Shown here piece after piece: positions 1 to 64,000 of a stretch of 64,000 nucleotides of DNA (its first letter is position 1; every line of letters begins with the position of its first letter). The notes beneath the pieces are model-generated. The model saw only the letters and a program-made list of their open reading frames with translations. It did no database searches and was not told the origin of the DNA. The stretch is taken from NCBI GenBank assembly GCA_902514615.1, contig CABXRG010000003.1, forward strand, positions 1-64,000, written 5' to 3'. Source of the DNA: an uncultured Bacteroidota bacterium. Lineage in GTDB: Bacteria; Bacteroidota; Bacteroidia; Flavobacteriales; Flavobacteriaceae. Position numbers and translations under genes: made by a program.

Positions 1-137
1 GTTTTGGTGATAACTTAACAGGTGGACCTCAAAATCAAAAAGAGTTAGAGGCCTTCGATAAATTTCAAAAAACAGTATCTCCTATATCAACATTTTTAGG
101 AACTAGAACTGAGGTAAATGTTAAAACTTGGAATTAA
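1..137 (+). CDS. 3' end of an unidentified protein (partial)
   Basis: An open frame enters from the left edge (first full codon at position 3) and ends with TAA at 135-137, giving the last 44 residues of a protein that ends in VNVKTWN. The fragment is hydrophilic, with no membrane segment and no motif I recognise, so no function is proposed. It is followed directly by an intrinsic terminator, so it looks like the last gene of an upstream transcription unit. That it is coding is inferred from the open frame, its position and the terminator. Confidence 0.6.
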   Translation, partial: FGDNLTGGPQNQKELEAFDKFQKTVSPISTFLGTRTEVNVKTWN

Positions 138-157
138 ATAAATTTTAAAATTCATAT

Positions 158-191
158 AAAAAACCCTCTTTTAATATCGAGGGTTTTTTTA
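158..191 (+). terminator. Rho-independent terminator
   Basis: The arms AAACCCTC (161-168) and GAGGGTTT (179-186) form a hairpin with a 10-base A/T-rich loop. The 3' arm runs straight into a T tract, and flanking A and T residues extend the stem. It ends the partial gene at 1-137 and lies just ahead of the thioredoxin-like gene. It is one of only two convincing intrinsic terminators in the window; the other is the pheA attenuator. Confidence 0.85.
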
Positions 192-206
192 TTTTTAATA
201 AAAATT

Positions 207-761
207 ATGGCAAGAACTCCTTCAAACATGATATCACTTGGAAGTGATGCACCGGATTTTAATCTAATAGATGTAACTACCAACTCTAGTTTGTCCCTTT
301 CTGATAGTAAAGGAGATATTGGAACAGTAATTATGTTTATATGTAACCATTGCCCATATGTTAAACATGTAAATCCAACAATAAGTAGGCTCTCTAAAAA
401 ATATCATAGTAATGATATTAAGTTTATTGCAATATCTAGCAATGACATTATCAATTATCCTGATGATAGTCCTGAAAAAATGAAAATTAATGCAATTGAA
501 AATGATTTTAATTTTCCCTATTTGTATGACCAGACTCAAGAGGTTGCGAAAGCATATGATGCTGCTTGTACCCCTGATTTTTATCTATATGATTCAAATT
601 TGAAGCTTGTTTATAGAGGTCAACTAGACAATTCCAGACCAGCCAACGATATTGAATCTGATGGAAGTGACATGGAAAATGCTATTCAATGCCTTAAAGA
701 TGGTGTAGAAAATAAAGAATTACAAAAACCAAGTATTGGTTGCAATATCAAGTGGAAATGA
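207..761 (+). CDS. Thioredoxin-like / AhpC-TSA family redox protein
   Basis: A 184-residue protein of the thioredoxin-fold AhpC/TSA-redoxin type. The segment around residues 40-52 has a beta strand leading into CNHCPY (Cys46 and Cys49, a CxxC redox pair), and a TPDFYLYD strand in the second half carries the expected cis-proline. There is no signal peptide or lipobox, so it should act in the cytoplasm, probably as a thiol-disulfide reductase or peroxiredoxin-like protein; its substrate cannot be read. The ATG at 207 follows a TATTTTTA box (7 of 8 matches to TAnnTTTG) at 190-197. Its stop overlaps the start of the dehydratase gene by ATGA, suggesting co-transcription. Confidence 0.85.
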   Translation: MARTPSNMISLGSDAPDFNLIDVTTNSSLSLSDSKGDIGTVIMFICNHCPYVKHVNPTISRLSKKYHSNDIKFIAISSNDIINYPDDSPEKMKINAIENDFNFPYLYDQTQEVAKAYDAACTPDFYLYDSNLKLVYRGQLDNSRPANDIESDGSDMENAIQCLKDGVENKELQKPSIGCNIKWK

Positions 762-1693
762 CAAAACAAAATCTGATTGACTGTCATAATCGTATTAAAC
801 CATTTATTCATAATACACCTGTCTTAACATCTAATCAGATAAATAAAATGACAGGTTCTGAAATTTATTTTAAGTGTGATAATTTTCAAAAAATGGGAGC
901 ATTTAAAATGCGAGGTGCTACAAATGCAATCCTTCAACTTTCAGATGAAAATAAAAAAAATGGTGTAGTAACTCATTCATCTGGAAATTTCGCTCAAGCA
1001 CTTTCACTTGCCGCGAAAAGTATTGGAGTAAAAGCATACATTGTAATGCCATCATCAGCAACTGAAATTAAAAAAACTGCAGTGAAAGGTTACGGAGGAG
1101 AACTTATTGAATGTGATCCCAACCTTAATGCAAGAGAAAAAGCTGCAAATGATATTGCAAAATCAACTGGAGCAACTTTTCTTCACCCATCTAATGATAT
1201 TGAGGTTATCCTAGGACAAGGAACTGCATGTAAAGAGTTACTAGAATATAACGATTCAATAGAGCATGTCCTAGTTCCTGTTGGAGGAGGAGGTTTAATT
1301 GCCGGAAGTGCGCTAGCTGCAAAATATTTTGGAAAAAACTGTACAGTTATTGGAGCTGAACCTTTTGAAGTTGATGATGCTTATAGATCACTTAAAAGTG
1401 GGAAAATAGAGACTAATGATTCAACAAATACAATAGCTGATGGATTAAAAACTCAACTAGGTGATAAGAATTTTCCAATTATTAAGAATGAGATTAAGTC
1501 AATCATAAGAATTACAGAAGAAGAAATTATTGAGTCTATGAAAATTATATGGGAACGTTTAAAAATTATATGCGAGCCTTCTTGTTCACTCCCTCTTGCT
1601 GCAGTCTTAAAAAATAAAGAAACTTTTGAAAATAAGAAAGTAGGTATTATAATTTCTGGTGGTAATGTTGATTTAAATAATCTTCCTTTTTAA
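758..1693 (+). CDS. PLP-dependent threonine/serine dehydratase family protein
   Basis: A 311-residue fold-type II PLP enzyme. The Schiff-base lysine is Lys50 in GAFKMRGA. The asparagine loop is SSGNFAQA, where many family members have SGNHAQA. The glycine loop that binds the PLP phosphate is VGGGGLIAG. Length and lack of a C-terminal ACT domain fit the catabolic threonine dehydratase/serine racemase group (threonine to 2-oxobutanoate plus ammonia, or serine to pyruvate) rather than feedback-regulated IlvA. I chose the ATG at 758, which overlaps the upstream stop as ATGA, over an upstream ATG at 740 that would overlap by 22 bases. Threonine deamination versus serine racemisation cannot be decided. 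Confidence 0.85.
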   Translation: MTKQNLIDCHNRIKPFIHNTPVLTSNQINKMTGSEIYFKCDNFQKMGAFKMRGATNAILQLSDENKKNGVVTHSSGNFAQALSLAAKSIGVKAYIVMPSSATEIKKTAVKGYGGELIECDPNLNAREKAANDIAKSTGATFLHPSNDIEVILGQGTACKELLEYNDSIEHVLVPVGGGGLIAGSALAAKYFGKNCTVIGAEPFEVDDAYRSLKSGKIETNDSTNTIADGLKTQLGDKNFPIIKNEIKSIIRITEEEIIESMKIIWERLKIICEPSCSLPLAAVLKNKETFENKKVGIIISGGNVDLNNLPF

Positions 1694-2124
1694 GAAAGCT
1701 TTCTGTAATTCCAAAAAGAAACTAAATACAAAAGAATACTCCCCCATCCAAGATAAATAAATGGTGAACTAGGAATATAAAAATAAGCCAGTATCTGAGC
1801 TGATAAAACCATTGTACCGATACAAATAAGCAGGTTTCTTGCAAAAGCTTTACTTTCAATAAATTTTTCTTTTGAAAAAGAAATGATGAAAAGACCTATT
1901 ATAGAAACCCACAGTCCAAAGAAACGATAAATTTGTTTCAAGTATCCTGGAAGAGTATCATTTATTTCTTCACTAAATAACTTCTCAAATGTCATGCTAA
2001 GTCTTTCTTCATTTGCAACTTTATCAAGCATCCATGGTTCATCAACAAGCATCCATCTTAATCCAAGTACAATAAAGATTAATCCTAGAATTATTATTGG
2101 TGTTAGAAATAATTTTTTAGCCAT
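1690..2124 (-). CDS. Hypothetical four-helix inner membrane protein
   Basis: A 144-residue protein with about four hydrophobic segments (roughly residues 5-24, 67-83, 94-114 and 118-137) and a polar loop between the first two. I recognise no family and propose no function. ATG start at 2124; a TAATTTG box (TA, one base, TTTG) lies at 2138-2144 on the minus strand, 14 bases upstream. Its stop shares the palindrome TTAA (1690-1693) with the stop of the convergent dehydratase gene. tRNA-Val lies just upstream on the same strand, so read-through from the tRNA is also possible. Confidence 0.6.
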   Translation of the reverse strand: MAKKLFLTPIIILGLIFIVLGLRWMLVDEPWMLDKVANEERLSMTFEKLFSEEINDTLPGYLKQIYRFFGLWVSIIGLFIISFSKEKFIESKAFARNLLICIGTMVLSAQILAYFYIPSSPFIYLGWGSILLYLVSFWNYRKLS

Positions 2125-2160
2125 ATTATGAATATATCAAATTAGTCTTTTTTGTCATAG

Positions 2161-2235
2161 TGGGTGATACTGGATTCGAACCAGTGACCCCTACCCTGTC
2201 AAGGTAGTGCTCTAAACCAACTGAGCTAATCACCC
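2161..2235 (-). tRNA. tRNA-Val (anticodon GAC)
   Basis: Read on the minus strand, the RNA has a 7-bp acceptor stem (GGGTGAT with ATCACCC), a D arm, an anticodon stem CTACC/GGTAG with loop TTGACAG (anticodon GAC, Val codon GUC), a T arm containing GGTTCGAATCC, and discriminator A at 2161. CCA is not encoded. It lies 25 bases after the S9 peptidase stop and has its own -7 box. Confidence 0.95.
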
Positions 2236-2243
2236 AAGCATTA

Positions 2244-2251
2244 CAAATCTA
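2244..2251 (-). promoter_or_regulatory. -7 promoter box for tRNA-Val
   Basis: TAGATTTG on the minus strand fits the Bacteroidota -7 consensus TAnnTTTG exactly and ends 9 bases before the tRNA 5' end, placing transcription start a few bases ahead of the mature tRNA. No -33 TTG is found at usual spacing (the nearest is about 26 bases upstream). Confidence 0.5.
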
Positions 2252-2260
2252 AAGATTTAT

Positions 2261-4126
2261 TTATTTAAGATAATTATCAAGAAAAGTTAAGATCTTTTGA
2301 TTACCCTCAATTTGTTGCTCTTTTTTTACAAATCCATGGCCTGCATCTTCGAATAAAACATATTCTACATAAGCACCTGCATTTCTTGCTTCTTGAACCA
2401 TCTCATCAGATTCAATTTGAAGAACTCTTGGATCATTTGCTCCTTGTAAAACCATGAATGGATTTTTAATATTTTTTGCATGAAATAATGGAGAAATATC
2501 ATAAAGTCTTAATGAGTCATTAGTATATGGATCTCCCATTTCTTTATAGAGTCTCTTTCTTGATGTTTCCCAAAAAGCAGGAATTGACCTTAATGTTCTA
2601 ATCCAATTTGTAACACCATATATATTGACTCCAACTTTAAATTCTTCAGGCTCAAAAGTCATGGCTGCCATAGTCATAAATCCACCATAACTTCCACCAA
2701 TAATTCCTATTTTATCAGGATCTATATAGGCCTGGTCCTGAAGCCATTTTTTCCCCCAAACACAATCTTGAAGATCATCTTCACCATGATTTTGATCATC
2801 TAATGAATAAAATGTCTTACCGTAGCCACTACTTCCCCTATTATTAACTGCAAGAATAGCATATCCATGATTAACTAAGTATTGAATTAAAGCACGATAA
2901 CCGACTCTTGATTGTCCGCCAGGCCCTCCGTGAACCCAAACTAATGCTGGAACTTTATTTCCTTTTTTAGCAGAGTGTGGCTTGTATAGTATTGCTGGTA
3001 TTTCTAATCCATCAAATGATTTATATCTAATCACCTCTGCATTAACAAGATCATTAGGATTAATATCTGAATTTAGATTAGAGGTAATTTTATTTAATTT
3101 ATTTGTTAAAAGATCATAAGTATAGATATCACCTGGTGAATTTGGACTTCCAGCAGAAATTCTTATCATTTTTTCATCATCTGAAAAAGTAACACTATTA
3201 ATGTTCATGTTTTCAATACCCACAATATTTAACTCAGATTCATCATTGGTGTTTTTAATGGTTAATTTATTTTGAGCATCCTCATTTACAGCTATTACTC
3301 TATATGAATCATTTTTTGAGAGATAGGTAAATGCTACATCCCAATTAGTCTTGTACTCAACTTTTCTATCTCCATTTGATAAATTATATGACATTAAATA
3401 ATAAAACTCACTATCATAATTTGTTGTATAAAAGAATTTTTCATCAGTTTTATTGAAATTTTGACCAGAATAGTTAGCAATTTGATTTGAAATTTCTGAT
3501 AACTGTTTATTTTTAATTTCATACAAGAATAATTTTTGCTCAGTATTAGAAATATTGATATTTAAAACTAAATAATCATCATTATTTGAGATATCATCAA
3601 TAACATATCCTGCATCATTTTTAAAAATCATTTTAGAATCAAGAGTCTTTATATTTATTTCATACAAATCAAAAAATCTTGGATCTCTAGAATTAGATTG
3701 AATATACATACCTAGTTCATCATTGGTCCAACCAAAGAATATTGCTCTTGTATTTTCTCCTGGTGTAAGATCTATGCTTTCCTCGTCCCTTATTATGTAA
3801 ACATGAGAGTTTTCATTTCCACCTTTATCAGCAGAATATATTACTTCACCTGTGGTTGGCGAATAACCTCTAACAAAAAATGATTCTTCTTTGGAGTCAG
3901 TTATTTGGGTTTCTATATTATTCTCTAGATTAACCTCATAAATGTTAAATATTCCTGACTTATCAGAACTATAGACTAATTTGCTTGCATCTTTGGAAAA
4001 AGATCCTCCAGCACTTCTATTATTAGACATTAAAGTTTCTATTGAGTACTGCTGAATTTTTTTTTCTGATTCAGAACATGAAATAACAAGAATAAATAGT
4101 GGCAATAATTTTAAAAAAAATTTCAT
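2261..4126 (-). CDS. S9 family prolyl oligopeptidase-type lipoprotein peptidase
   Basis: A 621-residue secreted serine peptidase. The N-terminus is a lipoprotein signal ending in LVISC, so the mature protein should be lipid-anchored. The first half is a TolB-like beta-propeller with repeated short WD-like strands. The C-terminal alpha/beta hydrolase domain has the nucleophile in GGSYGGF (about Ser479), the acid in GANDPR (about Asp565) and the base in AGHGF (about His597). It probably degrades peptides outside the inner membrane, as S9B/S9C (DPP- or acylaminoacyl-peptidase-like) enzymes do. I take ATG 4126 rather than a TTG six codons earlier because it starts the signal peptide cleanly. A TACTTTG box lies at 4142-4148. 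Confidence 0.88.
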   Translation of the reverse strand: MKFFLKLLPLFILVISCSESEKKIQQYSIETLMSNNRSAGGSFSKDASKLVYSSDKSGIFNIYEVNLENNIETQITDSKEESFFVRGYSPTTGEVIYSADKGGNENSHVYIIRDEESIDLTPGENTRAIFFGWTNDELGMYIQSNSRDPRFFDLYEINIKTLDSKMIFKNDAGYVIDDISNNDDYLVLNINISNTEQKLFLYEIKNKQLSEISNQIANYSGQNFNKTDEKFFYTTNYDSEFYYLMSYNLSNGDRKVEYKTNWDVAFTYLSKNDSYRVIAVNEDAQNKLTIKNTNDESELNIVGIENMNINSVTFSDDEKMIRISAGSPNSPGDIYTYDLLTNKLNKITSNLNSDINPNDLVNAEVIRYKSFDGLEIPAILYKPHSAKKGNKVPALVWVHGGPGGQSRVGYRALIQYLVNHGYAILAVNNRGSSGYGKTFYSLDDQNHGEDDLQDCVWGKKWLQDQAYIDPDKIGIIGGSYGGFMTMAAMTFEPEEFKVGVNIYGVTNWIRTLRSIPAFWETSRKRLYKEMGDPYTNDSLRLYDISPLFHAKNIKNPFMVLQGANDPRVLQIESDEMVQEARNAGAYVEYVLFEDAGHGFVKKEQQIEGNQKILTFLDNYLK

Positions 4127-4187
4127 AGATATATTTTTGAGCAAAGTAAGATACGATTTATGAAAGATTTCTTGTTACTTTTAGATT

Positions 4188-4805
4188 ATGAAACATTTAT
4201 CAAAAGAAGAATTCGATGATCTACAAAAATTTTACAGAATTAATCTCATTAATTCCTGTACTGGTTACAAATCAGCAAATCTATTAGGAAGTATATCTAA
4301 GGAAGGTGTTGAGAATGTTTCTGTTTTTAGTTCAATTACTCATTTAGGAAGTAATCCTGCAATGCTTGGATATATTCTAAGGCCTACAACTGTTCCAAGA
4401 GATACATTTAAAAATATTAAGGAAACCAAATTATTTACAGTTAATCATATTTTTAAAGATATAATTAGTGAAGCCCATCACACAAGTGCAAAATACCCTG
4501 AAGAAATATCTGAATTTGATAAAACAAATTTAGAGCAAGAATACAGAGATGGATGCGAAGCACCATTCGTAAAAGGTAGTCCTGTTCAATTGGTTTGTAA
4601 ATATCAAAATGAGTATAACATAAAAGAAAATGGAACTATACTTGTAGTAGCTTCAATAGAGGACTTGTATTTTAATGAAGATCTAGTAAGTGATTCTGGT
4701 TTTCTTCAACTTGATAAAGGAGGTGTAGTAACTGTTAATGGATGTGATGGTTATGCTCTTCCAAGTCTATTGAATAGATTCGAATACCAAAGACCAAAAA
4801 AATAA
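4188..4805 (+). CDS. Flavin reductase family protein (DIM6/NTAB-like)
   Basis: A 205-residue protein with the split-barrel FMN-binding fold of the flavin reductase-like family: an N-terminal strand-rich region with NVSVFSSITHLGSNPAMLGY, then RPTTVPRDTFKNI and FTVNHI, the places where family members bind FMN. It is expected to be a cytoplasmic NAD(P)H:FMN reductase or related flavoprotein, with physiological partner unknown. A TACTTTTA box (7 of 8 to consensus) at 4176-4183 lies 5 bases before the ATG. Its stop codon directly abuts the start of the O-methyltransferase gene, so the two form one unit, divergent from the S9 peptidase. Confidence 0.8.
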   Translation: MKHLSKEEFDDLQKFYRINLINSCTGYKSANLLGSISKEGVENVSVFSSITHLGSNPAMLGYILRPTTVPRDTFKNIKETKLFTVNHIFKDIISEAHHTSAKYPEEISEFDKTNLEQEYRDGCEAPFVKGSPVQLVCKYQNEYNIKENGTILVVASIEDLYFNEDLVSDSGFLQLDKGGVVTVNGCDGYALPSLLNRFEYQRPKK

Positions 4806-5447
4806 ATGGACTTTATATCTGAAAAATTAACTGAATATATTTCTGAGAATTCAAATAAAGAACCTGAAATTCTTGCAAGATTAAATCAAGAAACCTATCA
4901 GAAAATTCTTAAACCTAGAATGATAAGTGGTCATGTTCAAGGAAGATTTTTAAGTACAATCTCTAAGATGAAATCTCCATCAACAATACTTGAAATTGGA
5001 ACATATACTGGCTATGGAACACTTTGTTTAGCAGAAGGATTATTAAATGAAGGAATGATATTTACTATTGACAGAAATGAAGAGCTACTTAAAATTCAAA
5101 ATAAATATTTTGAGCAAAGTGGTAAAAGAGATAATATAATTCAACTCACAGGTAATGCAATTGAAATTTTAAAAGATTTAGACAAAACTTTTGATATAGT
5201 ATTTATTGATGCTGATAAAGAAAATTATATTGAATATTTTAAAATAGTTGCAGAAAAACTTAATAAAAATGGAATTATCATATCAGATAATGTTCTTTGG
5301 TCAGGAAAAGTAATAGAATCAACCTCAAAACATGATGAAGAAACTAATATTTTAATTAAATATAATAGGCTATTAAATGAAGATAAAAGGTTTGAAACTA
5401 TTATTTTACCAATTAGAGATGGTCTTTCTCTATCCCGATTAATTTAA
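4806..5447 (+). CDS. SAM-dependent O-methyltransferase (caffeoyl-CoA / YrrM type)
   Basis: A 213-residue class I methyltransferase. The SAM-binding loop is ILEIGTYTGYGT (about 61-72), a conserved acidic residue follows in IDRNEE, and VFIDADKENY (about 132-141) is the metal- and substrate-binding motif of the cation-dependent O-methyltransferase family (methyltransf_3). DNVLWSG is a further family signature. The methyl acceptor cannot be predicted; bacterial members act on catechols or on tRNA hydroxyuridine (TrmR). The ATG follows the preceding TAA without a gap. The 3' end overlaps the convergent tatA-like gene by 9 bases. Confidence 0.85.
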   Translation: MDFISEKLTEYISENSNKEPEILARLNQETYQKILKPRMISGHVQGRFLSTISKMKSPSTILEIGTYTGYGTLCLAEGLLNEGMIFTIDRNEELLKIQNKYFEQSGKRDNIIQLTGNAIEILKDLDKTFDIVFIDADKENYIEYFKIVAEKLNKNGIIISDNVLWSGKVIESTSKHDEETNILIKYNRLLNEDKRFETIILPIRDGLSLSRLI

Positions 5448-5732
5448 ATCTCTTTTAATTGAATCTTTTAGATCATCAAAATCCTTTTTAATATCACTCA
5501 CGCTATCTTTAAGATCTTTTGTTAATGAATCTGTTGGATTTTTGACATCAGTATTTTTAGAGATTTCAGTTTTTATTTCATTCGTAGCTTGTTTTATTTG
5601 AGTCATCCCTTTTGCAAGACCTTTTGCAATTGATGGTATTTTATCAGCTCCAAAAACTAGAAGTACAATAAAAAAAACAAAGACTAATTCAGCGCCACTA
5701 ATAAACAATATCATATTATCAAAACTAATCAT
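5439..5732 (-). CDS. tatA: TatA/TatE-like twin-arginine translocase subunit
   Basis: A 97-residue protein with one N-terminal membrane helix (about 10-27) followed by the TatA hinge and amphipathic helix signature FGADKIPSIAKGLAKG (family form FGPxKLPexgrglGk) and a charged tail. TatA oligomers form the protein-conducting part of the Tat pathway with TatC in the inner membrane. The gene starts where the preceding minus-strand gene ends (shared base 5732), so it is the third gene of an operon with the two carboxypeptidase-regulatory-like genes. No tatC is in the window. The charged C-terminal tail could also fit a TatB-like role, but the short length favours TatA. Confidence 0.85.
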   Translation of the reverse strand: MISFDNMILFISGAELVFVFFIVLLVFGADKIPSIAKGLAKGMTQIKQATNEIKTEISKNTDVKNPTDSLTKDLKDSVSDIKKDFDDLKDSIKRDLN

Positions 5733-6505
5733 TAATTCAACCTCTTAAAATTTTTTTTAAAATAATCTATTACTAGTGTATAATTTCCCATTTTAAAATT
5801 TTCTTCAACGGGATAATTATGATAGGTAGATGTGACAAATTCATGAATGTTATCTTCTGGAAGTTTAAATTCATCAATAAAAAATCTTAATCCATAAAAT
5901 TTTATTATTTCATCAATTAAGTTAAAATCATTTTTAAATTCTCTGAATTGTCTCTTTTCTTTATAATAGCCAGAAACCCAATTGTACATTCTTTCAATAT
6001 CTAAACCTCCAGTGAGAGGAGCTAAAAGAAGTTCTTTAGTTAATTGTGAATTAGATGGAATATCTTCTTTTCTGATACCTTTAAAACCAGGAATTCCTAA
6101 ATCATCGAAATTTAAATCTTTTACTATACCAGAGTTTTGAAGATCATTCATAAGACTACCAGAAAGTCCACTAGAATTAACAATTACTTCATCAAGTTCA
6201 TTAACAAATTCTTCCAAAAATATGGTTATGGATAATGAATTAAACACATCATTATCTATTTTAATTTTTCTTCTTTTAAATTGAATTGCAGAAAATATTA
6301 TTTCATCATTTAAATTAACTAAAATCTTAAATTTCCCATTTGAATCAGTAATTGTTGCTTCATATGAAGTTATGTTTAATACATGCACTCCTTCAATTGA
6401 ATATGAATTATCATTATAAACAATTCCTTCAATAAACTTTTGGTTATTAGATTGCGAAAAAGAATACAGAGAAATAAAAAGAAAAAGAGAAACTAATTTT
6501 CTCAT
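5732..6505 (-). CDS. Secreted protein with carboxypeptidase-regulatory-like domain (paralogue 1)
   Basis: A 257-residue protein. A signal peptide (about 1-18, ending near SFSQS) is followed by a CarboxypepD_reg-like beta-sandwich (about 23-100) of the kind found at the N-terminus of TonB-dependent receptors: IEGIVYNDNSYSIEGVHV, TDSNGKFKI, then FVNELDEVIV. No TonB-dependent barrel follows; the remaining 150 residues are soluble and of unknown function. It is clearly homologous to the upstream gene at 6502-7227. The start codon overlaps that gene's stop (ATGA). Likely periplasmic or surface-exposed; the exact role is unknown. Confidence 0.7.
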   Translation of the reverse strand: MRKLVSLFLFISLYSFSQSNNQKFIEGIVYNDNSYSIEGVHVLNITSYEATITDSNGKFKILVNLNDEIIFSAIQFKRRKIKIDNDVFNSLSITIFLEEFVNELDEVIVNSSGLSGSLMNDLQNSGIVKDLNFDDLGIPGFKGIRKEDIPSNSQLTKELLLAPLTGGLDIERMYNWVSGYYKEKRQFREFKNDFNLIDEIIKFYGLRFFIDEFKLPEDNIHEFVTSTYHNYPVEENFKMGNYTLVIDYFKKNFKRLN

Positions 6506-7227
6506 TCAACTTTCAGATCTTTATATAGATCAGCTTTATTTAACAGATAATCAATTACTAAAAATTGATTCTTTTCCAAAATTAAATTTTTCATTTTTAC
6601 ATCTGAATCAAGATTTAATAAAAAATCATTTATTTCAAAGGATTCTAATTTAAGTACCTCAGAAAAAAAGTTTTCTTCCAAAATAAGTGGTAAAACTTCA
6701 CTTGGGATGATATTTAGTTTTTCCTCATCTGATTTAGAGTCAACTAGAGTAGAAAGGAGTTTAAATATATTTACAAAATTTAAACCATTGATCACCTGCC
6801 TATTATCAGTTAGGACATTTTGAATTTTCGAAGACTTGTCCGCTAAATAATCAAATCCTTTAAATTGTTCCTCTTTTAAATCAAGAAATTTATGAGTATC
6901 ATCTGGAGTTATTACAACTTCATCTAATTCTCTTACCCTTTGATTTATTTGGACAACAATTCTTTTATTCTTTAATATTTCTTTATTAACTCTTACTGTT
7001 CTAATAATATATTGAACAGATGAAAAAATTATTTCATCACCCTCTCTAGCATAGATTTCAAATTCACCTTCATTATTAGTTATTGTTGAACTTTGAGCAG
7101 TATTATTAATAACATTTGCTGCTGGAACATTTATATTTCTATAAATTACTTTTCCTTGAATTAACTCTCTTTCTTGAGAATAACTAAAGTGTATAATGAA
7201 AATGAAAAATAAAATTTTTTTAAGCAT
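6502..7227 (-). CDS. Secreted protein with carboxypeptidase-regulatory-like domain (paralogue 2)
   Basis: A 241-residue protein with the same architecture as its downstream neighbour: a signal peptide (about 1-17), a CarboxypepD_reg-like domain (LIQGKVIYRNINVPAANV, then TNNEGEFEIYAREGDEIIFSSVQY, and RVRELDEVVI closing the domain near residue 107), then a helical charged tail of unknown function. No membrane barrel and no catalytic motif are visible. ATG start at 7227. It is first in a minus-strand group of three that ends with the tatA-like gene. The pair probably arose by tandem duplication; I infer an envelope role only from the signal peptide and domain. Confidence 0.7.
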   Translation of the reverse strand: MLKKILFFIFIIHFSYSQERELIQGKVIYRNINVPAANVINNTAQSSTITNNEGEFEIYAREGDEIIFSSVQYIIRTVRVNKEILKNKRIVVQINQRVRELDEVVITPDDTHKFLDLKEEQFKGFDYLADKSSKIQNVLTDNRQVINGLNFVNIFKLLSTLVDSKSDEEKLNIIPSEVLPLILEENFFSEVLKLESFEINDFLLNLDSDVKMKNLILEKNQFLVIDYLLNKADLYKDLKVE

Positions 7228-7300
7228 GTTTACATCGCTAATTTAAATTTACAAAATTCATACAACAATCAGTGTAGTATTAGTCTTTAAAGAAATAATA

Positions 7301-8056
7301 CTATCTAACAAAAACAGGCTTTAATGGATTGGTAGTTTCATCCTGACTATACATGTAACCAGAAGAATTAAAATGATTTATATCAGATAAAGATTGAATT
7401 TCATTATCAATTAAAAATCTAGTCATAAAGCCTCTAGCTTTTTTTGCATAAAAGGAAATAATTTTAAGTTTTCCGTTTTTAAAATCTTTAAATACAGGGG
7501 TAATGATTGTATTATCAACCAAAGAAGAGTCAAAAACTGAAAAATATTCATTACTAGCAAGATTGATTATAAGTTCCTCGTCTTTTATCTCTTTTTTAAT
7601 CGAATCTGTAACATCATTTTTCCAGAAATCATAAAGATTTTTTGATTTATCAATAGATATTTTGGTACCCATCTCTAGTCTGTACGGTTTTATTTGATCA
7701 AATGGTTTTAAAATACCGTATAAACCTGACAATATTCTTAATGAGCTTTGAAGTTTATCATGGTTAGACTTAGAAATAGTCAATGCATTAATGCCTTCAT
7801 AAACATCACCATTAAATGCAAAAATAGCTTGCTTTTCTTTTGAATTACTATTTTGAAAATCCTGATTTCTAGACCAATTAAGATCACTAAGTTTTGGGGA
7901 AATACCCATAAGATTACCAAGAGCAGGTGCAGAAAGATCTTTTAAGATATTATTAATTTTTTTAGCCTTGTTTGCAAATAAAGGTTTAGAGGTAAGACTT
8001 GTTTCAACAATATTTTCAAAATCTAAAGACTTAGCTGGTGAAATAAGAATTTTCAT
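7301..8056 (-). CDS. yaaA: YaaA family peroxide stress protein (DUF328)
   Basis: A 251-residue protein opening with MKILISPAKSLDFE, the diagnostic start of the YaaA/UPF0246 family, with QAIFAFNGDVYEG and LRILSGLYGILKPFDQIKPYRLEMG in the middle and FYAKKARGFMTRF near the end. In E. coli YaaA lowers intracellular free iron during hydrogen peroxide stress and binds DNA; the same role is inferred here. It lies 14 bases after rluD on the same strand, so it is probably the last gene of the PASTA-rluD-yaaA unit. An inverted repeat surrounds its stop codon but lacks a T tract. Confidence 0.9.
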   Translation of the reverse strand: MKILISPAKSLDFENIVETSLTSKPLFANKAKKINNILKDLSAPALGNLMGISPKLSDLNWSRNQDFQNSNSKEKQAIFAFNGDVYEGINALTISKSNHDKLQSSLRILSGLYGILKPFDQIKPYRLEMGTKISIDKSKNLYDFWKNDVTDSIKKEIKDEELIINLASNEYFSVFDSSLVDNTIITPVFKDFKNGKLKIISFYAKKARGFMTRFLIDNEIQSLSDINHFNSSGYMYSQDETTNPLKPVFVR

Positions 8057-8070
8057 TTTTTATTTCAAAT

Positions 8071-9099
8071 TTATAAATTTTTATGCTTAGAATAAAGTCT
8101 CCACTTATCAATTACTGAAGCAATATCTTCTGGAATTTCAGAATTGAAACATAATTTTTCTTTTGTTTTAGGGTGGATAAACCCAAGTGTTTTTGCATGA
8201 AGAGCTTGTCTTGGAAGAAGTCTAAAACAGTTATCTACAAATTGCTTATATTTTGTGTATACAGTGCCTTTCAATATTTTGTCACCGCCATATCTTTCAT
8301 CATTAAATAATGTGTGACCTATATACTTCATGTGAACTCTTATTTGGTGAGTTCTTCCAGTTTGAAGCTTACAAGTAATTAGTGTTACATATCCAAACCT
8401 CTCTATTACCTTATAATTTGTAATTGCTTCTTTCCCTCCCTCTATATCTTCATAAACAATCATTTGAAGTCTATTTTTTGGGTTTCTTCCTATTGGAGCA
8501 TTTATCTCCCCCTCATCATCTTTTACATCACCCCAAACTAGAGCATAATACTCTCTCTCAACAGATTTTTTAAAAAATTGTTTTGCAAGTAAGGTCATTG
8601 ATTTTTCAGTTTTTGCAATAACTAATAAACCTGATGTGTCTTTATCTATTCTATGAACTAAGCCAGGTCTGTTTGATGAATTATTCGGAAGATTGTCAAA
8701 ATGATATAATAAGGCATTTATTAATGTGCCGGAATAATTTCCATGTCCAGGATGAACAACCATTCCACTTTTTTTATTAACTATAATTATTGAATCATCC
8801 TCAAATTCAATATCTAAATCAATTTTTTCTGGAGTGAGAAGATTCTCATAAGGTGGATGAGTAAAAAGTATTCTAATTTTATCATCCTTTTTTACTTTAT
8901 AGCTTGATTTAACAATTTTATCATTCACTCTTATAGATCCTTCTTTAGCAGCTTTTTGAATTTTATTTCTAGTTGCATTTTCAATCCTACTCATAAGAAA
9001 TTTGTCTATCCTAAGAGGTTCTTGACCAGAATCAATATCAAATGCAAAGTGCTCGTGAAGTTCCTGTTCGAAATCAAGTTTAGAATTATCTTTTTCCAT
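8071..9099 (-). CDS. rluD: RluA/RluD family ribosomal large subunit pseudouridine synthase
   Basis: A 342-residue enzyme that isomerises uridine to pseudouridine in 23S rRNA. An N-terminal S4 RNA-binding domain (about 28-85, LRIDKFLMSRIENATRNKIQ) is followed by the catalytic domain with HRIDKDTSGLL (about 149-159; the Asp of RID, about residue 152, is the nucleophile) and TGRTHQIRVHMKYIGHTLFNDERYGG. Length and the S4 domain fit RluD, which modifies helix 69; RluC-like specificity is not excluded. Its first 14 bases overlap the end of the PASTA gene, a pairing common in Bacteroidota. Confidence 0.92.
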   Translation of the reverse strand: MEKDNSKLDFEQELHEHFAFDIDSGQEPLRIDKFLMSRIENATRNKIQKAAKEGSIRVNDKIVKSSYKVKKDDKIRILFTHPPYENLLTPEKIDLDIEFEDDSIIIVNKKSGMVVHPGHGNYSGTLINALLYHFDNLPNNSSNRPGLVHRIDKDTSGLLVIAKTEKSMTLLAKQFFKKSVEREYYALVWGDVKDDEGEINAPIGRNPKNRLQMIVYEDIEGGKEAITNYKVIERFGYVTLITCKLQTGRTHQIRVHMKYIGHTLFNDERYGGDKILKGTVYTKYKQFVDNCFRLLPRQALHAKTLGFIHPKTKEKLCFNSEIPEDIASVIDKWRLYSKHKNL

Positions 9100-9637
9100 T
9101 GCCCAAAATTAAATCCAACTCTGAGTTTAATGGAATTTTTTGTCCCGGAAGTATCTTCTCCCCCTCAAATAAAACATCTAACACCATATCTTTTCCAATA
9201 TTATCAACATAACTATAATCATTTACTTGAAAGCCAAGAGCAGTAAGAATCGATTCTGCATTTCTTTTAGTTATCTGAATTACATTTGGTAAAGAAATTT
9301 TTTGAAAATTTTTAGGATTTACATTAAGATAAATTTTTCTATTCTTTTTTACTAATTCAAGTTCTTTGGGTATTTGAGATATTATTGAATAATTTGGAAG
9401 ATCAACAAAAAATTTAGAAGAATCTAACACCTCATACCTAAGTCTATTATCATCTAAGACAGTTAATGCTTCATCTAAATTCATTCCAGATAAATCAGGC
9501 ACCTCAATGTAAGAATTATGTTTTGTGTAAATCTTAAGAGAATTGTAGACTACAAAAAATACAATAAAAATGATTATTACCATTAGAATAGCTTGCTTAA
9601 ATAATGATTTACTTTTAAAGTGATTTAAAATTTTCAT
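9086..9637 (-). CDS. PASTA domain-containing single-pass membrane protein
   Basis: A 183-residue protein with a short basic cytoplasmic end, one membrane helix (about 15-35) and two periplasmic PASTA repeats: YIEVPDLSGMNLDEALTVLD (from about 42) and ISLPNVIQITKRNAESILTAL (from about 113). PASTA domains bind peptidoglycan or lipid II-like muropeptides in PBPs and PknB kinases. Here there is no kinase or transpeptidase domain, so this is a stand-alone sensor or scaffold. Its divergence from ddl, which makes the D-Ala-D-Ala of peptidoglycan, fits a wall-related role. First gene of PASTA-rluD-yaaA, with its own -7 box. Confidence 0.85.
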   Translation of the reverse strand: MKILNHFKSKSLFKQAILMVIIIFIVFFVVYNSLKIYTKHNSYIEVPDLSGMNLDEALTVLDDNRLRYEVLDSSKFFVDLPNYSIISQIPKELELVKKNRKIYLNVNPKNFQKISLPNVIQITKRNAESILTALGFQVNDYSYVDNIGKDMVLDVLFEGEKILPGQKIPLNSELDLILGNGKR

Positions 9638-9652
9638 TTAAATAATTTAATG

Positions 9653-9660
9653 CAAATATA
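9653..9660 (-). promoter_or_regulatory. -7 promoter box for the PASTA-rluD-yaaA unit
   Basis: TATATTTG on the minus strand, an exact TAnnTTTG match ending 16 bases before the PASTA start codon. It is divergent from the ddl promoter, with the two -7 boxes 33 bases apart and the inverted repeat AAGACA-TAAT-TGTCTT (9663-9678) between them. No clear -33 TTG. Confidence 0.5.
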
Positions 9661-9671
9661 ATAAGACATAA

Positions 9672-9700
9672 TTGTCTTTTATTATAATGAGTTACATTTG
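9672..9700 (+). promoter_or_regulatory. Promoter of ddl-coaD
   Basis: TTG (9672-9674), an 18-base spacer and TACATTTG (9693-9700) match the Bacteroidota -33/-7 pattern. The ddl ATG begins 9 bases after the box, so the predicted 5' leader is only a few bases long. The TTG lies inside the right arm of the inverted repeat at 9663-9678. Confidence 0.65.
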
Positions 9701-9708
9701 AAAATAAT

Positions 9709-10677
9709 ATGAAAAATATTGGTGTTGTTTTTGGCGGGTACTCTTCTGAATATGAAGTATCTGTTAAAAGTGGAAAATTTATTTATGATAATCTGAAAGA
9801 TTATCAAGATTGGAATATTTATGAAATCCGTATTTCAAAAAATAAGAATACTGTTAAGTTTAAAGAAGAAATATTTGATTTAGATTTTCAGAGTTTTTCA
9901 TTTAAGATTGATGATAAAATTATTAAACTTGATGCAGTATTTAACATTATTCATGGTGATCCAGGAGAAAATGGAATCTTGGCTGAAATTTTAGAACGAA
10001 ATAAAATTCCACAGACTAGTTGTAATTCTTACGTTTCAGAATTAACTTTTAACAAGAAAAAGTATATTGAATTTGTTGGTGGTTTAAATATCCCATGTTC
10101 AAAACAAGTTCTATTAAAAAAGAAAGACACTATTAATGTCTCAAAAATATTAGAGACAATTAAGATTCCTTGTATAGTTAAACCAAATAATGGGGGAAGC
10201 AGTATCGGAGTCTCTAAAGTGAATTATCCAGATGAATTAGAAAATAAAATTAAAATTGCTTTTAAGGAAGGAGATGAAGTATTAATTGAGGATTTCCTTG
10301 AAGGTCAAGAAGTTTCAGTAGGAGTTATTGATAGAGACAATGATAGAATAATTCTTCCAATTACAGAAATTATTAGTGAAAATGAACTTTTTGATTACAA
10401 TGCAAAGTATCTTGGAGAATCACAAGAGATAACTCCAGGTAATATTTCAGCTAAATCTAAAGAATTGATTCATAAATATATAAATACGATTTATGATAAT
10501 ATTGAGTTAAAAGGGATTACGAGGTCAGAGTTCATAATTGTAAATCAAAATCCACACATTCTTGAAACAAATACAATTCCAGGATTTACAAAGCAAAGTA
10601 TTGTGCCTCAACAAATAGAGGCAAATGGTTTATCAATTAAAGAAGTAATTTATAATCAGATGAAATCAATTCTCTAA
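9709..10677 (+). CDS. ddl: D-alanine--D-alanine ligase
   Basis: A 322-residue ATP-grasp ligase joining two D-alanines for peptidoglycan precursors. Visible signatures are NIGVVFGGYSSEYEVSVKSG at the start, FNIIHGDPGENG (about 83-94), PCIVKPNNGGSSIGVSKV in the ATP-grasp region, VLIEDFLEGQEVSVGVI, TRSEFIIVNQNPHILETNTIPGFT with the metal-binding acidic/Asn residues, and a Ser/Lys-rich C-terminus. The length is near the short end of the family, as usual in Bacteroidota. First gene of a unit with coaD 20 bases downstream; probably translated from an almost leaderless mRNA. Confidence 0.95.
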   Translation: MKNIGVVFGGYSSEYEVSVKSGKFIYDNLKDYQDWNIYEIRISKNKNTVKFKEEIFDLDFQSFSFKIDDKIIKLDAVFNIIHGDPGENGILAEILERNKIPQTSCNSYVSELTFNKKKYIEFVGGLNIPCSKQVLLKKKDTINVSKILETIKIPCIVKPNNGGSSIGVSKVNYPDELENKIKIAFKEGDEVLIEDFLEGQEVSVGVIDRDNDRIILPITEIISENELFDYNAKYLGESQEITPGNISAKSKELIHKYINTIYDNIELKGITRSEFIIVNQNPHILETNTIPGFTKQSIVPQQIEANGLSIKEVIYNQMKSIL

Positions 10678-10697
10678 ATTATAATTAAATTTAAAAA

Positions 10698-11150
10698 ATG
10701 AAAAGAGCTGTATTTCCCGGATCTTTTGATCCTATTACAATAGGTCATCAAGACATAGTTAATAAAGGACTTAAAGTCTTTGATGAAATTATCATTGGTA
10801 TAGGTGAAAACACAGATAAAAAATATATGTTTTCAACTGATAAAAGATTTGAATTTGTAAGTACAACTTTCAAAAATTCTAAAGAGGTTGATGTTAAGAT
10901 ATATAAGGGATTGACAGTAGATTTTTGCAAAAAAAATGATGCTCAATTTATCATAAGGGGATTAAGAAATCCTGCAGATTTTGAATTTGAAAAAAGCATT
11001 GCACTCACTAACCGAAAAATGACAGGAATTGAAACTATATTTTTTCTAACTGATTCAGAAAACTCTTTTATCAGTAGTAGTATTGTTCGAGAACTAATAA
11101 AAAATAAAGGTGATTATAAATTATTTATCCCCAAAGGAATTTCTATTTAG
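10698..11150 (+). CDS. coaD: Pantetheine-phosphate adenylyltransferase
   Basis: A 150-residue nucleotidyltransferase catalysing ATP plus 4'-phosphopantetheine to dephospho-CoA. It shows GSFDPITIGHQDI (the TIGH catalytic motif, residues 14-17), FIIRGLRNPADFEFE (pantetheine/ATP site) and SFISSSIVREL near the end, the family form of the ISSTxVR loop. Full family length. It follows ddl by 20 bases. Its last 30 bases overlap the end of the convergent Nudix gene, one of the longest gene overlaps in the window. Confidence 0.95.
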   Translation: MKRAVFPGSFDPITIGHQDIVNKGLKVFDEIIIGIGENTDKKYMFSTDKRFEFVSTTFKNSKEVDVKIYKGLTVDFCKKNDAQFIIRGLRNPADFEFEKSIALTNRKMTGIETIFFLTDSENSFISSSIVRELIKNKGDYKLFIPKGISI

Positions 11151-11741
11151 GACCTCAAAAACAATTATCCTTATATTTTCAAAGGCATCACTTAAAAAAT
11201 CTTCAATTCCCACTTTTGAAATCCATTCTGATTTTGAAATTCCCTCCTCAATTTGAGGGTGAAGTTGCCCCATATAATTAGTTGACATTTTAAACCAATA
11301 TGTTTTTTTTAATCTAAAGCTTTTACCTTTCTTAAAAATATGATATGTTTCTGACAGTTGATTTTGAACTATCAAATCTGCTACTCCAGTTTCTTCAGTT
11401 ACTTCTCTTTTAGCAGCTTCAATTATTAATTCATTCTTTTCAACTCCCCCTTTTGGAAGATCCCACTTTTCATTTCTAAAAATAAATAATAATTTATTAT
11501 CAGATCTTTCTACTAAACCTCCAGCAGCCTCAATAACTGGAAATTGTTTCAAAAAAATTTTCCAAAGTTTGTCAATATTTTTATGATACAAATAGACCTT
11601 ATTGTTTTTAGTTGATTTTAAAGCTTTTAATATTTGACTAGCATTAGAGTATTTAATAAAAATAAAAGGTTCATTATCTGAAAACACTTGAATTTCGTTA
11701 GTAAGAATTAAGGGCTTTTGGTTGAAAAAAACTTTATACAT
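11121..11741 (-). CDS. Nudix hydrolase
   Basis: A 206-residue protein. Residues 98-120 form the Nudix box, with Gly98-Gly99, Glu104, Arg112-Glu113 and Glu116-Glu117 matching GX5EX7REUXEEXGU, the Mg-binding catalytic helix that cleaves nucleoside diphosphate-linked substrates. The first 70 residues are a family-specific N-terminal extension of unknown role. Substrate unknown; (di)nucleoside polyphosphates or oxidised nucleotides are typical. The start codon is only 8 bases from that of the divergent pyrE gene. Confidence 0.85.
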   Translation of the reverse strand: MYKVFFNQKPLILTNEIQVFSDNEPFIFIKYSNASQILKALKSTKNNKVYLYHKNIDKLWKIFLKQFPVIEAAGGLVERSDNKLLFIFRNEKWDLPKGGVEKNELIIEAAKREVTEETGVADLIVQNQLSETYHIFKKGKSFRLKKTYWFKMSTNYMGQLHPQIEEGISKSEWISKVGIEDFLSDAFENIRIIVFEVLNRNSFGDK

Positions 11742-11744
11742 TTG
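11737..11744 (+). promoter_or_regulatory. -7 promoter box for pyrE
   Basis: TACATTTG, an exact TAnnTTTG match. It overlaps the first codon of the divergent Nudix gene and ends 6 bases before the pyrE ATG, so transcription should begin at or next to the start codon. TTG at 11718-11720 gives a 16-base spacer, slightly short. Confidence 0.55.
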
Positions 11745-11749
11745 TAACG

Positions 11750-12388
11750 ATGGTATTAGATAAAAAAATTGCCGAGCATACTGTAAATTATCTTACACAA
11801 ATTAATGCAATTAAATTAAATACCAAAAATCCATTTACTTGGACAAGTGGAATAAAATCTCCTATTTACTGTGATAATAGATTAATACTTTCATTTCCTA
11901 ATGTCCGAAGTTTTGTTGCAGATGAAATGGCAAATATTGTGAAAAAAAAATATGGTGAAAACATATCTATTGCAGGTGTTGCAACAGGAGCAATTGCTAT
12001 TGGAGCTATGATTGCTGAAAGATTAAGTTTACCTTATGCCTATGTAAGGCCAGAGCCTAAAGAACACGGGTTGAAAAATCAGGTTGAAGGTAATATCGAA
12101 GAAGGTTCTAATGTTGTAGTAATTGAAGACCTTATAAGCACAGGTAAGAGCAGTTTAAATGCAATAAATGCTCTGAAATCAGATGGATACAATGTAATGG
12201 GGATGTTATCTATTTTTTCATATAATTTTCAGTTTGCAAATAAAAAATTTGAAGATGAGAATATCTCAATCAATTCATTAGCAAATTATAACACATTAGT
12301 TGAAATAATAGAATCCAATGGTGAACTTGAAAATGAAGAGATAAGCAGATTAAAAAAATGGAGGGAAGACCCAAAGAATTGGATCTAG
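11750..12388 (+). CDS. pyrE: Orotate phosphoribosyltransferase
   Basis: A 212-residue enzyme converting orotate and PRPP to orotidine 5'-phosphate in pyrimidine synthesis. It shows FTWTSGIKSPIYCDNR near the N-terminus (substrate site), YVRPEPKEHGLKNQVEG (the flexible catalytic loop with Lys and His) and the PRPP-binding motif VVVIEDLISTGKSS (about 123-136). ATG start, predicted leaderless transcript, divergent from the Nudix gene. It ends one base before the convergent birA gene. Confidence 0.94.
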   Translation: MVLDKKIAEHTVNYLTQINAIKLNTKNPFTWTSGIKSPIYCDNRLILSFPNVRSFVADEMANIVKKKYGENISIAGVATGAIAIGAMIAERLSLPYAYVRPEPKEHGLKNQVEGNIEEGSNVVVIEDLISTGKSSLNAINALKSDGYNVMGMLSIFSYNFQFANKKFEDENISINSLANYNTLVEIIESNGELENEEISRLKKWREDPKNWI

Positions 12389-12389
12389 G

Positions 12390-13118
12390 TTAAGTAAGTA
12401 TTTTAATATCACCTGTATCACATTTAGTAATTCCTTTTGAATCTATTTTGACTTTTATTTGTCCATTTTCAATTACCTCTATAACCTTTCCTTTAAAAAT
12501 TTTTCCATTTATTAGAAAAGTACATTCATCTAATCCGTACAAATTTTTATTATACTCCTTTGCAAGTTCATTTGTATGATTAATTTTTGAAAAATAAAAT
12601 TTATAATTTTTAATTAATTCACTCAACACATTATCTACAGAAATATCTTTTTTAGATAATTGTTTAATAGAAGTTGCATTAGGTAAATTTTTAAAAATAA
12701 TTTGATTAATATTTATACCAGTTCCAATAATTGATGACTGAACTTTCTTAGATCTAACGACATTTTCAATTAATATTCCAGAAATTTTTTTATTTCCTGA
12801 CAAAATGTCGTTAGGCCATTTAATAAATACTTTATCAGATATAAAAGTTCTAATTGTTTTTAGTACAGATAGTGAAACAGCATAGTTAATAGAGTATGCA
12901 TTATTAGATGAAATCTTCGGGAAAATGAAGTATAACGAGCATAGTAGATTTTTTCCATAACTAGAATGCCATCTTTTAGATAGTTGCCCCTTTCCTCCAT
13001 ATTGATATTTTGCACATAATATATCCCCACTAACTATTTTTTTTGATTTAATTAACAACTTTACTTTGTCATTTGTTGACCTAGTGGCATTAACTTTGAT
13101 TATCTTATTAGTGGACAT
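12390..13118 (-). CDS. birA: Biotin--[acetyl-CoA-carboxylase] ligase, monofunctional
   Basis: A 242-residue biotin protein ligase that biotinylates the carrier domain of acetyl-CoA carboxylase. Key motifs are GGKGQLSKRWHSSYGKNLLCS (biotinyl-AMP binding; the family has GRGRxGRxW), FIKWPNDILSGNKKISGILIE and SIIGTGININ. There is no N-terminal helix-turn-helix, so unlike E. coli BirA it should not act as a repressor. Minus strand, divergent from rsfS with a 38-base gap. Confidence 0.9.
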   Translation of the reverse strand: MSTNKIIKVNATRSTNDKVKLLIKSKKIVSGDILCAKYQYGGKGQLSKRWHSSYGKNLLCSLYFIFPKISSNNAYSINYAVSLSVLKTIRTFISDKVFIKWPNDILSGNKKISGILIENVVRSKKVQSSIIGTGININQIIFKNLPNATSIKQLSKKDISVDNVLSELIKNYKFYFSKINHTNELAKEYNKNLYGLDECTFLINGKIFKGKVIEVIENGQIKVKIDSKGITKCDTGDIKILT

Positions 13119-13132
13119 TATATTAAAAGTAA

Positions 13133-13140
13133 TAAATTTG
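13133..13140 (+). promoter_or_regulatory. -7 promoter box for rsfS-ftsH
   Basis: TAAATTTG, an exact -7 consensus match in the 38-base gap between birA and rsfS, ending 17 bases before the rsfS ATG. No -33 TTG at ordinary spacing. It probably drives the rsfS-ftsH-LUD-cdsA-psd unit. Confidence 0.5.
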
Positions 13141-13156
13141 AAAAAAGAATTGTTTA

Positions 13157-13528
13157 ATGGTTAAATCCAAATTACAGGAAACTAAACTAATTAACGAGAT
13201 TTTGTTTAGCATAGGGGAAGTGAAGGGTGTAGATATTAATATAATGGACCTATCAAAGATAAGCAATACTGTATGTGGATTCTTTATTGTGTGTACAGGA
13301 ACATCAAACACTCATGTTGCTGCCATTGCAAATTCTGTAAGAAGACATGTTAGTAAAAAACTTAAAGAAAAACCTTTTAGCACTGAAGGAGCTGAAAACC
13401 AAGAATGGGTATTAATAGACTATGTTGACGTTGTTGTTCATATATTTCAAAGAGAAATTAGAGAATTTTATGATATTGAAAACCTTTGGGGAGATGCTAA
13501 AATTACAAATGTTGAATCAAAAGCTTAA
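13157..13528 (+). CDS. rsfS: Ribosome silencing factor RsfS
   Basis: A 123-residue protein of the RsfS/YbeB/Iojap family, which binds ribosomal protein L14 on the 50S subunit and blocks subunit joining when nutrients are scarce. Family signatures are FFIVCTGTSNTHVAAIANSV, EGAENQEWVLIDYVDVVVHIF and REFYDIENLWGDA, the last being the conserved end. Four bases separate it from ftsH, a linkage common in Bacteroidota. Confidence 0.93.
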   Translation: MVKSKLQETKLINEILFSIGEVKGVDINIMDLSKISNTVCGFFIVCTGTSNTHVAAIANSVRRHVSKKLKEKPFSTEGAENQEWVLIDYVDVVVHIFQREIREFYDIENLWGDAKITNVESKA

Positions 13529-13531
13529 TTA

Positions 13532-15466
13532 ATGGCAAATAAGAAAAAAAATAATAAATCAAAAATTAATATCTATTGGTTCTATGCTTCAGTAGTTTTT
13601 TTCATCTTAAGCATTGGATTACTTGGTGGTGATTCTGGTCTTCAGAATACCCAACCAACTGATATTTCATCTTTCGAAAATTATCTTCGAAATGGCGATA
13701 TAGATAAAGTTGCTATTATAAACCAACGATATGCTCAGGTGACATTAAATGAGAATGCTCTTGATAAAGACATTCACAAAAATGCTAAAGCAAAAAATTT
13801 TTTGGGACAGGACAATTTAACAGGTCCTCATTATCAATTTGAAATTGGTACTCCTGAGTTATTTGAGACTAAACTTCAAGAAATTAGAGACTCCGAGAAT
13901 TTAAATTTTTCAGTTGAATTTATAACAATGGAAAATAGATGGATGGATGTTCTAATAGGTTTCCTTCCAATAATAATAATTATTGGAATATGGATATTTC
14001 TAATGAGAAGAATGTCTGGAGGTGCTGGAGGTGGTGGTGGTCAAATATTCAATATTGGTAAATCTAAAGCTAGATTATTTGACCAAAATACGGAAGTTAA
14101 AGTTTCATTCAAAGATGTTGCTGGGTTAGTAGGTGCAAAAGAAGAAGTTCAGGAAATTGTTGATTTTCTAAAAAACCCAAAAAAATATACTGTTCTAGGA
14201 GGTAAGATTCCAAAAGGGGCTCTATTAGTTGGAGCACCTGGTACAGGTAAAACATTATTAGCAAAAGCTGTAGCAGGAGAGGCAAAAGTTCCATTCTTTT
14301 CACTTTCTGGTTCTGATTTTGTTGAAATGTTTGTTGGAGTTGGAGCTTCCAGAGTAAGAGATTTATTTAAACAAGCTAAAGAAAAATCTCCATCTATTAT
14401 TTTTATTGATGAGATTGATGCAATTGGAAGAGCTAGAGGCAGAAGCAATATGACAGGCTCAAATGATGAAAGGGAAAACACATTAAACCAACTTCTAACT
14501 GAAATGGATGGGTTTGGAACTAATACAAATGTTATTGTAGTTGCTGCAACAAATAGAGCTGATGTTTTAGACAAGGCATTGATGAGAGCAGGAAGATTTG
14601 ACAGACAAATTTTTGTTGACTTACCTGACTTAAATGAAAGAAGAGAAATTTTCATGGTTCATTTAAAGCCATTAAAAAAGAGTAGAGCTCTTGATGTTGA
14701 TTTTTTGGCTAAGCAAACACCTGGTTTTTCTGGAGCTGATATAGCAAACGTTTGTAACGAAGCTGCACTTATTGCAGCAAGAAATAATAAAAAATCTGTT
14801 GGAAAGCAAGACTTTTTAGATGCTGTTGATCGAATTGTTGGAGGTCTTGAGAAAAAAAATAAAATAATTACAAAGGAAGAGAAAAATACGATCGCATTTC
14901 ATGAAGCTGGACATGCAATAGTTAGTTGGCTACTTGAACATGCAGCTCCTTTAGTTAAGGTAACTATTGTTCCCAGAGGACAATCTCTAGGTGCTGCTTG
15001 GTATCTTCCAGAAGAAAGGTTAATAGTAAGAACCGAACAAATGTTAGATGAAATGTGTGCTACATTAGGTGGACGTGCTGCAGAAAAGATCATGTTTAAC
15101 AAGATTTCAACTGGAGCTTTAAGTGATTTAGAAAAGGTTACAAAACAAGCCAGAGCAATTGTTTCTGTTTATGGTCTAAATGATAAGATTGGAAATATCA
15201 CTTATTATGATTCTAGCGGACAGGCTGATTATAATTTTACTAAACCATATTCTGAGGAAACAGCAAGAAAAATTGATGAAGAAATTTCTTTAATCATTGA
15301 AAAGCAATATAAAAGAGCTTGTTCAATCCTTAAAAAGAATAAAGCTAAACTATCAACTTTAGCATCCAGATTACTTGATAAAGAAGTTATTTTCAAAGAA
15401 GACCTTGTAAAAATTTTAGGAGAGAGACCTTTTACTAAAGAAGTAATAGAAAAAAATAAAGATTAA
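13532..15466 (+). CDS. ftsH: ATP-dependent zinc metalloprotease FtsH
   Basis: A 644-residue membrane AAA+ protease. It has two N-terminal membrane helices (about 12-28 and 137-156) flanking a periplasmic domain, a glycine-rich linker, Walker A GAPGTGKT (233-240), Walker B IIFIDEIDAIG, the second region of homology RAGRFDRQIFVDLPD, and the zinc site HEAGH (457-461) with the third ligand in the following helix. It degrades membrane and short-lived cytosolic proteins, including regulators of lipid A synthesis in E. coli. Full family length. Second gene of the rsfS operon, upstream of lipid-synthesis genes. Confidence 0.97.
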   Translation: MANKKKNNKSKINIYWFYASVVFFILSIGLLGGDSGLQNTQPTDISSFENYLRNGDIDKVAIINQRYAQVTLNENALDKDIHKNAKAKNFLGQDNLTGPHYQFEIGTPELFETKLQEIRDSENLNFSVEFITMENRWMDVLIGFLPIIIIIGIWIFLMRRMSGGAGGGGGQIFNIGKSKARLFDQNTEVKVSFKDVAGLVGAKEEVQEIVDFLKNPKKYTVLGGKIPKGALLVGAPGTGKTLLAKAVAGEAKVPFFSLSGSDFVEMFVGVGASRVRDLFKQAKEKSPSIIFIDEIDAIGRARGRSNMTGSNDERENTLNQLLTEMDGFGTNTNVIVVAATNRADVLDKALMRAGRFDRQIFVDLPDLNERREIFMVHLKPLKKSRALDVDFLAKQTPGFSGADIANVCNEAALIAARNNKKSVGKQDFLDAVDRIVGGLEKKNKIITKEEKNTIAFHEAGHAIVSWLLEHAAPLVKVTIVPRGQSLGAAWYLPEERLIVRTEQMLDEMCATLGGRAAEKIMFNKISTGALSDLEKVTKQARAIVSVYGLNDKIGNITYYDSSGQADYNFTKPYSEETARKIDEEISLIIEKQYKRACSILKKNKAKLSTLASRLLDKEVIFKEDLVKILGERPFTKEVIEKNKD

Positions 15467-15471
15467 ATATT

Positions 15472-16053
15472 TTGGGATTCTGGGATTTTTTTAAAAACAA
15501 GAAAAATGAGGATTTAAATGAAATACAACCCTCTCTATCTAAAGATGCCTCAAATGATTTAGTTTTTGCAAAGAACTTTACCGGTTTTGGGGGTAGATTC
15601 ATTTTTATAGATGAAAAAAATTCTACAAACGAAATTTTTCAAAAAATAATAGAAGAGAATCAATGGGTTAGTGACAATGTATGCTCTCTTGATTCTAATA
15701 TTTCTAAAAATCTTGATATTAGACTAATTAGAAAAATTGATAATGTTAATGTTAAAGCTTTAGTGACTGAATGTGAGTTTTTATTATCTAATACTGGTAG
15801 GATATTAATATGTAATAAGCAAATTAAAAGTAATAGAATTGAAGATCTTCCACCTGTGGTAATTGTACTTGCTAAATCTAATCAGTTTGTGTCAGATGTT
15901 AGTGAAGGAATGACAAAGTTAAAACACAAGTATAAGACTAATTTCCCGTCTAATATTACTACAATTAATGTGAAGAATAAACTCAATGAAGACAATTTTT
16001 TAACATATGGTAATAGTGCCAAAGACATATATCTAATATTAAGTGATGATTAA
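15472..16053 (+). CDS. LUD domain-containing protein
   Basis: A 193-residue protein related to the LutC/YkgG (LUD) family, placed between ftsH and cdsA as in many Flavobacteriia. The start is a TTG at 15472 giving MGFWDFFKNKKNE; there is no ATG near, and the N-terminus looks like that of family members. The core pattern includes LVTECEFLLSNTGRILICN and a conserved glycine-rich strand. LutC takes part in lactate oxidation with LutA/LutB, but no lutAB is here, so the actual role is unknown. It overlaps cdsA by 8 bases. Confidence 0.7.
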   Translation: MGFWDFFKNKKNEDLNEIQPSLSKDASNDLVFAKNFTGFGGRFIFIDEKNSTNEIFQKIIEENQWVSDNVCSLDSNISKNLDIRLIRKIDNVNVKALVTECEFLLSNTGRILICNKQIKSNRIEDLPPVVIVLAKSNQFVSDVSEGMTKLKHKYKTNFPSNITTINVKNKLNEDNFLTYGNSAKDIYLILSDD

Positions 16054-16717
16054 TTTTCTTCCAAGATTGATTACTGGTATATTTTATATTTTACTTGTCT
16101 CTTTATCAATCATTTACAGTAAAGAAAGTTTTATTTTAGTTTTTACCGTACTAGCTTTTATAGCTACCTATGAATCTCATCAATTGTGGAAAAAAATCAA
16201 ATTAAACAGTTCAAATTATGATGATTTAAATCAATCATTAGTCTACAGAATACCTCAATACTATGTATTTCAATCGATGACAGTATTAGTTCTAATTCCT
16301 TTTTGTTTTGATGAAATTTATAACCCATATTCAATTTTATTAATCTTTATTTTAATCTGGATAAGTGATACTATGTCTTATTTTTTTGGATCTTATTTTG
16401 GCAAAAGCAAAATGAAAATTAAAGCTTCACCAAATAAAACATGGGAAGGTTTTATAGGAGGACTATTTTGCTCTATAATTTTTAGTGTAATTTCATTTAA
16501 TTACATTCAAGAAATCTATCCATTCTGGAAAACAATTACTCTTGGTTTTCTAATTCCTATTTTTGGATTATTTGGTGATATTTATCAATCTAGAATTAAA
16601 AGAAAAGCTGGAGTAAAAGACAGCGGTAATATATTACCAGGTCATGGTGGAGTTTTTGATAGACTTGATAGTGCAATGGGAGTTTCTTATATAGCAATGA
16701 TAATTACTTTAATATAA
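16046..16717 (+). CDS. cdsA: Phosphatidate cytidylyltransferase
   Basis: A 223-residue inner membrane enzyme making CDP-diacylglycerol from CTP and phosphatidic acid, the branch point of phospholipid synthesis. It has several membrane helices and the C-terminal CDP-alcohol signature KAGVKDSGNILPGHGGVFDR with LDS following; SPNKTWEGFIGG is a second conserved block. I take the ATG at 16046 rather than a GTG one codon earlier. It overlaps the LUD gene by 8 bases and psd by one base (TAATG), so cdsA and psd are translationally linked. Confidence 0.94.
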   Translation: MINFLPRLITGIFYILLVSLSIIYSKESFILVFTVLAFIATYESHQLWKKIKLNSSNYDDLNQSLVYRIPQYYVFQSMTVLVLIPFCFDEIYNPYSILLIFILIWISDTMSYFFGSYFGKSKMKIKASPNKTWEGFIGGLFCSIIFSVISFNYIQEIYPFWKTITLGFLIPIFGLFGDIYQSRIKRKAGVKDSGNILPGHGGVFDRLDSAMGVSYIAMIITLI

Positions 16718-17361
16718 TGTTTCATAAAGAAGGTTTTAAAATAATAATTTTTAACTTTTTAATGAGTACCTCCCTTGTAATCTCATTAGAAATATTAATT
16801 AATTCTGAAAATATTAAAAGTTTTGCTCAAGTATTGATATTAATACAATTCTTATTGACTTTATGGTTTTTTAGAAATCCTAAAAGAAATGTTACAACAA
16901 ATAGTGAGCAGATATTAAGTCCTGCAGATGGTAAGATAGTCGATATAAATAAAGTCGATGAAAAAGAATTTTTTAATGATAAAAGAATTCGAGTTTCTAT
17001 ATTCTTATCTCCTTTAAATATTCATGTAAACAGGTATCCAGTCTCTGGAGAAGTTACTTACAGTAAACATCATCATGGAAACTATATAGTTGCATGGCAT
17101 CCAAAATCTTCAGAAAAGAATGAAAGGACATCAGTTGTAATAAAAAATAAAAAGTTTGGTGAAATCTTGTATAGACAAATAGCTGGTACCGTAGCAAGAA
17201 GAATTGTTAACTACGCACAAAAAAATATTCATGTAAAACAGGGTGAAGATTCTGGATTTATAAAGTTTGGGTCAAGGGTTGACCTTTTTTTACCTTTGAA
17301 TACTGATGTTAAAGTAAAAGTTGGAGATAAAGTTAAGGGAGGGATTACAATAATAGTTTAA
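16717..17361 (+). CDS. psd: Phosphatidylserine decarboxylase family proenzyme
   Basis: A 214-residue PSD-type protein, the short form typical of Bacteroidota. Two N-terminal hydrophobic segments (about 9-27 and 36-52) precede the catalytic part with SPADGKIVDI, FLSPLNIHVNRYPVSGEV, and the self-cleavage site FIKFGSRVD, where cleavage at about Gly185-Ser186 makes the pyruvoyl group. It converts phosphatidylserine to phosphatidylethanolamine. It follows cdsA directly, placing two consecutive phospholipid steps in one operon. Its stop abuts that of convergent valS. Confidence 0.92.
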   Translation: MFHKEGFKIIIFNFLMSTSLVISLEILINSENIKSFAQVLILIQFLLTLWFFRNPKRNVTTNSEQILSPADGKIVDINKVDEKEFFNDKRIRVSIFLSPLNIHVNRYPVSGEVTYSKHHHGNYIVAWHPKSSEKNERTSVVIKNKKFGEILYRQIAGTVARRIVNYAQKNIHVKQGEDSGFIKFGSRVDLFLPLNTDVKVKVGDKVKGGITIIV

Positions 17362-19989
17362 TTAACTTAGCTCAGAAATTGATTTTTGTAAAGATTTAAT
17401 TTTTTGCTCTGTATCTACTATCTTTTGTTTTTCTAGATTTACAATTGCATCAGGAGCATTTTTTACAAATTTCTCATTTTTTAATTTGTTTTGTACGGAC
17501 TTTAAAAAGCTCTCATTATAATTAAGCTCTTTAGTTAACTTTTCAATTTCCGCATCCTTATCGAATCCTTCTTCTAGAGGTATAAAGAATTCGTAATTTT
17601 TAATTAAAAAAGAATTAACCATCTTAAAATCATCTTTTGAGGACTCTACCAAATTTTTAATCCAAGCTATTTTTTTTATTATTTCAATATTTACCAGTGG
17701 TTTATTATTTGGTAAGTAGTATAAATCAAGAGATGTTTTGAATGAAATATTTTTTTCCTTCCTATAATTTCTAATTTGTGATATTATTTCCTTGGTAGTT
17801 TCAAAATCATTTACAATTGTTTGATCATAGTTTTCTATTTTGGGCCAATTACTAATTGTAAGTGGAACAGAGTCATTAACATCAGGTAGATTATGAAAAA
17901 TCTCTTCAGTTAAAAAAGGCATAAAAGGATGAAGAATTTTTAAATTATTTTCAAATAATTTAATTAGTTCATTTTTAGATTTTAGATCAATTTGTTCACC
18001 GTAATCAGGTTTAACAATTTCAAGTAACCAAGAACAAAAATCATCCCAAATTAATCTGTAAGAAGACATTAAAACATCTGAAATTCTGTAATTATCAAAG
18101 TTTTTATTTATTAATTCAAGTGTGTTATGAAACTTGTTATTATACCAATTAAGTGCTAGCTTATTTACTTTAGGTTGAGGTTTATTTTTATCAGTTTCCC
18201 AGCCATAAACAAGCCTTAAGGCATTCCATAACTTATTAGTAAAATTCTTTCCTTGTTGACATAAAGACTCATCAAATAATAAATCATTTCCAGCTGCAGA
18301 ACTCAGCATTAATCCAACTCTTACTGAATCAGCTCCATACTCTTCTATAAGTTTAATAGCATCAGGAGAATTACCAAGTTGTTTTGACATTTTTCTTCTA
18401 AGTTTATCTCGAACAATTCCAGTAAAATAAACATTTGAAAAAGGCTTTTCATCTCTAAATTCATACCCAGATATAATCATTCTAGCAACCCAAAAAAATA
18501 TGATATCAGGTCCAGTTACTAGATCTTGAGTTGGATAATAATAGTTTATTTCTTTATTATTAGGGTTTCTAATTCCGTCAAATACTGAAATTGGCCACAA
18601 CCATGATGAAAACCAGGTATCTAGTACATCGTTTTCTTGAATTATCTCATCCTCTTTATACTGAATTTTAGATATACTGTTAATTTTGGTTAATGCTTCT
18701 TTTTTATTTTTTGCAACTATATATTCTTCTTTATTACCATAATAAAACACCGGAATTTGATGTCCCCAAGATAACTGTCTTGAAATATTCCAATCTTTAA
18801 TATTTTCAAGCCAATATTTATATGTAGATTTAAATTTACTTGGAAAGAATTTTATGTTTTCGTTTTCAAGAACATTTTCTATAGCTGGTTTTGTAATATC
18901 ATTCATTTTAAGAAACCATTGCTTTGATAATCTTGGTTCTATCACCGCATTTGTTCTTTCTGATCTTCCAACATTATGAATATAATTTTCCTTTTTTAAT
19001 AACAGATTATTAGACTTTAATTCAAATTCGATTTCTTTTCTAACAACAAATCTATCTTTTCCTTGGTAGTGAAGTCCGTTATAATTTAAAGCAGCATTTT
19101 CATCGAAAATATCGATTGTATCTAGATTGTGTTTTAAACCTAGATTATAATCATTAATATCATGAGCGGGTGTGACTTTTAAACAACCTGTTCCAAATTC
19201 TAAATCTACATATGAATCAGCTATAATTGGAATTTTTCTTCCACATATAGGAACAATTGCTTGTTTACCAATCAGATCCTTATATCTTTCATCTTTTGGA
19301 TTAACGCATAAAGCAGTATCACCAAAAATAGTTTCTGGTCTTGTAGTAGCAATTTGGAGTTCTTTATTTGAATTATCTATTGAATATGTCAAGTAATAAA
19401 GGCTTGAATCTTCTTCAATATAGTTAACCTCTTCATCAGATACAGTAGTCTTAGCCTCAGGATCCCAATTTATCATCCTATAACCTCTATAAATTAAATC
19501 TTTCTTATATAGTATTTCAAATGCTTCAATTACAGATTCATACATATCATCATCAAGGGTAAATTTAGTTCTATCCCAATCACATGAACATCCAAGTTTT
19601 TTTAGTTGTTCTAGTATACCACCACCATACTTTTCTGTCCATTCCCATGCATGTTTCAGAAATTCATCTCTTGAGATATCAGACTTATTAATTCCTTTTT
19701 GTTTAAGATTTTCAACAACTTTTGCCTCAGTTGCAATTGATGCATGATCAGTTCCAGGTACCCAACAAGCATTTTTACCTAGCATTCGAGCCCTTCTTAC
19801 TAAAATATCTTGAAGTGTGTTATTAAGCATATGTCCCATATGTAATAATCCTGTAACATTTGGTGGTGGAATAACTATAGTAAAAGGTTCCTTTTCATTT
19901 GGAACTGAATTGAAAAGTTTGTTATCCATCCAAAATGAATACCATTTTTTTTCCGTAGCAATGTGGTTGTACTTTGGGGAAATTTGCAT
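17362..19989 (-). CDS. valS: Valine--tRNA ligase
   Basis: An 875-residue class I synthetase charging tRNA-Val. The HIGH motif is HMGH (50-53, in PPPNVTGLLHMGHM). The KMSKS loop reads KMSKQLGNSPD, with Gln in place of the last Ser. The editing (CP1) domain occupies about 190-330 and includes ATTRPETIFGDTA and GTGCLKVTPAHDINDY. The C-terminus is the valyl-specific coiled coil (about 805-875). I take ATG 19989 rather than a TTG one codon upstream. It has its own divergent promoter; no T-box or leader peptide was seen. Confidence 0.96.
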   Translation of the reverse strand: MQISPKYNHIATEKKWYSFWMDNKLFNSVPNEKEPFTIVIPPPNVTGLLHMGHMLNNTLQDILVRRARMLGKNACWVPGTDHASIATEAKVVENLKQKGINKSDISRDEFLKHAWEWTEKYGGGILEQLKKLGCSCDWDRTKFTLDDDMYESVIEAFEILYKKDLIYRGYRMINWDPEAKTTVSDEEVNYIEEDSSLYYLTYSIDNSNKELQIATTRPETIFGDTALCVNPKDERYKDLIGKQAIVPICGRKIPIIADSYVDLEFGTGCLKVTPAHDINDYNLGLKHNLDTIDIFDENAALNYNGLHYQGKDRFVVRKEIEFELKSNNLLLKKENYIHNVGRSERTNAVIEPRLSKQWFLKMNDITKPAIENVLENENIKFFPSKFKSTYKYWLENIKDWNISRQLSWGHQIPVFYYGNKEEYIVAKNKKEALTKINSISKIQYKEDEIIQENDVLDTWFSSWLWPISVFDGIRNPNNKEINYYYPTQDLVTGPDIIFFWVARMIISGYEFRDEKPFSNVYFTGIVRDKLRRKMSKQLGNSPDAIKLIEEYGADSVRVGLMLSSAAGNDLLFDESLCQQGKNFTNKLWNALRLVYGWETDKNKPQPKVNKLALNWYNNKFHNTLELINKNFDNYRISDVLMSSYRLIWDDFCSWLLEIVKPDYGEQIDLKSKNELIKLFENNLKILHPFMPFLTEEIFHNLPDVNDSVPLTISNWPKIENYDQTIVNDFETTKEIISQIRNYRKEKNISFKTSLDLYYLPNNKPLVNIEIIKKIAWIKNLVESSKDDFKMVNSFLIKNYEFFIPLEEGFDKDAEIEKLTKELNYNESFLKSVQNKLKNEKFVKNAPDAIVNLEKQKIVDTEQKIKSLQKSISELS

Positions 19990-20015
19990 CAATTCATAAA
20001 TATTTTAATCTAAAA

Positions 20016-20049
20016 CAAAAATAACATACCTTGAAGTATATTTGCAAAA
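20016..20049 (-). promoter_or_regulatory. Promoter of valS
   Basis: On the minus strand TTTTG (20049-20045), a 21-base spacer and TATTTTTG (20023-20016, exact -7 match). The valS ATG is 27 bases past the box. It overlaps the divergent promoter of the aminotransferase gene, whose -7 box lies inside this spacer. Confidence 0.55.
20037..20044 (+). promoter_or_regulatory. -7 promoter box for the aminotransferase-murB unit
   Basis: TATATTTG, an exact -7 match ending 19 bases before the ATG at 20063. It lies between the -33 and -7 elements of the divergent valS promoter, so the two promoters should compete for polymerase. Confidence 0.5.
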
Positions 20050-20062
20050 TTAAGTTAAATAA

Positions 20063-21253
20063 ATGCCAACAATTTCAAAAAAAGGAAATAATATTTCTCC
20101 TTCACCTATTAGAAAACTAGTGCCATTTGCAGATCAAGCAAAAAAAAAAGGAATTGATATCCTCCATTTAAACATTGGGCAACCAGATATTAAATCACCT
20201 ACCGAGTCTATTGATGCAATAAAGAATATTGAATTAGATTTATTAAAATATGAATATTCTCAAGGGTCTTATGAATTTAGAAATAATTTATGTAATTACT
20301 ATTCTAATCATAATATTGATGTTGTACCTGCTGATATAATAACAACTGTTGGAGCTAGTGAAGCTTTATCCTTTACAATGAATTCTATATGTGACCCAGG
20401 AGATGAAGTTATAATTCCTGAGCCTTTTTATGCAAATTATAATGGGTTTGCTCAAGCCTCAGATGTGAAAGTTATTCCTGTAACTTCAAAAATTGAAGAT
20501 AATTTTGCTTTGCCCTCAATCGAATCATTTGAAAATAAAATAAATAATAAAACCAAAGCAATAATTATTTGTAATCCATGTAATCCTACTGGATATGTTT
20601 ATTCAAAAGATGAGATAATTTCAATTGCTGAGCTTGCGCGAAAACATGATCTATTTATAGTTGTTGACGAAGTTTATAGAGAATTTATATATACAGACAT
20701 AAAACATTTCTCTATTCTAGAAAATCAAAGATTTTATGAGAACGCAATATTAATAGATTCAACATCCAAGAGATACAGTTTGTGTGGTGCAAGAATTGGA
20801 TTCATTGTATCAAAAAATTCAGAATTTATTGAAACCTGTTTAAAGTTTGCACTTACAAGACTTTCTCCTCCTACCCTAGCTTTAATAGCAGCCAATGAGG
20901 CATTAAATTCTGATGTAAAATATATTAGAAATGTTATCAATGAATATTCAAACAGAAGAAAAGTTTTAATAAGTGAACTATCTAAATTAAAGGGCATACA
21001 ATATTCAGATCCTATGGGTGCCTTTTATTCAATAATTAAACTACCTGTTGATAATGCTGAAGAATTCGCAAAATTCTTGCTTACAGATTTTTCAATTAAT
21101 AATGAAAGTGTTATGGTCTCTCCTGCATCAGGATTTTACAGCTCTAAAAATATTGGGATTGACGAAATCAGAATAGCTTTTGTTCTCAATTCTGAAAAAC
21201 TTAGACGAGCTATAAATATAATTAATTTAGGTCTTAAGGAATTCATAAGCTAG
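20063..21253 (+). CDS. Class I/II pyridoxal phosphate-dependent aminotransferase
   Basis: A 396-residue fold-type I aminotransferase of the AspC/AAT family. It shows HLNIGQPDIKSP near the start, EPFYANYNG, IICNPCNPTGYVYS (PLP-ring binding Asn), VVDEVYREF, and the Schiff-base Lys236 in DSTSKRYSLCGARIGF. The amino acid substrate is not evident; aromatic, aspartate or alanine donors are all possible. It is distinct from the second aminotransferase in the aromatic operon at 37161-38342. murB follows after three bases. Confidence 0.87.
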   Translation: MPTISKKGNNISPSPIRKLVPFADQAKKKGIDILHLNIGQPDIKSPTESIDAIKNIELDLLKYEYSQGSYEFRNNLCNYYSNHNIDVVPADIITTVGASEALSFTMNSICDPGDEVIIPEPFYANYNGFAQASDVKVIPVTSKIEDNFALPSIESFENKINNKTKAIIICNPCNPTGYVYSKDEIISIAELARKHDLFIVVDEVYREFIYTDIKHFSILENQRFYENAILIDSTSKRYSLCGARIGFIVSKNSEFIETCLKFALTRLSPPTLALIAANEALNSDVKYIRNVINEYSNRRKVLISELSKLKGIQYSDPMGAFYSIIKLPVDNAEEFAKFLLTDFSINNESVMVSPASGFYSSKNIGIDEIRIAFVLNSEKLRRAINIINLGLKEFIS

Positions 21254-21256
21254 TTC

Positions 21257-22264
21257 ATGAAAATTCATAGAAATGCTTCACTAAAAAATTTTAACACATT
21301 CAATGTAGATGAAAAGGCTGAAATATTATTTGAAATTGATAATATTAAAGATCTATCCAATATTTTATCAAAAGAAAACAAAAAAGATGAGATACTTGTA
21401 TTAGGTGGCGGAAGCAATATTCTCTTCACTAAACCTTATAAGGGAATAATAATTAATTTGAAAAATAAAGGTGTAAAAATAATACAGGAGGATGAAAATA
21501 GTGTTTTAGTAGAAGTGTCTGCAGGAGAAAATTGGCATGATTTTGTATTATGGGCAGTACAAAATGGTTTTGGTGGTGTAGAAAATCTATCCTTAATTCC
21601 AGGAAATATTGGAGCTGCTCCAATTCAAAATATTGGAGCTTATGGTGTTGAATTAAAAGACATATTCTATAGTTGTAAAGGATTGATGTTAGATTCTTTT
21701 AATGAATTTGAATTAAAAAAATCTGAATGTAAATTTGAGTATCGAAGTTCGATTTTTAAATCTAAGTTAAAAGGTAAAACAATAATAACTTCGGTTCAGC
21801 TTATTTTAACAAAGTCAAAGCATAACTTTAATATTGATTACAAGGATTTAAGGGATAATCTTTCAAATACAAAACTCACAGTTAAAAAAATATCAGATGA
21901 AATTATAAAGATCAGACAATCAAAACTTCCTGATCCAAAGTCTATTGGAAATTGTGGAAGTTTTTTTAAAAATCCTATTGTTAATATCTCAAAATATATA
22001 TCATTATTAGAAAAGTATCCAGATATTCAAGCTTATAAGTTAAATGATAGCAACTATAAAATTTCTGCAGCATGGCTAATAGATAAATCTGGATTTAAAG
22101 AGAAAAAAGAAAAAAATGTTGGAGTCTATTCAAATCAACCTTTAGTAATAATTAACTATGGAAATGCTTCTGGAAAAGAATTACATAGTTTTGCTAATCA
22201 TGTAAAGGGGACTATTTTTAATAATTATGAAATAAAGTTAGAGGAAGAGGTATTAATAATTTAG
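21257..22264 (+). CDS. murB: UDP-N-acetylmuramate dehydrogenase
   Basis: A 335-residue FAD enzyme reducing UDP-GlcNAc-enolpyruvate to UDP-MurNAc in peptidoglycan synthesis. It shows ILVLGGGSNILFT (FAD pyrophosphate binding), ENLSLIPGNIGAAPIQNIGAYGVE and SIGNCGSFFKNPIV, which carries the catalytic Ser of type I MurB, with a long C-terminal third as in the E. coli type. Convergent with dtd, with a single base between the stops. Confidence 0.94.
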   Translation: MKIHRNASLKNFNTFNVDEKAEILFEIDNIKDLSNILSKENKKDEILVLGGGSNILFTKPYKGIIINLKNKGVKIIQEDENSVLVEVSAGENWHDFVLWAVQNGFGGVENLSLIPGNIGAAPIQNIGAYGVELKDIFYSCKGLMLDSFNEFELKKSECKFEYRSSIFKSKLKGKTIITSVQLILTKSKHNFNIDYKDLRDNLSNTKLTVKKISDEIIKIRQSKLPDPKSIGNCGSFFKNPIVNISKYISLLEKYPDIQAYKLNDSNYKISAAWLIDKSGFKEKKEKNVGVYSNQPLVIINYGNASGKELHSFANHVKGTIFNNYEIKLEEEVLII

Positions 22265-22265
22265 T

Positions 22266-22718
22266 CTATTCTTTATTCTTAGTATCGATTATAATAGTAA
22301 CAGGACCATCATTAACTAATTTGACTTTCATGTCTGCTCCAAAAACTCCTGATTTAACGGAGTCATTAATCTTTTCTTTAAACATCTTAATGAAATATTC
22401 ATACAATGGTATTGCAATTTGGTGAGAGGCTGATTTAATATAAGAAGGTCTATTGCCTTTTTTTGTAAATGCCATTAGAGTGAACTGTGAAATAATTAGA
22501 ATCTCTCCTTTAATATCAATTAATGAATTATTCATTTTGCCATTTTCATCATCAAATATTCTAAGATTAAGTATTTTATTAACTAACCATTCAACATCAT
22601 TTTTTTTATCATCCACTGAAATTCCAACTAAAACTAAAAGTCCTTTTCTAATTTCACTTTTAATCGTTTTATCAATTTCAACACTAGAATTTTTAACTCT
22701 CTGTATTACTACTTTCAT
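22266..22718 (-). CDS. dtd: D-aminoacyl-tRNA deacylase
   Basis: A 150-residue protein beginning MKVVIQRVKNSSVEID, the standard Dtd start. It removes D-amino acids (and glycine from mischarged tRNA-Ala) from tRNA. Catalytic signatures are SQFTLMA and, near the C-terminus, FGADMKVKLVNDGPVTI with the Gly-Pro cross-subunit motif. The frame is open further upstream to 22793, but the family alignment supports ATG 22718. The first 26 bases overlap the 3' end of rsgA, indicating co-transcription. Confidence 0.93.
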   Translation of the reverse strand: MKVVIQRVKNSSVEIDKTIKSEIRKGLLVLVGISVDDKKNDVEWLVNKILNLRIFDDENGKMNNSLIDIKGEILIISQFTLMAFTKKGNRPSYIKSASHQIAIPLYEYFIKMFKEKINDSVKSGVFGADMKVKLVNDGPVTIIIDTKNKE

Positions 22719-23640
22719 CTGATTTTCTGTAAATATTATGATCCTTAAGCATATCCAAATAAGTAAAGTATCGACTTTCAAATATTTCACCATTTTTAAT
22801 TTCCATTTTTACATTACATTCCGGTTCGTCAAGATGAAGACAGTTATTAAACTTACATTTTTGTTTAGCTTTAAAAAATTCTGGAAAAAAATCACCTAAT
22901 TCATACTTTGAAATATCAACTAGTCCAAAACCTCTAATTCCAGGTGTATCTATTACTCTAATATTTGCATCTAAATCAAACATTTCAGCATAGGTTGTTG
23001 TATGTTTTCCTTGGTTATGAGATGAAGAAATCTCTTTTGTTTTAAGTCTTAATTTTGGAGAAATAGAATTAATAAGGGTAGATTTTCCAACTCCACTATG
23101 TCCAGAAATAATACAAGTTTTATCTTTCATTAAATCTATAACTCTGTTTATTCCATTTCCATATTTAGCAGAAATTAATTCACAACTGTAACCAATTTTC
23201 TTATATATTTTGATTATTTTTTTTAATTCATCATTGTCGACTTCTGAATAAGTATCAATTTTATTAAAGGCAATTATTACAGGAATATCATAGGCCTCAC
23301 AGCTTACAAGAAATCTATCTATAAAATTCTTAGAAGTTGTTGGATTATTCAAAGTAACAACCAAAACTGATATATCTATATTAGATGCAATTATATGATG
23401 CTGCTTTGATAAGTTGACTGATTTTCTAATAATATAATTTGTTCTTGGAAGGATATCAGAAATAATACCTTTATTATCATTTTCTAATTCAAACATTACT
23501 AGATCTCCTACAGCTATTGGGTTTGTAGTTGATATATCTTTAAGTCTAATCTTGCCTTTTATTCTACACTCAAAAAAAATATCTTGAGCTTTGACTAAAT
23601 ACCAACTACCCGTTGATTTATATACTGTTCCTTGAATCAT
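22693..23640 (-). CDS. rsgA: Ribosome small subunit-dependent GTPase A
   Basis: A 315-residue circularly permuted GTPase that helps mature the 30S subunit. An N-terminal OB fold (to about 75) is followed by the G4 motif FNKID, then the P-loop GHSGVGKSTLIN, then G3 DTPGIRGFG: the permuted order that defines the family. The C-terminal zinc site is CKFNNCLHLDEPEC. Upstream of and overlapping dtd, an arrangement also common in Flavobacteriia. Confidence 0.95.
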   Translation of the reverse strand: MIQGTVYKSTGSWYLVKAQDIFFECRIKGKIRLKDISTTNPIAVGDLVMFELENDNKGIISDILPRTNYIIRKSVNLSKQHHIIASNIDISVLVVTLNNPTTSKNFIDRFLVSCEAYDIPVIIAFNKIDTYSEVDNDELKKIIKIYKKIGYSCELISAKYGNGINRVIDLMKDKTCIISGHSGVGKSTLINSISPKLRLKTKEISSSHNQGKHTTTYAEMFDLDANIRVIDTPGIRGFGLVDISKYELGDFFPEFFKAKQKCKFNNCLHLDEPECNVKMEIKNGEIFESRYFTYLDMLKDHNIYRKSDESSNTES

Positions 23641-23677
23641 AATTAAACAACAATATATTTTTTCCTAATCATATTAA

Positions 23678-23685
23678 CAAATCTA
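23678..23685 (-). promoter_or_regulatory. -7 promoter box for rsgA-dtd
   Basis: TAGATTTG on the minus strand, an exact -7 match 38 bases before the rsgA ATG. The nearest upstream TTTG is about 24 bases away, so the -33 element is weak or atypical. Confidence 0.4.
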
Positions 23686-23718
23686 CTTGATGATATTTGT
23701 ATCTTTAAACAAAAAAAA

Positions 23719-24876
23719 TTGAATAAGAAGGTTTTACTGTTGATTCTTGATGGATGGGGTATTGCAAGCAACAAAGATGTCTCTGCTCCTGACAAAGCTA
23801 ATACACCTAACTTTAATAATCTTTTAAAATCTTATCCTAATAATTATTTAATTACTCATGGAGATCAAGTAGGACTTCCACATGGACAAATGGGTAATAG
23901 TGAAGTTGGGCACATGAATATTGGTTCTGGAAGAATAGTTTTACAGGATCTATTAAAGATTAATGATTCAATTGAAAAAGGCAAATTTCATAACAAGGAA
24001 CAATTTGAAGAAATAATTTCATATTCAAGAAAAAACTCATCAAATATTCATCTAATTGGACTTTTGTCAGACGGTGGAGTTCACTCACATATTGATCATC
24101 TTAAAGAAATTATAGTTTCTCTTTCAGATTTAAAAGAAAAAATATTTATTCATGCATTTACAGATGGCAGAGATGTTGATCCAAAATCTGGAATTAATTA
24201 TGTAAAACAATTAGAAAACTTTTGTAAAGAAAACGGAGGAAATCTAGCTACTTTAATTGGTAGATATTTCTCAATGGATAGAGATAATAGGTGGAATAGA
24301 ATTTACAAAGCATATGATTTAATTTGTAATGGAAATGGCAAAAAAACAATAGATTTTATTTATGAATTAAATGAATCATACAAGAATAACATAACAGATG
24401 AATTTATTGAACCTATTGTAAAAACTGATACTAATGGGAATCCTATTCATAAACTAAGACCAAACGATACAGTCATATTTTTTAATTATAGATCAGACAG
24501 AGGGAGACAATTAACTTCTGTTTTATGCGAAAAGAATAAAAGTGAATTAGGAATGGAAACTGTTATTAATAATTTCTACACTCTTACTAATTACAATGAA
24601 AATTTCAAAACAGCAAAGCCTATATTTAAAAATAAAGTATTAGAAAATACTCTTGGTGAAGTTTTATCAAAAAATAATATTCCCCAATTAAGAATAGCAG
24701 AAACAGAGAAGTATCCTCATGTAACATTCTTTTTTAATGGTGGATATGAAGAACCATTTAAAAAAGAAAAAAGAATTTTATGTCCTTCACCTAAAGTTGC
24801 CACATATGATCTAAAGCCTGAAATGAGTGCTGGAGAAGTGTCAAAAAATGTTATTGAAGAGATTAAAAAAAGATAA
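23719..24876 (+). CDS. gpmI: 2,3-bisphosphoglycerate-independent phosphoglycerate mutase, 5' part (frameshifted)
   Basis: The first 385 residues of GpmI, which interconverts 3- and 2-phosphoglycerate using two Mn ions. The start is a TTG giving MNKKVLLLILDGWG (metal ligand Asp11). The catalytic serine is Ser61 in MGNSEVGH, and FTDGRDVDP and FFNYRSDRGRQ are present. The frame then runs into an A7 tract (24865-24871) and stops at TAA (24874-24876) after VIEEIKKR. The rest of the protein continues in another frame at 24827-25237. Removing one A would join them into a full-length enzyme of about 505 residues. Sequence error, real mutation or slippage cannot be separated here. Confidence 0.85.
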   Translation: MNKKVLLLILDGWGIASNKDVSAPDKANTPNFNNLLKSYPNNYLITHGDQVGLPHGQMGNSEVGHMNIGSGRIVLQDLLKINDSIEKGKFHNKEQFEEIISYSRKNSSNIHLIGLLSDGGVHSHIDHLKEIIVSLSDLKEKIFIHAFTDGRDVDPKSGINYVKQLENFCKENGGNLATLIGRYFSMDRDNRWNRIYKAYDLICNGNGKKTIDFIYELNESYKNNITDEFIEPIVKTDTNGNPIHKLRPNDTVIFFNYRSDRGRQLTSVLCEKNKSELGMETVINNFYTLTNYNENFKTAKPIFKNKVLENTLGEVLSKNNIPQLRIAETEKYPHVTFFFNGGYEEPFKKEKRILCPSPKVATYDLKPEMSAGEVSKNVIEEIKKR

Positions 24877-25237
24877 ATTTGGATTCATATGTTTAAATTT
24901 TGCTAACCCTGACATGGTTGGTCATACAGGTAATTTTAATGCTGCGGTAAAAGCTTGTGAATCAGTCGATAGTTACTTAGGAAAAATAGTTGAAATAGCA
25001 AATCAGCATGATTATGTTTCAATAATTATTGCTGATCATGGTAATTGTGAAAAAATGATGAATACTGATGGTTCTCAAAATACTTCACACACAATAAATC
25101 CAGTACCAATTATAGTTGTTAATTCAGACTCAAATAAAATTGAAAATGGAATTTTAGCAGACATTGCTCCTACTATTTTAGATGTCTTAGGTATAAAAAA
25201 GCCCCAGGAAATGAACGGTAAAACTCTTTTATTATGA
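24827..25237 (+). CDS. gpmI: 2,3-bisphosphoglycerate-independent phosphoglycerate mutase, 3' part (frameshifted)
   Basis: The C-terminal phosphatase-domain part of GpmI. True coding in this frame begins after the A7 tract at 24865-24871, with DKFGFICLNFANPDMVGHTG; the ATG at 24827 lies inside the other frame and is not a likely start. Metal-site motifs are intact: NPDMVGHTG, IIADHGNCEKM and TSHT, ending EMNGKTLLL. Conserved residues on both sides of the shift argue that the shift is recent or an artefact. Its stop overlaps the next ATG (ATGA). Confidence 0.8.
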   Translation: MLEKCQKMLLKRLKKDKFGFICLNFANPDMVGHTGNFNAAVKACESVDSYLGKIVEIANQHDYVSIIIADHGNCEKMMNTDGSQNTSHTINPVPIIVVNSDSNKIENGILADIAPTILDVLGIKKPQEMNGKTLLL

Positions 25238-25737
25238 AAAAGTCAATATTTCTGATATCATTATTTTTATTAGGTTGTTCATTAAATGAAAAATATACAA
25301 ATAGTGAAGGAGTTGTTGATATAGATTATCTATTTAACTCTCCAAATACAGAATGGTTTAAAAATAATTATGATTCTTATAAGATAGATACTAATACACT
25401 CAATAATGATTATTCTAATATCTATGAATATGAAATAGAGATTTATATGAATACTAGGTGTCACGATAGTGAAAGAGAGGTTCCTAGAATGATTAAGATT
25501 TTAAATCAACTGAACTTTTCTGAAGAAAATTTAAAAATAATCCTTTTAAATTCTGAAAAAAAATCTTCTGATGGTTATGAAAAAGGAAAGAATATAACAA
25601 ATACACCAACAATAATTTTTTCTAAAAATTCTATTGAAAAAAATAGAATAGTTGAATTTCCATACGAGAATTTAGAAAAAGATATTCTTAAGATTATTAA
25701 TAATGTAGAATATAAACATGTTTACTATTCAGAATGA
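25234..25737 (+). CDS. Thioredoxin-like lipoprotein (putative)
   Basis: A 167-residue protein with a lipoprotein signal, FLLGC with Cys15 as the lipidated residue. The later part reads like a thioredoxin fold: IEIYMNTRCHDSEREVPR (a single Cys where thioredoxins have CxxC), then a beta-alpha unit and NITNTPTIIF, where TPT fits the cis-proline. Without a second active-site cysteine it could be a monothiol protein. The function is unknown. It overlaps gpmI and map by four bases each (ATGA), so it sits inside a translationally coupled operon. Confidence 0.6.
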   Translation: MKKSIFLISLFLLGCSLNEKYTNSEGVVDIDYLFNSPNTEWFKNNYDSYKIDTNTLNNDYSNIYEYEIEIYMNTRCHDSEREVPRMIKILNQLNFSEENLKIILLNSEKKSSDGYEKGKNITNTPTIIFSKNSIEKNRIVEFPYENLEKDILKIINNVEYKHVYYSE

Positions 25738-26543
25738 TACTTAAAGATATAGACGAAATAAAAAAAATTCGCAATAGTGCTCAATTAGTATCTAAAACTT
25801 TAGGTATTATGGCTAAGGAGATTAAACCTGGAATAACTTCTCTATATCTTGATAAGATTGCAGAAGAGTTTATAAGAGACAACAATGCAATTCCTGGTTT
25901 TAAGGGTTATAATAATTTTCCCAATACTCTATGTATTAGTGTAAATAACCAAGTTGTTCATGGAATTCCATGTAATAAACCTTTAGATGATGGAGATATA
26001 ATTTCTATTGATTGTGGAGTTATAAATGAAGGATATTACGGGGATCATGCTTATACATTTGAAGTAGGAGAGGTAGATAAAAATATTAAAGAATTATTAG
26101 ACGTAACAAAAAAATCTCTTTATCAAGGAATAGATGCTATGATTGAAAACAATAGAATTGGTGATATTGGAAACGCCATTCAAAACTATATAAACCTTCA
26201 TGGATATGGAATTGTTAGAGAACTAGTTGGACATGGTTTAGGCAAGAATTTACATGAAGAACCTGAGGTTCCTAACTATGGAAAAAAGGGTACAGGAAAA
26301 ATTATTAAAAATGGCTTAGTACTAGCCATAGAACCTATGGTAAACATGGGGACAGAAAAAATTAGTCTTGATACTGATGGATGGACAATAGTAACTTTAG
26401 ACGGAAAGTCAAGTGCTCATTTTGAGCATGATATTGCATTAATAAATGGAAAGCCTGAAATTCTATCAACTTTTGACTTTATATATGATGCTTTAGGAAT
26501 TAAATCAGATGAAGAAAAAAGATTTAAAAATTTCTTTATTTAA
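25734..26543 (+). CDS. map: Methionine aminopeptidase, type I
   Basis: A 269-residue dinuclear metal enzyme removing the initiator methionine. Metal ligands are visible in order: Asp in ISIDCG, Asp in GDHAYTF, His in LVGHGLGKNLHEEP, Glu in AIEPMVN and Glu in FEHDIAL. The substrate-site His lies in QVVHGIP. There is no N-terminal zinc-finger extension, so it is the common bacterial form. It overlaps the lipoprotein gene upstream by four bases and the methyltransferase downstream by one (TAATG). Confidence 0.95.
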   Translation: MILKDIDEIKKIRNSAQLVSKTLGIMAKEIKPGITSLYLDKIAEEFIRDNNAIPGFKGYNNFPNTLCISVNNQVVHGIPCNKPLDDGDIISIDCGVINEGYYGDHAYTFEVGEVDKNIKELLDVTKKSLYQGIDAMIENNRIGDIGNAIQNYINLHGYGIVRELVGHGLGKNLHEEPEVPNYGKKGTGKIIKNGLVLAIEPMVNMGTEKISLDTDGWTIVTLDGKSSAHFEHDIALINGKPEILSTFDFIYDALGIKSDEEKRFKNFFI

Positions 26544-27304
26544 TGAAATATTTACTGAAGTTTCTGCCTCGAAAATTATTAATTAGATATAGTTTTTATT
26601 TTTTACCTATTCTAAGATTAATATTTAAAGGAAGTAAATTTATAGATCCTATAGATGGAAGCGGCTACTCCAAATTTTTATCTTATGGATATAATAACAT
26701 TAGAAAAAATGCTTTATGTCCAGGAACTTTATCTTTAGAAAGACACAGATTATTATGGCTTTATCTTAAAAATGAGACAAATATTTTAAAATCAAATTTA
26801 AAAGTTCTACATGTTGCACCAGAACAAATTTTTTATAAAAAATTCAAAAAGTTTAGTCATTGGAGTTATTTAACATTTGACATTAACTCCCCAATTGCAG
26901 ATATTAAAGGAGATTTAAAATCTATGGAATTTGAGGATGAGTCATTTGATCTTATAATATGCAATCATGTACTTGAACATATTGAAGATGACCGTAAGGC
27001 TTTGAGAGAAATTTATAGGGTATTAAAAAATAATGGAATATCAATACTTCAAGTTCCAATTAACATTAACAGGGAAAAGACATTCGAAGATCCTAAAATT
27101 ACTTCTATATCTGAGAGAGAGAAGCACTTTGGTCAATACGACCATGTAAGAGAGTATGGGATTGATTACAAAAGTCGGATTGAAGAAGTAGGTTTTATAG
27201 TTGAAATGATAAATTATACAGATAACTTATCTGAAGATATCATAAATAAGTATGGGTTGTTAAAAAATGATTTAATACCTATTGCAAAAAAAATTATTGA
27301 GTAA
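26543..27304 (+). CDS. Class I SAM-dependent methyltransferase
   Basis: A 253-residue methyltransferase_11-type protein. VLHVAPEQ is the SAM loop, an unusual variant of the GxGxG motif. DLKSMEFEDESFDLIICNHVLEHIEDD is the acidic and post-II region, followed by EIYRVLKNNGISILQVP. The N-terminus (residues 1-30) is basic and hydrophobic, possibly membrane-associated. The substrate is unknown. It closes the gpmI-lipoprotein-map unit and overlaps the convergent apbE by 11 bases. Confidence 0.78.
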   Translation: MKYLLKFLPRKLLIRYSFYFLPILRLIFKGSKFIDPIDGSGYSKFLSYGYNNIRKNALCPGTLSLERHRLLWLYLKNETNILKSNLKVLHVAPEQIFYKKFKKFSHWSYLTFDINSPIADIKGDLKSMEFEDESFDLIICNHVLEHIEDDRKALREIYRVLKNNGISILQVPININREKTFEDPKITSISEREKHFGQYDHVREYGIDYKSRIEEVGFIVEMINYTDNLSEDIINKYGLLKNDLIPIAKKIIE

Positions 27305-28292
27305 CAAGATCCCAACCATTAGATTTTAATGGAAAAATTTTATCGTTTTCTGAGATTAATAATAAAATTTCAATGCCATCAATTTTATTAATTATATCTA
27401 TAGCATTAGATGGATTCATCACCATTAATGCAGTAGCCCAAGCATCGGCCTCTATGCAACTATCTGAAATCACTGAAGCACTAAGAGTACTATTAGATAA
27501 TGTTTCTCCTGAAATTGGATCAATTATATGTGCATATCTCTTTCCTGTTATTGGGTCTATCCTAAATTTTCTATAGTTTCCTGAAGTAGCCAATGATTTA
27601 TCTTTGAGAAAAATCTCAGTATAGAGATAATTCATTTTAATTGGATTTTGGATTGCAACTTTCCAATTTCTATTGTTCTCAGCATATCCTCTAGCAGTTA
27701 ATTCCCCTCCTACTTCAATTAAAAAATTATTTATTGAATTTTCTTTAAATAAATTTTTTATTAAATCAACTGAATAGCCTTTTGCTATCGCGTTAAAATC
27801 GATAAAAATATTTTTATCATTTTTTATAATTGTGTTTTGGTTACTTAAGTAAACTTTGTCAAACCCCACAATTCTTTTTACACTATCGATTTTAGAATCA
27901 TCAATTCTTTCGTTTGTAGTGTTAGGACCTAATCCATATAAATTTACAAATGAACCAGCTGTTGGGTCAAAATAACCATTAGATAAAGACCATATTTCTT
28001 TTGATTTATTAAAAACTTCTTTGAAATGATGATCAACATTTACAGGTTGATCAGATAAATTAACCTTGGAAATAATAGAAGAATCTTTATACGTTGACAT
28101 AGAATTATTTAGAACTTCAAAGATTGAGTCAACCTTTTCTATAATAATATGCTCTTGAATTTCAGTGTCAACAATTATACTGTAACTAGTACCTAGTGCA
28201 TTACCTTGTATCCTTTTGTAGTCATAATAGTTATTGTTACAACTTGTAAGTAGAATAAAAAAGCCTAAAAGTATTTTTCGAATGAAAAACAT
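27294..28292 (-). CDS. apbE: FAD:protein FMN transferase
   Basis: A 332-residue ApbE lipoprotein (signal ending LLTSC, Cys18). It transfers FMN from FAD to a threonine in target proteins such as NqrB and NqrC. Motifs are GYFDPT, FIDFNAIAKGYSVDLI, NFLIEVGGELTARG, HIIDPISGE and, in the metal-binding end, SDSCIEADAWATALMVM. It overlaps nqrF by one base (TAATG) as the last gene of the nqr operon, which supplies its obvious substrates. Confidence 0.95.
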   Translation of the reverse strand: MFFIRKILLGFFILLTSCNNNYYDYKRIQGNALGTSYSIIVDTEIQEHIIIEKVDSIFEVLNNSMSTYKDSSIISKVNLSDQPVNVDHHFKEVFNKSKEIWSLSNGYFDPTAGSFVNLYGLGPNTTNERIDDSKIDSVKRIVGFDKVYLSNQNTIIKNDKNIFIDFNAIAKGYSVDLIKNLFKENSINNFLIEVGGELTARGYAENNRNWKVAIQNPIKMNYLYTEIFLKDKSLATSGNYRKFRIDPITGKRYAHIIDPISGETLSNSTLSASVISDSCIEADAWATALMVMNPSNAIDIINKIDGIEILLLISENDKIFPLKSNGWDLVTQ

Positions 28293-29587
28293 TAACCACC
28301 AAAGTCATCAAATCTTACATTCTCTGGAGGAACACCAAAATCCTCTGCCATTTTTTCAACAGCTTGATTCATTAATGGAGGTCCACAGAAATAAACTTCT
28401 ATATCCTCGGGAGAATCATGTTTTGATAAATACTTGTCAATTACTACTTGATGAATAAATCCTGTAAAACCATCTCCTTCGCCATCAAGAGAATCTTTTA
28501 CTTTCCAATTATCTTCTTCTAAAGGCTCAGATAAAGCAATGTAAAATCTAAAATTTGGGTAATCTTTTTCTAGAGCTCTAAAATGATCAACATAGAATAA
28601 TTCTCTTTTTGATCTTCCTCCATACCAAAAGGTAACTTTTCTTCCAGTTTTAATAGTTCTGAAAAGTTCATACAAATGAGATCTCATAGGAGCCATTCCT
28701 GCACCTCCTCCAACATATAACATTTCAGCATCAGATTCATTTATAAAAAACTCACCATAAGGACCAGAAATTGTAACAGTATCACCGGGTTTCTTTGAGA
28801 AAATATATGATGAAGCAATACCTGGATTAACTGTCATCCAATTATTTTTTTTACCATCCCATGGAGGAGTTGCTATTCTCACATTTAGCATTACTTGCTT
28901 ACCTTCTGCAGGGTATGAAGCCATTGAATAAGCACGTTCAACAGTTTCATTATTTTTCATGTTTAAAGGCCACAAATTAAATTTATCCCATTCAAGTTTG
29001 AATTTCTGAGGATCATCAGGATGTTCTTCAGGATGAGATGTAATGTCCATATCCTCATAATTTATATCGCATTCTGGAATCTCTATTTGTATATATCCAC
29101 CTGCTTTATAATCCATTTCTTCAGGAATTTCAATAACAAATTCTTTTATAAAAGATGCAACATTATAATTACTTTTGACTTTAGCTTCCCATTTTTTTAT
29201 TCCAAAAACTTCTTCTGGAACTTCTATTTTCATGTCTTGTTTAACTTTAACTTGACAACCTAATCTCCACCCTTCTGAAATTTCTTTTCTAGTAAAGTGT
29301 GGCTCTTCAGTAGGAAGAATTTCTCCACCACCCTCAACAACTTGACACTTACATTGAATACATGTTCCACCACCTCCACATGCAGATGGAAGAAAAATTT
29401 TATTATTTCCTAATGTAGTTAATAAGGTGTCACCTGAATTAACCTCTACATTCTTTTCTCCATTAATTATCAATTTTACAGGACCTGAGGGTAAAAGTTT
29501 AGATTTTGCAAATAAAAGCATTGTCACTAACAAGAGTGTTATTACAAAAAGACCTACTGTACTAGCTATTATTACATTAATATCCAT
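28292..29587 (-). CDS. nqrF: Na+-translocating NADH:quinone reductase subunit F
   Basis: A 431-residue entry subunit that oxidises NADH. It has an N-terminal membrane helix (about 5-27), a 2Fe-2S domain with Cys70, Cys76, Cys79 and Cys111 ([10 protein letters not shown] and GWRLGC), then the FAD domain with RAYSMASYP and the NADH site [13 protein letters not shown] and [10 protein letters not shown]. Electrons pass from FAD through 2Fe-2S to the membrane subunits. Last nqr gene before apbE. Confidence 0.97.
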
Positions 29588-29590
29588 CTC

Positions 29591-30208
29591 TTATAATTTA
29601 ATTCCCATAAAACTCATAAATCCAAGGGCCATTAACCCGGTAATTATGAAAGTTATACCAAGCCCTTTTAATGGTTCTGGGATATTTGAGTAAGTTATTT
29701 TTTCTCTTATCGCAGCTATTGCGACAATCGCAAGAAACCATCCAATTCCTGATCCAAAACCATATACTGCAGATTCTAGAGTATTTATAAAATCTTTTTG
29801 TTGCATAAATAAAGATCCACCTAAAATTGCACAGTTTACAGCTATAAGTGGAAGGAATATACCAAGTGATCCATATAAGCTAGGTGATACTTTTTCTACA
29901 ATCATTTCAACTAACTGAACCATTGACGCAATCACAGCTATAAACATTATAAAAGTTAGGAATGATAAGTCAACATCAGCAAACTGAGGTCCAATCCATG
30001 ATAGAGCTCCCGGAGCTAACAAATAAGAATTAATTAAATAGTTTATTGGTACTGTTATTGTTAATACAAATATTACTGCATAACCAAGTCCAACAGCAGT
30101 TTTTACTGTTTTTGAAACTGCTAAATAAGAACACATTCCAAGAAAATATGCGAAGACCATATTTTCTATAAAAATGCTTTTTATAAATAAATTTACTAGA
30201 TCTTCCAT
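29591..30208 (-). CDS. nqrE: Na+-translocating NADH:quinone reductase subunit E
   Basis: A 205-residue integral membrane protein with six predicted helices, paralogous to Nqr[12 protein letters not shown] holds the conserved cysteine in helix 1, and [11 protein letters not shown] holds the second in helix 4; NqrD and NqrE each supply two cysteines to the intramembrane iron centre. It abuts nqrD and is separated from nqrF by three bases. Confidence 0.96.
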
Positions 30209-30856
30209 TTAGTCTTTTTCAATTAATTTTCTGTTATAATATCTTTGAATCCAAATGTATACCCCCACAACAATCAAAGCCATTGGTGATAATAGCATAA
30301 GGCCATTATCAGTGTATCCTAAATCATAAATAAATTGAGGTATAACTGGAATTCCCCATAACTCACCAGATCCAAATAATTCTCTTATAAAAGCAACAAC
30401 AATTAAAATCCAGCCGTACCCAGCAGCATTACCAACACCATCTAAAAATGATTTCCAAACACCATTTCCTAAAGCAAATGCCTCAAGTCTTCCCATAACT
30501 ATACAATTTGTAATTATTAGTCCTATAAAAATTGCTAATTGTTTACTAACATCATATGCATATGCTTTTAAAAACTGATCAACAAGTGCTACAAGAGATG
30601 CCACAACAACTAATTGAACAATAATTCTTATTCTTGTTGGAATTATATTTCTAAGTATTGAAACAATAACATTACTTGAAGCCATAACAAAAATTACAGA
30701 CAGAGTCATGACAACAGCAGGCTCAAGCTTTACTGTAATAGCAAGTGCTGAACAAATACCTAAAACTTGAACAGTAATTGGATTATCATCATCTAGAGGA
30801 TCTGTTAGTAACGCCCTGTTCTTCTTAGAAAATAATGGTTCTTTTTCCTTATTCAT
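30209..30856 (-). CDS. nqrD: Na+-translocating NADH:quinone reductase subunit D
   Basis: A 215-residue membrane protein, the partner of NqrE. LGICSALAITVKLEPA contains the first cysteine and IITNCIVMGRLEAFAL the second, matching the iron site shared with NqrE. Six helices predicted. The start overlaps the end of nqrC by 8 bases. Confidence 0.96.
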   Translation of the reverse strand: MNKEKEPLFSKKNRALLTDPLDDDNPITVQVLGICSALAITVKLEPAVVMTLSVIFVMASSNVIVSILRNIIPTRIRIIVQLVVVASLVALVDQFLKAYAYDVSKQLAIFIGLIITNCIVMGRLEAFALGNGVWKSFLDGVGNAAGYGWILIVVAFIRELFGSGELWGIPVIPQFIYDLGYTDNGLMLLSPMALIVVGVYIWIQRYYNRKLIEKD

Positions 30857-31565
30857 TACTTATGTTATTAAAATATGGAAGATAGTTTTGTATTCTCTCT
30901 TTTATCATTTCAGATACTCCATCACCGGTTATAGTTGCACCAGAAATAGCATCTATTTCATTATCCATTTTATCATTATTATTTGGATCATTATTTGATT
31001 TTGATACATATACACCAACAAATTCTCCCTGGACGTCTTTTATTTTTTCATTATTAAAACTATTTATAAACCAGTCTTCTGTAATTTCAGCTCCGAGTCC
31101 TGCAGTTTCAGATTTGTGATCGAATGACACACCTTTAATTGTGTTAATGTCATCCCTTAACGCAATATAGCCCCAAATCTCTGCCCATAATCCAGCTCCT
31201 CTCAGAGGAATAACATAAAATTTTTCATTTTCAACATTTGCAATATATAATGGGTATCTCTGGATATCTGAATCTTTTTTAACCTCTAGTGCTAGGTTTA
31301 TATTAAAGGCATTAATTTCATTATCAATTGTTCCATCAGATTTTAAAGAAAGTTCTTCGGAAATATAATCCTTGTAAAGGGATTCAGATTCATCTCTACT
31401 TACATTAATACCAACCGTTGAAAGAATATTTTGCATTTTCTCTTTTTTTACGTTAGCATTTTGTAAGTCTTTAAGTGACTCCGAGGTAAATGATAATACA
31501 AAAGCAACTGAAATAACCATTAAGGCAGCAAAAATGTATGTATGTTTATTAGAGTCTCTATTCAT
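30849..31565 (-). CDS. nqrC: Na+-translocating NADH:quinone reductase subunit C
   Basis: A 238-residue subunit anchored by one N-terminal helix (about 10-28) with a periplasmic FMN domain. The covalent flavin site is DAISGATI (205-212), with Thr211 fitting the ApbE target motif Dxx(S/T)(G/A/S)AT. GVSFDHKSETAGLGAEI is a second conserved block. It shares one base with nqrB. Confidence 0.96.
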   Translation of the reverse strand: MNRDSNKHTYIFAALMVISVAFVLSFTSESLKDLQNANVKKEKMQNILSTVGINVSRDESESLYKDYISEELSLKSDGTIDNEINAFNINLALEVKKDSDIQRYPLYIANVENEKFYVIPLRGAGLWAEIWGYIALRDDINTIKGVSFDHKSETAGLGAEITEDWFINSFNNEKIKDVQGEFVGVYVSKSNNDPNNNDKMDNEIDAISGATITGDGVSEMIKERIQNYLPYFNNISNE

Positions 31566-32722
31566 TATGCAGTTTTTAATTTAATATTTGCCCATCTTTT
31601 TCTTCTTTTTGAAACATTTGATTCTATAACATAATGATCAATTAATGGAGCAAAAACATTCATCAGTAAAATAGCTAACATTACTCCTTCAGGATAAGCA
31701 GGATTAAATACTCTAATTAGAATACAGAAAACTCCAACTAAAAATCCATATATCCACTTACCTTTTGTTGTTTGAGCAGCTGAAACAGGGTCAGTAGCCA
31801 TAAATACAATTCCAAATGCAAAACCACCAACTAAAAGATGATTATACCAATCGAAACTCATTAAGGAATTTGCTCCCCATAGGTTAAATAAAATTCCTAC
31901 CAATGAAGCACCAAAAATTCCACTTATCATTATTCTCCAGCTACCTACTCCAGTTGAGATTAAAATTAGAGCTCCTATTAGAACAAAAAATACTGATGTT
32001 TCTGCAACGGATCCAGGAATTGAGCCCATAAACATATTAAAAGAAGAGTAAGTAACATCTCCATTAGCTGCTAAAGTTCCTAGAATAGTTTCACCAGATA
32101 TTGCATCTACATTAGTTGCCTCTGAAACCCATACTTTGTCACCTGACATAAAAGTAGGATAAGCAAAGAATGCAAAAGCCCTAGCTGTTAGTGCAGGGTT
32201 AAGTATGTTCATTCCAGTTCCACCAAAAGCTTCTTTGGCAATTAAAACAGCAAAAACCACTGAGATTGCTAACATCCAAAGCGGCATATCTATTGGCATT
32301 ATCATTGGAATAAGAAGACCTGTAACTAGATATCCTTCGTTAACTGGATGATTTCTGTAAACTGCAAATGCAAACTCAATTGATAAACCTACTGCATATG
32401 AAACTGCAATCATTGGAAAAATTTTATAAGCACCATGAAGAACAGCATCTAAAAATGTAAAATCAAGACCAGTTTGTATAAAATACTGATAACCTGTATT
32501 ATACATTCCGTATAATAATGCAGGCAAAAGAGCAATAATTACTGTAATCATTGTTCTTTTTAAATCAACTCCATCACGAATATGAGATCCTTTAGAGGTA
32601 GTATGATCAGGAACAAAAAGCATTGTCTCAAAAGCATTGAAAGCTGGATATAATAACTCTAATTTACCTCCTTTTAGGAATGGTTTTTTTATTTTATCAA
32701 CCTGTTTTCTGATTAGATTCAT
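31565..32722 (-). CDS. nqrB: Na+-translocating NADH:quinone reductase subunit B
   Basis: A 385-residue membrane subunit with about ten helices, the Na+ channel and riboflavin-binding subunit. EAFGGTGMNILNPALTARAF is conserved. The expected FMN attachment region reads DAISGETIL, with Thr212, where the ApbE motif normally has Ala before Thr; here it is Glu211, an unusual substitution. It shares one base with nqrA. Confidence 0.95.
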   Translation of the reverse strand: MNLIRKQVDKIKKPFLKGGKLELLYPAFNAFETMLFVPDHTTSKGSHIRDGVDLKRTMITVIIALLPALLYGMYNTGYQYFIQTGLDFTFLDAVLHGAYKIFPMIAVSYAVGLSIEFAFAVYRNHPVNEGYLVTGLLIPMIMPIDMPLWMLAISVVFAVLIAKEAFGGTGMNILNPALTARAFAFFAYPTFMSGDKVWVSEATNVDAISGETILGTLAANGDVTYSSFNMFMGSIPGSVAETSVFFVLIGALILISTGVGSWRIMISGIFGASLVGILFNLWGANSLMSFDWYNHLLVGGFAFGIVFMATDPVSAAQTTKGKWIYGFLVGVFCILIRVFNPAYPEGVMLAILLMNVFAPLIDHYVIESNVSKRRKRWANIKLKTA

Positions 32723-34071
32723 TATCCTACTTCTTTTAACATTATTTCAATTCCACTTTTAATTATTTCTTGAGCTTCAATTTTTGAAGTACAAGAAAAA
32801 TCGACTAAACCAAAGTCTTCTGGCACAACTTCATATATACCTAAAGACTCCATTTTTTCAATATCACCTCTCATACAAGCTTTAATAAGTTGCATTGGAT
32901 AAATATCCATAGGAAAGTATTTTTCCATTTCACCTGTCACTACAATTGCTCTCTCTTCACCATTAAGATTTGTGTTAACTTTTTTTGTTCCTCCTAGCAA
33001 CCATGAAAATGAAGTCTTAGATAAGCTTGGGATCGAATTATACATAAAAGGAAGCCATCCAAGCATTCTATATTTGTTACCTTCTTCAATTACACTTAAA
33101 GAGTTATTATAAAATCCCAAAAATTCAGAATATTCGACTTTTGATCCACTTAGCGGATCACCATTAATAAATCTATAATTCTTAATATCATCTATTTCAT
33201 CATTATTAATCAAAGATGAGATTGAAGAACCTATCACAGTACTAAAGTATTTTGGAGATTTTAACGAATCTCCTGAAACTGCAACTGTTCTCGATGAACA
33301 GAAAACACCTGTTCTAAAAAAAGCTCCAATGTTAGCAAGATCTTCTGGTTTAATTACCCAAACTGTTTCTCCAAAATTTAATGGATCAATTTTGTTTATT
33401 TGAAAGCTTTCATTCCCTGAGGGATGAACACCTTTGATATTGTAGATTTCAACATTATTTAAATTATTAAAATTGCTATTTTTTTTATGTGTAACTGTAA
33501 AGTTTATTGATTTTTCAATTACAGCACTCATCATATCAATACCTGTCTGGAGGTCATCAATTCTATTGCTCATTAAAAAATCAAAGTCAACAGCATAAGG
33601 AGCAGTTGAATGGGTTGACACAAATATTGATTTTGGTAATTTGTTAGACTTAGCAATTATATTATAAGGCCTTTGTTTTATGTATGCTAATGAGCCTGAC
33701 TCAGATAAAAGTTGAATAATTTTTTCTTTAGATAAACTTTGTAAATCAGGGATTTCAAACTTTACAACATCTTCACCTTCCCTCTGAATAATAACATATA
33801 AAATTTTTCTCTTGGCACCTCTTCTGATCTCTGTAACTTTTCCACTAACAGGAGAGACAATTTTTATAGACTCATCATTTTTATCATGAAAAATTGGTTG
33901 TCCTTTAGAAACCTTTTCCCCTTCTTTAACAAGCATACGTGGAACCAAAGCAAAGAAGTCATCAGGATTTATAGCGTAGGTTAAGCTTTTTTTTGCAGCT
34001 TTAAGCTCTTTTATGGCTAGACCTTTTAAATTTAGATTAGCACCGTTATTGATGCTTATGTCTTTAGACAT
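32722..34071 (-). CDS. nqrA: Na+-translocating NADH:quinone reductase subunit A
   Basis: A 449-residue soluble subunit, first gene of nqrABCDEF-apbE. It has a barrel-sandwich start resembling RnfC (DDFFALVPRMLVKEGEKVSKGQPIF and VSPVSGKVTEIRRGAKR), SVSTHSTAPYAVDFDF, the conserved GVHPSGNESFQINKIDP, and a C-terminal region ending DFSCTSKIEAQEII. It binds the cytoplasmic face and contributes to the quinone site. ATG 34071, 24 bases after a perfect -7 box. Confidence 0.96.
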   Translation of the reverse strand: MSKDISINNGANLNLKGLAIKELKAAKKSLTYAINPDDFFALVPRMLVKEGEKVSKGQPIFHDKNDESIKIVSPVSGKVTEIRRGAKRKILYVIIQREGEDVVKFEIPDLQSLSKEKIIQLLSESGSLAYIKQRPYNIIAKSNKLPKSIFVSTHSTAPYAVDFDFLMSNRIDDLQTGIDMMSAVIEKSINFTVTHKKNSNFNNLNNVEIYNIKGVHPSGNESFQINKIDPLNFGETVWVIKPEDLANIGAFFRTGVFCSSRTVAVSGDSLKSPKYFSTVIGSSISSLINNDEIDDIKNYRFINGDPLSGSKVEYSEFLGFYNNSLSVIEEGNKYRMLGWLPFMYNSIPSLSKTSFSWLLGGTKKVNTNLNGEERAIVVTGEMEKYFPMDIYPMQLIKACMRGDIEKMESLGIYEVVPEDFGLVDFSCTSKIEAQEIIKSGIEIMLKEVG

Positions 34072-34094
34072 GAAATTTTAATAATTTGTGTGTG

Positions 34095-34102
34095 CAAATT
34101 TA
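34095..34102 (-). promoter_or_regulatory. -7 promoter box for the nqr operon
   Basis: TAAATTTG on the minus strand, an exact -7 match in the nqrA/pruA divergent region, giving a leader of roughly 18 bases. No -33 TTG at standard spacing. Confidence 0.5.
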
Positions 34103-34158
34103 CTATAAACACTTTAAGAAAAAAAAGTATTTTTATTAAAATTATTATCAATTTAATT

Positions 34159-34166
34159 TAAATTTG
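34159..34166 (+). promoter_or_regulatory. -7 promoter box for pruA
   Basis: TAAATTTG, an exact -7 match ending 19 bases before the pruA ATG at 34185. Its last bases would double as a TTG start codon seven codons upstream of the ATG, which argues that the TTG is promoter rather than start. Confidence 0.5.
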
Positions 34167-34184
34167 ATAACCAAAATTTATGTT

Positions 34185-35813
34185 ATGAACAACTCTATTG
34201 TTAATGTACCTAATCCAGTAAATGAACCTATTAAAGAATACAAGCCAGGTAGTCCAGAAAAAGTATCAGTTTTGGAAACTTACAAACAGCTTAAAAGCTC
34301 AAAAATAGATGTAAAAATGTGGATTGGCGGAAAATTTATTGAGAGCACAAAGACCTCAAATATGTCTCCTCCTCACGATCACAAACATATACTTGGTAAA
34401 TATTATTTAGCAGAAAAAAAACATGTTGAATTAGCCATAAAATCTGCTTTAGATGCAAAAGAAAAATGGGCAAATATGAAATGGGAAGAAAGAGCGTCTA
34501 TTTTTTTAAAAGCAGCTGAGTTAGTTGCTGGTCCATACAGAGACAGAATTAATGCTGCTACAATGCTAGCACAATCTAAAACAATCTTTCAAGCTGAAAT
34601 TGATGCAGCGTGTGAATTGGTTGATTTCTTAAAGTTCAATGTATACAGTATGCAACATATATATAGTCAACAACCAAAATCGGATCCTGGCGTTTGGAAC
34701 AAACTTGGATATAGACCCCTTGAAGGTTTTGTTTATGCAATTACTCCGTTTAATTTTACCGCAATTTCTGGTAATCTTCCTGGTAGTGCTGCAATGATGG
34801 GTAATACTGTTGTCTGGAAACCCAGTGATCATCAAATTTATTCTGCAAAGATTGTAATTGATGTGTTTAAGGAGGCTGGACTTCCAGATGGAGTTATAAA
34901 TGCAGTTTATGGAGATCCTGAAATGATTACAAATACAATTTTAGATTCAAAGGATTTTGCTGGAATTCATTTCACGGGTTCTACTTCAGTTTTTAAAGGT
35001 TTGTGGAAAAAAATTGGAAACAATATCGAAAACTATAATTCTTATCCGAGAATCGTTGGTGAAACAGGAGGTAAAGATTTTATCGTAGCTCATAATTCTG
35101 CAAATACTGATGAATTAGCTACTGCAGTTATAAGAGGATCATTTGAGTTTCAAGGTCAGAAATGTTCTGCTGCATCAAGAGTTTATATTCCTAAATCAAT
35201 ATCAAAAGAATTTTTTGAAAAATTAAAATCTGATATTAGTAAAATAAATATGGGTAGTCCTGAAGACTTTAAAAATTTTATGACTGCTGTTATTCATGAA
35301 AATTCATTTGATAAACTAGTTGATGCTATAGAAAAGGCTAAAGCAGATAAAGATGCTGAAGTTATAATTGGTGGTGGATATAATAAATCAAAAGGATATT
35401 TTATAGAACCAACAGTTATTAAGACAACAAATCCAAAATATTATTCAATGGAAACTGAATTATTTGGACCTGTAGTTACAATCTATGAATATGATGATGA
35501 TAAATGGGAAGAGACTCTCAAAACTATTGATCAAACTTCAGAATATGCTCTGACTGGAGCAGTTTTCTGTGAAGACAGATATATTCTAAGTGATGCTGTA
35601 GATAAACTAAAAAACTGTGCAGGTAATTTTTATATTAATGATAAATGTACTGGTGCAGTTGTTGGTCAACAACCTTTTGGAGGTGCCAGAGGATCTGGAA
35701 CAAATGATAAGGCAGGTTCTTATCTTAATTTATTAAGATGGGTTTCACCAAGATTGATTAAAGAGGTTTTTGTCCCTCCTAAGGATTTTAGATATCCTTT
35801 TATGGGGTCATAA
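34185..35813 (+). CDS. pruA: L-glutamate gamma-semialdehyde dehydrogenase (delta-1-pyrroline-5-carboxylate dehydrogenase)
   Basis: A 542-residue aldehyde dehydrogenase matching the monofunctional P5C dehydrogenase type: ITPFNFTAISGNLPGSAAMMGNTVVWKPS (NAD site), FTGSTSVFKGLW, RIVGETGGKDF (catalytic Glu), FEFQGQKCSAASR (catalytic Cys) and ATG-proximal IGGKFIEST. It oxidises glutamate semialdehyde to glutamate, the second step of proline degradation. The proline dehydrogenase gene is not in the window. I use ATG 34185 rather than the TTG at 34164, which overlaps the promoter box. Confidence 0.94.
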   Translation: MNNSIVNVPNPVNEPIKEYKPGSPEKVSVLETYKQLKSSKIDVKMWIGGKFIESTKTSNMSPPHDHKHILGKYYLAEKKHVELAIKSALDAKEKWANMKWEERASIFLKAAELVAGPYRDRINAATMLAQSKTIFQAEIDAACELVDFLKFNVYSMQHIYSQQPKSDPGVWNKLGYRPLEGFVYAITPFNFTAISGNLPGSAAMMGNTVVWKPSDHQIYSAKIVIDVFKEAGLPDGVINAVYGDPEMITNTILDSKDFAGIHFTGSTSVFKGLWKKIGNNIENYNSYPRIVGETGGKDFIVAHNSANTDELATAVIRGSFEFQGQKCSAASRVYIPKSISKEFFEKLKSDISKINMGSPEDFKNFMTAVIHENSFDKLVDAIEKAKADKDAEVIIGGGYNKSKGYFIEPTVIKTTNPKYYSMETELFGPVVTIYEYDDDKWEETLKTIDQTSEYALTGAVFCEDRYILSDAVDKLKNCAGNFYINDKCTGAVVGQQPFGGARGSGTNDKAGSYLNLLRWVSPRLIKEVFVPPKDFRYPFMGS

Positions 35814-36560
35814 TTATTTAATTATTTCAACCTTATTTATGTAAACATTATCTAAAGGCCAGTCTCTGTTATCGGTTGGCAAATTTGCGATTTTGTCTAC
35901 TGTTTCCATTCCATCAATTACTTCTCCAAAAATAGTGTAATCACCGTCTAAGTGATGAGCTCCGCCCTTTTTTTGAACAATAAAAAATTCAAATGGAGAT
36001 GCCATTTTATATGGATTATCAACTGAGCTACTAGGCATACTTACCATTCCTCTTTTATGCGTATGGCCTTTATTAAAATCATTTGGCAGAAGATACTTTC
36101 CAATATCTTTTCTTTTTTTTGAAATTTTTATGTTGTCACTATTACCTGCCTGTATAACAAAATCATTAATAACCCTGTAAAATTGAGTTCCCTCAAAATA
36201 TTTTTTTTTAGTTAAGTATATGAAATTCGATCTGTGATATGGAGTATTATCAAATAATTGGATATCTATATTTCCAAAAGGTGTATAAATTCTTACTCGG
36301 TTTTCTTTATTTTTTTTTTCAAACTCAAATAAAACATTGATTACATTATCATCTGTCAATCTCAATTCTTCCTTAATATCATTCATGGAAGAAACACTGA
36401 CCTCTTCTTCGGTTTTTACTTTGATTTTTTCATTTAGATTTGATTCAATTGAAGGATTTGTTGATTTAGGGTTACATCCTGTTAAGAGTACTAAAATAAA
36501 AACAATAAAAGTTTGTTTGGTCACTTTCAATAGTTTAAAATTTTTATAAATAAGGAACAT
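35814..36560 (-). CDS. Cyclophilin-type peptidylprolyl isomerase, lipoprotein
   Basis: A 248-residue protein. A lipoprotein signal (FIVFILVLLTGC) precedes a charged linker and a cyclophilin domain from about residue 110: NIDIQLFDNTPYHRSNFIYL, FYRVINDFVIQAGN (Arg of the active site), FNKGHTHKRGMVSMPSS and GEVIDGMETVDKI. It should speed proline isomerisation in the periplasm. The start is uncertain: ATG 36560 overlaps rsmG by 17 bases; a TTG at 36530 or GTG at 36524 would give a more typical signal length. Last gene of the aromatic operon. Confidence 0.82.
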   Translation of the reverse strand: MFLIYKNFKLLKVTKQTFIVFILVLLTGCNPKSTNPSIESNLNEKIKVKTEEEVSVSSMNDIKEELRLTDDNVINVLFEFEKKNKENRVRIYTPFGNIDIQLFDNTPYHRSNFIYLTKKKYFEGTQFYRVINDFVIQAGNSDNIKISKKRKDIGKYLLPNDFNKGHTHKRGMVSMPSSSVDNPYKMASPFEFFIVQKKGGAHHLDGDYTIFGEVIDGMETVDKIANLPTDNRDWPLDNVYINKVEIIK

Positions 36561-37164
36561 ATACAACTTTTTTTGTCTGAAAAAAGTCCTCATTGAAAAA
36601 GTCAGAAATTTCAAACACCTTATTATTTTTATGATCTTTTAATTCTTTTTCTAGGTTACCACCTTTTAAAGAAATTATACCATTTGGTAATTCATTTAAA
36701 GATTTAGATTTAATATTCTTGTTAACCATAGAATAAAACTTATCCATTTTAGACACTGCTCTTGATACAACAAAGTCATATTTATCATTATGATCCTCTA
36801 CTCGACCATTTACTGCTTTTACATTGTTCAGTGACAAGTTTTTAGATATATCTTCTACAACTTTAATTTTTTTTCCAATACTGTCTAATAAAGTAAAATT
36901 AACCTTTGGAAAAAAAATAGATAGTGGTATACCAGGAAAACCTCCACCAGTTCCAACATCAAGTATATTAGTTCCTTCCTTAAATTTTATAATCTTTATA
37001 ATAGCTAGAGAATGTAGGATGTGATTAATGTATAAATTTTCAATATCTCTTCTAGAAATTAAATTTACTTTTGAATTCCAGCTTCTATACAAAGGGATTA
37101 GACTATTATATTTCTCTAACTGTTCCGGAGATAAATTAGAAAAATATTTCTTTAAATTAATCAA
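36544..37164 (-). CDS. rsmG: 16S rRNA (guanine527-N7)-methyltransferase
   Basis: A 206-residue GidB/RsmG methyltransferase modifying G527 in the 530 loop of 16S rRNA. It shows YRSWNSKVNLISRRDIENLYINHILHSL, the SAM site NILDVGTGGGFPGIPLSIFFP, and VVSRAVSKMDKF. Loss of this enzyme gives low-level streptomycin resistance in other bacteria. It overlaps the aminotransferase gene by four bases, so it belongs to the aromatic operon. Confidence 0.94.
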   Translation of the reverse strand: MINLKKYFSNLSPEQLEKYNSLIPLYRSWNSKVNLISRRDIENLYINHILHSLAIIKIIKFKEGTNILDVGTGGGFPGIPLSIFFPKVNFTLLDSIGKKIKVVEDISKNLSLNNVKAVNGRVEDHNDKYDFVVSRAVSKMDKFYSMVNKNIKSKSLNELPNGIISLKGGNLEKELKDHKNNKVFEISDFFNEDFFQTKKVVYVPYL

Positions 37165-38342
37165 GATAAAATATCTTTAATTCTCTTAATAGCTTCTTCT
37201 ATTTGTTCTCTAGATGTTGAGTATGAAATTCTTATACAGTTTGGATAACCAAAAGCATCACCAGGAACAGTAGCAACATGAGCCTTCTCTAAAATTAACA
37301 TTGATAAATCGTTTGCATTCTTAACAGTTTGGCCCTTAAATGTCTTACCAAATAATTCAGATACTTCAGGAAAAACATAGAATGCACCAGCTGGAGGTTT
37401 TTTTATTTCAAAACCCTCAATTTGATTGACTAATTCAATTATTAAATCTCTTCTAATTTTAAATTCATCAACCATATATTTAATTCTTTCAGGAGATTCT
37501 TCTAATGCTTTAATTGTAGCCCTTTGTGCGATACAATTTGCACCACTTGTTATTTGACCTTGCATTTTATTACATGCTTTGGCTATCACTTTAGGGGCGG
37601 CTAAATATCCGATTCTCCAACCTGTCATTGCAAATGCTTTAGATATTCCATTTACAGTTACAGTTCTCTCATACATGCCCGGTAAACTTGCAAAACTTAC
37701 ACTTTTAGAACCATAATTAATATGCTCATATATTTCATCTGAAACAACAATTATATTTGGATAGTTTTGCAAAACTTTTGAAAACGCTAAATATTCTTCT
37801 TCACTAAAAACTGAACCACTAGGATTATTTGGCGAATTAAACATTATCATTTTTGTTTTTTCTGTTATTGCAGATTCAAGTTGTTCTGCAGTAACCTTAT
37901 AATTTGCATCTTCATGCGGATGAACAAATACGGGGATTCCATCTGCAAGAGATACCATAGCACTATAACTAACCCAATATGGAGTTGGAATAACAACCTC
38001 ATCACCTTTATTTATAAGAGACATGCAAACATTTGCAATAGATTGTTTAGCTCCAGTAGATACAACAATTTGATCAGTGTCATAATCCAAATTATTATCT
38101 CTTTTGAATTTTCCACAAATTGCTTTTTTAAGATCTAGAAAGCCATCAACAGGAGAATACTTATGATAATTTTCATTTATAGCATCAATCGCTGCTTCCT
38201 TTATATAATCAGGTATATTAAAGTCAGGTTCACCTGCACTTAAAGTTATAACGTCTATACCTTTATTCTTTAAATCATGAGCTTTAGCAGTCATTGCAAC
38301 AGTTTGTGAAATTGGTAATGATTTAATTTTATCTGATAACAT
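37161..38342 (-). CDS. Aspartate/aromatic aminotransferase (class I PLP)
   Basis: A 393-residue class I aminotransferase of the Ib aspartate/prephenate type. It shows ITLSAGEPDFNIPDYIKEAA, GAKQSIANVCMSLINKGDEVVIPTPYW, MFNSPNNPSGSVFS, VVSDEIYEHINYG and the PLP lysine in VNGISKAFAMTGWRIGY. Its position right after pheA, tyrA and DAHP synthase suggests the final transamination to Phe and Tyr, though aspartate is an equally usual substrate for this family. Confidence 0.9.
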   Translation of the reverse strand: MLSDKIKSLPISQTVAMTAKAHDLKNKGIDVITLSAGEPDFNIPDYIKEAAIDAINENYHKYSPVDGFLDLKKAICGKFKRDNNLDYDTDQIVVSTGAKQSIANVCMSLINKGDEVVIPTPYWVSYSAMVSLADGIPVFVHPHEDANYKVTAEQLESAITEKTKMIMFNSPNNPSGSVFSEEEYLAFSKVLQNYPNIIVVSDEIYEHINYGSKSVSFASLPGMYERTVTVNGISKAFAMTGWRIGYLAAPKVIAKACNKMQGQITSGANCIAQRATIKALEESPERIKYMVDEFKIRRDLIIELVNQIEGFEIKKPPAGAFYVFPEVSELFGKTFKGQTVKNANDLSMLILEKAHVATVPGDAFGYPNCIRISYSTSREQIEEAIKRIKDILS

Positions 38343-38349
38343 GCTTTTA

Positions 38350-39432
38350 TTATTTATTTAAAATTTTTTTTTGGTTGTTTATAGATTCTTGGTGTATTGC
38401 TTTAAAAAACCTCAGAATGAATTCTTCACTTAAACCATGATCCTCACCATCTAGTATCATCTTTCCTAGGATTTCATTCCATCTTTTATTTTGAAGTATT
38501 GCAACATTATTATCTGATTTAAGTTTACCAATATCTTTGGCAACTTTCATTCTTTTTCCAAGGGTTGTTAATAAATTTTGATCTGCAACATCAATTTGAG
38601 ATCTTAAATTATTTAATTGATTTTGATAATCTTCTCCCTGAGAAGTCTTATCTCTTATTTTAAGGTCCTTCATTATTTGTATTAAATGTTTTGGCGTAAC
38701 CTGCTGAGCGGCATCACTCCAGGCATTATCTGGATCCCAATGTGATTCAATCATTAAACCATCATAATTTAAATCCAAAGATGTTTGACTTAAATCATAA
38801 ATTAAATCTCTTTTTCCTGCAATGTGAGATGGATCACAGATAAGAGGAATATCAGGGAAATTATTTTGAAACTCAACAGCAATTTGCCATTCAGGGTTAT
38901 TTCTATATTTGGATTTATCGTATGAGGAAAAGCCTCTATGAATAACTCCAATATTTTTAATATCAGCTGAATAAATTCTTTCTAAACCACCCATCCATAA
39001 AGCCAAATCAGGATTAACAGGATTTTTTATCAATACTATCTTATCTGTCCCTTTTAATGCATCTGCAATTTCTTGAACTATAAATGGACTTACAGTTGAT
39101 CTTGCTCCAATCCATAATATATCAATATCATGTTTTAATGCCAAATCTACATGAACAGAATTAGCAACCTCTGTTGCTATTTTTAAACCAGTTTCTTTTT
39201 TTACTTTTTCTAACCATTTCAATCCAATTGCACCAACTCCTTCAAACATTCCAGGTCTTGTTCGTGGTTTCCAAATTCCAGCTCTATACGCACTTACATC
39301 AGAGTCTTTTAATTCGTGTGCAATTTTTAAAACTTGTTCTTCAGTTTCCGCACTACACGGACCTGCAATAACAAGCGGATGATCTAAGTTCATATGGTCA
39401 AGCCAATTCCTGTACTCTTTTTTATTTTTCAT
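38350..39432 (-). CDS. Bifunctional DAHP synthase / chorismate mutase
   Basis: A 360-residue fusion. Residues 1 to about 255 are a type I-beta DAHP synthase (VIAGPCSAETEEQV, RAGIWKPRTRPGMFEGVG, LWIGARSTVSPFIVQEIA, LICDPSHIAGKRDL), joining PEP and erythrose 4-phosphate. Residues about 270-360 are an AroQ-type chorismate mutase helix bundle (LNNLRSQIDVADQNLLTTLGKRMKV). In Prevotella and Porphyromonas the mutase domain also serves as the feedback sensor. It lies between tyrA and the aminotransferase, so one protein supplies the first step and the chorismate branch of the pathway. Confidence 0.94.
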   Translation of the reverse strand: MKNKKEYRNWLDHMNLDHPLVIAGPCSAETEEQVLKIAHELKDSDVSAYRAGIWKPRTRPGMFEGVGAIGLKWLEKVKKETGLKIATEVANSVHVDLALKHDIDILWIGARSTVSPFIVQEIADALKGTDKIVLIKNPVNPDLALWMGGLERIYSADIKNIGVIHRGFSSYDKSKYRNNPEWQIAVEFQNNFPDIPLICDPSHIAGKRDLIYDLSQTSLDLNYDGLMIESHWDPDNAWSDAAQQVTPKHLIQIMKDLKIRDKTSQGEDYQNQLNNLRSQIDVADQNLLTTLGKRMKVAKDIGKLKSDNNVAILQNKRWNEILGKMILDGEDHGLSEEFILRFFKAIHQESINNQKKILNK

Positions 39433-39437
39433 AGTTT

Positions 39438-40286
39438 CTAGTTAATTCCTTTTAAAATTTCTTTAATGCCATTGATTTTTTTCATTTCAGTGTTAAGATT
39501 ATCCTGATCACTACTCTCAATCATTTTTTTAAAATTATTAATATTTAAGATGTATTCCTCAAGAGATTCAATAATGTTTATTTTGTTTTCAATAAAGATT
39601 GAAGACCACATTTCAGGAGAACTTTTAGCTAATCTAACTGTGGATTCAAATCCACTACCAGCCATATCGTAAATTGTTTGTTCATCATCCTCTTTATCCA
39701 TAACTGTTTTTCCTAACATAAAAGATGAAATATGTGATAAATGAGACACATAAGCTATATGCTTATCATGTGCTATTGAATCCATTGTCTTAATACTCAT
39801 TCCTAAATTTTTAAAGATTTCAATTGCTCCTGAAAGCAGAGTAGATGAAGTCATTTCAGTTTCACATAAAATCATAACCTTTTTATCAAATAAATCTTTT
39901 TTTGCTGCAACAGGACCTGAAAATTCAGTACCAGCTATTGGATGTGCAGCTAAAAAGTTTTTTCTTTTATTGTGGTTTTTTACAGATTTACAAATTTCAT
40001 ATTTAGTTGATCCTAAATCAATCACCAAAGTTTTTTTAGGTATTCTATTTAGAATACTATTTAGCTGATTTTTAATTGATTCAACAGGAACTGCGAGGAA
40101 TAAATAATCAAAATCTAATGATGATTTTGGATCAAATACTTTATCTATAATTTTATTCTTTAATGAAAAGTCAAGTGATTGATTGTTCTTATCAAAACCA
40201 TAGATAGAAATATTTTTATTGACTTCTTTCAATTTTAAAGCAATAGATCCACCTATTAAACCTAAACCTATTATCCCAACTTTCAT
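39438..40286 (-). CDS. tyrA: Prephenate dehydrogenase
   Basis: A 282-residue NAD(P)-dependent enzyme making 4-hydroxyphenylpyruvate for tyrosine. The Rossmann start is VGIIGLGLIGGSIALKL. LAAHPIAGTEFSGP carries the catalytic His, and HIAYVSHLSHISSFML is the second conserved block of TyrA. There is no ACT or chorismate mutase domain; the mutase is supplied by the downstream fusion. It overlaps pheA by four bases (ATGA). Confidence 0.94.
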   Translation of the reverse strand: MKVGIIGLGLIGGSIALKLKEVNKNISIYGFDKNNQSLDFSLKNKIIDKVFDPKSSLDFDYLFLAVPVESIKNQLNSILNRIPKKTLVIDLGSTKYEICKSVKNHNKRKNFLAAHPIAGTEFSGPVAAKKDLFDKKVMILCETEMTSSTLLSGAIEIFKNLGMSIKTMDSIAHDKHIAYVSHLSHISSFMLGKTVMDKEDDEQTIYDMAGSGFESTVRLAKSSPEMWSSIFIENKINIIESLEEYILNINNFKKMIESSDQDNLNTEMKKINGIKEILKGIN

Positions 40287-41095
40287 ATTTTTTGATATTT
40301 ATACTCACCTAAAATTTTAAATTCTTGAGCCATTAATTCAATGATTTTGACTGCCTTTTGGTAGCTTTCAATTGAACTAAAAGTTATATCAACAAAAAAG
40401 GCGTATTTACCAGGAATTTGAATAACTGGTAAAGATTGAATTTTTGTTAGATTTAAACTACAATCACTCATCATATTCAGAACTGTAGCTAGACTTCCTC
40501 TTTTATGATCGAGAATAAACTTTAGAGCTGCCTTATTATAATCAATTATATTTTTTTGATTCTTTTCAAGAACAACAAATCGAGTCTTATTATTTTTAAT
40601 GGTTTGTATTGAGGATTCTAAAATTGTCAAATTATATATCTTAGAAGCATCTATACTAGCAATTGCAGCAACCCCCATAATCTTTTTATCGGCTATATTT
40701 TTTGCACCTAACGCTGTATCCTCACTTTCAATTAATTTTATATGAGGATAATTACTGAAAAACTTAGAACACTGTAATAAAGCCATTGGATGAGAATGAA
40801 CTTCTTGGATATCATTAATTTTTTGATTTGGAAGACACATTAAGTTGTGATCAATATTTAAACTGTATTCTCCGGTGATTGAAAGATTATACTCATCTAT
40901 TAAAGCATAGTTTGGAAGGATTGAACCAGCAATTGAATTTTCAATAGCCATTATTCCATACTCAGAGTCGTTATCAACTACTGATTTTACAAGACTCTCA
41001 AAAGTTGAACATTCATTTAATTCAAATGAATCAAAATAATGATTAGCTACCATATGGTGAAATGATCCTCTAATTCCCTGAATAGATACTTTCAT
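40283..41095 (-). CDS. pheA: Prephenate dehydratase
   Basis: A 270-residue enzyme making phenylpyruvate. The catalytic domain (about 1-180) shows VSIQGIRGSFHHMVA, GIMAIENSIAGSI, SHPMALLQC and the NKTRFVVL signature with the catalytic Thr. A C-terminal ACT domain (about 188-270) has GSLATVLNMMSDCSLNLTKIQSLPV, expected to bind Phe for feedback inhibition. First structural gene of the aromatic operon. The ATG sits two bases after the T tract of an intrinsic terminator, so expression depends on read-through of that attenuator. Confidence 0.95.
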   Translation of the reverse strand: MKVSIQGIRGSFHHMVANHYFDSFELNECSTFESLVKSVVDNDSEYGIMAIENSIAGSILPNYALIDEYNLSITGEYSLNIDHNLMCLPNQKINDIQEVHSHPMALLQCSKFFSNYPHIKLIESEDTALGAKNIADKKIMGVAAIASIDASKIYNLTILESSIQTIKNNKTRFVVLEKNQKNIIDYNKAALKFILDHKRGSLATVLNMMSDCSLNLTKIQSLPVIQIPGKYAFFVDITFSSIESYQKAVKIIELMAQEFKILGEYKYQKI

Positions 41096-41097
41096 AT

Positions 41098-41125
41098 AAA
41101 AAAAAAGTCCTGATTTGACAGGACT
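41098..41125 (-). terminator. Attenuator terminator upstream of pheA
   Basis: On the minus strand AGTCCTG (41125-41119), loop TCAAAT and CAGGACT (41112-41106) form a 7-bp GC-containing stem whose 3' end continues into nine T residues (41106-41098), a textbook intrinsic terminator. The 5' arm can instead pair through TCCTGTC (41123-41117) with GACAGGA (41162-41156) in the leader peptide gene, an exclusive antiterminator of 7 bp plus a G-T pair. The pheA ATG follows at 41095. Confidence 0.9.
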
Positions 41126-41152
41126 AGTATATTTAATTTTTACATAACATAG

Positions 41153-41215
41153 TTATCCTGTCTTCAGATTGAAGAAGAAATAATAGTTATAATAAAAGTT
41201 AAAATTATTTGTCAT
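41153..41215 (-). CDS. pheL: Phe/Tyr-rich leader peptide of the pheA operon
   Basis: A 20-codon open frame, ATG 41215 to TAA 41155-41153, too short for routine gene calling. The peptide core is FNFYYNYYFFF: five Phe and four Tyr among 20 residues, ending NLKTG. Starvation for charged tRNA-Phe or tRNA-Tyr should stall the ribosome on the TTC TTC TTC or TAT TAT codons (41194-41171), leaving GACAGGA free to form the antiterminator. A ribosome reaching the stop codon would cover GACAGGA and let the terminator form. Seven bases separate the promoter box from the ATG, so it is probably translated without a leader. Codon content, position and the exclusive hairpins agree; function is inferred. The symbol is by analogy to E. 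coli pheL. Confidence 0.88.
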   Translation of the reverse strand: MTNNFNFYYNYYFFFNLKTG

Positions 41216-41221
41216 TATTAA

Positions 41222-41252
41222 CAAAAGTATAATAGGTATACATAAAAACAAA
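41222..41252 (-). promoter_or_regulatory. Promoter of the aromatic amino acid operon
   Basis: On the minus strand TTTG (41252-41249), a 19-base spacer and TACTTTTG (41229-41222) match the Bacteroidota -33/-7 consensus fully. Predicted start of transcription is at or just before the leader peptide ATG at 41215. Confidence 0.8.
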
Positions 41253-41261
41253 TTTTTTGAT

Positions 41262-41690
41262 CTATTTTTTAATTATTGATCCGTTTAAATATATAGAATG
41301 TTCTATTGTTGTAGACTTTTCTAAATTCTTTGAAACTGAGCAGTATTTATCAAAACTTAATGCTGCTGCGCGAATTATTTTATCACCAGGAATATCACCT
41401 TCTACAAAAAGCTTTACATGAATTCTTTTATATGGTTCACCAGGAGTTGATTCTCTATCACCCTCAACTTCCATTTTGTATGAATCTGGGTTTAATTTTT
41501 GCTTTTCTAATATAGATATAATGTCAATACTACTACATCCTGCAACACCCATTAATAGTAACTCCATTGGACTCACTCCCTTTACATTATAATCTGGAGA
41601 GTATTTTCTATCAAGAAATACTTGATGTCCATTTTTATTAGTTAACTCAAATAAGTATTTGTCATTAACTCTATCTAATTGTACTGCCAT
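41262..41690 (-). CDS. OsmC family protein
   Basis: A 142-residue OsmC/Ohr-fold protein starting MAVQLDRVND. LLMGVAGCSSIDIISILEKQKL holds the first conserved Cys of the family, and FDKYCSVSKNLEK holds the second. Such proteins are thiol-dependent peroxidases for organic hydroperoxides, or of unknown substrate when in biosynthetic operons. The frame is open upstream to 41735, but ATG 41690, one base after the metX stop, fits the family start. Last gene of the metK-metY-metX operon. Confidence 0.85.
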   Translation of the reverse strand: MAVQLDRVNDKYLFELTNKNGHQVFLDRKYSPDYNVKGVSPMELLLMGVAGCSSIDIISILEKQKLNPDSYKMEVEGDRESTPGEPYKRIHVKLFVEGDIPGDKIIRAAALSFDKYCSVSKNLEKSTTIEHSIYLNGSIIKK

Positions 41691-41691
41691 T

Positions 41692-42654
41692 TTAAAATAT
41701 TTTTGTAAAGATATCTGAAATTTGTTTTGTTTCAATCAAAAATGCATCATGACCATGAATAGAATTTAAAATATGAATCTTAATATCAATATTATTTTTT
41801 TTCGCTATCGAATAAGTTTTATGATCTTCATCAGGTAAAAAGAATATATCTGAGTCTACAGATATTAAATGAATTGAAGATTTTGTTTTAGAAATTTTAT
41901 TTATAAAACTCTCACCATCACGAGTAATATTAGTAGAACTTAGAAGTTTATTCATGAATAAATATGATTCAAGGCTGAATCTTTGACGAAGTTTTGTTCC
42001 ATGATGACTAAGCCATGACTCTACATTATACATGTTCTTATCTAAATTTTTTGTTCTAGTAAACCTTGTATTTAAAGATTTTGGAGTTCTATAAAAGGTC
42101 ATTGCATGAATTCTAGCATCACTCACAGGGTCTCTGGAGTTCTTAAGAATTCTATCTTGGAGAAATGTATTAGCAATTAACCAATCAGTAGCTTTCCAAT
42201 CAGCAGCCACCGGAATTATTATTGATGCTAAATCATTATTAAGTGCAATCATTTCCCATGTCAAACATCCACCAATAGAGCCTCCAATAATGGCATGAAG
42301 CTTGGCAAGTTTTAGTTTGTCAATGGCTTTAATAAACAATAAAGCTATGTCACCAAGATTAAGGTCTAAGTTAAAATCAAAATTATTTTCATTGAAACCA
42401 TTACCAGGAATATTAAAGCTTAAAACAGAATATTTTGTTGTATCAATTGGTTTTTCAAATCCAATAATCTCATTCCACCATCCATTAATTCCTGAGACAA
42501 GAGAGTTACCAGTTAACGCATGATTAACAAGAATCACTGGCGCACTCCCTAACTTTTTTCCAAAAACCTGATAACTTATCTGAATTTTTTTAATTTTTGA
42601 TCCAGATAGTGTCTCAAAATCTTCCAGCAATATATATTTTAACTCCTCTTCCAA
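41692..42654 (-). CDS. metX: Homoserine O-acetyltransferase-like alpha/beta hydrolase
   Basis: A 320-residue alpha/beta hydrolase of the MetX group: PVILVNHALTGNSLVSG with GWWNEIIGFEKPIDT, the nucleophile Ser126 in GGSIGGC, acid Asp in SVDSDIFFLPDE and His in SIHGHDAFL. It should acetylate homoserine to feed MetY. It is about 50 residues shorter than classical MetX, mainly in the lid region. The best start is a TTG two bases after the metY stop; no ATG is near. Acetyl versus succinyl donor is inferred from family only. Confidence 0.85.
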   Translation of the reverse strand: MEEELKYILLEDFETLSGSKIKKIQISYQVFGKKLGSAPVILVNHALTGNSLVSGINGWWNEIIGFEKPIDTTKYSVLSFNIPGNGFNENNFDFNLDLNLGDIALLFIKAIDKLKLAKLHAIIGGSIGGCLTWEMIALNNDLASIIIPVAADWKATDWLIANTFLQDRILKNSRDPVSDARIHAMTFYRTPKSLNTRFTRTKNLDKNMYNVESWLSHHGTKLRQRFSLESYLFMNKLLSSTNITRDGESFINKISKTKSSIHLISVDSDIFFLPDEDHKTYSIAKKNNIDIKIHILNSIHGHDAFLIETKQISDIFTKIF

Positions 42655-42656
42655 TT

Positions 42657-43928
42657 TTATAATGAGCTTAAAGAATCTTTAAGATCATTAATTAAATCAA
42701 TAGGATCTTCAAGACCAATACTAAGTCTAATTAAATCAGATGTAACACCTGTTTCTGCTTGTTGATCCTCATTTAATTGTTGGTGAGTAGTACTAGAGGG
42801 GTGTATTATTAAAGATTTTGAATCTCCAAAATTTGCAAGTAATGAAAAAATCTTTGTACTATCAGTTAATTTTTTTGCAGACTCAAAGCCACCTTTCAAT
42901 CCAAAAGTAACAATCCCACTCTGTCCATTTTTTAAATATTTTTTTGACAGATTATGATATTTTGAAGACTTTAAACCCGGATAATTCACCCAAGCAATTT
43001 CATCTTGACTTTCAAGCCATTCAGCAATTTTCAGTGCATTTTCAGAATGTTTTTTTATTCTTACTGATAAAGTCTCAAGACCTTGAATTGTCTGAAAACA
43101 ATTAAATGGACTTGGCGCACTACCCAGATCTCTTAATCCTTCTATTCTAACTTTAGCTATAAATGCAGCTGGTCCAAGTGCTTCATGATATACTAATCCA
43201 TGATACCCTGCAGATGGAGTTGTAAATTCGTCAAATAGTCCACTACTCCAGTCAAAGTTTCCAGCATCAATTATAACTCCTCCAATTGATGTTCCATTTC
43301 CAGTAATATATTTTGTAGTAGAATGAATCACTATATCTGCTCCATAATTAATAGGCTTCAACAAATATGGTGTGGCAACTGTATTATCAACAATCAGTGG
43401 GAGTTTAGATGCTTTTGAAATTTTTGAAATAGACTCTATATCTAGAACATCCAATTTAGGATTTCCCATACTCTCTATATACACTACTCTAGTATTTTCA
43501 TTAATTGCTTTTGAAAAATTTTCAGTGTCATCAGGATCTACAAAAGTGGTTGTGATTCCATACCTAGGTAGGGTTACATTAAGTAGATTATAAGTTCCTC
43601 CGTATAAACTATTTGAGGCAACTATATGATCTCCTGTTTTTAAAAGAGTTAAAAGAGTCGTGGCTAGTGCAGCAGATCCTGATGAAGTTGCAACTGCAGC
43701 TATACCTCCTTCTAAGGAAGCTAATCTTTGTTCTAGAACATCTGCTGTTGGGTTATTCAATCTTGTATATATATAACCAGGTTCAGCCAATGAAAATAAA
43801 TTAGCTGCATGGTCCGTATTATCAAAAACGTATGATGTTGTTTGATATATAGGAACTGCTCTAGTCCCCTCGGTTTTAGTTGTATTATGCCCAACATGTA
43901 ATGCTAGGGTTTGATCATTATGATTCAT
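42657..43928 (-). CDS. metY: O-acetylhomoserine sulfhydrylase / aminocarboxypropyltransferase
   Basis: A 423-residue Cys/Met metabolism PLP enzyme making homocysteine from O-acetylhomoserine and sulfide. It shows TLALHVGHNTTKTEGTRAVPIYQT, YTRLNNPTADVLEQRLASLEGG, the PLP lysine in DIVIHSTTKYITGNGTSIGG, and SIGLEDPIDLINDL near the end. The long form and wording of the start fit MetY rather than MetB/MetC. It overlaps metK by four bases (ATGA). Confidence 0.94.
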   Translation of the reverse strand: MNHNDQTLALHVGHNTTKTEGTRAVPIYQTTSYVFDNTDHAANLFSLAEPGYIYTRLNNPTADVLEQRLASLEGGIAAVATSSGSAALATTLLTLLKTGDHIVASNSLYGGTYNLLNVTLPRYGITTTFVDPDDTENFSKAINENTRVVYIESMGNPKLDVLDIESISKISKASKLPLIVDNTVATPYLLKPINYGADIVIHSTTKYITGNGTSIGGVIIDAGNFDWSSGLFDEFTTPSAGYHGLVYHEALGPAAFIAKVRIEGLRDLGSAPSPFNCFQTIQGLETLSVRIKKHSENALKIAEWLESQDEIAWVNYPGLKSSKYHNLSKKYLKNGQSGIVTFGLKGGFESAKKLTDSTKIFSLLANFGDSKSLIIHPSSTTHQQLNEDQQAETGVTSDLIRLSIGLEDPIDLINDLKDSLSSL

Positions 43929-45178
43929 TTTTTAAGTGTTTTAATTAATTGTTCTACGTATTCTAACTTTTCCCAAGGAAAAAGCTCAACCTCAATTTTC
44001 TTAACTCCAGAATATTTTGAGTTAAATGATTTGGTTTTTTTTTCAGATTTTCTACCCATATGACCATATGAAGCAGTTTCAAGATAAATTGGATCTCTTA
44101 ATTTAAATCTTGATTCTATCGAATGAGGTTTTAAGTCAAAAATTTCATTGACTATATCCGATAGTTGCGAATCTGAAATACTTAGTTTTGATTTACCACA
44201 AGTATTTACATTTAGTGATACTGGTTCAGCAATTCCAATAGCATATCCAACTTGAATTAATATTTCGTCAGAGACTCCTGCCTTTACTAAATTCTTAGAT
44301 ATGTGTCTTGCTGCATATGCGGCACTTCTATCTACTTTACTCGGGTCTTTTCCGCTAAAAGCACCTCCACCATGAGCTCCTCTTCCACCATATGTATCTA
44401 TAATTATTTTTCTACCTGTTAACCCCGTATCACCATGAGGACCTCCTATAACAAATTTACCTGTAGGATTAATATGATATTTAATATCATTATTAAATAA
44501 TTTTTGAATTTTAGTAGAATAACTATTCTTTACAATTGGAATTAAAATGTTAATCAAGTCTTTTCTAATTTTATCTAACATCTTCTTGTCGTCATTATCA
44601 AATTCATCATGTTGAGTTGAAATAACTATTGTATCAATCCTAAGTGGATTATCATTTTCATCATACTCAACAGTTACTTGTGATTTAGAATCTGGCCTCA
44701 AGTATTTGATTTCATTTGATTTTCTTAATTTAGATAGTTCTAATAAAAGTCTATTAGCAATATCTAAAGTCAGTGGAATAGCATCATCGGTTTCGTTACA
44801 AGCATATCCAAACATTATACCCTGATCTCCGGCACCTTGCTCTTCCTTATTATTTTTTTCTACTCCTCTTAAAATATCTTCTGATTGTTCATGTATTAGT
44901 GACATTACAGCACAAGACTCTCCAGAAAATTTATATTGATCATTGTTGTAACCAATATTCTTTATTACATTTCTTGCAACGTCTTGAACATCTACATAAG
45001 TTGAACTAGTTACTTCTCCGGATAGTATAACTTGTCCTGTTGTGACAAGAGTTTCACAAGCAACTTTACTATTAGGATCAAAAGCTAAAAAATTATCTAA
45101 TATCCCATCACTAATTTGATCTGAGACCTTGTCTGGATGTCCTTCACTAACTGATTCAGACGTAAATAAATACGACAT
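43925..45178 (-). CDS. metK: S-adenosylmethionine synthetase
   Basis: A 417-residue enzyme making SAM from methionine and ATP. It shows SESVSEGHPDKVSDQISD, GAGDQGIMFGYACNET, GGPHGDTGLTGRKIIIDTYGG and GGGAFSGKDPSKVDRSAAYAAR. Full family length. ATG 45178 lies about 100 bases after the predicted transcription start, leaving room for the SAM-II-like riboswitch that should repress metK, metY, metX and osmC when SAM is plentiful. Confidence 0.97.
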   Translation of the reverse strand: MSYLFTSESVSEGHPDKVSDQISDGILDNFLAFDPNSKVACETLVTTGQVILSGEVTSSTYVDVQDVARNVIKNIGYNNDQYKFSGESCAVMSLIHEQSEDILRGVEKNNKEEQGAGDQGIMFGYACNETDDAIPLTLDIANRLLLELSKLRKSNEIKYLRPDSKSQVTVEYDENDNPLRIDTIVISTQHDEFDNDDKKMLDKIRKDLINILIPIVKNSYSTKIQKLFNNDIKYHINPTGKFVIGGPHGDTGLTGRKIIIDTYGGRGAHGGGAFSGKDPSKVDRSAAYAARHISKNLVKAGVSDEILIQVGYAIGIAEPVSLNVNTCGKSKLSISDSQLSDIVNEIFDLKPHSIESRFKLRDPIYLETASYGHMGRKSEKKTKSFNSKYSGVKKIEVELFPWEKLEYVEQLIKTLKK

Positions 45179-45226
45179 AAAATTGGTTTGTGAGAAAAAA
45201 AATGAAAGATTGCGAGTAAAAAGATT

Positions 45227-45280
45227 ACTGCTTTAGCAATTTTTTTAAGAGGTTGCAATCAGTCAAATCCTTCCTCTGTT
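45227..45280 (-). ncRNA. SAM-II class riboswitch (metK leader)
   Basis: On the minus strand: P1 5' arm AGAGG (45277-45273), the conserved loop GATTT (45269-45265) and ATTGCA (45259-45254), P1 3' arm CCTCT (45252-45248), an A-rich linker, GCTAAA (45237-45232) and CAGT (45230-45227). CAGT can pair with ACTG (45263-45260) in the P1 loop to make the pseudoknot. The order and identity of GATTT, ATTGCA and GCTAAA match the SAM-binding core of SAM-II (also called metA or SAM-alpha); SAM-V shares this core. It starts about six bases after a perfect promoter and precedes SAM synthetase, the expected target. Confidence 0.87.
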
Positions 45281-45285
45281 TGACA

Positions 45286-45315
45286 CAAAAGTATTAAAAA
45301 AAAAATAATTTCAAA
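45286..45315 (-). promoter_or_regulatory. Promoter of the metK operon
   Basis: On the minus strand TTTG (45315-45312), an 18-base spacer and TACTTTTG (45293-45286), a full match to the Bacteroidota consensus. The same -7 octamer occurs in the pheA operon promoter. Transcription should begin near 45281, at the first bases of the riboswitch. Confidence 0.8.
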
Positions 45316-45363
45316 TTATTCTTCTTTTTTCTTTAAAAAAAACCTCCTATTTTGGCTAAAATT

Positions 45364-45966
45364 ATGAGAATAGCTATAGCAGGAAATATTGGCGCCGGAA
45401 AAACCAGTTTGACTAAACAACTTTCAAAAAGTTTAAAATATAAACCATATTATGAAGATGTAATTGCCAATCCTTATTTAGATGATTTCTATAATCATAT
45501 GGAAAGGTGGTCATTTAATCTCCAAATATATTTTTTAAATAGTCGCTTTAAACAGCTAGTGTCAATTGATAAAGGAAGTGAAAATGTAATTCAAGATAGG
45601 ACCATATATGAAGATGCATTTATTTTCGCTCCTAACCTTAATGCTATGGGTCTCATGACTCAAAGGGACTATGAAAATTATTTATCTCTGTTTGACACTA
45701 TGTTAAACCTTGTCAAACCACCAGATTTATTAGTTTACCTTCAAAGTAGTATTCCAAACCTTGTAAATAAAATTCATAAACGTGGAAGAGATTACGAAAA
45801 GACAATAAGTATTGAGTATTTAAGTAGACTAAATGAAAGATATGAAGCTTGGATTACTAACTATAATAGTGGAAAACTCCTAAAGATTAATGTAGACGAT
45901 CTAGATTTTGTAGATAATAAAACTGACTATGAAACAATCCTCGAACTTATAAAAAAGGAACTTTAG
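45364..45966 (+). CDS. Deoxynucleoside kinase family protein
   Basis: A 200-residue deoxynucleoside kinase. The P-loop is AGNIGAGKTSL at the N-terminus. YYEDVIANPYLDDFY and RWSFNLQIYFLNSRFKQ form the substrate pocket, and IQDRTIYEDAFIFA is the DRS-like motif. The lid is KRGRDYEK. It phosphorylates deoxynucleosides for salvage, with base preference not readable. A TTG four codons upstream is possible, but ATG 45364 is preferred; a TATTTTG box (45348-45354) ends 10 bases before it. Divergent from the metK riboswitch. Confidence 0.9.
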   Translation: MRIAIAGNIGAGKTSLTKQLSKSLKYKPYYEDVIANPYLDDFYNHMERWSFNLQIYFLNSRFKQLVSIDKGSENVIQDRTIYEDAFIFAPNLNAMGLMTQRDYENYLSLFDTMLNLVKPPDLLVYLQSSIPNLVNKIHKRGRDYEKTISIEYLSRLNERYEAWITNYNSGKLLKINVDDLDFVDNKTDYETILELIKKEL

Positions 45967-46011
45967 TAACATCTTTCTCAATATTTTTGCTCACCATTTT
46001 TATCATTGTAT

Positions 46012-46019
46012 TATATTTG
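46012..46019 (+). promoter_or_regulatory. -7 promoter box for hppA
   Basis: TATATTTG, an exact -7 match, with TTTTTG ending at 45989 (22-base spacing) as possible -33 element. The ATG is 16 bases after the box. Confidence 0.5.
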
Positions 46020-46034
46020 AAAAAAATTTAAAAA

Positions 46035-48158
46035 ATGGATTTAACATATCTTATACCCGTAGCTGGAATTATAGCTTTAATTTTTGTTTATATTAAAAAT
46101 TTATCAGTTTCTAAAAAAGAAGTTGGAAATGCTAAAATGGCAGAAATTGCTAAAAATATTGCAGATGGTGCAATGGCATTCCTAAAAGCTGAATATAAAA
46201 TATTATCAGTATTTGTTATTTTAACTGCTGTATTACTTGCTTTCAAAGGAATAAATGAAGGTAGTAGCTGGCTAGTTGCTGTATCATTTGTAGTAGGAGC
46301 ACTCTGTTCTGGATTAGCTGGATTTATTGGTATGCAGGTTGCAACTAAAGCTAATGTAAGAACAACAAATGCTGCTCAAGAATCTATTGGAAAAGCTCTT
46401 GAAATTGCTTTTTCTGGTGGTTCTGTGATGGGTATGGGTGTAGTAGGTCTTGGTGTTCTTGGACTTGGAACATTATTCATTATCTATGAACCGATGTTTA
46501 CAGATATAAACACTGTAATTCAAGTACTTTCAGGATTTTCGTTAGGTGCATCTTCAATTGCATTATTTGCTAGAGTGGGTGGAGGAATTTACACTAAAGC
46601 GGCTGATGTTGGTGCAGATCTTGTTGGAAAAGTTGAAGCAGGTATTCCAGAGGATCATCCCCTTAATCCTGCAACAATTGCGGATAATGTAGGTGACAAT
46701 GTAGGAGATGTGGCTGGAATGGGTGCAGATTTATTTGAATCATTTGTTGGTTCTATTATAGGTGCAATGGTTTTAGGTGCTGCCTTTGTTGGTTTAACCG
46801 AATTTTCTGAAATTAAAATAAATGCTGTATTACTTCCACTTTATATAGCTGCTACAGGTATTATAATGTCTATAGTAGGTACTTTCTTTGTAAGAGTTAA
46901 AGAAGGAGGTAGTCCTCATAAAGCTCTTAATACAGGAGAATTGCTGTCTGCAGGTTTAATGATTGCAGCTACATTCTTTTTAATTCAAAATTTACTGCCT
47001 GAATCATGGATATTTAATGGTACAGAGTATACATCTATAGGAGTTTTTTACGCTACCATAAGTGGTTTATTTGCAGGACTTGCAGTTGGAAAGGTTACTG
47101 AATATTATACTGCGACTGGTAAAAAGCCTGTTCTATCAATTGTTAAGCAATCTGAAACTGGTGCAGCAACCACTATTATCTCTGGATTAGGTGTTGGTAT
47201 GATCTCTACAGCTTTACCAATAATCTTTATCTGTGCCGCAATTCTTATTTCACATAGTTATGCTGGATTATACGGTATAGCAATTGCCGCAGTTGGAATG
47301 CTAGCAAATACTGGTATACAATTAGCAGTAGATGCATATGGTCCAATTTCAGATAATGCTGGAGGTATTGCGGAAATGGCTGATCTTGATCCTATTGTAA
47401 GAGAAAGAACAGATAAACTTGATGCAGTAGGAAATACAACAGCTGCTATTGGTAAAGGTTTTGCAATTGCATCAGCAGCTTTAACTGCATTAGCATTATT
47501 TGCAGCATTTATGCAAACGGCAGGAATAACTTCAATAGATATTTCAAAGCCAGTTGTAATGGCTGGATTACTTCTAGGAGCTATGCTCCCTTTTGTTTTT
47601 TCTGCTCTTTCAATGAATGCAGTTGGTAAAGCAGCTATGAGTATGATTGAAGAGGTTAGAAGACAATTTAGAGATCTTCCTAAACTTAAAGCAGCTCTTG
47701 AAATCATGAGAAAATATGATTCAGATCTTTCAAAAGCTACAAAAGAAGACTTAAAAATATTTAATGATGCTGATGGTGTTGCTGAATATAGTAAATGTGT
47801 TGAAATCTCTACTCAAGCTGCATTAAGAGAAATGGTGTTACCTGGAATAATGGCTATTTCTGTACCTGTTATAATTGGTTTTACTGGAGGTGCTGAAATG
47901 TTAGGAGGTCTTCTGGCTGGTGTTACTTCATGTGGAGTTTTAATGGCTATTTTTCAATCAAATGCTGGTGGTGCATGGGACAATGCTAAGAAAATGATTG
48001 AAGAACAAGGTAGAAAAGGAACAGAAGCACACAAGGCTGCAGTTGTTGGTGATACAGTTGGAGATCCATTTAAGGATACCTCAGGACCATCACTTAATAT
48101 TCTTCTTAAGTTAATTGCTGTTGTTGCCCTAGTTATAGCACCTTTATTGGTAAGTTAA
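46035..48158 (+). CDS. hppA: Membrane-bound pyrophosphatase (cation pump)
   Basis: A 707-residue M-PPase with about 16 helices that couples pyrophosphate hydrolysis to Na+ and/or H+ pumping. It shows [20 protein letters not shown] (pyrophosphate/Mg site), [38 protein letters not shown] and [19 protein letters not shown]. The sequence [11 protein letters not shown] has Ala where K+-independent pumps have Lys, so it belongs to the K+-dependent group, many of which pump Na+. It shares TTAA with the stop of pdhB. Confidence 0.96.
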
Positions 48159-49132
48159 ATATAAAGCACCTTTTTAACTGCCTTAATTACTTCTTCACTA
48201 TTTGGAAGCCATTCTTCTAGTAGAACAGGTGAGTATGGCGTTGGAGTATCTGCATTATTTACTTTTTCGATAGGTGCATCAAGGTAATCAAAGAGTTCAT
48301 TCTGTATTTTATGAGAAATATCTGTAGAAATATTTCCAAATGGCCAGGCCTCTTCAAGAATAACAAGTCTATTTGTCTTTTTTACTGATTCAATTACTGT
48401 ATTATAATCAATTGGCCTAAGAGTTCTTAGGTCAATTATTTCAGTTTCAATGCCTTCTTTTTCTAAAATTTCAGCTGCCTTGTATGCTTCTTTGATAATC
48501 TTTCCAAATGATACAATTGTTACATCTTTTCCTTTTCTTTTTATATCAGCAACTCCAATAGGAAGTGTATACTCACCTTCTGGTATCTCTCCTTTGTCAC
48601 CATACATTTGTTCTGATTCCATAAAAATTACAGGATCATCATCTCTTATTGCAGATTTAAGCAATCCTTTTGCATCATAGGGATTTGATGGAACGATTAC
48701 TTTTAAACCAGGACAATTAGCAAACCAGCTTTCAAAAGCTTGAGAGTGAGTCGCTCCTAATTGACCTGCAGAAGCGGTTGGCCCCCTAAAAACGATAGGA
48801 CAAGGAAACTGACCACCAGACATTTGTCTAATTTTTGCAGCATTATTAATTATTTGATCTATTCCAACTAATGCGAAATTAAAAGTCATAAATTCAATTA
48901 TTGGTCTGGCTCCAACCATAGTAGAACCAACTCCAACTCCAGAAAAGCCTGCTTCAGATATAGGAGTATCAATAACTCTTAAATCTCCAAATTCATCTAA
49001 CATTCCTTTTGAAGCTTTATAAGCACCATTATATTCTGCTACCTCTTCACCCATTAAATAAATACTTTCATCTCTTCTCATTTCTTCTGACATAGCTTCA
49101 CAAATTGCTTGTCTAAATTGGACTGTCTTCAT
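48155..49132 (-). CDS. pdhB: Pyruvate dehydrogenase E1 component, beta subunit
   Basis: A 325-residue transketolase-like beta subunit. [34 protein letters not shown] holds the ThDP-binding Glu, then [32 protein letters not shown], and [30 protein letters not shown] near the end. With E1-alpha and the lipoylated E2 it forms acetyl-CoA; the lipoyl synthase gene lipA is in the same window. The alpha and E2 genes are not visible here. Upstream region 49133-49235 shows no exact promoter box on this strand. Confidence 0.94.
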
Positions 49133-49235
49133 ACTTTTTAATTTTATGCGAATTTAATCATAAAAAAAATATTTCCTATAGTGCTCTGATGAGATTTAAA
49201 TTTTATTTAATTAATTTGTGCCATTATATTTTTAG

Positions 49236-49853
49236 ATGGAATTGGTAGAATTAAAAATTCAAGGAATATCATATAGCGATAATAATTCAGGGGCATTTGC
49301 TCTGATTCTTGATGAGATGAACGGGAATAAAAAATTACCAATTGTAATTGGAGGATTTGAAGCTCAGGCTATAGCAATAGCACTTGAAAAAAAAATAAAA
49401 ACCTCTAGACCTTTAACACATGAACTTTTTAAAGTATTTGCTGATAAATTTGATATTAAAATCAATCATATTATAATTCATAAACTAGTTAATGGTGTTT
49501 ATTTTTCAAACATAGTATGTGAAAAAGATGATGATATAATTAAAATAGATTCAAGAACTTCTGATGCAATTGCAATATCTCTTAGATTTAGTGCTCCTAT
49601 ATTTATCGACAAACAAATTTTAGATGAAGCTGGATTTGAGGACAACGAAACTGACTCTGATGAAATTAATCTTATTGATGATAGTTTTTTTAAAACTGAC
49701 ACAAAAGAGAAACCTGACAATGAGTCAAAGGATATAAAAAAAATATCCTCAAATAATATAAAAAAAATGCTTGAAAAAAGTATTCAAAATGAAGATTATG
49801 AAATGGCTGCAAAATTAAGAGATGAGTTAAATATTAGAAAAAGTATAAAATGA
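49236..49853 (+). CDS. Bifunctional nuclease family protein with UVR motif
   Basis: A 205-residue protein. Residues 1-130 form the BFN/DUF151 domain ([68 protein letters not shown]). After an acidic linker, the C-terminus carries a UvrB/UvrC-type motif ([22 protein letters not shown]). This pairing is common in Bacteroidota. DUF151 proteins were reported with DNase/RNase activity, but the role here is unknown. It overlaps thyA by four bases. A TAATTTG box lies at 49212-49218. Confidence 0.87.
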
Positions 49854-50674
49854 AACAATATATTGACTTACTTAAACATATAAACGATAATGGTATTGAG
49901 AAGAAAGATAGAACTGGTACTGGGACTATTAGTGTTTTTGGTCATCAAATGCGTTTTAATCTACAAAATGGATTTCCGCTAGTAACTACTAAAAAATTAC
50001 ATTTAAGATCTATAATTCATGAATTAATTTGGTTCATTAATGGAGAAACCAATATAAAGTATTTAAAGGATAATGGAGTTACTATTTGGGATGAGTGGGC
50101 TGATAGTAAAGGTGATCTTGGCCCAATTTATGGTCATCAATGGAGGAACTGGAATAGTGATGGAATAGATCAACTTAAAGATGTTATTCATTCTCTTAAA
50201 ACTAATCCATCAAGTAGAAGAATGATAGTAACTGCATGGAATCCAAATATTATTCCAGATAGCAAAAAATCTTTTAGTGATAATGTTAAAGATGGGAAGG
50301 CTGCATTACCTCCATGTCATGCGTTTTTTCAATTTTATGTTGCAGATAACAAACTGTCATGTCAAATGTATCAAAGAAGTGCAGATGTATTTTTAGGCGT
50401 TCCATTCAACATAGCTTCTTATTCTTTACTTACCCATATGATAGCTCAAGTTTGTGGATACGAAGTAGGAGATTTTGTTCATACTTTTGGAGATACACAT
50501 ATTTACCTTAATCATATTGAGCAAGTTAAACTTCAATTATCAAGAGATCCTTTGCCGCTCCCTACATTAAAACTTAATCAAAAGATTAAGAATATTGAAG
50601 ACTTTAAATTTGAAGATATAGAAATATTAAATTATAATTCTCATCCCCCAATTAAAGGGAAGATTTCAGTTTAG
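49850..50674 (+). CDS. thyA: Thymidylate synthase
   Basis: A 274-residue enzyme converting dUMP to dTMP with methylenetetrahydrofolate. It shows [19 protein letters not shown], the Arg of the phosphate site in [12 protein letters not shown], the catalytic Cys in [34 protein letters not shown] and [12 protein letters not shown]. It is coupled to the bfn gene (ATGA) and followed after 4 bases by folA, which regenerates the folate consumed in the reaction. Confidence 0.97.
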
Positions 50675-50678
50675 AAAT

Positions 50679-51173
50679 ATGATAAAAAATGAACTAACAA
50701 TAATTGCTGCAGCTTCAACAAACAATGTAATTGGGCTTGACAACAAACTGGTGTGGGATATTCCTAAGGACTTAAAAAGATTTAAGGATTTAACACAAGG
50801 ACATACGGTTATAATGGGACGTAAGACTTTCGAATCACTGCCTAACCCCCTCCCTAATAGAACAAACATAGTTGTTACAAGAAATACTGACTATAAACAT
50901 GATGGAGTAATAGTTTGTAAAAGTATTGACGAAGCACTAAACCATTGTAAAAATGACTCTCAACCTTTTGTCATTGGAGGCGGTGAAATATATTCACAAA
51001 CTATTAATATTGTAGATAAAATTGAATTAACAAGAGTTTTCAAAAATTACAAAGGCGATGCTTACTTTCCTAGTATTCCTCTTGAAAAATTCAAATTAGT
51101 AAATGAAGAAACTTATGAATTTAAGGATATTGAAAATATTAAATATTCTTTTTTAACATATATAAAGAAATAA
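50679..51173 (+). CDS. folA: Dihydrofolate reductase
   Basis: A 164-residue enzyme reducing dihydrofolate. It shows IIAAASTNNVIGLDNKLVWDIPKDLKRFKDLT (active-site Asp in the WDIPKD motif), VIMGRKTFESLPNPLPNRTNIVVTR (NADPH site) and FVIGGGEIYSQ. Directly downstream of thyA, the usual functional pair, and one base ahead of fabD. Confidence 0.96.
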   Translation: MIKNELTIIAAASTNNVIGLDNKLVWDIPKDLKRFKDLTQGHTVIMGRKTFESLPNPLPNRTNIVVTRNTDYKHDGVIVCKSIDEALNHCKNDSQPFVIGGGEIYSQTINIVDKIELTRVFKNYKGDAYFPSIPLEKFKLVNEETYEFKDIENIKYSFLTYIKK

Positions 51174-51174
51174 T

Positions 51175-52047
51175 ATGAAGGCATTTGTTTTTCCTGGTCA
51201 AGGTTCTCAGAAACCTGGTATGGGCAAAGAATTATTTAATGATATTCCTGAATCTAGAAATCTATTTAAGGAAGCCAATAAAATTCTAAACTTTAATATT
51301 ACTGAGTTAATGTTTGAAGGCACATCTGAAGATTTATTACAAACAAAAGTTACTCAACCTGCTATTTTTATTCATTCTGTAATTTCAGCATTAATATCAA
51401 AAAGTTTTAAGCCAAATGTATGTGCAGGACATTCCTTAGGTGAGTTTTCTGCACTTGTTGTATCTAATTCAATAAGCTTTAGAGATGGTCTTAAATTAGT
51501 CTCTATCAGAGCTAATGCAATGCAAAAGGCATGTAAAGAAACTAATGGAAGTATGGCAGCCATACTTGGACTATCAGATAATATTGTGGAATCTACATGT
51601 AATGAAATTGAAGGGATTGTTAATCCAGCAAATTACAATTGTCCTGGTCAATTAGTAATTTCAGGAGAATCTAGTGCAGTAAAACAGGCTTGTGAATTAC
51701 TCAAAGAGAGAGGTGCAAAAAGAGCATTGATTCTTCCAGTCGGTGGTGCTTTTCACTCAGATTTAATGAGTTCTGCTGCAGCTGAATTAAAAAAAGGGAT
51801 TGACCAAACTGAATTTAAAACACCAAACTACCCCATTTATCAAAATTTTACTGCTAATGCTGTAAGTGATTCTTCAATTATTAAATCAAATCTATTGAGT
51901 CAATTAACTGGTGCTGTTCTATGGACACAGAGTATAAACAAAATGATAAATGATGGAGTAAAAGAATTTTACGAAGTTGGGCCTGGTAATGTACTTCAGG
52001 GTTTAATTAGAAAAATAGACAATGATACAATAGTGAACAAAATCTGA
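51175..52047 (+). CDS. fabD: Malonyl-CoA:ACP transacylase
   Basis: A 290-residue acyltransferase loading malonyl onto acyl carrier protein for fatty acid synthesis. It shows FVFPGQGSQKPGMGKELF, Gln in KVTQPAIFIHS, the nucleophile Ser in CAGHSLGEFSALV, and the catalytic His in LPVGGAFHSDLM. It ends the bfn-thyA-folA-fabD unit. Two bases separate it from the convergent amidohydrolase. Confidence 0.95.
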   Translation: MKAFVFPGQGSQKPGMGKELFNDIPESRNLFKEANKILNFNITELMFEGTSEDLLQTKVTQPAIFIHSVISALISKSFKPNVCAGHSLGEFSALVVSNSISFRDGLKLVSIRANAMQKACKETNGSMAAILGLSDNIVESTCNEIEGIVNPANYNCPGQLVISGESSAVKQACELLKERGAKRALILPVGGAFHSDLMSSAAAELKKGIDQTEFKTPNYPIYQNFTANAVSDSSIIKSNLLSQLTGAVLWTQSINKMINDGVKEFYEVGPGNVLQGLIRKIDNDTIVNKI

Positions 52048-52049
52048 AT

Positions 52050-53324
52050 TTATTTTTTATAAACCTCACCATTTTTCATAACAAATATCACATTTTTTAA
52101 GGTTGTAATATCCTCAGTTGGACTTAAATCAGTAGCTATAATATCTGCATAAAAGCCCTTCTTAATTTGACCAATCAAATTATCCATATTTAAAAGCTTA
52201 GCATTTGTAATTGTTGCAGATTTAATTGAGTATTCTGCTGGTATCCCTATTTCATGCATATATAAAAATTCACCTGCATTATCTCCATGAGGAAAAACAC
52301 CTGCATCTGTTCCAAAAGCTATAGGAACTCCCATTTTATAGGCTTTCTTTGTTGTTGCTTTATTTTGAACTCCTACCTCAATTGCTTTTGGAATTATTAT
52401 TTCTGGGTAATAACCTGGTATTCTTGCCATTTTTGCAACATGTTCTCCAGCACTAATAGTTGGTACTAGATAAGCATTTCTATCTTTCATAAGTTTCATT
52501 GTTCTTTCTTTCATTATTGATCCATGTTCAATAGTCTTGACTCCAGATTTAACAGCCCTATACATACCTTCATCACCATGAGCATGCGCCGCTACATGCA
52601 TTCCATAATCTTCAGCTGTATTAACAACTGCTCTAATAACTTCTTCTGTAAATTGTGGGTTTTGACCATTTTTTGCCATACTCATTACACCTCCTGTAGC
52701 AGTAATTTTAATTAAATCAGCACCATTTTTATATCTATATCTTACAGCTTTTCTTGCATCACTTATTGAATTAACTACACCATCTTCTGGACCTGGATCA
52801 TCAATCAACTCTTCTTTATACCCATTTGTTGGATCACCATGACCACCAGTAGTAGCAATAGTCTTTCCAGAGGTAAATATTCTTGGTCCTACAACTACTC
52901 CTTTGTTTATTGCATTACGAAGTGAAATATTAACTCCTGACCCTCCAACATCTCTTACAGTTGTAAAACCAGCTAATAATGTTTTTTTTGCAATAACTGT
53001 TGATTTAAACGCAACATCTGCTTTACTATCCTGGAATCTATTTATATACTTATCTTTTCCTCCTGATTCACTTTCCATATGAACATGAAAATCTATTAAT
53101 CCTGGAAGTACAACTTTAGACTTAAGATCATAAATAAATATATTTTCATTGTCAGGATTTATAAAACCATCTTCAATTGAACTAATAAAGTTTCCCGAAA
53201 CTATAATGGTCTTATTTAGGTGATATTTACCAGAAGATGTATCAAAGATTTTACCTGCATGAATATACTTATCTTGAGACATTAAAGGGGTCGTAATCAA
53301 TAGAAAAATTATTAGGTATTTCAT
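52050..53324 (-). CDS. Secreted amidohydrolase family protein
   Basis: A 424-residue metal-dependent hydrolase with a signal peptide (about 1-16). It has the HxH metal site in GLIDFHVHMES, Lys in KITATGGVMS as bridging candidate, further His ligands in AAHAHGDEGMYRAVKSGVKTIEHGS, and Asp in FGTDAGVFPHGDNAGEF. It is closest in appearance to imidazolonepropionase-like or Xaa-Pro/Xaa-Arg dipeptidase amidohydrolases exported by Flavobacteriia. Substrate unknown; N-acyl or peptide bonds are likely. A TACTTTAG box (7 of 8) lies about 15 bases upstream. Confidence 0.85.
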   Translation of the reverse strand: MKYLIIFLLITTPLMSQDKYIHAGKIFDTSSGKYHLNKTIIVSGNFISSIEDGFINPDNENIFIYDLKSKVVLPGLIDFHVHMESESGGKDKYINRFQDSKADVAFKSTVIAKKTLLAGFTTVRDVGGSGVNISLRNAINKGVVVGPRIFTSGKTIATTGGHGDPTNGYKEELIDDPGPEDGVVNSISDARKAVRYRYKNGADLIKITATGGVMSMAKNGQNPQFTEEVIRAVVNTAEDYGMHVAAHAHGDEGMYRAVKSGVKTIEHGSIMKERTMKLMKDRNAYLVPTISAGEHVAKMARIPGYYPEIIIPKAIEVGVQNKATTKKAYKMGVPIAFGTDAGVFPHGDNAGEFLYMHEIGIPAEYSIKSATITNAKLLNMDNLIGQIKKGFYADIIATDLSPTEDITTLKNVIFVMKNGEVYKK

Positions 53325-53358
53325 AATTGTTTTTTACTAAAGTAATTGAATTGAATAA

Positions 53359-54489
53359 TTATTCAAAAAAACCAATTATTGTATTTGAAATAAACTTAAT
53401 CTGCTTTTTTGATAACTCGGTATGCATTGGCAAAGAAATTACCTGTTCTTTTATTTTATTTGTAACTGGAAAATCATTTTCAGAAACAAATTCTTGTTTG
53501 TAAGCCTTTTGTTCATGAAATCCTAACGGATAGTATATTCCAAATGGAATATTATTTTTTTGTAGATGATTTGCTAATTCATCTCGCTTTCCGTTGTTTA
53601 TTTTAAGTGTATATTGATGATAAACATGTGAGTCAAAATCTGATTCAACAAAAGGCACTTCAATTTCATCTATTCCCTCAAAACTTGTGTTATAAAGACT
53701 GGCCGCTTCCTGTCTGTTACTATTATATTTATCTAAATATTTAAGTTTGACATTTAAAATTGCAGCTTGAATAGAATCTAATCTGGAGTTTACTCCTACC
53801 TCATCATGATAGTATCTTTCATACATTCCATGATTTACAATACCTCTCATCTTGTAGGCTAGATTATCTGAATTTGTAAAAATTGCACCACCATCTCCGT
53901 AGCAACCAAGATTTTTTGATGGGAAAAAGGATGTAGTAGCAATATCTCCAATAGTTCCTGACATTTGCTTTTGAGAATTTGAAAATTTGAATTTAGAGCC
54001 TAATGCCTGAGCATTATCCTCTATTACTTGAAGGTTATTTTTATTTGCTATTTCTATTATCTCTTCCATTCTACAAGATTGACCAAACAAGTGAACAGGT
54101 ATTATAGCTTTAGTTTTATCAGTAATTTTATCTTGGATCAAATTTGGATTTATATTGAAAGTTCTTGGATCTATATCAATTACAACCGGTTTAAGACCAA
54201 GTAAAAGTATAACTTCAATTGTTGAAGCAAAAGAAAAATTTGTAGTAATAACCTCATCACCTTTTTCTAGATTAAGAGCCATAAGTGCAATTTGAAGAGC
54301 ATCTGTACCATTAGCACAAGGTATAACATGTCTTACATCAATGTATTTTTCTAAATTACTTTGAAACTCTTTTACAATTGGGCCATTAATAAATGAAGAT
54401 GTATTAATTACTTTCTTCATCTCTCTATTAACTTGCCATCTAATTTTTCGATATTGACCATTTAGGTCAACCATGTTAATTTTTTTCAT
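53359..54489 (-). CDS. DegT/DnrJ/EryC1/StrS family sugar aminotransferase
   Basis: A 376-residue PLP enzyme that aminates a nucleotide-linked keto sugar, usually for LPS or other surface glycans. It shows VIPCANGTDALQIALMALNL, VIPVHLFGQSCRMEEI, VIEDNAQALGSKF, the PLP lysine in TSFFPSKNLGCYGDGGAIFT, and YHDEVGVNSRLDSIQAAIL. Substrate sugar unknown. It is divergent from waaA, consistent with an envelope role. Its ATG lies 7 bases after a perfect -7 box, predicting a leaderless mRNA. Confidence 0.9.
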   Translation of the reverse strand: MKKINMVDLNGQYRKIRWQVNREMKKVINTSSFINGPIVKEFQSNLEKYIDVRHVIPCANGTDALQIALMALNLEKGDEVITTNFSFASTIEVILLLGLKPVVIDIDPRTFNINPNLIQDKITDKTKAIIPVHLFGQSCRMEEIIEIANKNNLQVIEDNAQALGSKFKFSNSQKQMSGTIGDIATTSFFPSKNLGCYGDGGAIFTNSDNLAYKMRGIVNHGMYERYYHDEVGVNSRLDSIQAAILNVKLKYLDKYNSNRQEAASLYNTSFEGIDEIEVPFVESDFDSHVYHQYTLKINNGKRDELANHLQKNNIPFGIYYPLGFHEQKAYKQEFVSENDFPVTNKIKEQVISLPMHTELSKKQIKFISNTIIGFFE

Positions 54490-54495
54490 TCAAAA

Positions 54496-54503
54496 CAAAA
54501 TTA
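54496..54503 (-). promoter_or_regulatory. -7 promoter box for the DegT aminotransferase
   Basis: TAATTTTG on the minus strand, an exact -7 match ending 7 bases before the ATG at 54489. No -33 TTG at ordinary spacing. Six bases separate it from the divergent waaA box. Confidence 0.5.
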
Positions 54504-54509
54504 AAAAAG

Positions 54510-54517
54510 TATTTTTG
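54510..54517 (+). promoter_or_regulatory. -7 promoter box for waaA
   Basis: TATTTTTG, an exact -7 match ending 14 bases before the GTG start of waaA at 54531; predicted 5' leader of about 8 bases. Confidence 0.5.
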
Positions 54518-54530
54518 GAAAAAGTATCTA

Positions 54531-55766
54531 GTGAAATTTATTTATGAAATATTTATAATACTAGCTTATTTGCTGTTTCAACCCTTTAGAATTTTTTCAA
54601 ATAAAACAAATCTATTTTTTAAAGGAAGAAAAGTATCTTTTGATATTTTAAAAAGTGAAGTAAATCCTTCTAATAAAAATATTTGGTTTCATGTAGCATC
54701 TTTAGGAGAATTTGAGATAGCAAAACCAATAATTGAGTCATTAAAGTCAAAAATATCTGACCTTAAAGTCATCGTTACTTTTTTTTCTCCGTCTGGTCTT
54801 GAAAATTCAAAGAATTTCACAACTGCTGATTCATTAGTATATCTCCCACTAGATACATCATTAAATGCAAAAAAATTTGTAGAAATTGTAAATCCAAAAG
54901 TTGCAGTTTTTATCAAAAATGATATATGGTCTAATTATTTAACTTACTTAAAGAGAAACGATTCCATAATTTTTTCAGTATCCTCCAAGTTTAATAAATC
55001 GCAATTTTATTTTAAGTTCTATGGAACTTGGTTTTTGAATAAATTAAAAAAAATAGATTTTTTCTTTGTTCAAGATAATCATTCAAAAAATATTCTCGAT
55101 GAACACTCATTTAATAATGTAAATGTATCAGGAGATTCAAGATTTACAGCAGTGATTAAAACACTAAAGGAAAATAAGCAAATTGATAAAATTGAAAAAT
55201 TTATTAATAATCAAAAATGTCTAGTTGCAGGAAGCATCTGGGAATCAGATATTAAATTAATTGACTTCACTATAAAAAATTCAAGTGTTAAATCTATCAT
55301 TGCTCCTCATGACATATCATCTGGATATATTAAAAAGTTAGAGAATTTATATGGAGATGATGCTGTAAAATTTTCGAGTCTTAAATCAGAAGGTGACTTT
55401 ATGAAAAAAATTTTAATAGTTGATTCAATTGGTTCTCTAAAACATTTTTATAAATATGCTTACATATCATATATTGGAGGTGGTATGTCGAATAAAGGTC
55501 TTCATAATATACTTGAAGCTGCAGTTTTTTCAAGCCCTATTATTATTGGTTCAAACTATAAAGGATTTGTTGAAGCAGAAGACTTGATAAAATTAGGAGG
55601 GGTATATTCAGTTAAGAATTCTAAAGAATTTACTGATACCTTTTCAATTTTAAGAAAGTCTGAAGATCAAAGAAATAAATCTGGACAGGTTAACTTGAAT
55701 TATATCCTGAATAATTTAGAAAAAAATTCAAAAATTATTCAATCTTTAATAGATAATTTAAATTAA
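54531..55766 (+). CDS. waaA: 3-deoxy-D-manno-octulosonic acid (Kdo) transferase
   Basis: A 411-residue glycosyltransferase adding Kdo to lipid A in the inner membrane. It has an N-terminal hydrophobic anchor (about 4-20), IWFHVASLGEFEIAKPIIE with the catalytic Glu, VTFFSPSGLENSK, a linker, and the GT-B second half with LVAGSIWESD, SIIAPHDI, SYIGGGMSNKGLHNILEAAVF. The start is GTG at 54531, supported by the promoter distance and family N-terminus. Together with lpxK in this window it points to LPS synthesis. Confidence 0.93.
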   Translation: MKFIYEIFIILAYLLFQPFRIFSNKTNLFFKGRKVSFDILKSEVNPSNKNIWFHVASLGEFEIAKPIIESLKSKISDLKVIVTFFSPSGLENSKNFTTADSLVYLPLDTSLNAKKFVEIVNPKVAVFIKNDIWSNYLTYLKRNDSIIFSVSSKFNKSQFYFKFYGTWFLNKLKKIDFFFVQDNHSKNILDEHSFNNVNVSGDSRFTAVIKTLKENKQIDKIEKFINNQKCLVAGSIWESDIKLIDFTIKNSSVKSIIAPHDISSGYIKKLENLYGDDAVKFSSLKSEGDFMKKILIVDSIGSLKHFYKYAYISYIGGGMSNKGLHNILEAAVFSSPIIIGSNYKGFVEAEDLIKLGGVYSVKNSKEFTDTFSILRKSEDQRNKSGQVNLNYILNNLEKNSKIIQSLIDNLN

Positions 55767-55781
55767 TTGAACATATAAATT

Positions 55782-55789
55782 TAAATTTG
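55782..55789 (+). promoter_or_regulatory. -7 promoter box for the alkaline phosphatase gene
   Basis: TAAATTTG, an exact -7 match whose last base is 5 bases before the ATG, the shortest distance seen in the window along with 61067-61074. A leaderless mRNA is predicted. Confidence 0.5.
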
Positions 55790-55793
55790 ACAC

Positions 55794-56846
55794 ATGATTA
55801 AAAAATTTATAATATTGATGACACTTCTATTGTCATTAAATAGTTGCAATCAAGAAACTGATCCACCTAATATAGTTATGATGATTGGAGACGGTATGGG
55901 TCTTTCTGCAATTTCCTCTGGTATGTATTCAAATAATAATTACACTTCTTTTGAAGAGTCGGAATATGTAGGATTGTCCAAAACCCACTCTTATGATGAC
56001 CTAGTCACCGACTCGGCTGCAAGTGCAACTGCTATGTCTTCAGGTGTTAAAACACAAAATAAAGTTGTAGGACTTGATTCTGAAGGCAATAATGTTCAAA
56101 CTATCTTAGAAAAATCTATTGATTTAGGCTACTCTACTGCAATTCTTGTAACATCAAGTATAGTTCATGCATCACCAGCATCTTATTATGCTCATATAAA
56201 TGACAGGTATAATTATGAAGAGATTGCTAATCAGTTTTCAAAAAGTAGAGTTGATTTTTTTATTGGTGGTGGTGAAAAATATTTTAATAATAGAGAAGAT
56301 AATAGAGATTTGACAAATGAAATGAGCGAATATACTTTTGTAAGTAATATAGATGAGTTTGAAAAATCCAATTCAAATAAAATTGGTTTTTTGACTTCAA
56401 AAAAAGAACCAGTTGAAAAATTTAACAATAGAGAACCTTCTCTTGATAAAGCAATTAAAATAACTCTAAACAAATTAGAAAAACTTAATAAACCTTTTTT
56501 TTTATTAGTTGAAGGATCTCAAATAGATTGGGGTTCTCATGATAATGATCAAAGACATATGATCAGTGAGATGTTAGAATTCGACAATGCAGTAGGTGAT
56601 GTCTTTGAATTTGCTAAAAACAACAAAAATACTTTGGTTGTAATAACTGCAGATCATGAAACAGGTGGTGTTGCAATTGTTGATGGTGATCTAGAAAAAT
56701 CAAATGTAAAAAACAAGTATGTATCTGGAAGTCATACAGCTTCAATGGTGCCAGTATTTAGTTACGGTCCTTATTCAGTACTTTTTAAGGGAATTTATGA
56801 TAATACTGAAATTTTTGATAAATTAGAAGGAATCATAAAAAAATGA
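55794..56846 (+). CDS. Alkaline phosphatase family lipoprotein
   Basis: A 350-residue enzyme with a lipoprotein signal (LLSLNSC). NIVMMIGDGMGLSAISSG is the first metal site, and VTDSAASATAMSSGVKT carries the nucleophile Ser. VEGSQIDWGSHDND, ITADHETGGVAI and SGSHTASMVPVFSYGP supply the remaining zinc/magnesium ligands. It hydrolyses phosphomonoesters outside the inner membrane. Shorter than E. coli PhoA (about 470), as in many marine Bacteroidota PhoA-type proteins. No Pho-box-like repeat was recognised upstream. Confidence 0.92.
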   Translation: MIKKFIILMTLLLSLNSCNQETDPPNIVMMIGDGMGLSAISSGMYSNNNYTSFEESEYVGLSKTHSYDDLVTDSAASATAMSSGVKTQNKVVGLDSEGNNVQTILEKSIDLGYSTAILVTSSIVHASPASYYAHINDRYNYEEIANQFSKSRVDFFIGGGEKYFNNREDNRDLTNEMSEYTFVSNIDEFEKSNSNKIGFLTSKKEPVEKFNNREPSLDKAIKITLNKLEKLNKPFFLLVEGSQIDWGSHDNDQRHMISEMLEFDNAVGDVFEFAKNNKNTLVVITADHETGGVAIVDGDLEKSNVKNKYVSGSHTASMVPVFSYGPYSVLFKGIYDNTEIFDKLEGIIKK

Positions 56847-58456
56847 AAAAATTACTTTTAGCTTTTGTAATAATTACATTTTCATGCGACAATGACCCTA
56901 TAAATGTTGATGTCTTAATTAAAGGAGGAACAATCCATAATGGTTCTGGTGAAAAGGGATATGAAGGTAATATTGCTATCAAGGATGATACAATTTATTA
57001 TGTTGGTAAAAGAGGGAATTTTATTGCTGCCAAAACAATTGATGCATCCGGTAAAGTTGTTTCTCCCGGCTTTATTAATATGCTGAGCTGGGGATATAAT
57101 ACTCTAATGCAGGATGGAAGATCTCTAAGTGACTTAAAACAAGGAGTTACTCTTGAGGTTTTTGGCGAAGGAACCTCTCCAGGACCATCTGGCTCAGTCA
57201 AAAGTAATAATTACATATCATTTGGCGAAGCAATGCAAAATCTAGAATCTAACGGTGTGTCTACTAATATTGCATCTTATTTAGGAGCAACTACCGTAAG
57301 AATTCAGGAAATTGGATATGCAAATAGAAAAGCTAATTCGGATGAAATGGAATCAATGAGAAATATTGTAAAATTAGCAATGATGCAAGGTGCCATTGGT
57401 ATTGGATCATCTTTAATATATGCTCCTGCAGATTATGCTAATACTTATGAACTAGTTGAATTATCAAAAGTTGCATCTTCCTATGGAGGAAGGTACATAT
57501 CTCATATTAGAAATGAAGATGAATATGTTCTTGATGCTGTAGATGAATTAATAGAAATTTCAGAACGTGCAGATATTCCTGCTGAAATATATCATTTAAA
57601 ATCTTCTACAAAACCATATTGGCATTTATTAGACTCTATAATTTCAAAAGTAGAGAAAGCAAGAGATAAAGGGTTAAAAATAACAGCTGACATGTATACA
57701 TACCCTGCAGCTTCTACTGGTTTAACAGGTGTTATACCAACATGGGTTCAAGAAGGTGGTAGAGAGGCATGGATTAATAGAATGAAAAGGCCAGAAATTA
57801 GAGAAAGACTTTTTAAGGATATTCGAGAAGAATTAAAAAAACAACCGCCTGAAACAATTCTTATGGTTGGTTTTAATAAAAATTCTGTTGCAAAGAAATA
57901 TAGAGGCCTAACTATAGCTCAAGCATCTGAACTTAGAGGTGAATCACCAGAGCAAACAATTGTTGATCTTATTATCGAAGATGGAAGTAGAATTCAATGT
58001 ATATATTTTAGTATGTCAGAGGATAATATTAGAAAAAAAATCAAGTTACCATGGGTATCTTTTGACTCTGATGCCGGCTCATATTCCGATATTTCTAAAG
58101 ATTTTATTACACATCCCAGAGCATTTGGAAGTTTTGTCAGAGTTCTTGGAAAATACGTTAGAGACGAAAAATTAATTTCAATGGAAGAAGCCATAAGAAG
58201 GTTATCTGGTTTTGCCGCAGATAACCTAGGTATTAATAAAAGAGGTTATTTAAAGCAGGGTTATTATGCAGATATTGTAATTTTTGATCCTAAAATTGTT
58301 GATGATCAAGCAACTTTTGAAGAACCACTCCAATTTGCGATTGGAATTGAACAAGTTTTTGTTAATGGTGTTCAAGTAATTTCAAATGGCGAACATACAG
58401 GAGAGTTTCCGGGTAGATTTATTAAAGGATCTGGCTTTAGTGTCTCTGACAAATAG
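56843..58456 (+). CDS. D-aminoacylase-like amidohydrolase, lipoprotein
   Basis: A 537-residue protein with a lipoprotein signal (FVIITFSC) and the N-acyl-D-amino-acid deacylase layout. IKGGTIHNGSGEKGYEGNIAI leads to PGFINMLSWG, where amidohydrolases normally have PGFIDxHxH, so both first metal-binding His residues are missing. SHIRNEDEYVLDAV, AEIYHLKSS and SFDSDAGS, the remaining metal or catalytic regions, are kept. A single-metal mechanism or changed substrate is possible. It overlaps the phosphatase gene by four bases (ATGA). Confidence 0.82.
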   Translation: MKKLLLAFVIITFSCDNDPINVDVLIKGGTIHNGSGEKGYEGNIAIKDDTIYYVGKRGNFIAAKTIDASGKVVSPGFINMLSWGYNTLMQDGRSLSDLKQGVTLEVFGEGTSPGPSGSVKSNNYISFGEAMQNLESNGVSTNIASYLGATTVRIQEIGYANRKANSDEMESMRNIVKLAMMQGAIGIGSSLIYAPADYANTYELVELSKVASSYGGRYISHIRNEDEYVLDAVDELIEISERADIPAEIYHLKSSTKPYWHLLDSIISKVEKARDKGLKITADMYTYPAASTGLTGVIPTWVQEGGREAWINRMKRPEIRERLFKDIREELKKQPPETILMVGFNKNSVAKKYRGLTIAQASELRGESPEQTIVDLIIEDGSRIQCIYFSMSEDNIRKKIKLPWVSFDSDAGSYSDISKDFITHPRAFGSFVRVLGKYVRDEKLISMEEAIRRLSGFAADNLGINKRGYLKQGYYADIVIFDPKIVDDQATFEEPLQFAIGIEQVFVNGVQVISNGEHTGEFPGRFIKGSGFSVSDK

Positions 58457-58515
58457 TAAATAAGTTTATGATTCTAAAGAATTCATTTAAATCAAAACAA
58501 GGTTGAAGAAAAAAG

Positions 58516-58597
58516 TGCGGGTGAAGGGACTCGAACCCCCAAGCTGTTAGGCACTAGATCCTAAGTCTAGCGTGTCTACCAATTTCACCACACCCGC
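58516..58597 (-). tRNA. tRNA-Leu (anticodon TAG)
   Basis: On the minus strand a 7-bp acceptor stem (GCGGGTG with CACCCGC), a D arm with TTGGTAGAC, anticodon stem CTAGA/TCTAG with loop CTTAGGA (anticodon TAG, codon CUA), a long variable arm typical of class II tRNAs, a T arm GGGGGTTCGAGTCCC, and discriminator A at 58516. CCA is not encoded. A short C plus T tract follows the 3' end. Confidence 0.95.
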
Positions 58598-58607
58598 AAA
58601 AGGTGAA

Positions 58608-58639
58608 CAAATATAAATAAGTTTTTAAAAATAAATCAA
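58608..58639 (-). promoter_or_regulatory. Promoter of tRNA-Leu
   Basis: On the minus strand TTG (58639-58637), a 21-base spacer and TATATTTG (58615-58608), an exact -7 match ending 11 bases before the tRNA 5' end. The TTG sits immediately in front of the start codon of the divergent M20 peptidase gene (58642). Confidence 0.65.
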
Positions 58640-58641
58640 CT

Positions 58642-60015
58642 ATGAGTACATTATCTGAAGAGGAAAAAGAGAAATATTTGAACGAGTTATTTGAGTTTTT
58701 AAAACTTCCATCAATTAGTGCTGACTCTAGGTATAAGGATAGTATGATTAAAACAGCTAAATGGCTTTCAAATGAACTTATAAAATCGGGGTGTGATTCA
58801 TCAAAAGTTTATGAAACAGATGGACATCCTATTGTGTATGGAGAAAAGTTTGTAGATGGATCATTCCCTACAATTCTAGTTTATGGTCATTATGATGTAC
58901 AACCTCCAGATCCAATTGAACTTTGGACTACTCCACCTTTTGAACCAGTAATTAAGAATACAAATATTCATCCAGATGGTGCAATCTTTGCCAGAGGTGC
59001 CTGTGATGATAAAGGTCAAGTCTTTATGCATGTCAAGGCATTTGAACAGCTTATCAAAAAAGACAAATTAAATTGTAATGTAAAATTTATGATAGAGGGA
59101 GAAGAAGAGGTTGGTAGTGAAAATCTTGAAAAATTCCTTCTAGAAAATAAATCTAAACTTAATGCTGATGTTATATTAATTTCAGATACTGGATTAAGTA
59201 ATCTTAAGAAGCCAACCTTTACAATTGGACTTAGAGGCTTATCATATATGGAAATTAAGATAACTGGACCCAACAGAGATCTTCACTCTGGACTTTATGG
59301 AGGAGCTTTAGCTAATCCTATCAATATTTTATCAGATATGATAAGTTCACTTATAGATGAAGAAGGTAAAATAACAATACCTGGGTTTTACGATAATGTT
59401 TTAGAAATAGATCAATCTAAAAGGGAATCTGTAGAGGAAATGTCAAAATTTGATAATGATGATTTTAAAAACTCTATTGGTCTTAAAGAAACTAAGGGAG
59501 AGAAAGGTTATTCAACACTAGAACGATTATCAATTAGACCTACCCTAGATGTAAATGGTATTTGGGGTGGTTATACAGGAGAAGGATCTAAAACTGTAAT
59601 ACCAAGTGAAGCATCTGCAAAAATTTCAATGAGATTAGTTCCAAATCAAAATTGGGAAAAGATAAGTGAATTATTTACTAATCATATTAAGAAAATTACT
59701 CCTAATTCTGTGTCAATTGATGTAACTACTCATCATGGAGGAAATCCTTACATAACTCCTGAAGATTTTAAAGGTTATGATTCAGCAATAAAAGCATATA
59801 AAGATAGTTTTGGAATTGACCCAATTCCACAGAAAGATGGTGGAAGTATTCCTATAGTTCCAATGTTTGAAAGTATTCTAGGAACAAAAACTGTTTTAAT
59901 GGGATTTGGATTAGATAGTGATGCGATTCATTCTCCAGATGAAAACTATGGGGTAAAGAATTTTTTTATAGGTATTGATACAATTCAAAACTTTTATAAG
60001 CATTTTGGAAATTAA
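58642..60015 (+). CDS. M20 family dipeptidase / metallopeptidase
   Basis: A 457-residue dinuclear zinc peptidase of the CNDP-like M20 group. VYGHYDVQPPDP carries the first His and Asp, ARGACDDKGQ carries the bridging Asp, IEGEEEVGSENLEKF carries the catalytic Glu and zinc Glu, and the last ligand His lies in LDSDAIHSPDENYG. A dimerisation domain is inserted in the middle (SYMEIKITGPNRDLHSGLYGG). No signal peptide, so probably a cytoplasmic dipeptidase. A TAAGTTTT box (7 of 8) lies upstream near 58617-58624. Convergent with ruvC through a shared TTAA. Confidence 0.93.
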   Translation: MSTLSEEEKEKYLNELFEFLKLPSISADSRYKDSMIKTAKWLSNELIKSGCDSSKVYETDGHPIVYGEKFVDGSFPTILVYGHYDVQPPDPIELWTTPPFEPVIKNTNIHPDGAIFARGACDDKGQVFMHVKAFEQLIKKDKLNCNVKFMIEGEEEVGSENLEKFLLENKSKLNADVILISDTGLSNLKKPTFTIGLRGLSYMEIKITGPNRDLHSGLYGGALANPINILSDMISSLIDEEGKITIPGFYDNVLEIDQSKRESVEEMSKFDNDDFKNSIGLKETKGEKGYSTLERLSIRPTLDVNGIWGGYTGEGSKTVIPSEASAKISMRLVPNQNWEKISELFTNHIKKITPNSVSIDVTTHHGGNPYITPEDFKGYDSAIKAYKDSFGIDPIPQKDGGSIPIVPMFESILGTKTVLMGFGLDSDAIHSPDENYGVKNFFIGIDTIQNFYKHFGN

Positions 60016-60575
60016 ATAAGCTTATCAGGATTCTTATTAATAAAGCTTGACCAACTAGAATATTTTTTTTTCTCTTTATCATTATCAAAATTAAAAAAAT
60101 GACAAACTGCTGCTGCTAAGCCGTCAGTTGAGTCTAAATTCTTGGGTAGCTCTTCTATTTTAAACATACTCTTAAGCATTTTTGCAACTTGCTCTTTGCT
60201 GGAATTACCATTTCCTGTAATTGCCATTTTTATTTTTTTTGGTGAGTATTCTGTTATTGGAATATCAAAGTTTAGAGCTGCTGCAATAGATACCCCTTGA
60301 GCTCTTCCCAACTTCAACATTGACTGAACATTTTTACCAAAGAATGGAGCTTCAATTGCAATTAAATTTGGACCATGAGATTTAATTAATTCAGATGTTT
60401 TTTTAAAGATTTTTGATAGCTTAACACTATGATCATCTTTAGAAGGCAATTTATATTCTATTAGGTCAATCAATTCCATTTTATTTCTGTAGATTTTAAT
60501 TATTCCAAATCCCATAATATTTGTTCCAGGATCAATTCCCATTATTACAGTGTTGTCAGGCAGATTATTACTCAT
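60012..60575 (-). CDS. ruvC: Crossover junction endodeoxyribonuclease RuvC
   Basis: A 187-residue Holliday junction resolvase. Acidic catalytic residues are seen in IMGIDPGTNIMGFG (Asp15), LIAIEAPFFGKN (Glu), and the C-terminal DSTDGLAAAVCH (Asp pair). LGRAQGVSIAAAL and YSPKKIKMAITGNGNSSKEQV are family blocks. It overlaps the upstream TonB-C-like gene by 8 bases. ruvA and ruvB are not in the window. Confidence 0.95.
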   Translation of the reverse strand: MSNNLPDNTVIMGIDPGTNIMGFGIIKIYRNKMELIDLIEYKLPSKDDHSVKLSKIFKKTSELIKSHGPNLIAIEAPFFGKNVQSMLKLGRAQGVSIAAALNFDIPITEYSPKKIKMAITGNGNSSKEQVAKMLKSMFKIEELPKNLDSTDGLAAAVCHFFNFDNDKEKKKYSSWSSFINKNPDKLI

Positions 60576-61044
60576 AATTAAGTTTAAATGGTAAATTAAA
60601 TTTTACTTCTACAAATTCACCAACATTTGTTTTAATAGCAGGCATGGCATTAGGTAATTGTTTAACTGCTTCGTGAATTAATAGAACTAACTGTTGATCT
60701 AGTTTATTGTTAGGTAAAAGTTTATCCAAACTAAAATTTCCATTCATGTCAATTTTCAATGTTAGCATATATTTTGTGGTATCAATAGGAAACACTCTAT
60801 TGTTAAGATAGCTATTCATTTCTGTTTCAATTTTATTTCTAAAACATCTTAATTGTTCATCAATATTTAAATTTTCACATTCAGGAAATGATGGTGGTTG
60901 ATCATTAGTTGTCCATGAAGACGCAGATTCAATTTCAGATATTGGCACTTTCAAAGAGTTAGAATCACATGACGCTAATGTAATTACAATAAGTAACCAC
61001 TTGAAATAAAACTTAATACTAAAATTCTTAATTAAGTTAAGCAC
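60568..61044 (-). CDS. TonB C-terminal-like domain lipoprotein (putative)
   Basis: A 158-residue protein with a signal ending VITLASC (lipobox). The mature part resembles the short TonB C-terminal-like repeats of flavobacterial TonB proteins: PPSFPECENLNIDEQLRCF, then a strand pair LTLKIDMNGNFSL, then EAVKQLPNAMPA. It lacks the membrane anchor and proline-rich linker of TonB, so it cannot be an ordinary energy transducer; the role is unknown. The start is GTG 61044, with a TAATTTTA box (7 of 8) close upstream. Confidence 0.65.
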   Translation of the reverse strand: MLNLIKNFSIKFYFKWLLIVITLASCDSNSLKVPISEIESASSWTTNDQPPSFPECENLNIDEQLRCFRNKIETEMNSYLNNRVFPIDTTKYMLTLKIDMNGNFSLDKLLPNNKLDQQLVLLIHEAVKQLPNAMPAIKTNVGEFVEVKFNLPFKLNYE

Positions 61045-61066
61045 AACTAAAATTACGATTTTTTTA

Positions 61067-61074
61067 TAGCTTTG
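61067..61074 (+). promoter_or_regulatory. -7 promoter box for the NqrM-like gene
   Basis: TAGCTTTG, an exact -7 match whose last base is 5 bases before the ATG at 61079, predicting a leaderless mRNA. No -33 TTG at ordinary spacing. Confidence 0.5.
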
Positions 61075-61078
61075 TTCA

Positions 61079-61276
61079 ATGGAGATATTTCTAATCTCAG
61101 TCTGCTTAATAGGTATTGCATTTTTAGGAATTGCAATTAAATTGATTTTAAAAAAAAATGGAGAATTTTCTGGTACTTGTGCTAGTCAAAGTCCTTTCCT
61201 AAATAAATCTAATGAACCTTGTGGTATTTGTGGAAAAATTCCAACTAGTTCAGAATGTGCTAATGAAATTAAATGA
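61079..61276 (+). CDS. Small cysteine-rich membrane protein, NqrM-like (putative)
   Basis: A 65-residue protein. One membrane helix (about 3-24) is followed by a basic KK and a short tail with Cys34, Cys48, Cys51 and Cys60 (GTCASQSPFLN, then EPCGICGK). This layout (single helix, basic stop, four cysteines in GxC and CxxC settings) resembles NqrM/DUF539, which helps insert the iron centre between NqrD and NqrE in Vibrio. Homology is suggested by pattern only. It overlaps the downstream Nramp-related gene by four bases (ATGA). Confidence 0.6.
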   Translation: MEIFLISVCLIGIAFLGIAIKLILKKNGEFSGTCASQSPFLNKSNEPCGICGKIPTSSECANEIK

Positions 61277-62487
61277 TTAAAATAATTTCCAAACTTGGAC
61301 CAGGTTTGCTTTTTGCAGGAGCTGCTATTGGAGTATCTCATCTAGTTCAATCTACAAGAGCAGGAGCAGACTTTGGTTGGGGTTTAATTTGGGCTTTAAT
61401 ACTTGTTAATATTTTTAAATATCCTTTTTTTCAGTATGGACCTAGATATGCTATGGCTACTGGTGAAAGTTTACTTGATGGATATCATAAAATTGGAAAA
61501 ATATTTTTAATCACTTATTTCATTTTAAATTTAGCAACAATGTTTACTATTCAGACAGCTGTAACAATTGTAACAGCTGGGCTAGCTTCCAGTCTTTTTG
61601 GTATAACTGATAATATGGTTGTTTGGAGTCTCATAATTACTATTATTTGCTACATTATTTTACTATTAGGTAAATACAAAGTTTTAGATAAAATGATTAA
61701 GGTCATAATCCTAATTTTAGCAATAAGTACAATATTTTCAACTGGAGTTGCATCAATAAACTCTGAAGAGATTTTCAGCTTTAAGCAAGTATTTCCTTCA
61801 GGTAGTGGTTTAGTTTTCCTAGTAGCATTTATGGGTTGGATGCCTGCTCCACTTGATATCTCAATATGGCATTCTATTTGGACTCTTGAGAAAAAAAAGA
61901 ATCAAAAAATATCACCAAAAGAAAGTTTGTTTGATTTCAATATAGGGTATTTTGCAACTGTTATTTTAGGTATTTGTTTTGTTAGTTTAGGAGCATTTGT
62001 AATGTATAATTCTGGTTTAAGTTTTTCAAATAGCGGTAGTGTTTTTGCTAACCAACTTATTGAATTATATACATCTAACTTGGGTGATAGTTTCTATTTA
62101 ATAATTTCAATTTGTGCATTTACTACAATGTTAAGCACAACTATTACATGCTTAGACGCATCTCCAAGAACAATGTCAAGAGCTACACAATTATTAACAA
62201 AAAATAATAATAGGAATTATTATTTTCAGTGGATATCAGCATTAGCAGTAGGAACAATGTTAATATTTTATTTTTTACTTTCTGAAATGGGAACTTTAGT
62301 TGAAATAGCTACTATATTATCTTTTATAACTGCACCTTTTTATGCAATTTTAAACTATAAATTGATAATGAGTGAAAATATGCCTGAAATCCACAAACCA
62401 TCCAAATCACTTAGAATTCTAAGTATTATTGGCATATTATTCCTAAGTATTTTTGCCATTGGGTATATTTTGACCAGGTTTATTTAG
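61273..62487 (+). CDS. Nramp-related divalent metal transporter
   Basis: A 404-residue membrane protein with about eleven helices of the APC/Nramp fold. The start LGPGLLFAGAAIGVSHLVQS corresponds to Nramp helix 1, where the metal-binding DPGN is replaced by GVSH. Helix 6 reads MGWMPAPLDISIWHS instead of the usual MPHN-type motif. Altered sites of this kind occur in Nramp-related transporters, some of which carry Mg2+; the ion here is not predictable. Coupling to the NqrM-like gene may hint at iron, but that is inference. Confidence 0.82.
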   Translation: MIKIISKLGPGLLFAGAAIGVSHLVQSTRAGADFGWGLIWALILVNIFKYPFFQYGPRYAMATGESLLDGYHKIGKIFLITYFILNLATMFTIQTAVTIVTAGLASSLFGITDNMVVWSLIITIICYIILLLGKYKVLDKMIKVIILILAISTIFSTGVASINSEEIFSFKQVFPSGSGLVFLVAFMGWMPAPLDISIWHSIWTLEKKKNQKISPKESLFDFNIGYFATVILGICFVSLGAFVMYNSGLSFSNSGSVFANQLIELYTSNLGDSFYLIISICAFTTMLSTTITCLDASPRTMSRATQLLTKNNNRNYYFQWISALAVGTMLIFYFLLSEMGTLVEIATILSFITAPFYAILNYKLIMSENMPEIHKPSKSLRILSIIGILFLSIFAIGYILTRFI

Positions 62488-62499
62488 TTTGTATCTTTG
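62468..62499 (+). promoter_or_regulatory. Promoter of lipA
   Basis: TTTTG (62468-62472), a 19-base spacer and TATCTTTG (62492-62499), a full consensus match. The -33 element lies inside the end of the transporter gene. The lipA ATG is 7 bases after the box, so a leaderless or nearly leaderless mRNA is predicted. Confidence 0.7.
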
Positions 62500-62505
62500 C
62501 TCAAT

Positions 62506-63423
62506 ATGTCTGAGACAAAAACAGTTAATCAGGGTTGGGTAAAACTCAATAACACCAAAAAAGAGTCTAATTCTAAAATTAGAACTAAAAAACCAGACTG
62601 GATAAGAGTGAAACTTCCCATAGGGAAAAAATATACTCAACTTAGATCAACAGTTGAAAAAAATAATCTTCATACTATATGTGTTTCTGGTAACTGTCCT
62701 AATATGGGAGAATGTTGGACTGAGGGAACAGCTACTTTTATGATTCTTGGGAATATTTGTACTAGATCATGTGGTTTTTGTAATGTTCAGACTGGAAGTC
62801 CATTACCTGCTGATAAATTAGAACCATTTAAAGTAGCAAGGTCAATAAATATTATGGGAGTAAAACACGCAGTTTTAACTTCAGTTGATAGAGATGATTT
62901 GAAAGATGGAGGGTCCATTATCTGGGCTGAAACTGTTAATGCTGTTAGAGATTTAAATCCTAAGACTACAATTGAGACTTTAATACCAGATTTTAAAGGT
63001 GAATCAGGAAATATAGATAGAATTATAGAAGTTAATCCTGAAGTAGTTTCTCATAATCTTGAAACTGTTAGAAGATTAACTCGTGAAGTTAGAATTCAAG
63101 CTAAATATGATAGAAGTTTGGAAGTATTAAAATATTTAAAGGATAATGGAATTAATAGAACAAAATCTGGAATAATGCTTGGTCTTGGCGAGACAAAAGA
63201 AGAAGTGATAGAAACTATGAAAGATCTTCGTAATGTTGGAGTTGACATTGTAACATTAGGTCAATATCTTCAACCATCAAAGAAACATTTACCTGTTAAA
63301 AATTTTGTAACTCCTGATGAGTTTAAAGAATATGAGACAATTGCTAAGAAAATGGGATTCAGACATGTTGAGAGTGGACCCTTAGTTAGATCTTCTTATA
63401 AAGCTCATAAACATATTCATTAA
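62506..63423 (+). CDS. lipA: Lipoyl synthase
   Basis: A 305-residue radical SAM enzyme inserting two sulfurs into octanoyl chains on carrier proteins such as pyruvate dehydrogenase E2. The auxiliary cluster cysteines lie in [13 protein letters not shown]. The radical SAM cluster is CTRSCGFC in [21 protein letters not shown] and [12 protein letters not shown] are conserved, with the C-terminal Ser in [10 protein letters not shown]. The ATG at 62506 is used; a TTG three codons earlier overlaps the promoter box. It shares TTAA with the stop of convergent lpxK. Confidence 0.96.
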
Positions 63424-64000
63424 TCTTTATTAATGTATTCTTCTAAACACCTATCAAAATTATTTTCATTTATATCATTCGGGAATTTTAGCCCTACCTC
63501 TATGTAATATATATCTCTATTATTAATTTTAGGTTTAAGTCTACCGAAGTCTTTTTCAGTAGTTAGAATTTTTTTATTGGCAGATATTTCAGTTATTTTA
63601 TCAACAGATGATTTGTTAAAATTATAATGATCAGAATATTTAAGATGTTTAAATTTTAATCCTTTAAATTTTAAAAAATTCACAAGATAGGATGAGTCTG
63701 CTATTCCCGTAACCAAAATAAAATTTTCTTCATTCAAAATTTCAATATCAATTTCTTCAGATTCTGATTTAATTTTTTGCAAATAAGTTAAGGAACTAAA
63801 AAATACTTTTTGATTTTCAATAGGGTTTAATGATTCCATAAATGAATCTTTATCTTTTCTAGATAAATTATCAGGACATTTTGTAACTACAATAAAGTCA
63901 GCTCTTTTAGCAGATTTTTTATCTTCTCTTAAATTTCCTATTGGAAGAATTTCATCCTTATAAAATGGGAATTGAAAAGTTGTAGTTAATATCATTAAAC
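63420..64000 (-). CDS. lpxK: Tetraacyldisaccharide 4'-kinase, 3' part (runs off the window)
   Basis: The last 193 or so residues of LpxK, which phosphorylates lipid A disaccharide at the 4' position. [32 protein letters not shown] is the conserved middle of the family, followed by [12 protein letters not shown]-like sequence [29 protein letters not shown] and [13 protein letters not shown] near the end. The reading frame stays open to the right edge, so the P-loop N-terminal half lies outside the window. It fits with waaA in showing an LPS pathway. Confidence 0.9.

Follow-up and report, generated by a model that had tools for sequence, protein, structure and literature searches.

In the literature on riboswitches that respond to S-adenosylmethionine (SAM), the SAM-II class goes back to Corbino et al. 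(2005, PMC1273637), while the family RF01726 was first described under the name 'SAM-II long loops', its taxa given as 'Bacteroidetes, marine' (Weinberg et al. 2010, PMC2864571). Alphaproteobacterial SAM-II RNAs (SAM_alpha, RF00521), known from S. meliloti metA and metZ (PMC9373788), act through intrinsic terminators or through a Shine–Dalgarno (SD) sequence placed inside the pseudoknot, and a metY member of SAM-V has been solved as an H-type pseudoknot (PMC6061858). For the SAM-II RNAs of Bacteroidota, no description of an expression platform or anti-aptamer leader was found in the open texts that we searched, which leaves priority unsure; the passages found in a transcriptome paper on B. thetaiotaomicron name only TPP riboswitches. 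Two further findings from flavobacteria are relevant here: F. johnsoniae lacks SD sequences and adjusts translation through the RNA structure in which the start codon is embedded (PMC6847099), and the transcriptome of F. psychrophilum places the main Bacteroidetes promoter box, TAnnTTTG, at -12 to -5 (PMC9723704).

The element analysed here lies upstream of metK on the minus strand of the window, as we call the whole stretch of 64,000 nucleotides under analysis, and it is with near certainty a genuine SAM-II RNA of the RF01726 type. In a cmscan search of the entire 64 kb window against 4227 families, RF01726 matched positions 45223–45282 over its full length (1–60 of 60) with 79.2 bits and an E value of 9.4e-14, which exceeds the gathering cut-off of 44 bits and is far beyond chance; no pair is broken in the alignment. 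This was the Infernal search that an earlier, sequence-only reading of the locus had proposed for its candidate SAM-II riboswitch, and it bears out the SAM-II part of that proposal. It does not extend to the two relatives invoked alongside, the alphaproteobacterial model RF00521 being rejected at 18.4 bits (cut-off 36) and SAM-V, in which a core common with SAM-II had been noticed, being absent even at E values up to 1. From position 45280 the minus strand reads AACAGAGGAAGGATTTGACTGATTGCAACCTCTTAAAAAAATTGCTAAAGCAGTAATC, and it contains, exactly as the same reading had it, P1 strands AGAGG and CCTCT with the motifs GATTT, ATTGCA and GCTAAA in SAM-II order; in the RF01726 alignment, these correspond to the P1 stem and the conserved core GATTTG / GATTGCAACC / GCTAAA (table 1). 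The pseudoknot ACTG/CAGT, first put forward as possible, joins the P1 loop with the 3' strand and is conserved in relatives, with compensatory changes of loop and 3' strand at two single loci (ACAG/CTGC and GACA/CTGT). Since P1 and pseudoknot pairing are both kept in related metK leaders and the covariance search was positive, neither of the two outcomes named beforehand as speaking against the proposal has occurred.

The window copy shares with RF01726 the full-length covariance match, the Bacteroidetes and marine taxa, the presumed cis-regulatory role, P1, pseudoknot and core, but it has short loops instead of the long ones of the family's original name. With RF00521 it has in common the fold, the order of core elements, a transcript start few nucleotides ahead of P1 and methionine or SAM genes downstream. 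From its sequence, the window aptamer is expected to bind S-adenosylmethionine.

Table 1. Features of the metK leader and of the genes behind it (window coordinates)
Feature	Position	Strand	Evidence
Bacteroidota-type promoter: TTTG (45315-45312), 18-nt spacer, TACTTTTG (TAnnTTTG, 45293-45286)	45286..45315	-	sequence
SAM-II riboswitch aptamer (RF01726), full length	45223..45282	-	cmscan and alignment
P1 stem-loop AGAGG (45277-45273)/CCTCT (45252-45248), with core GATTTG and GATTGC	45248..45277	-	sequence, alignment
Pseudoknot ACTG (45263-45260)/CAGT (45230-45227), with core GCTAAA (45237-45232) just before the CAGT strand	45227..45263	-	sequence
Pyrimidine-rich linker from aptamer to AUG, holding putative anti-aptamer strands and the translation-initiation region	45179..45222	-	sequence
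Predicted SAM-free anti-aptamer hairpin	45192..45276	-	RNAfold, -24.7 kcal/mol
metK, S-adenosylmethionine synthetase	43925..45178	-	TIGR01034, 506.6 bits (cut-off 309)
metY, O-acetylhomoserine sulfhydrylase	42657..43928	-	TIGR01326, 633 bits (cut-off 495)
MetX-like homoserine acyltransferase	41692..42654	-	NF001209, 158 bits (below cut-off 331); alpha/beta hydrolase fold
OsmC-like protein	41262..41735	-	PF02566, 71.8 bits

The promoter described in the sequence-only reading as perfect does match the Bacteroidota consensus at every defined position, and the known -12 to -5 placement of this box would set +1 at about 45281, where the start of the RNA had also been put. In 161 of 170 leaders, the 70 nt ahead of P1 include such a box, at a spacing that is nearly always 8–18 nt. 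A sigma-70 promoter scan, with its best match on the opposite strand, was set aside as irrelevant.

The family to which the riboswitch belongs was known before, and a position ahead of metK is ordinary for Flavobacteriaceae: whole-genome searches found RF01726 in 376 of 400 genomes of this family (324 of the 332 of good quality) and in 22 of 25 genomes of the window's genus. In a phylum-wide sample of 396 Bacteroidota genomes, 64 contained it, and the best 30 loci from across the phylum all lie upstream of metK. The host is a streamlined flavobacterium with an assembly of 1.03 Mb (80.6% complete), in which no SAM-I riboswitch (RF00162) was found; its nearest named records are metagenome-assembled genomes such as BS30m-G27 (96% MetK identity) and MED-G11, names that suggest a marine origin.

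The gene order metK-metY-metX-osmC of the earlier reading stands for metK, metY and the OsmC-like gene, while the third gene can only be called MetX-like, its score below the curated cut-off making the exact activity less sure (table 1). The overlap of metK and metY, 4 nt in the window as in the other genus loci examined, makes joint control of the two genes plausible; with it fits the idea, put forward in the earlier reading, that a single switch may govern both methionine and SAM supply. Second SAM-II copies occur in small genomes, either directly upstream of a stand-alone metY (L103, L115, L137) or upstream of a queF-like gene (L092:1501-1560, L122, L185, L052:1349-1409, L125:61-121). In L092, L122 and L185 the second copy is followed by queF, a gene for a small membrane protein and metH, with queF and metH named by eye from their sequences; queF, which encodes an enzyme of queuosine precursor synthesis, is an unusual first gene behind a SAM switch. 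These second copies lead us to suggest that the SAM-II element marks a methionine/SAM regulon of streamlined flavobacteria, composed of metK-metY, metY alone and queF-membrane protein-metH.

What is less expected than the aptamer class, which was already known, is a downstream stretch complementary to the core of the very sensor that it follows, a feature that goes beyond the observations of the sequence-only reading. In the window, 44 nt separate the aptamer end from the start codon (linkers of relatives, counted from GCTAAA, measure 46–159 nt); the linker counts 12 C, 3 G and 25 T in 53 nt, no purine-rich SD is seen in it, and a scan of 44900–45600 returned no terminator-like site. It differs on both counts from alphaproteobacterial SAM-II RNAs. 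RNAfold pairs GAGGAAGGA (45276-45268) with TTTTTTCTC (45200-45192), GATTGC (45260-45255) with GCAATC (45213-45208) and TGA (45265-45263) with TCA (45205-45203), thereby forming one hairpin that cannot coexist with P1 and the pseudoknot and that reappears in the consensus folding of the genus leaders, 20 of 22 of which keep GCAATC. The hairpin's energy has a z of about -5 against dinucleotide-shuffled linkers, and when the whole leader is shuffled the window (-24.5 kcal/mol) has a z of -3.9 with none of 200 shuffles as good, all such values coming from nearest-neighbour folding that ignores the pseudoknot, the energy of SAM binding, kinetics and the temperature of seawater.

Because the aptamers of the genus are too uniform for covariation analysis, wider sets of leaders were used, restricted to those that could be parsed cleanly and thus without some loci that have an extra base or a variant core. 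The z averages -2.97 over 100 non-redundant metK leaders and lies below -2 in 79% of them, and GATTGC is predicted to pair with the linker at 0.60 against 0.28 after shuffling. The exact antisense GTCAAATC of the core GATTTGAC occurs in 22 of 164 linkers, where shuffles predict 0.1; in the same linkers CTTTAG is found 40 times against 6 in shuffles, and GCAATC 37 times against 4. Each aptamer also prefers its own linker, the duplex being 2.3 kcal/mol better than the swapped-pair expectation (double-centred energy; permutation z -10). Covariation points in the same direction, with counts that, taken from related genomes, do not represent independent events: the base following GCTAAA and the one preceding TTTAG combine as G-C 37 times, G-U 7, A-U 9 and A-C never, and the base before GATTTG with that after CAAATC mostly as G-C (10) or A-U (11). 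Linkers with TCCTC or TCCAC divide 31:0 with GAGG aptamers and 5:5 with GTGG aptamers (Fisher p 0.0003), so that GTGG-type aptamers have the predicted TCCAC only half the time. It is therefore not chance complementarity or composition in a leader devoid of switching that we would invoke, an explanation to which we give hardly any credence: pyrimidine-rich linkers do pair with purine-rich aptamers partly by composition, as the shuffled pairing of 0.28–0.43 indicates, but the signal exceeds this in dinucleotide shuffles and word counts as well as in own-pair specificity and covariation. From these sequence comparisons, the linker likely works as an anti-aptamer.

How could such a leader control genes lacking an SD? 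When the aptamer is held bound, the mean accessibility predicted for positions -15 to -1 falls from 0.62 to 0.49 (shuffled linkers, 0.53 to 0.56); the shift is from 0.71 to 0.52 in genus leaders and from 0.60 to 0.34 in the window leader, with little or no change in about eight genus leaders. The start codon itself barely differs on average, and linker positions -40 to -20 gain accessibility in the bound state. Helices of 9–12 bp adjacent to the start codon, with p below 0.01, are present in 12 of 100 leaders. Several related genera have an explicit helix of this kind in the predicted bound state: in L088 TGTTGCTTTTA pairs with TAAAAGCAACA four bases ahead of ATG, and compensatory variants include AATTGCTTTG/CAAAGCAATT (L087) and TTTACTTTTTAG/CTAAAAAGTAAA (L094), with none of 200 shuffles as good. 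The start-side strand resembles the aptamer's AAAGCAG in most of these leaders, and in some (L101, L105) the fold predicted without SAM has the middle strand TTGCTTT paired with AAAGCAG. In the window an explicit sequestering helix next to the start was not found (the best has 3 bp), and only the folding shift is seen.

Starting from the aptamer, the promoter match, the gene order, the complementarity and its covariation, we favour as the probable mechanism a SAM-OFF switch in which aptamer and anti-aptamer exchange strands and SD-less translation is acted upon. With the transcript starting about 5 nt ahead of P1, the aptamer would fold first, and the exchange would presumably be co-transcriptional. 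Bound SAM would hold P1 and the pseudoknot together and leave the downstream linker free, to fold back over the start region (OFF); without SAM, linker segments able to pair with GAGGAAGGA, GATTGC and the GCTAAA/CAGT region would invade the aptamer to form one long hairpin, leaving the 13–15 nt ahead of the AUG open (ON). Plentiful SAM would accordingly turn down metK and probably also metY, the MetX-like gene and osmC. The start-region control so envisaged is compatible with the structure-tuned, SD-less translation of F. johnsoniae, and it resembles the sequestor/anti-sequestor platforms of translational riboswitches (scheme in Barrick and Breaker 2007, PMC2258182) in that mutually exclusive pairing sets the opening of the start region; it differs from them in that the competing strand is an antisense of the very core of the aptamer, and in that the target is an SD-less start region. 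To a more specific form of the idea we assign even chances: the Flavobacteriaceae metK leader may be a switch by mimicry of the whole aptamer, its linker evolving as an antisense of the SAM-II core, with a start-adjacent AAAGCAA that, in several related genera of mostly small genomes, mimics the pseudoknot strand AAAGCAG. A single middle strand, TTGCTTT, could then toggle between aptamer and start region, and SAM would control translation without any SD sequence.

Translation, and not transcription, as the controlled step is our inference, and the output of the switch is its uncertain part. The main rival retains the same anti-aptamer, but has the freed C/U-rich, G-poor linker load Rho, so that in the presence of SAM transcription would end by Rho-dependent termination ahead of metK or in its first part. 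We consider this unlikely, even if Rho is encoded in the host genome, the linker has the base composition given above, positions -40 to -20 open up in the bound state and translation-repressing riboswitches can provoke Rho termination (work cited in PMC9373788): the linker offers little length for a rut site, an excess of C over G is also expected of any strand antisense to a purine-rich aptamer, and the accessibility beside the start codon shifts too.

It is decidedly improbable that the pseudoknot alone blocks expression, with linker complementarity merely tuning the folding. Compact SAM-II RNAs do hide the SD in the pseudoknot (as summarised in PMC9373788); here there is no SD to hide, 44 nt lie between aptamer and start codon in the window and 46–159 nt, counted from GCTAAA, in relatives, and the specificity of aptamers for their own linkers indicates selection on pairing. 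Very improbable, too, is a switch of mRNA decay, in which the 5'-terminal hairpin of the SAM-free state would shield the message and SAM would expose the U-rich linker to RNase; the long hairpin does begin some 5 nt inside the inferred 5' end, but P1 likewise occupies the 5' end in the bound state. The SAM-OFF translational switch, if it operates through the anti-aptamer, would add the expression platform to what is known of RF01726 and offer a testable model for a translational riboswitch in a phylum of SD-less mRNAs, with covariation marking the exact bases to mutate.

Some minor observations concern aptamer variants and the surroundings of the locus. The aptamers of L108, L109, L112 and L121 have one additional base ahead of CCTC (e.g. 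GATTGCAAACCTC), and the SAM-II copy at L116:61-119, which immediately precedes a membrane-protein gene similar to that found elsewhere between queF and metH, has a core reading GATTGCTACCTC, with one base changed in a stretch that otherwise hardly varies. Directly downstream of the window's met genes, on the same strand and separated from them by about 166 nt, lies a cluster of pheA, tyrA, DAHP synthase/chorismate mutase and an aminotransferase (37161-41095). On the other side a divergent deoxynucleoside kinase (PF01712; 45352-45966, plus strand) is followed by a membrane pyrophosphatase, and neighbours similar to this pair adjoin metK in the flavobacterial loci L109 and L111.
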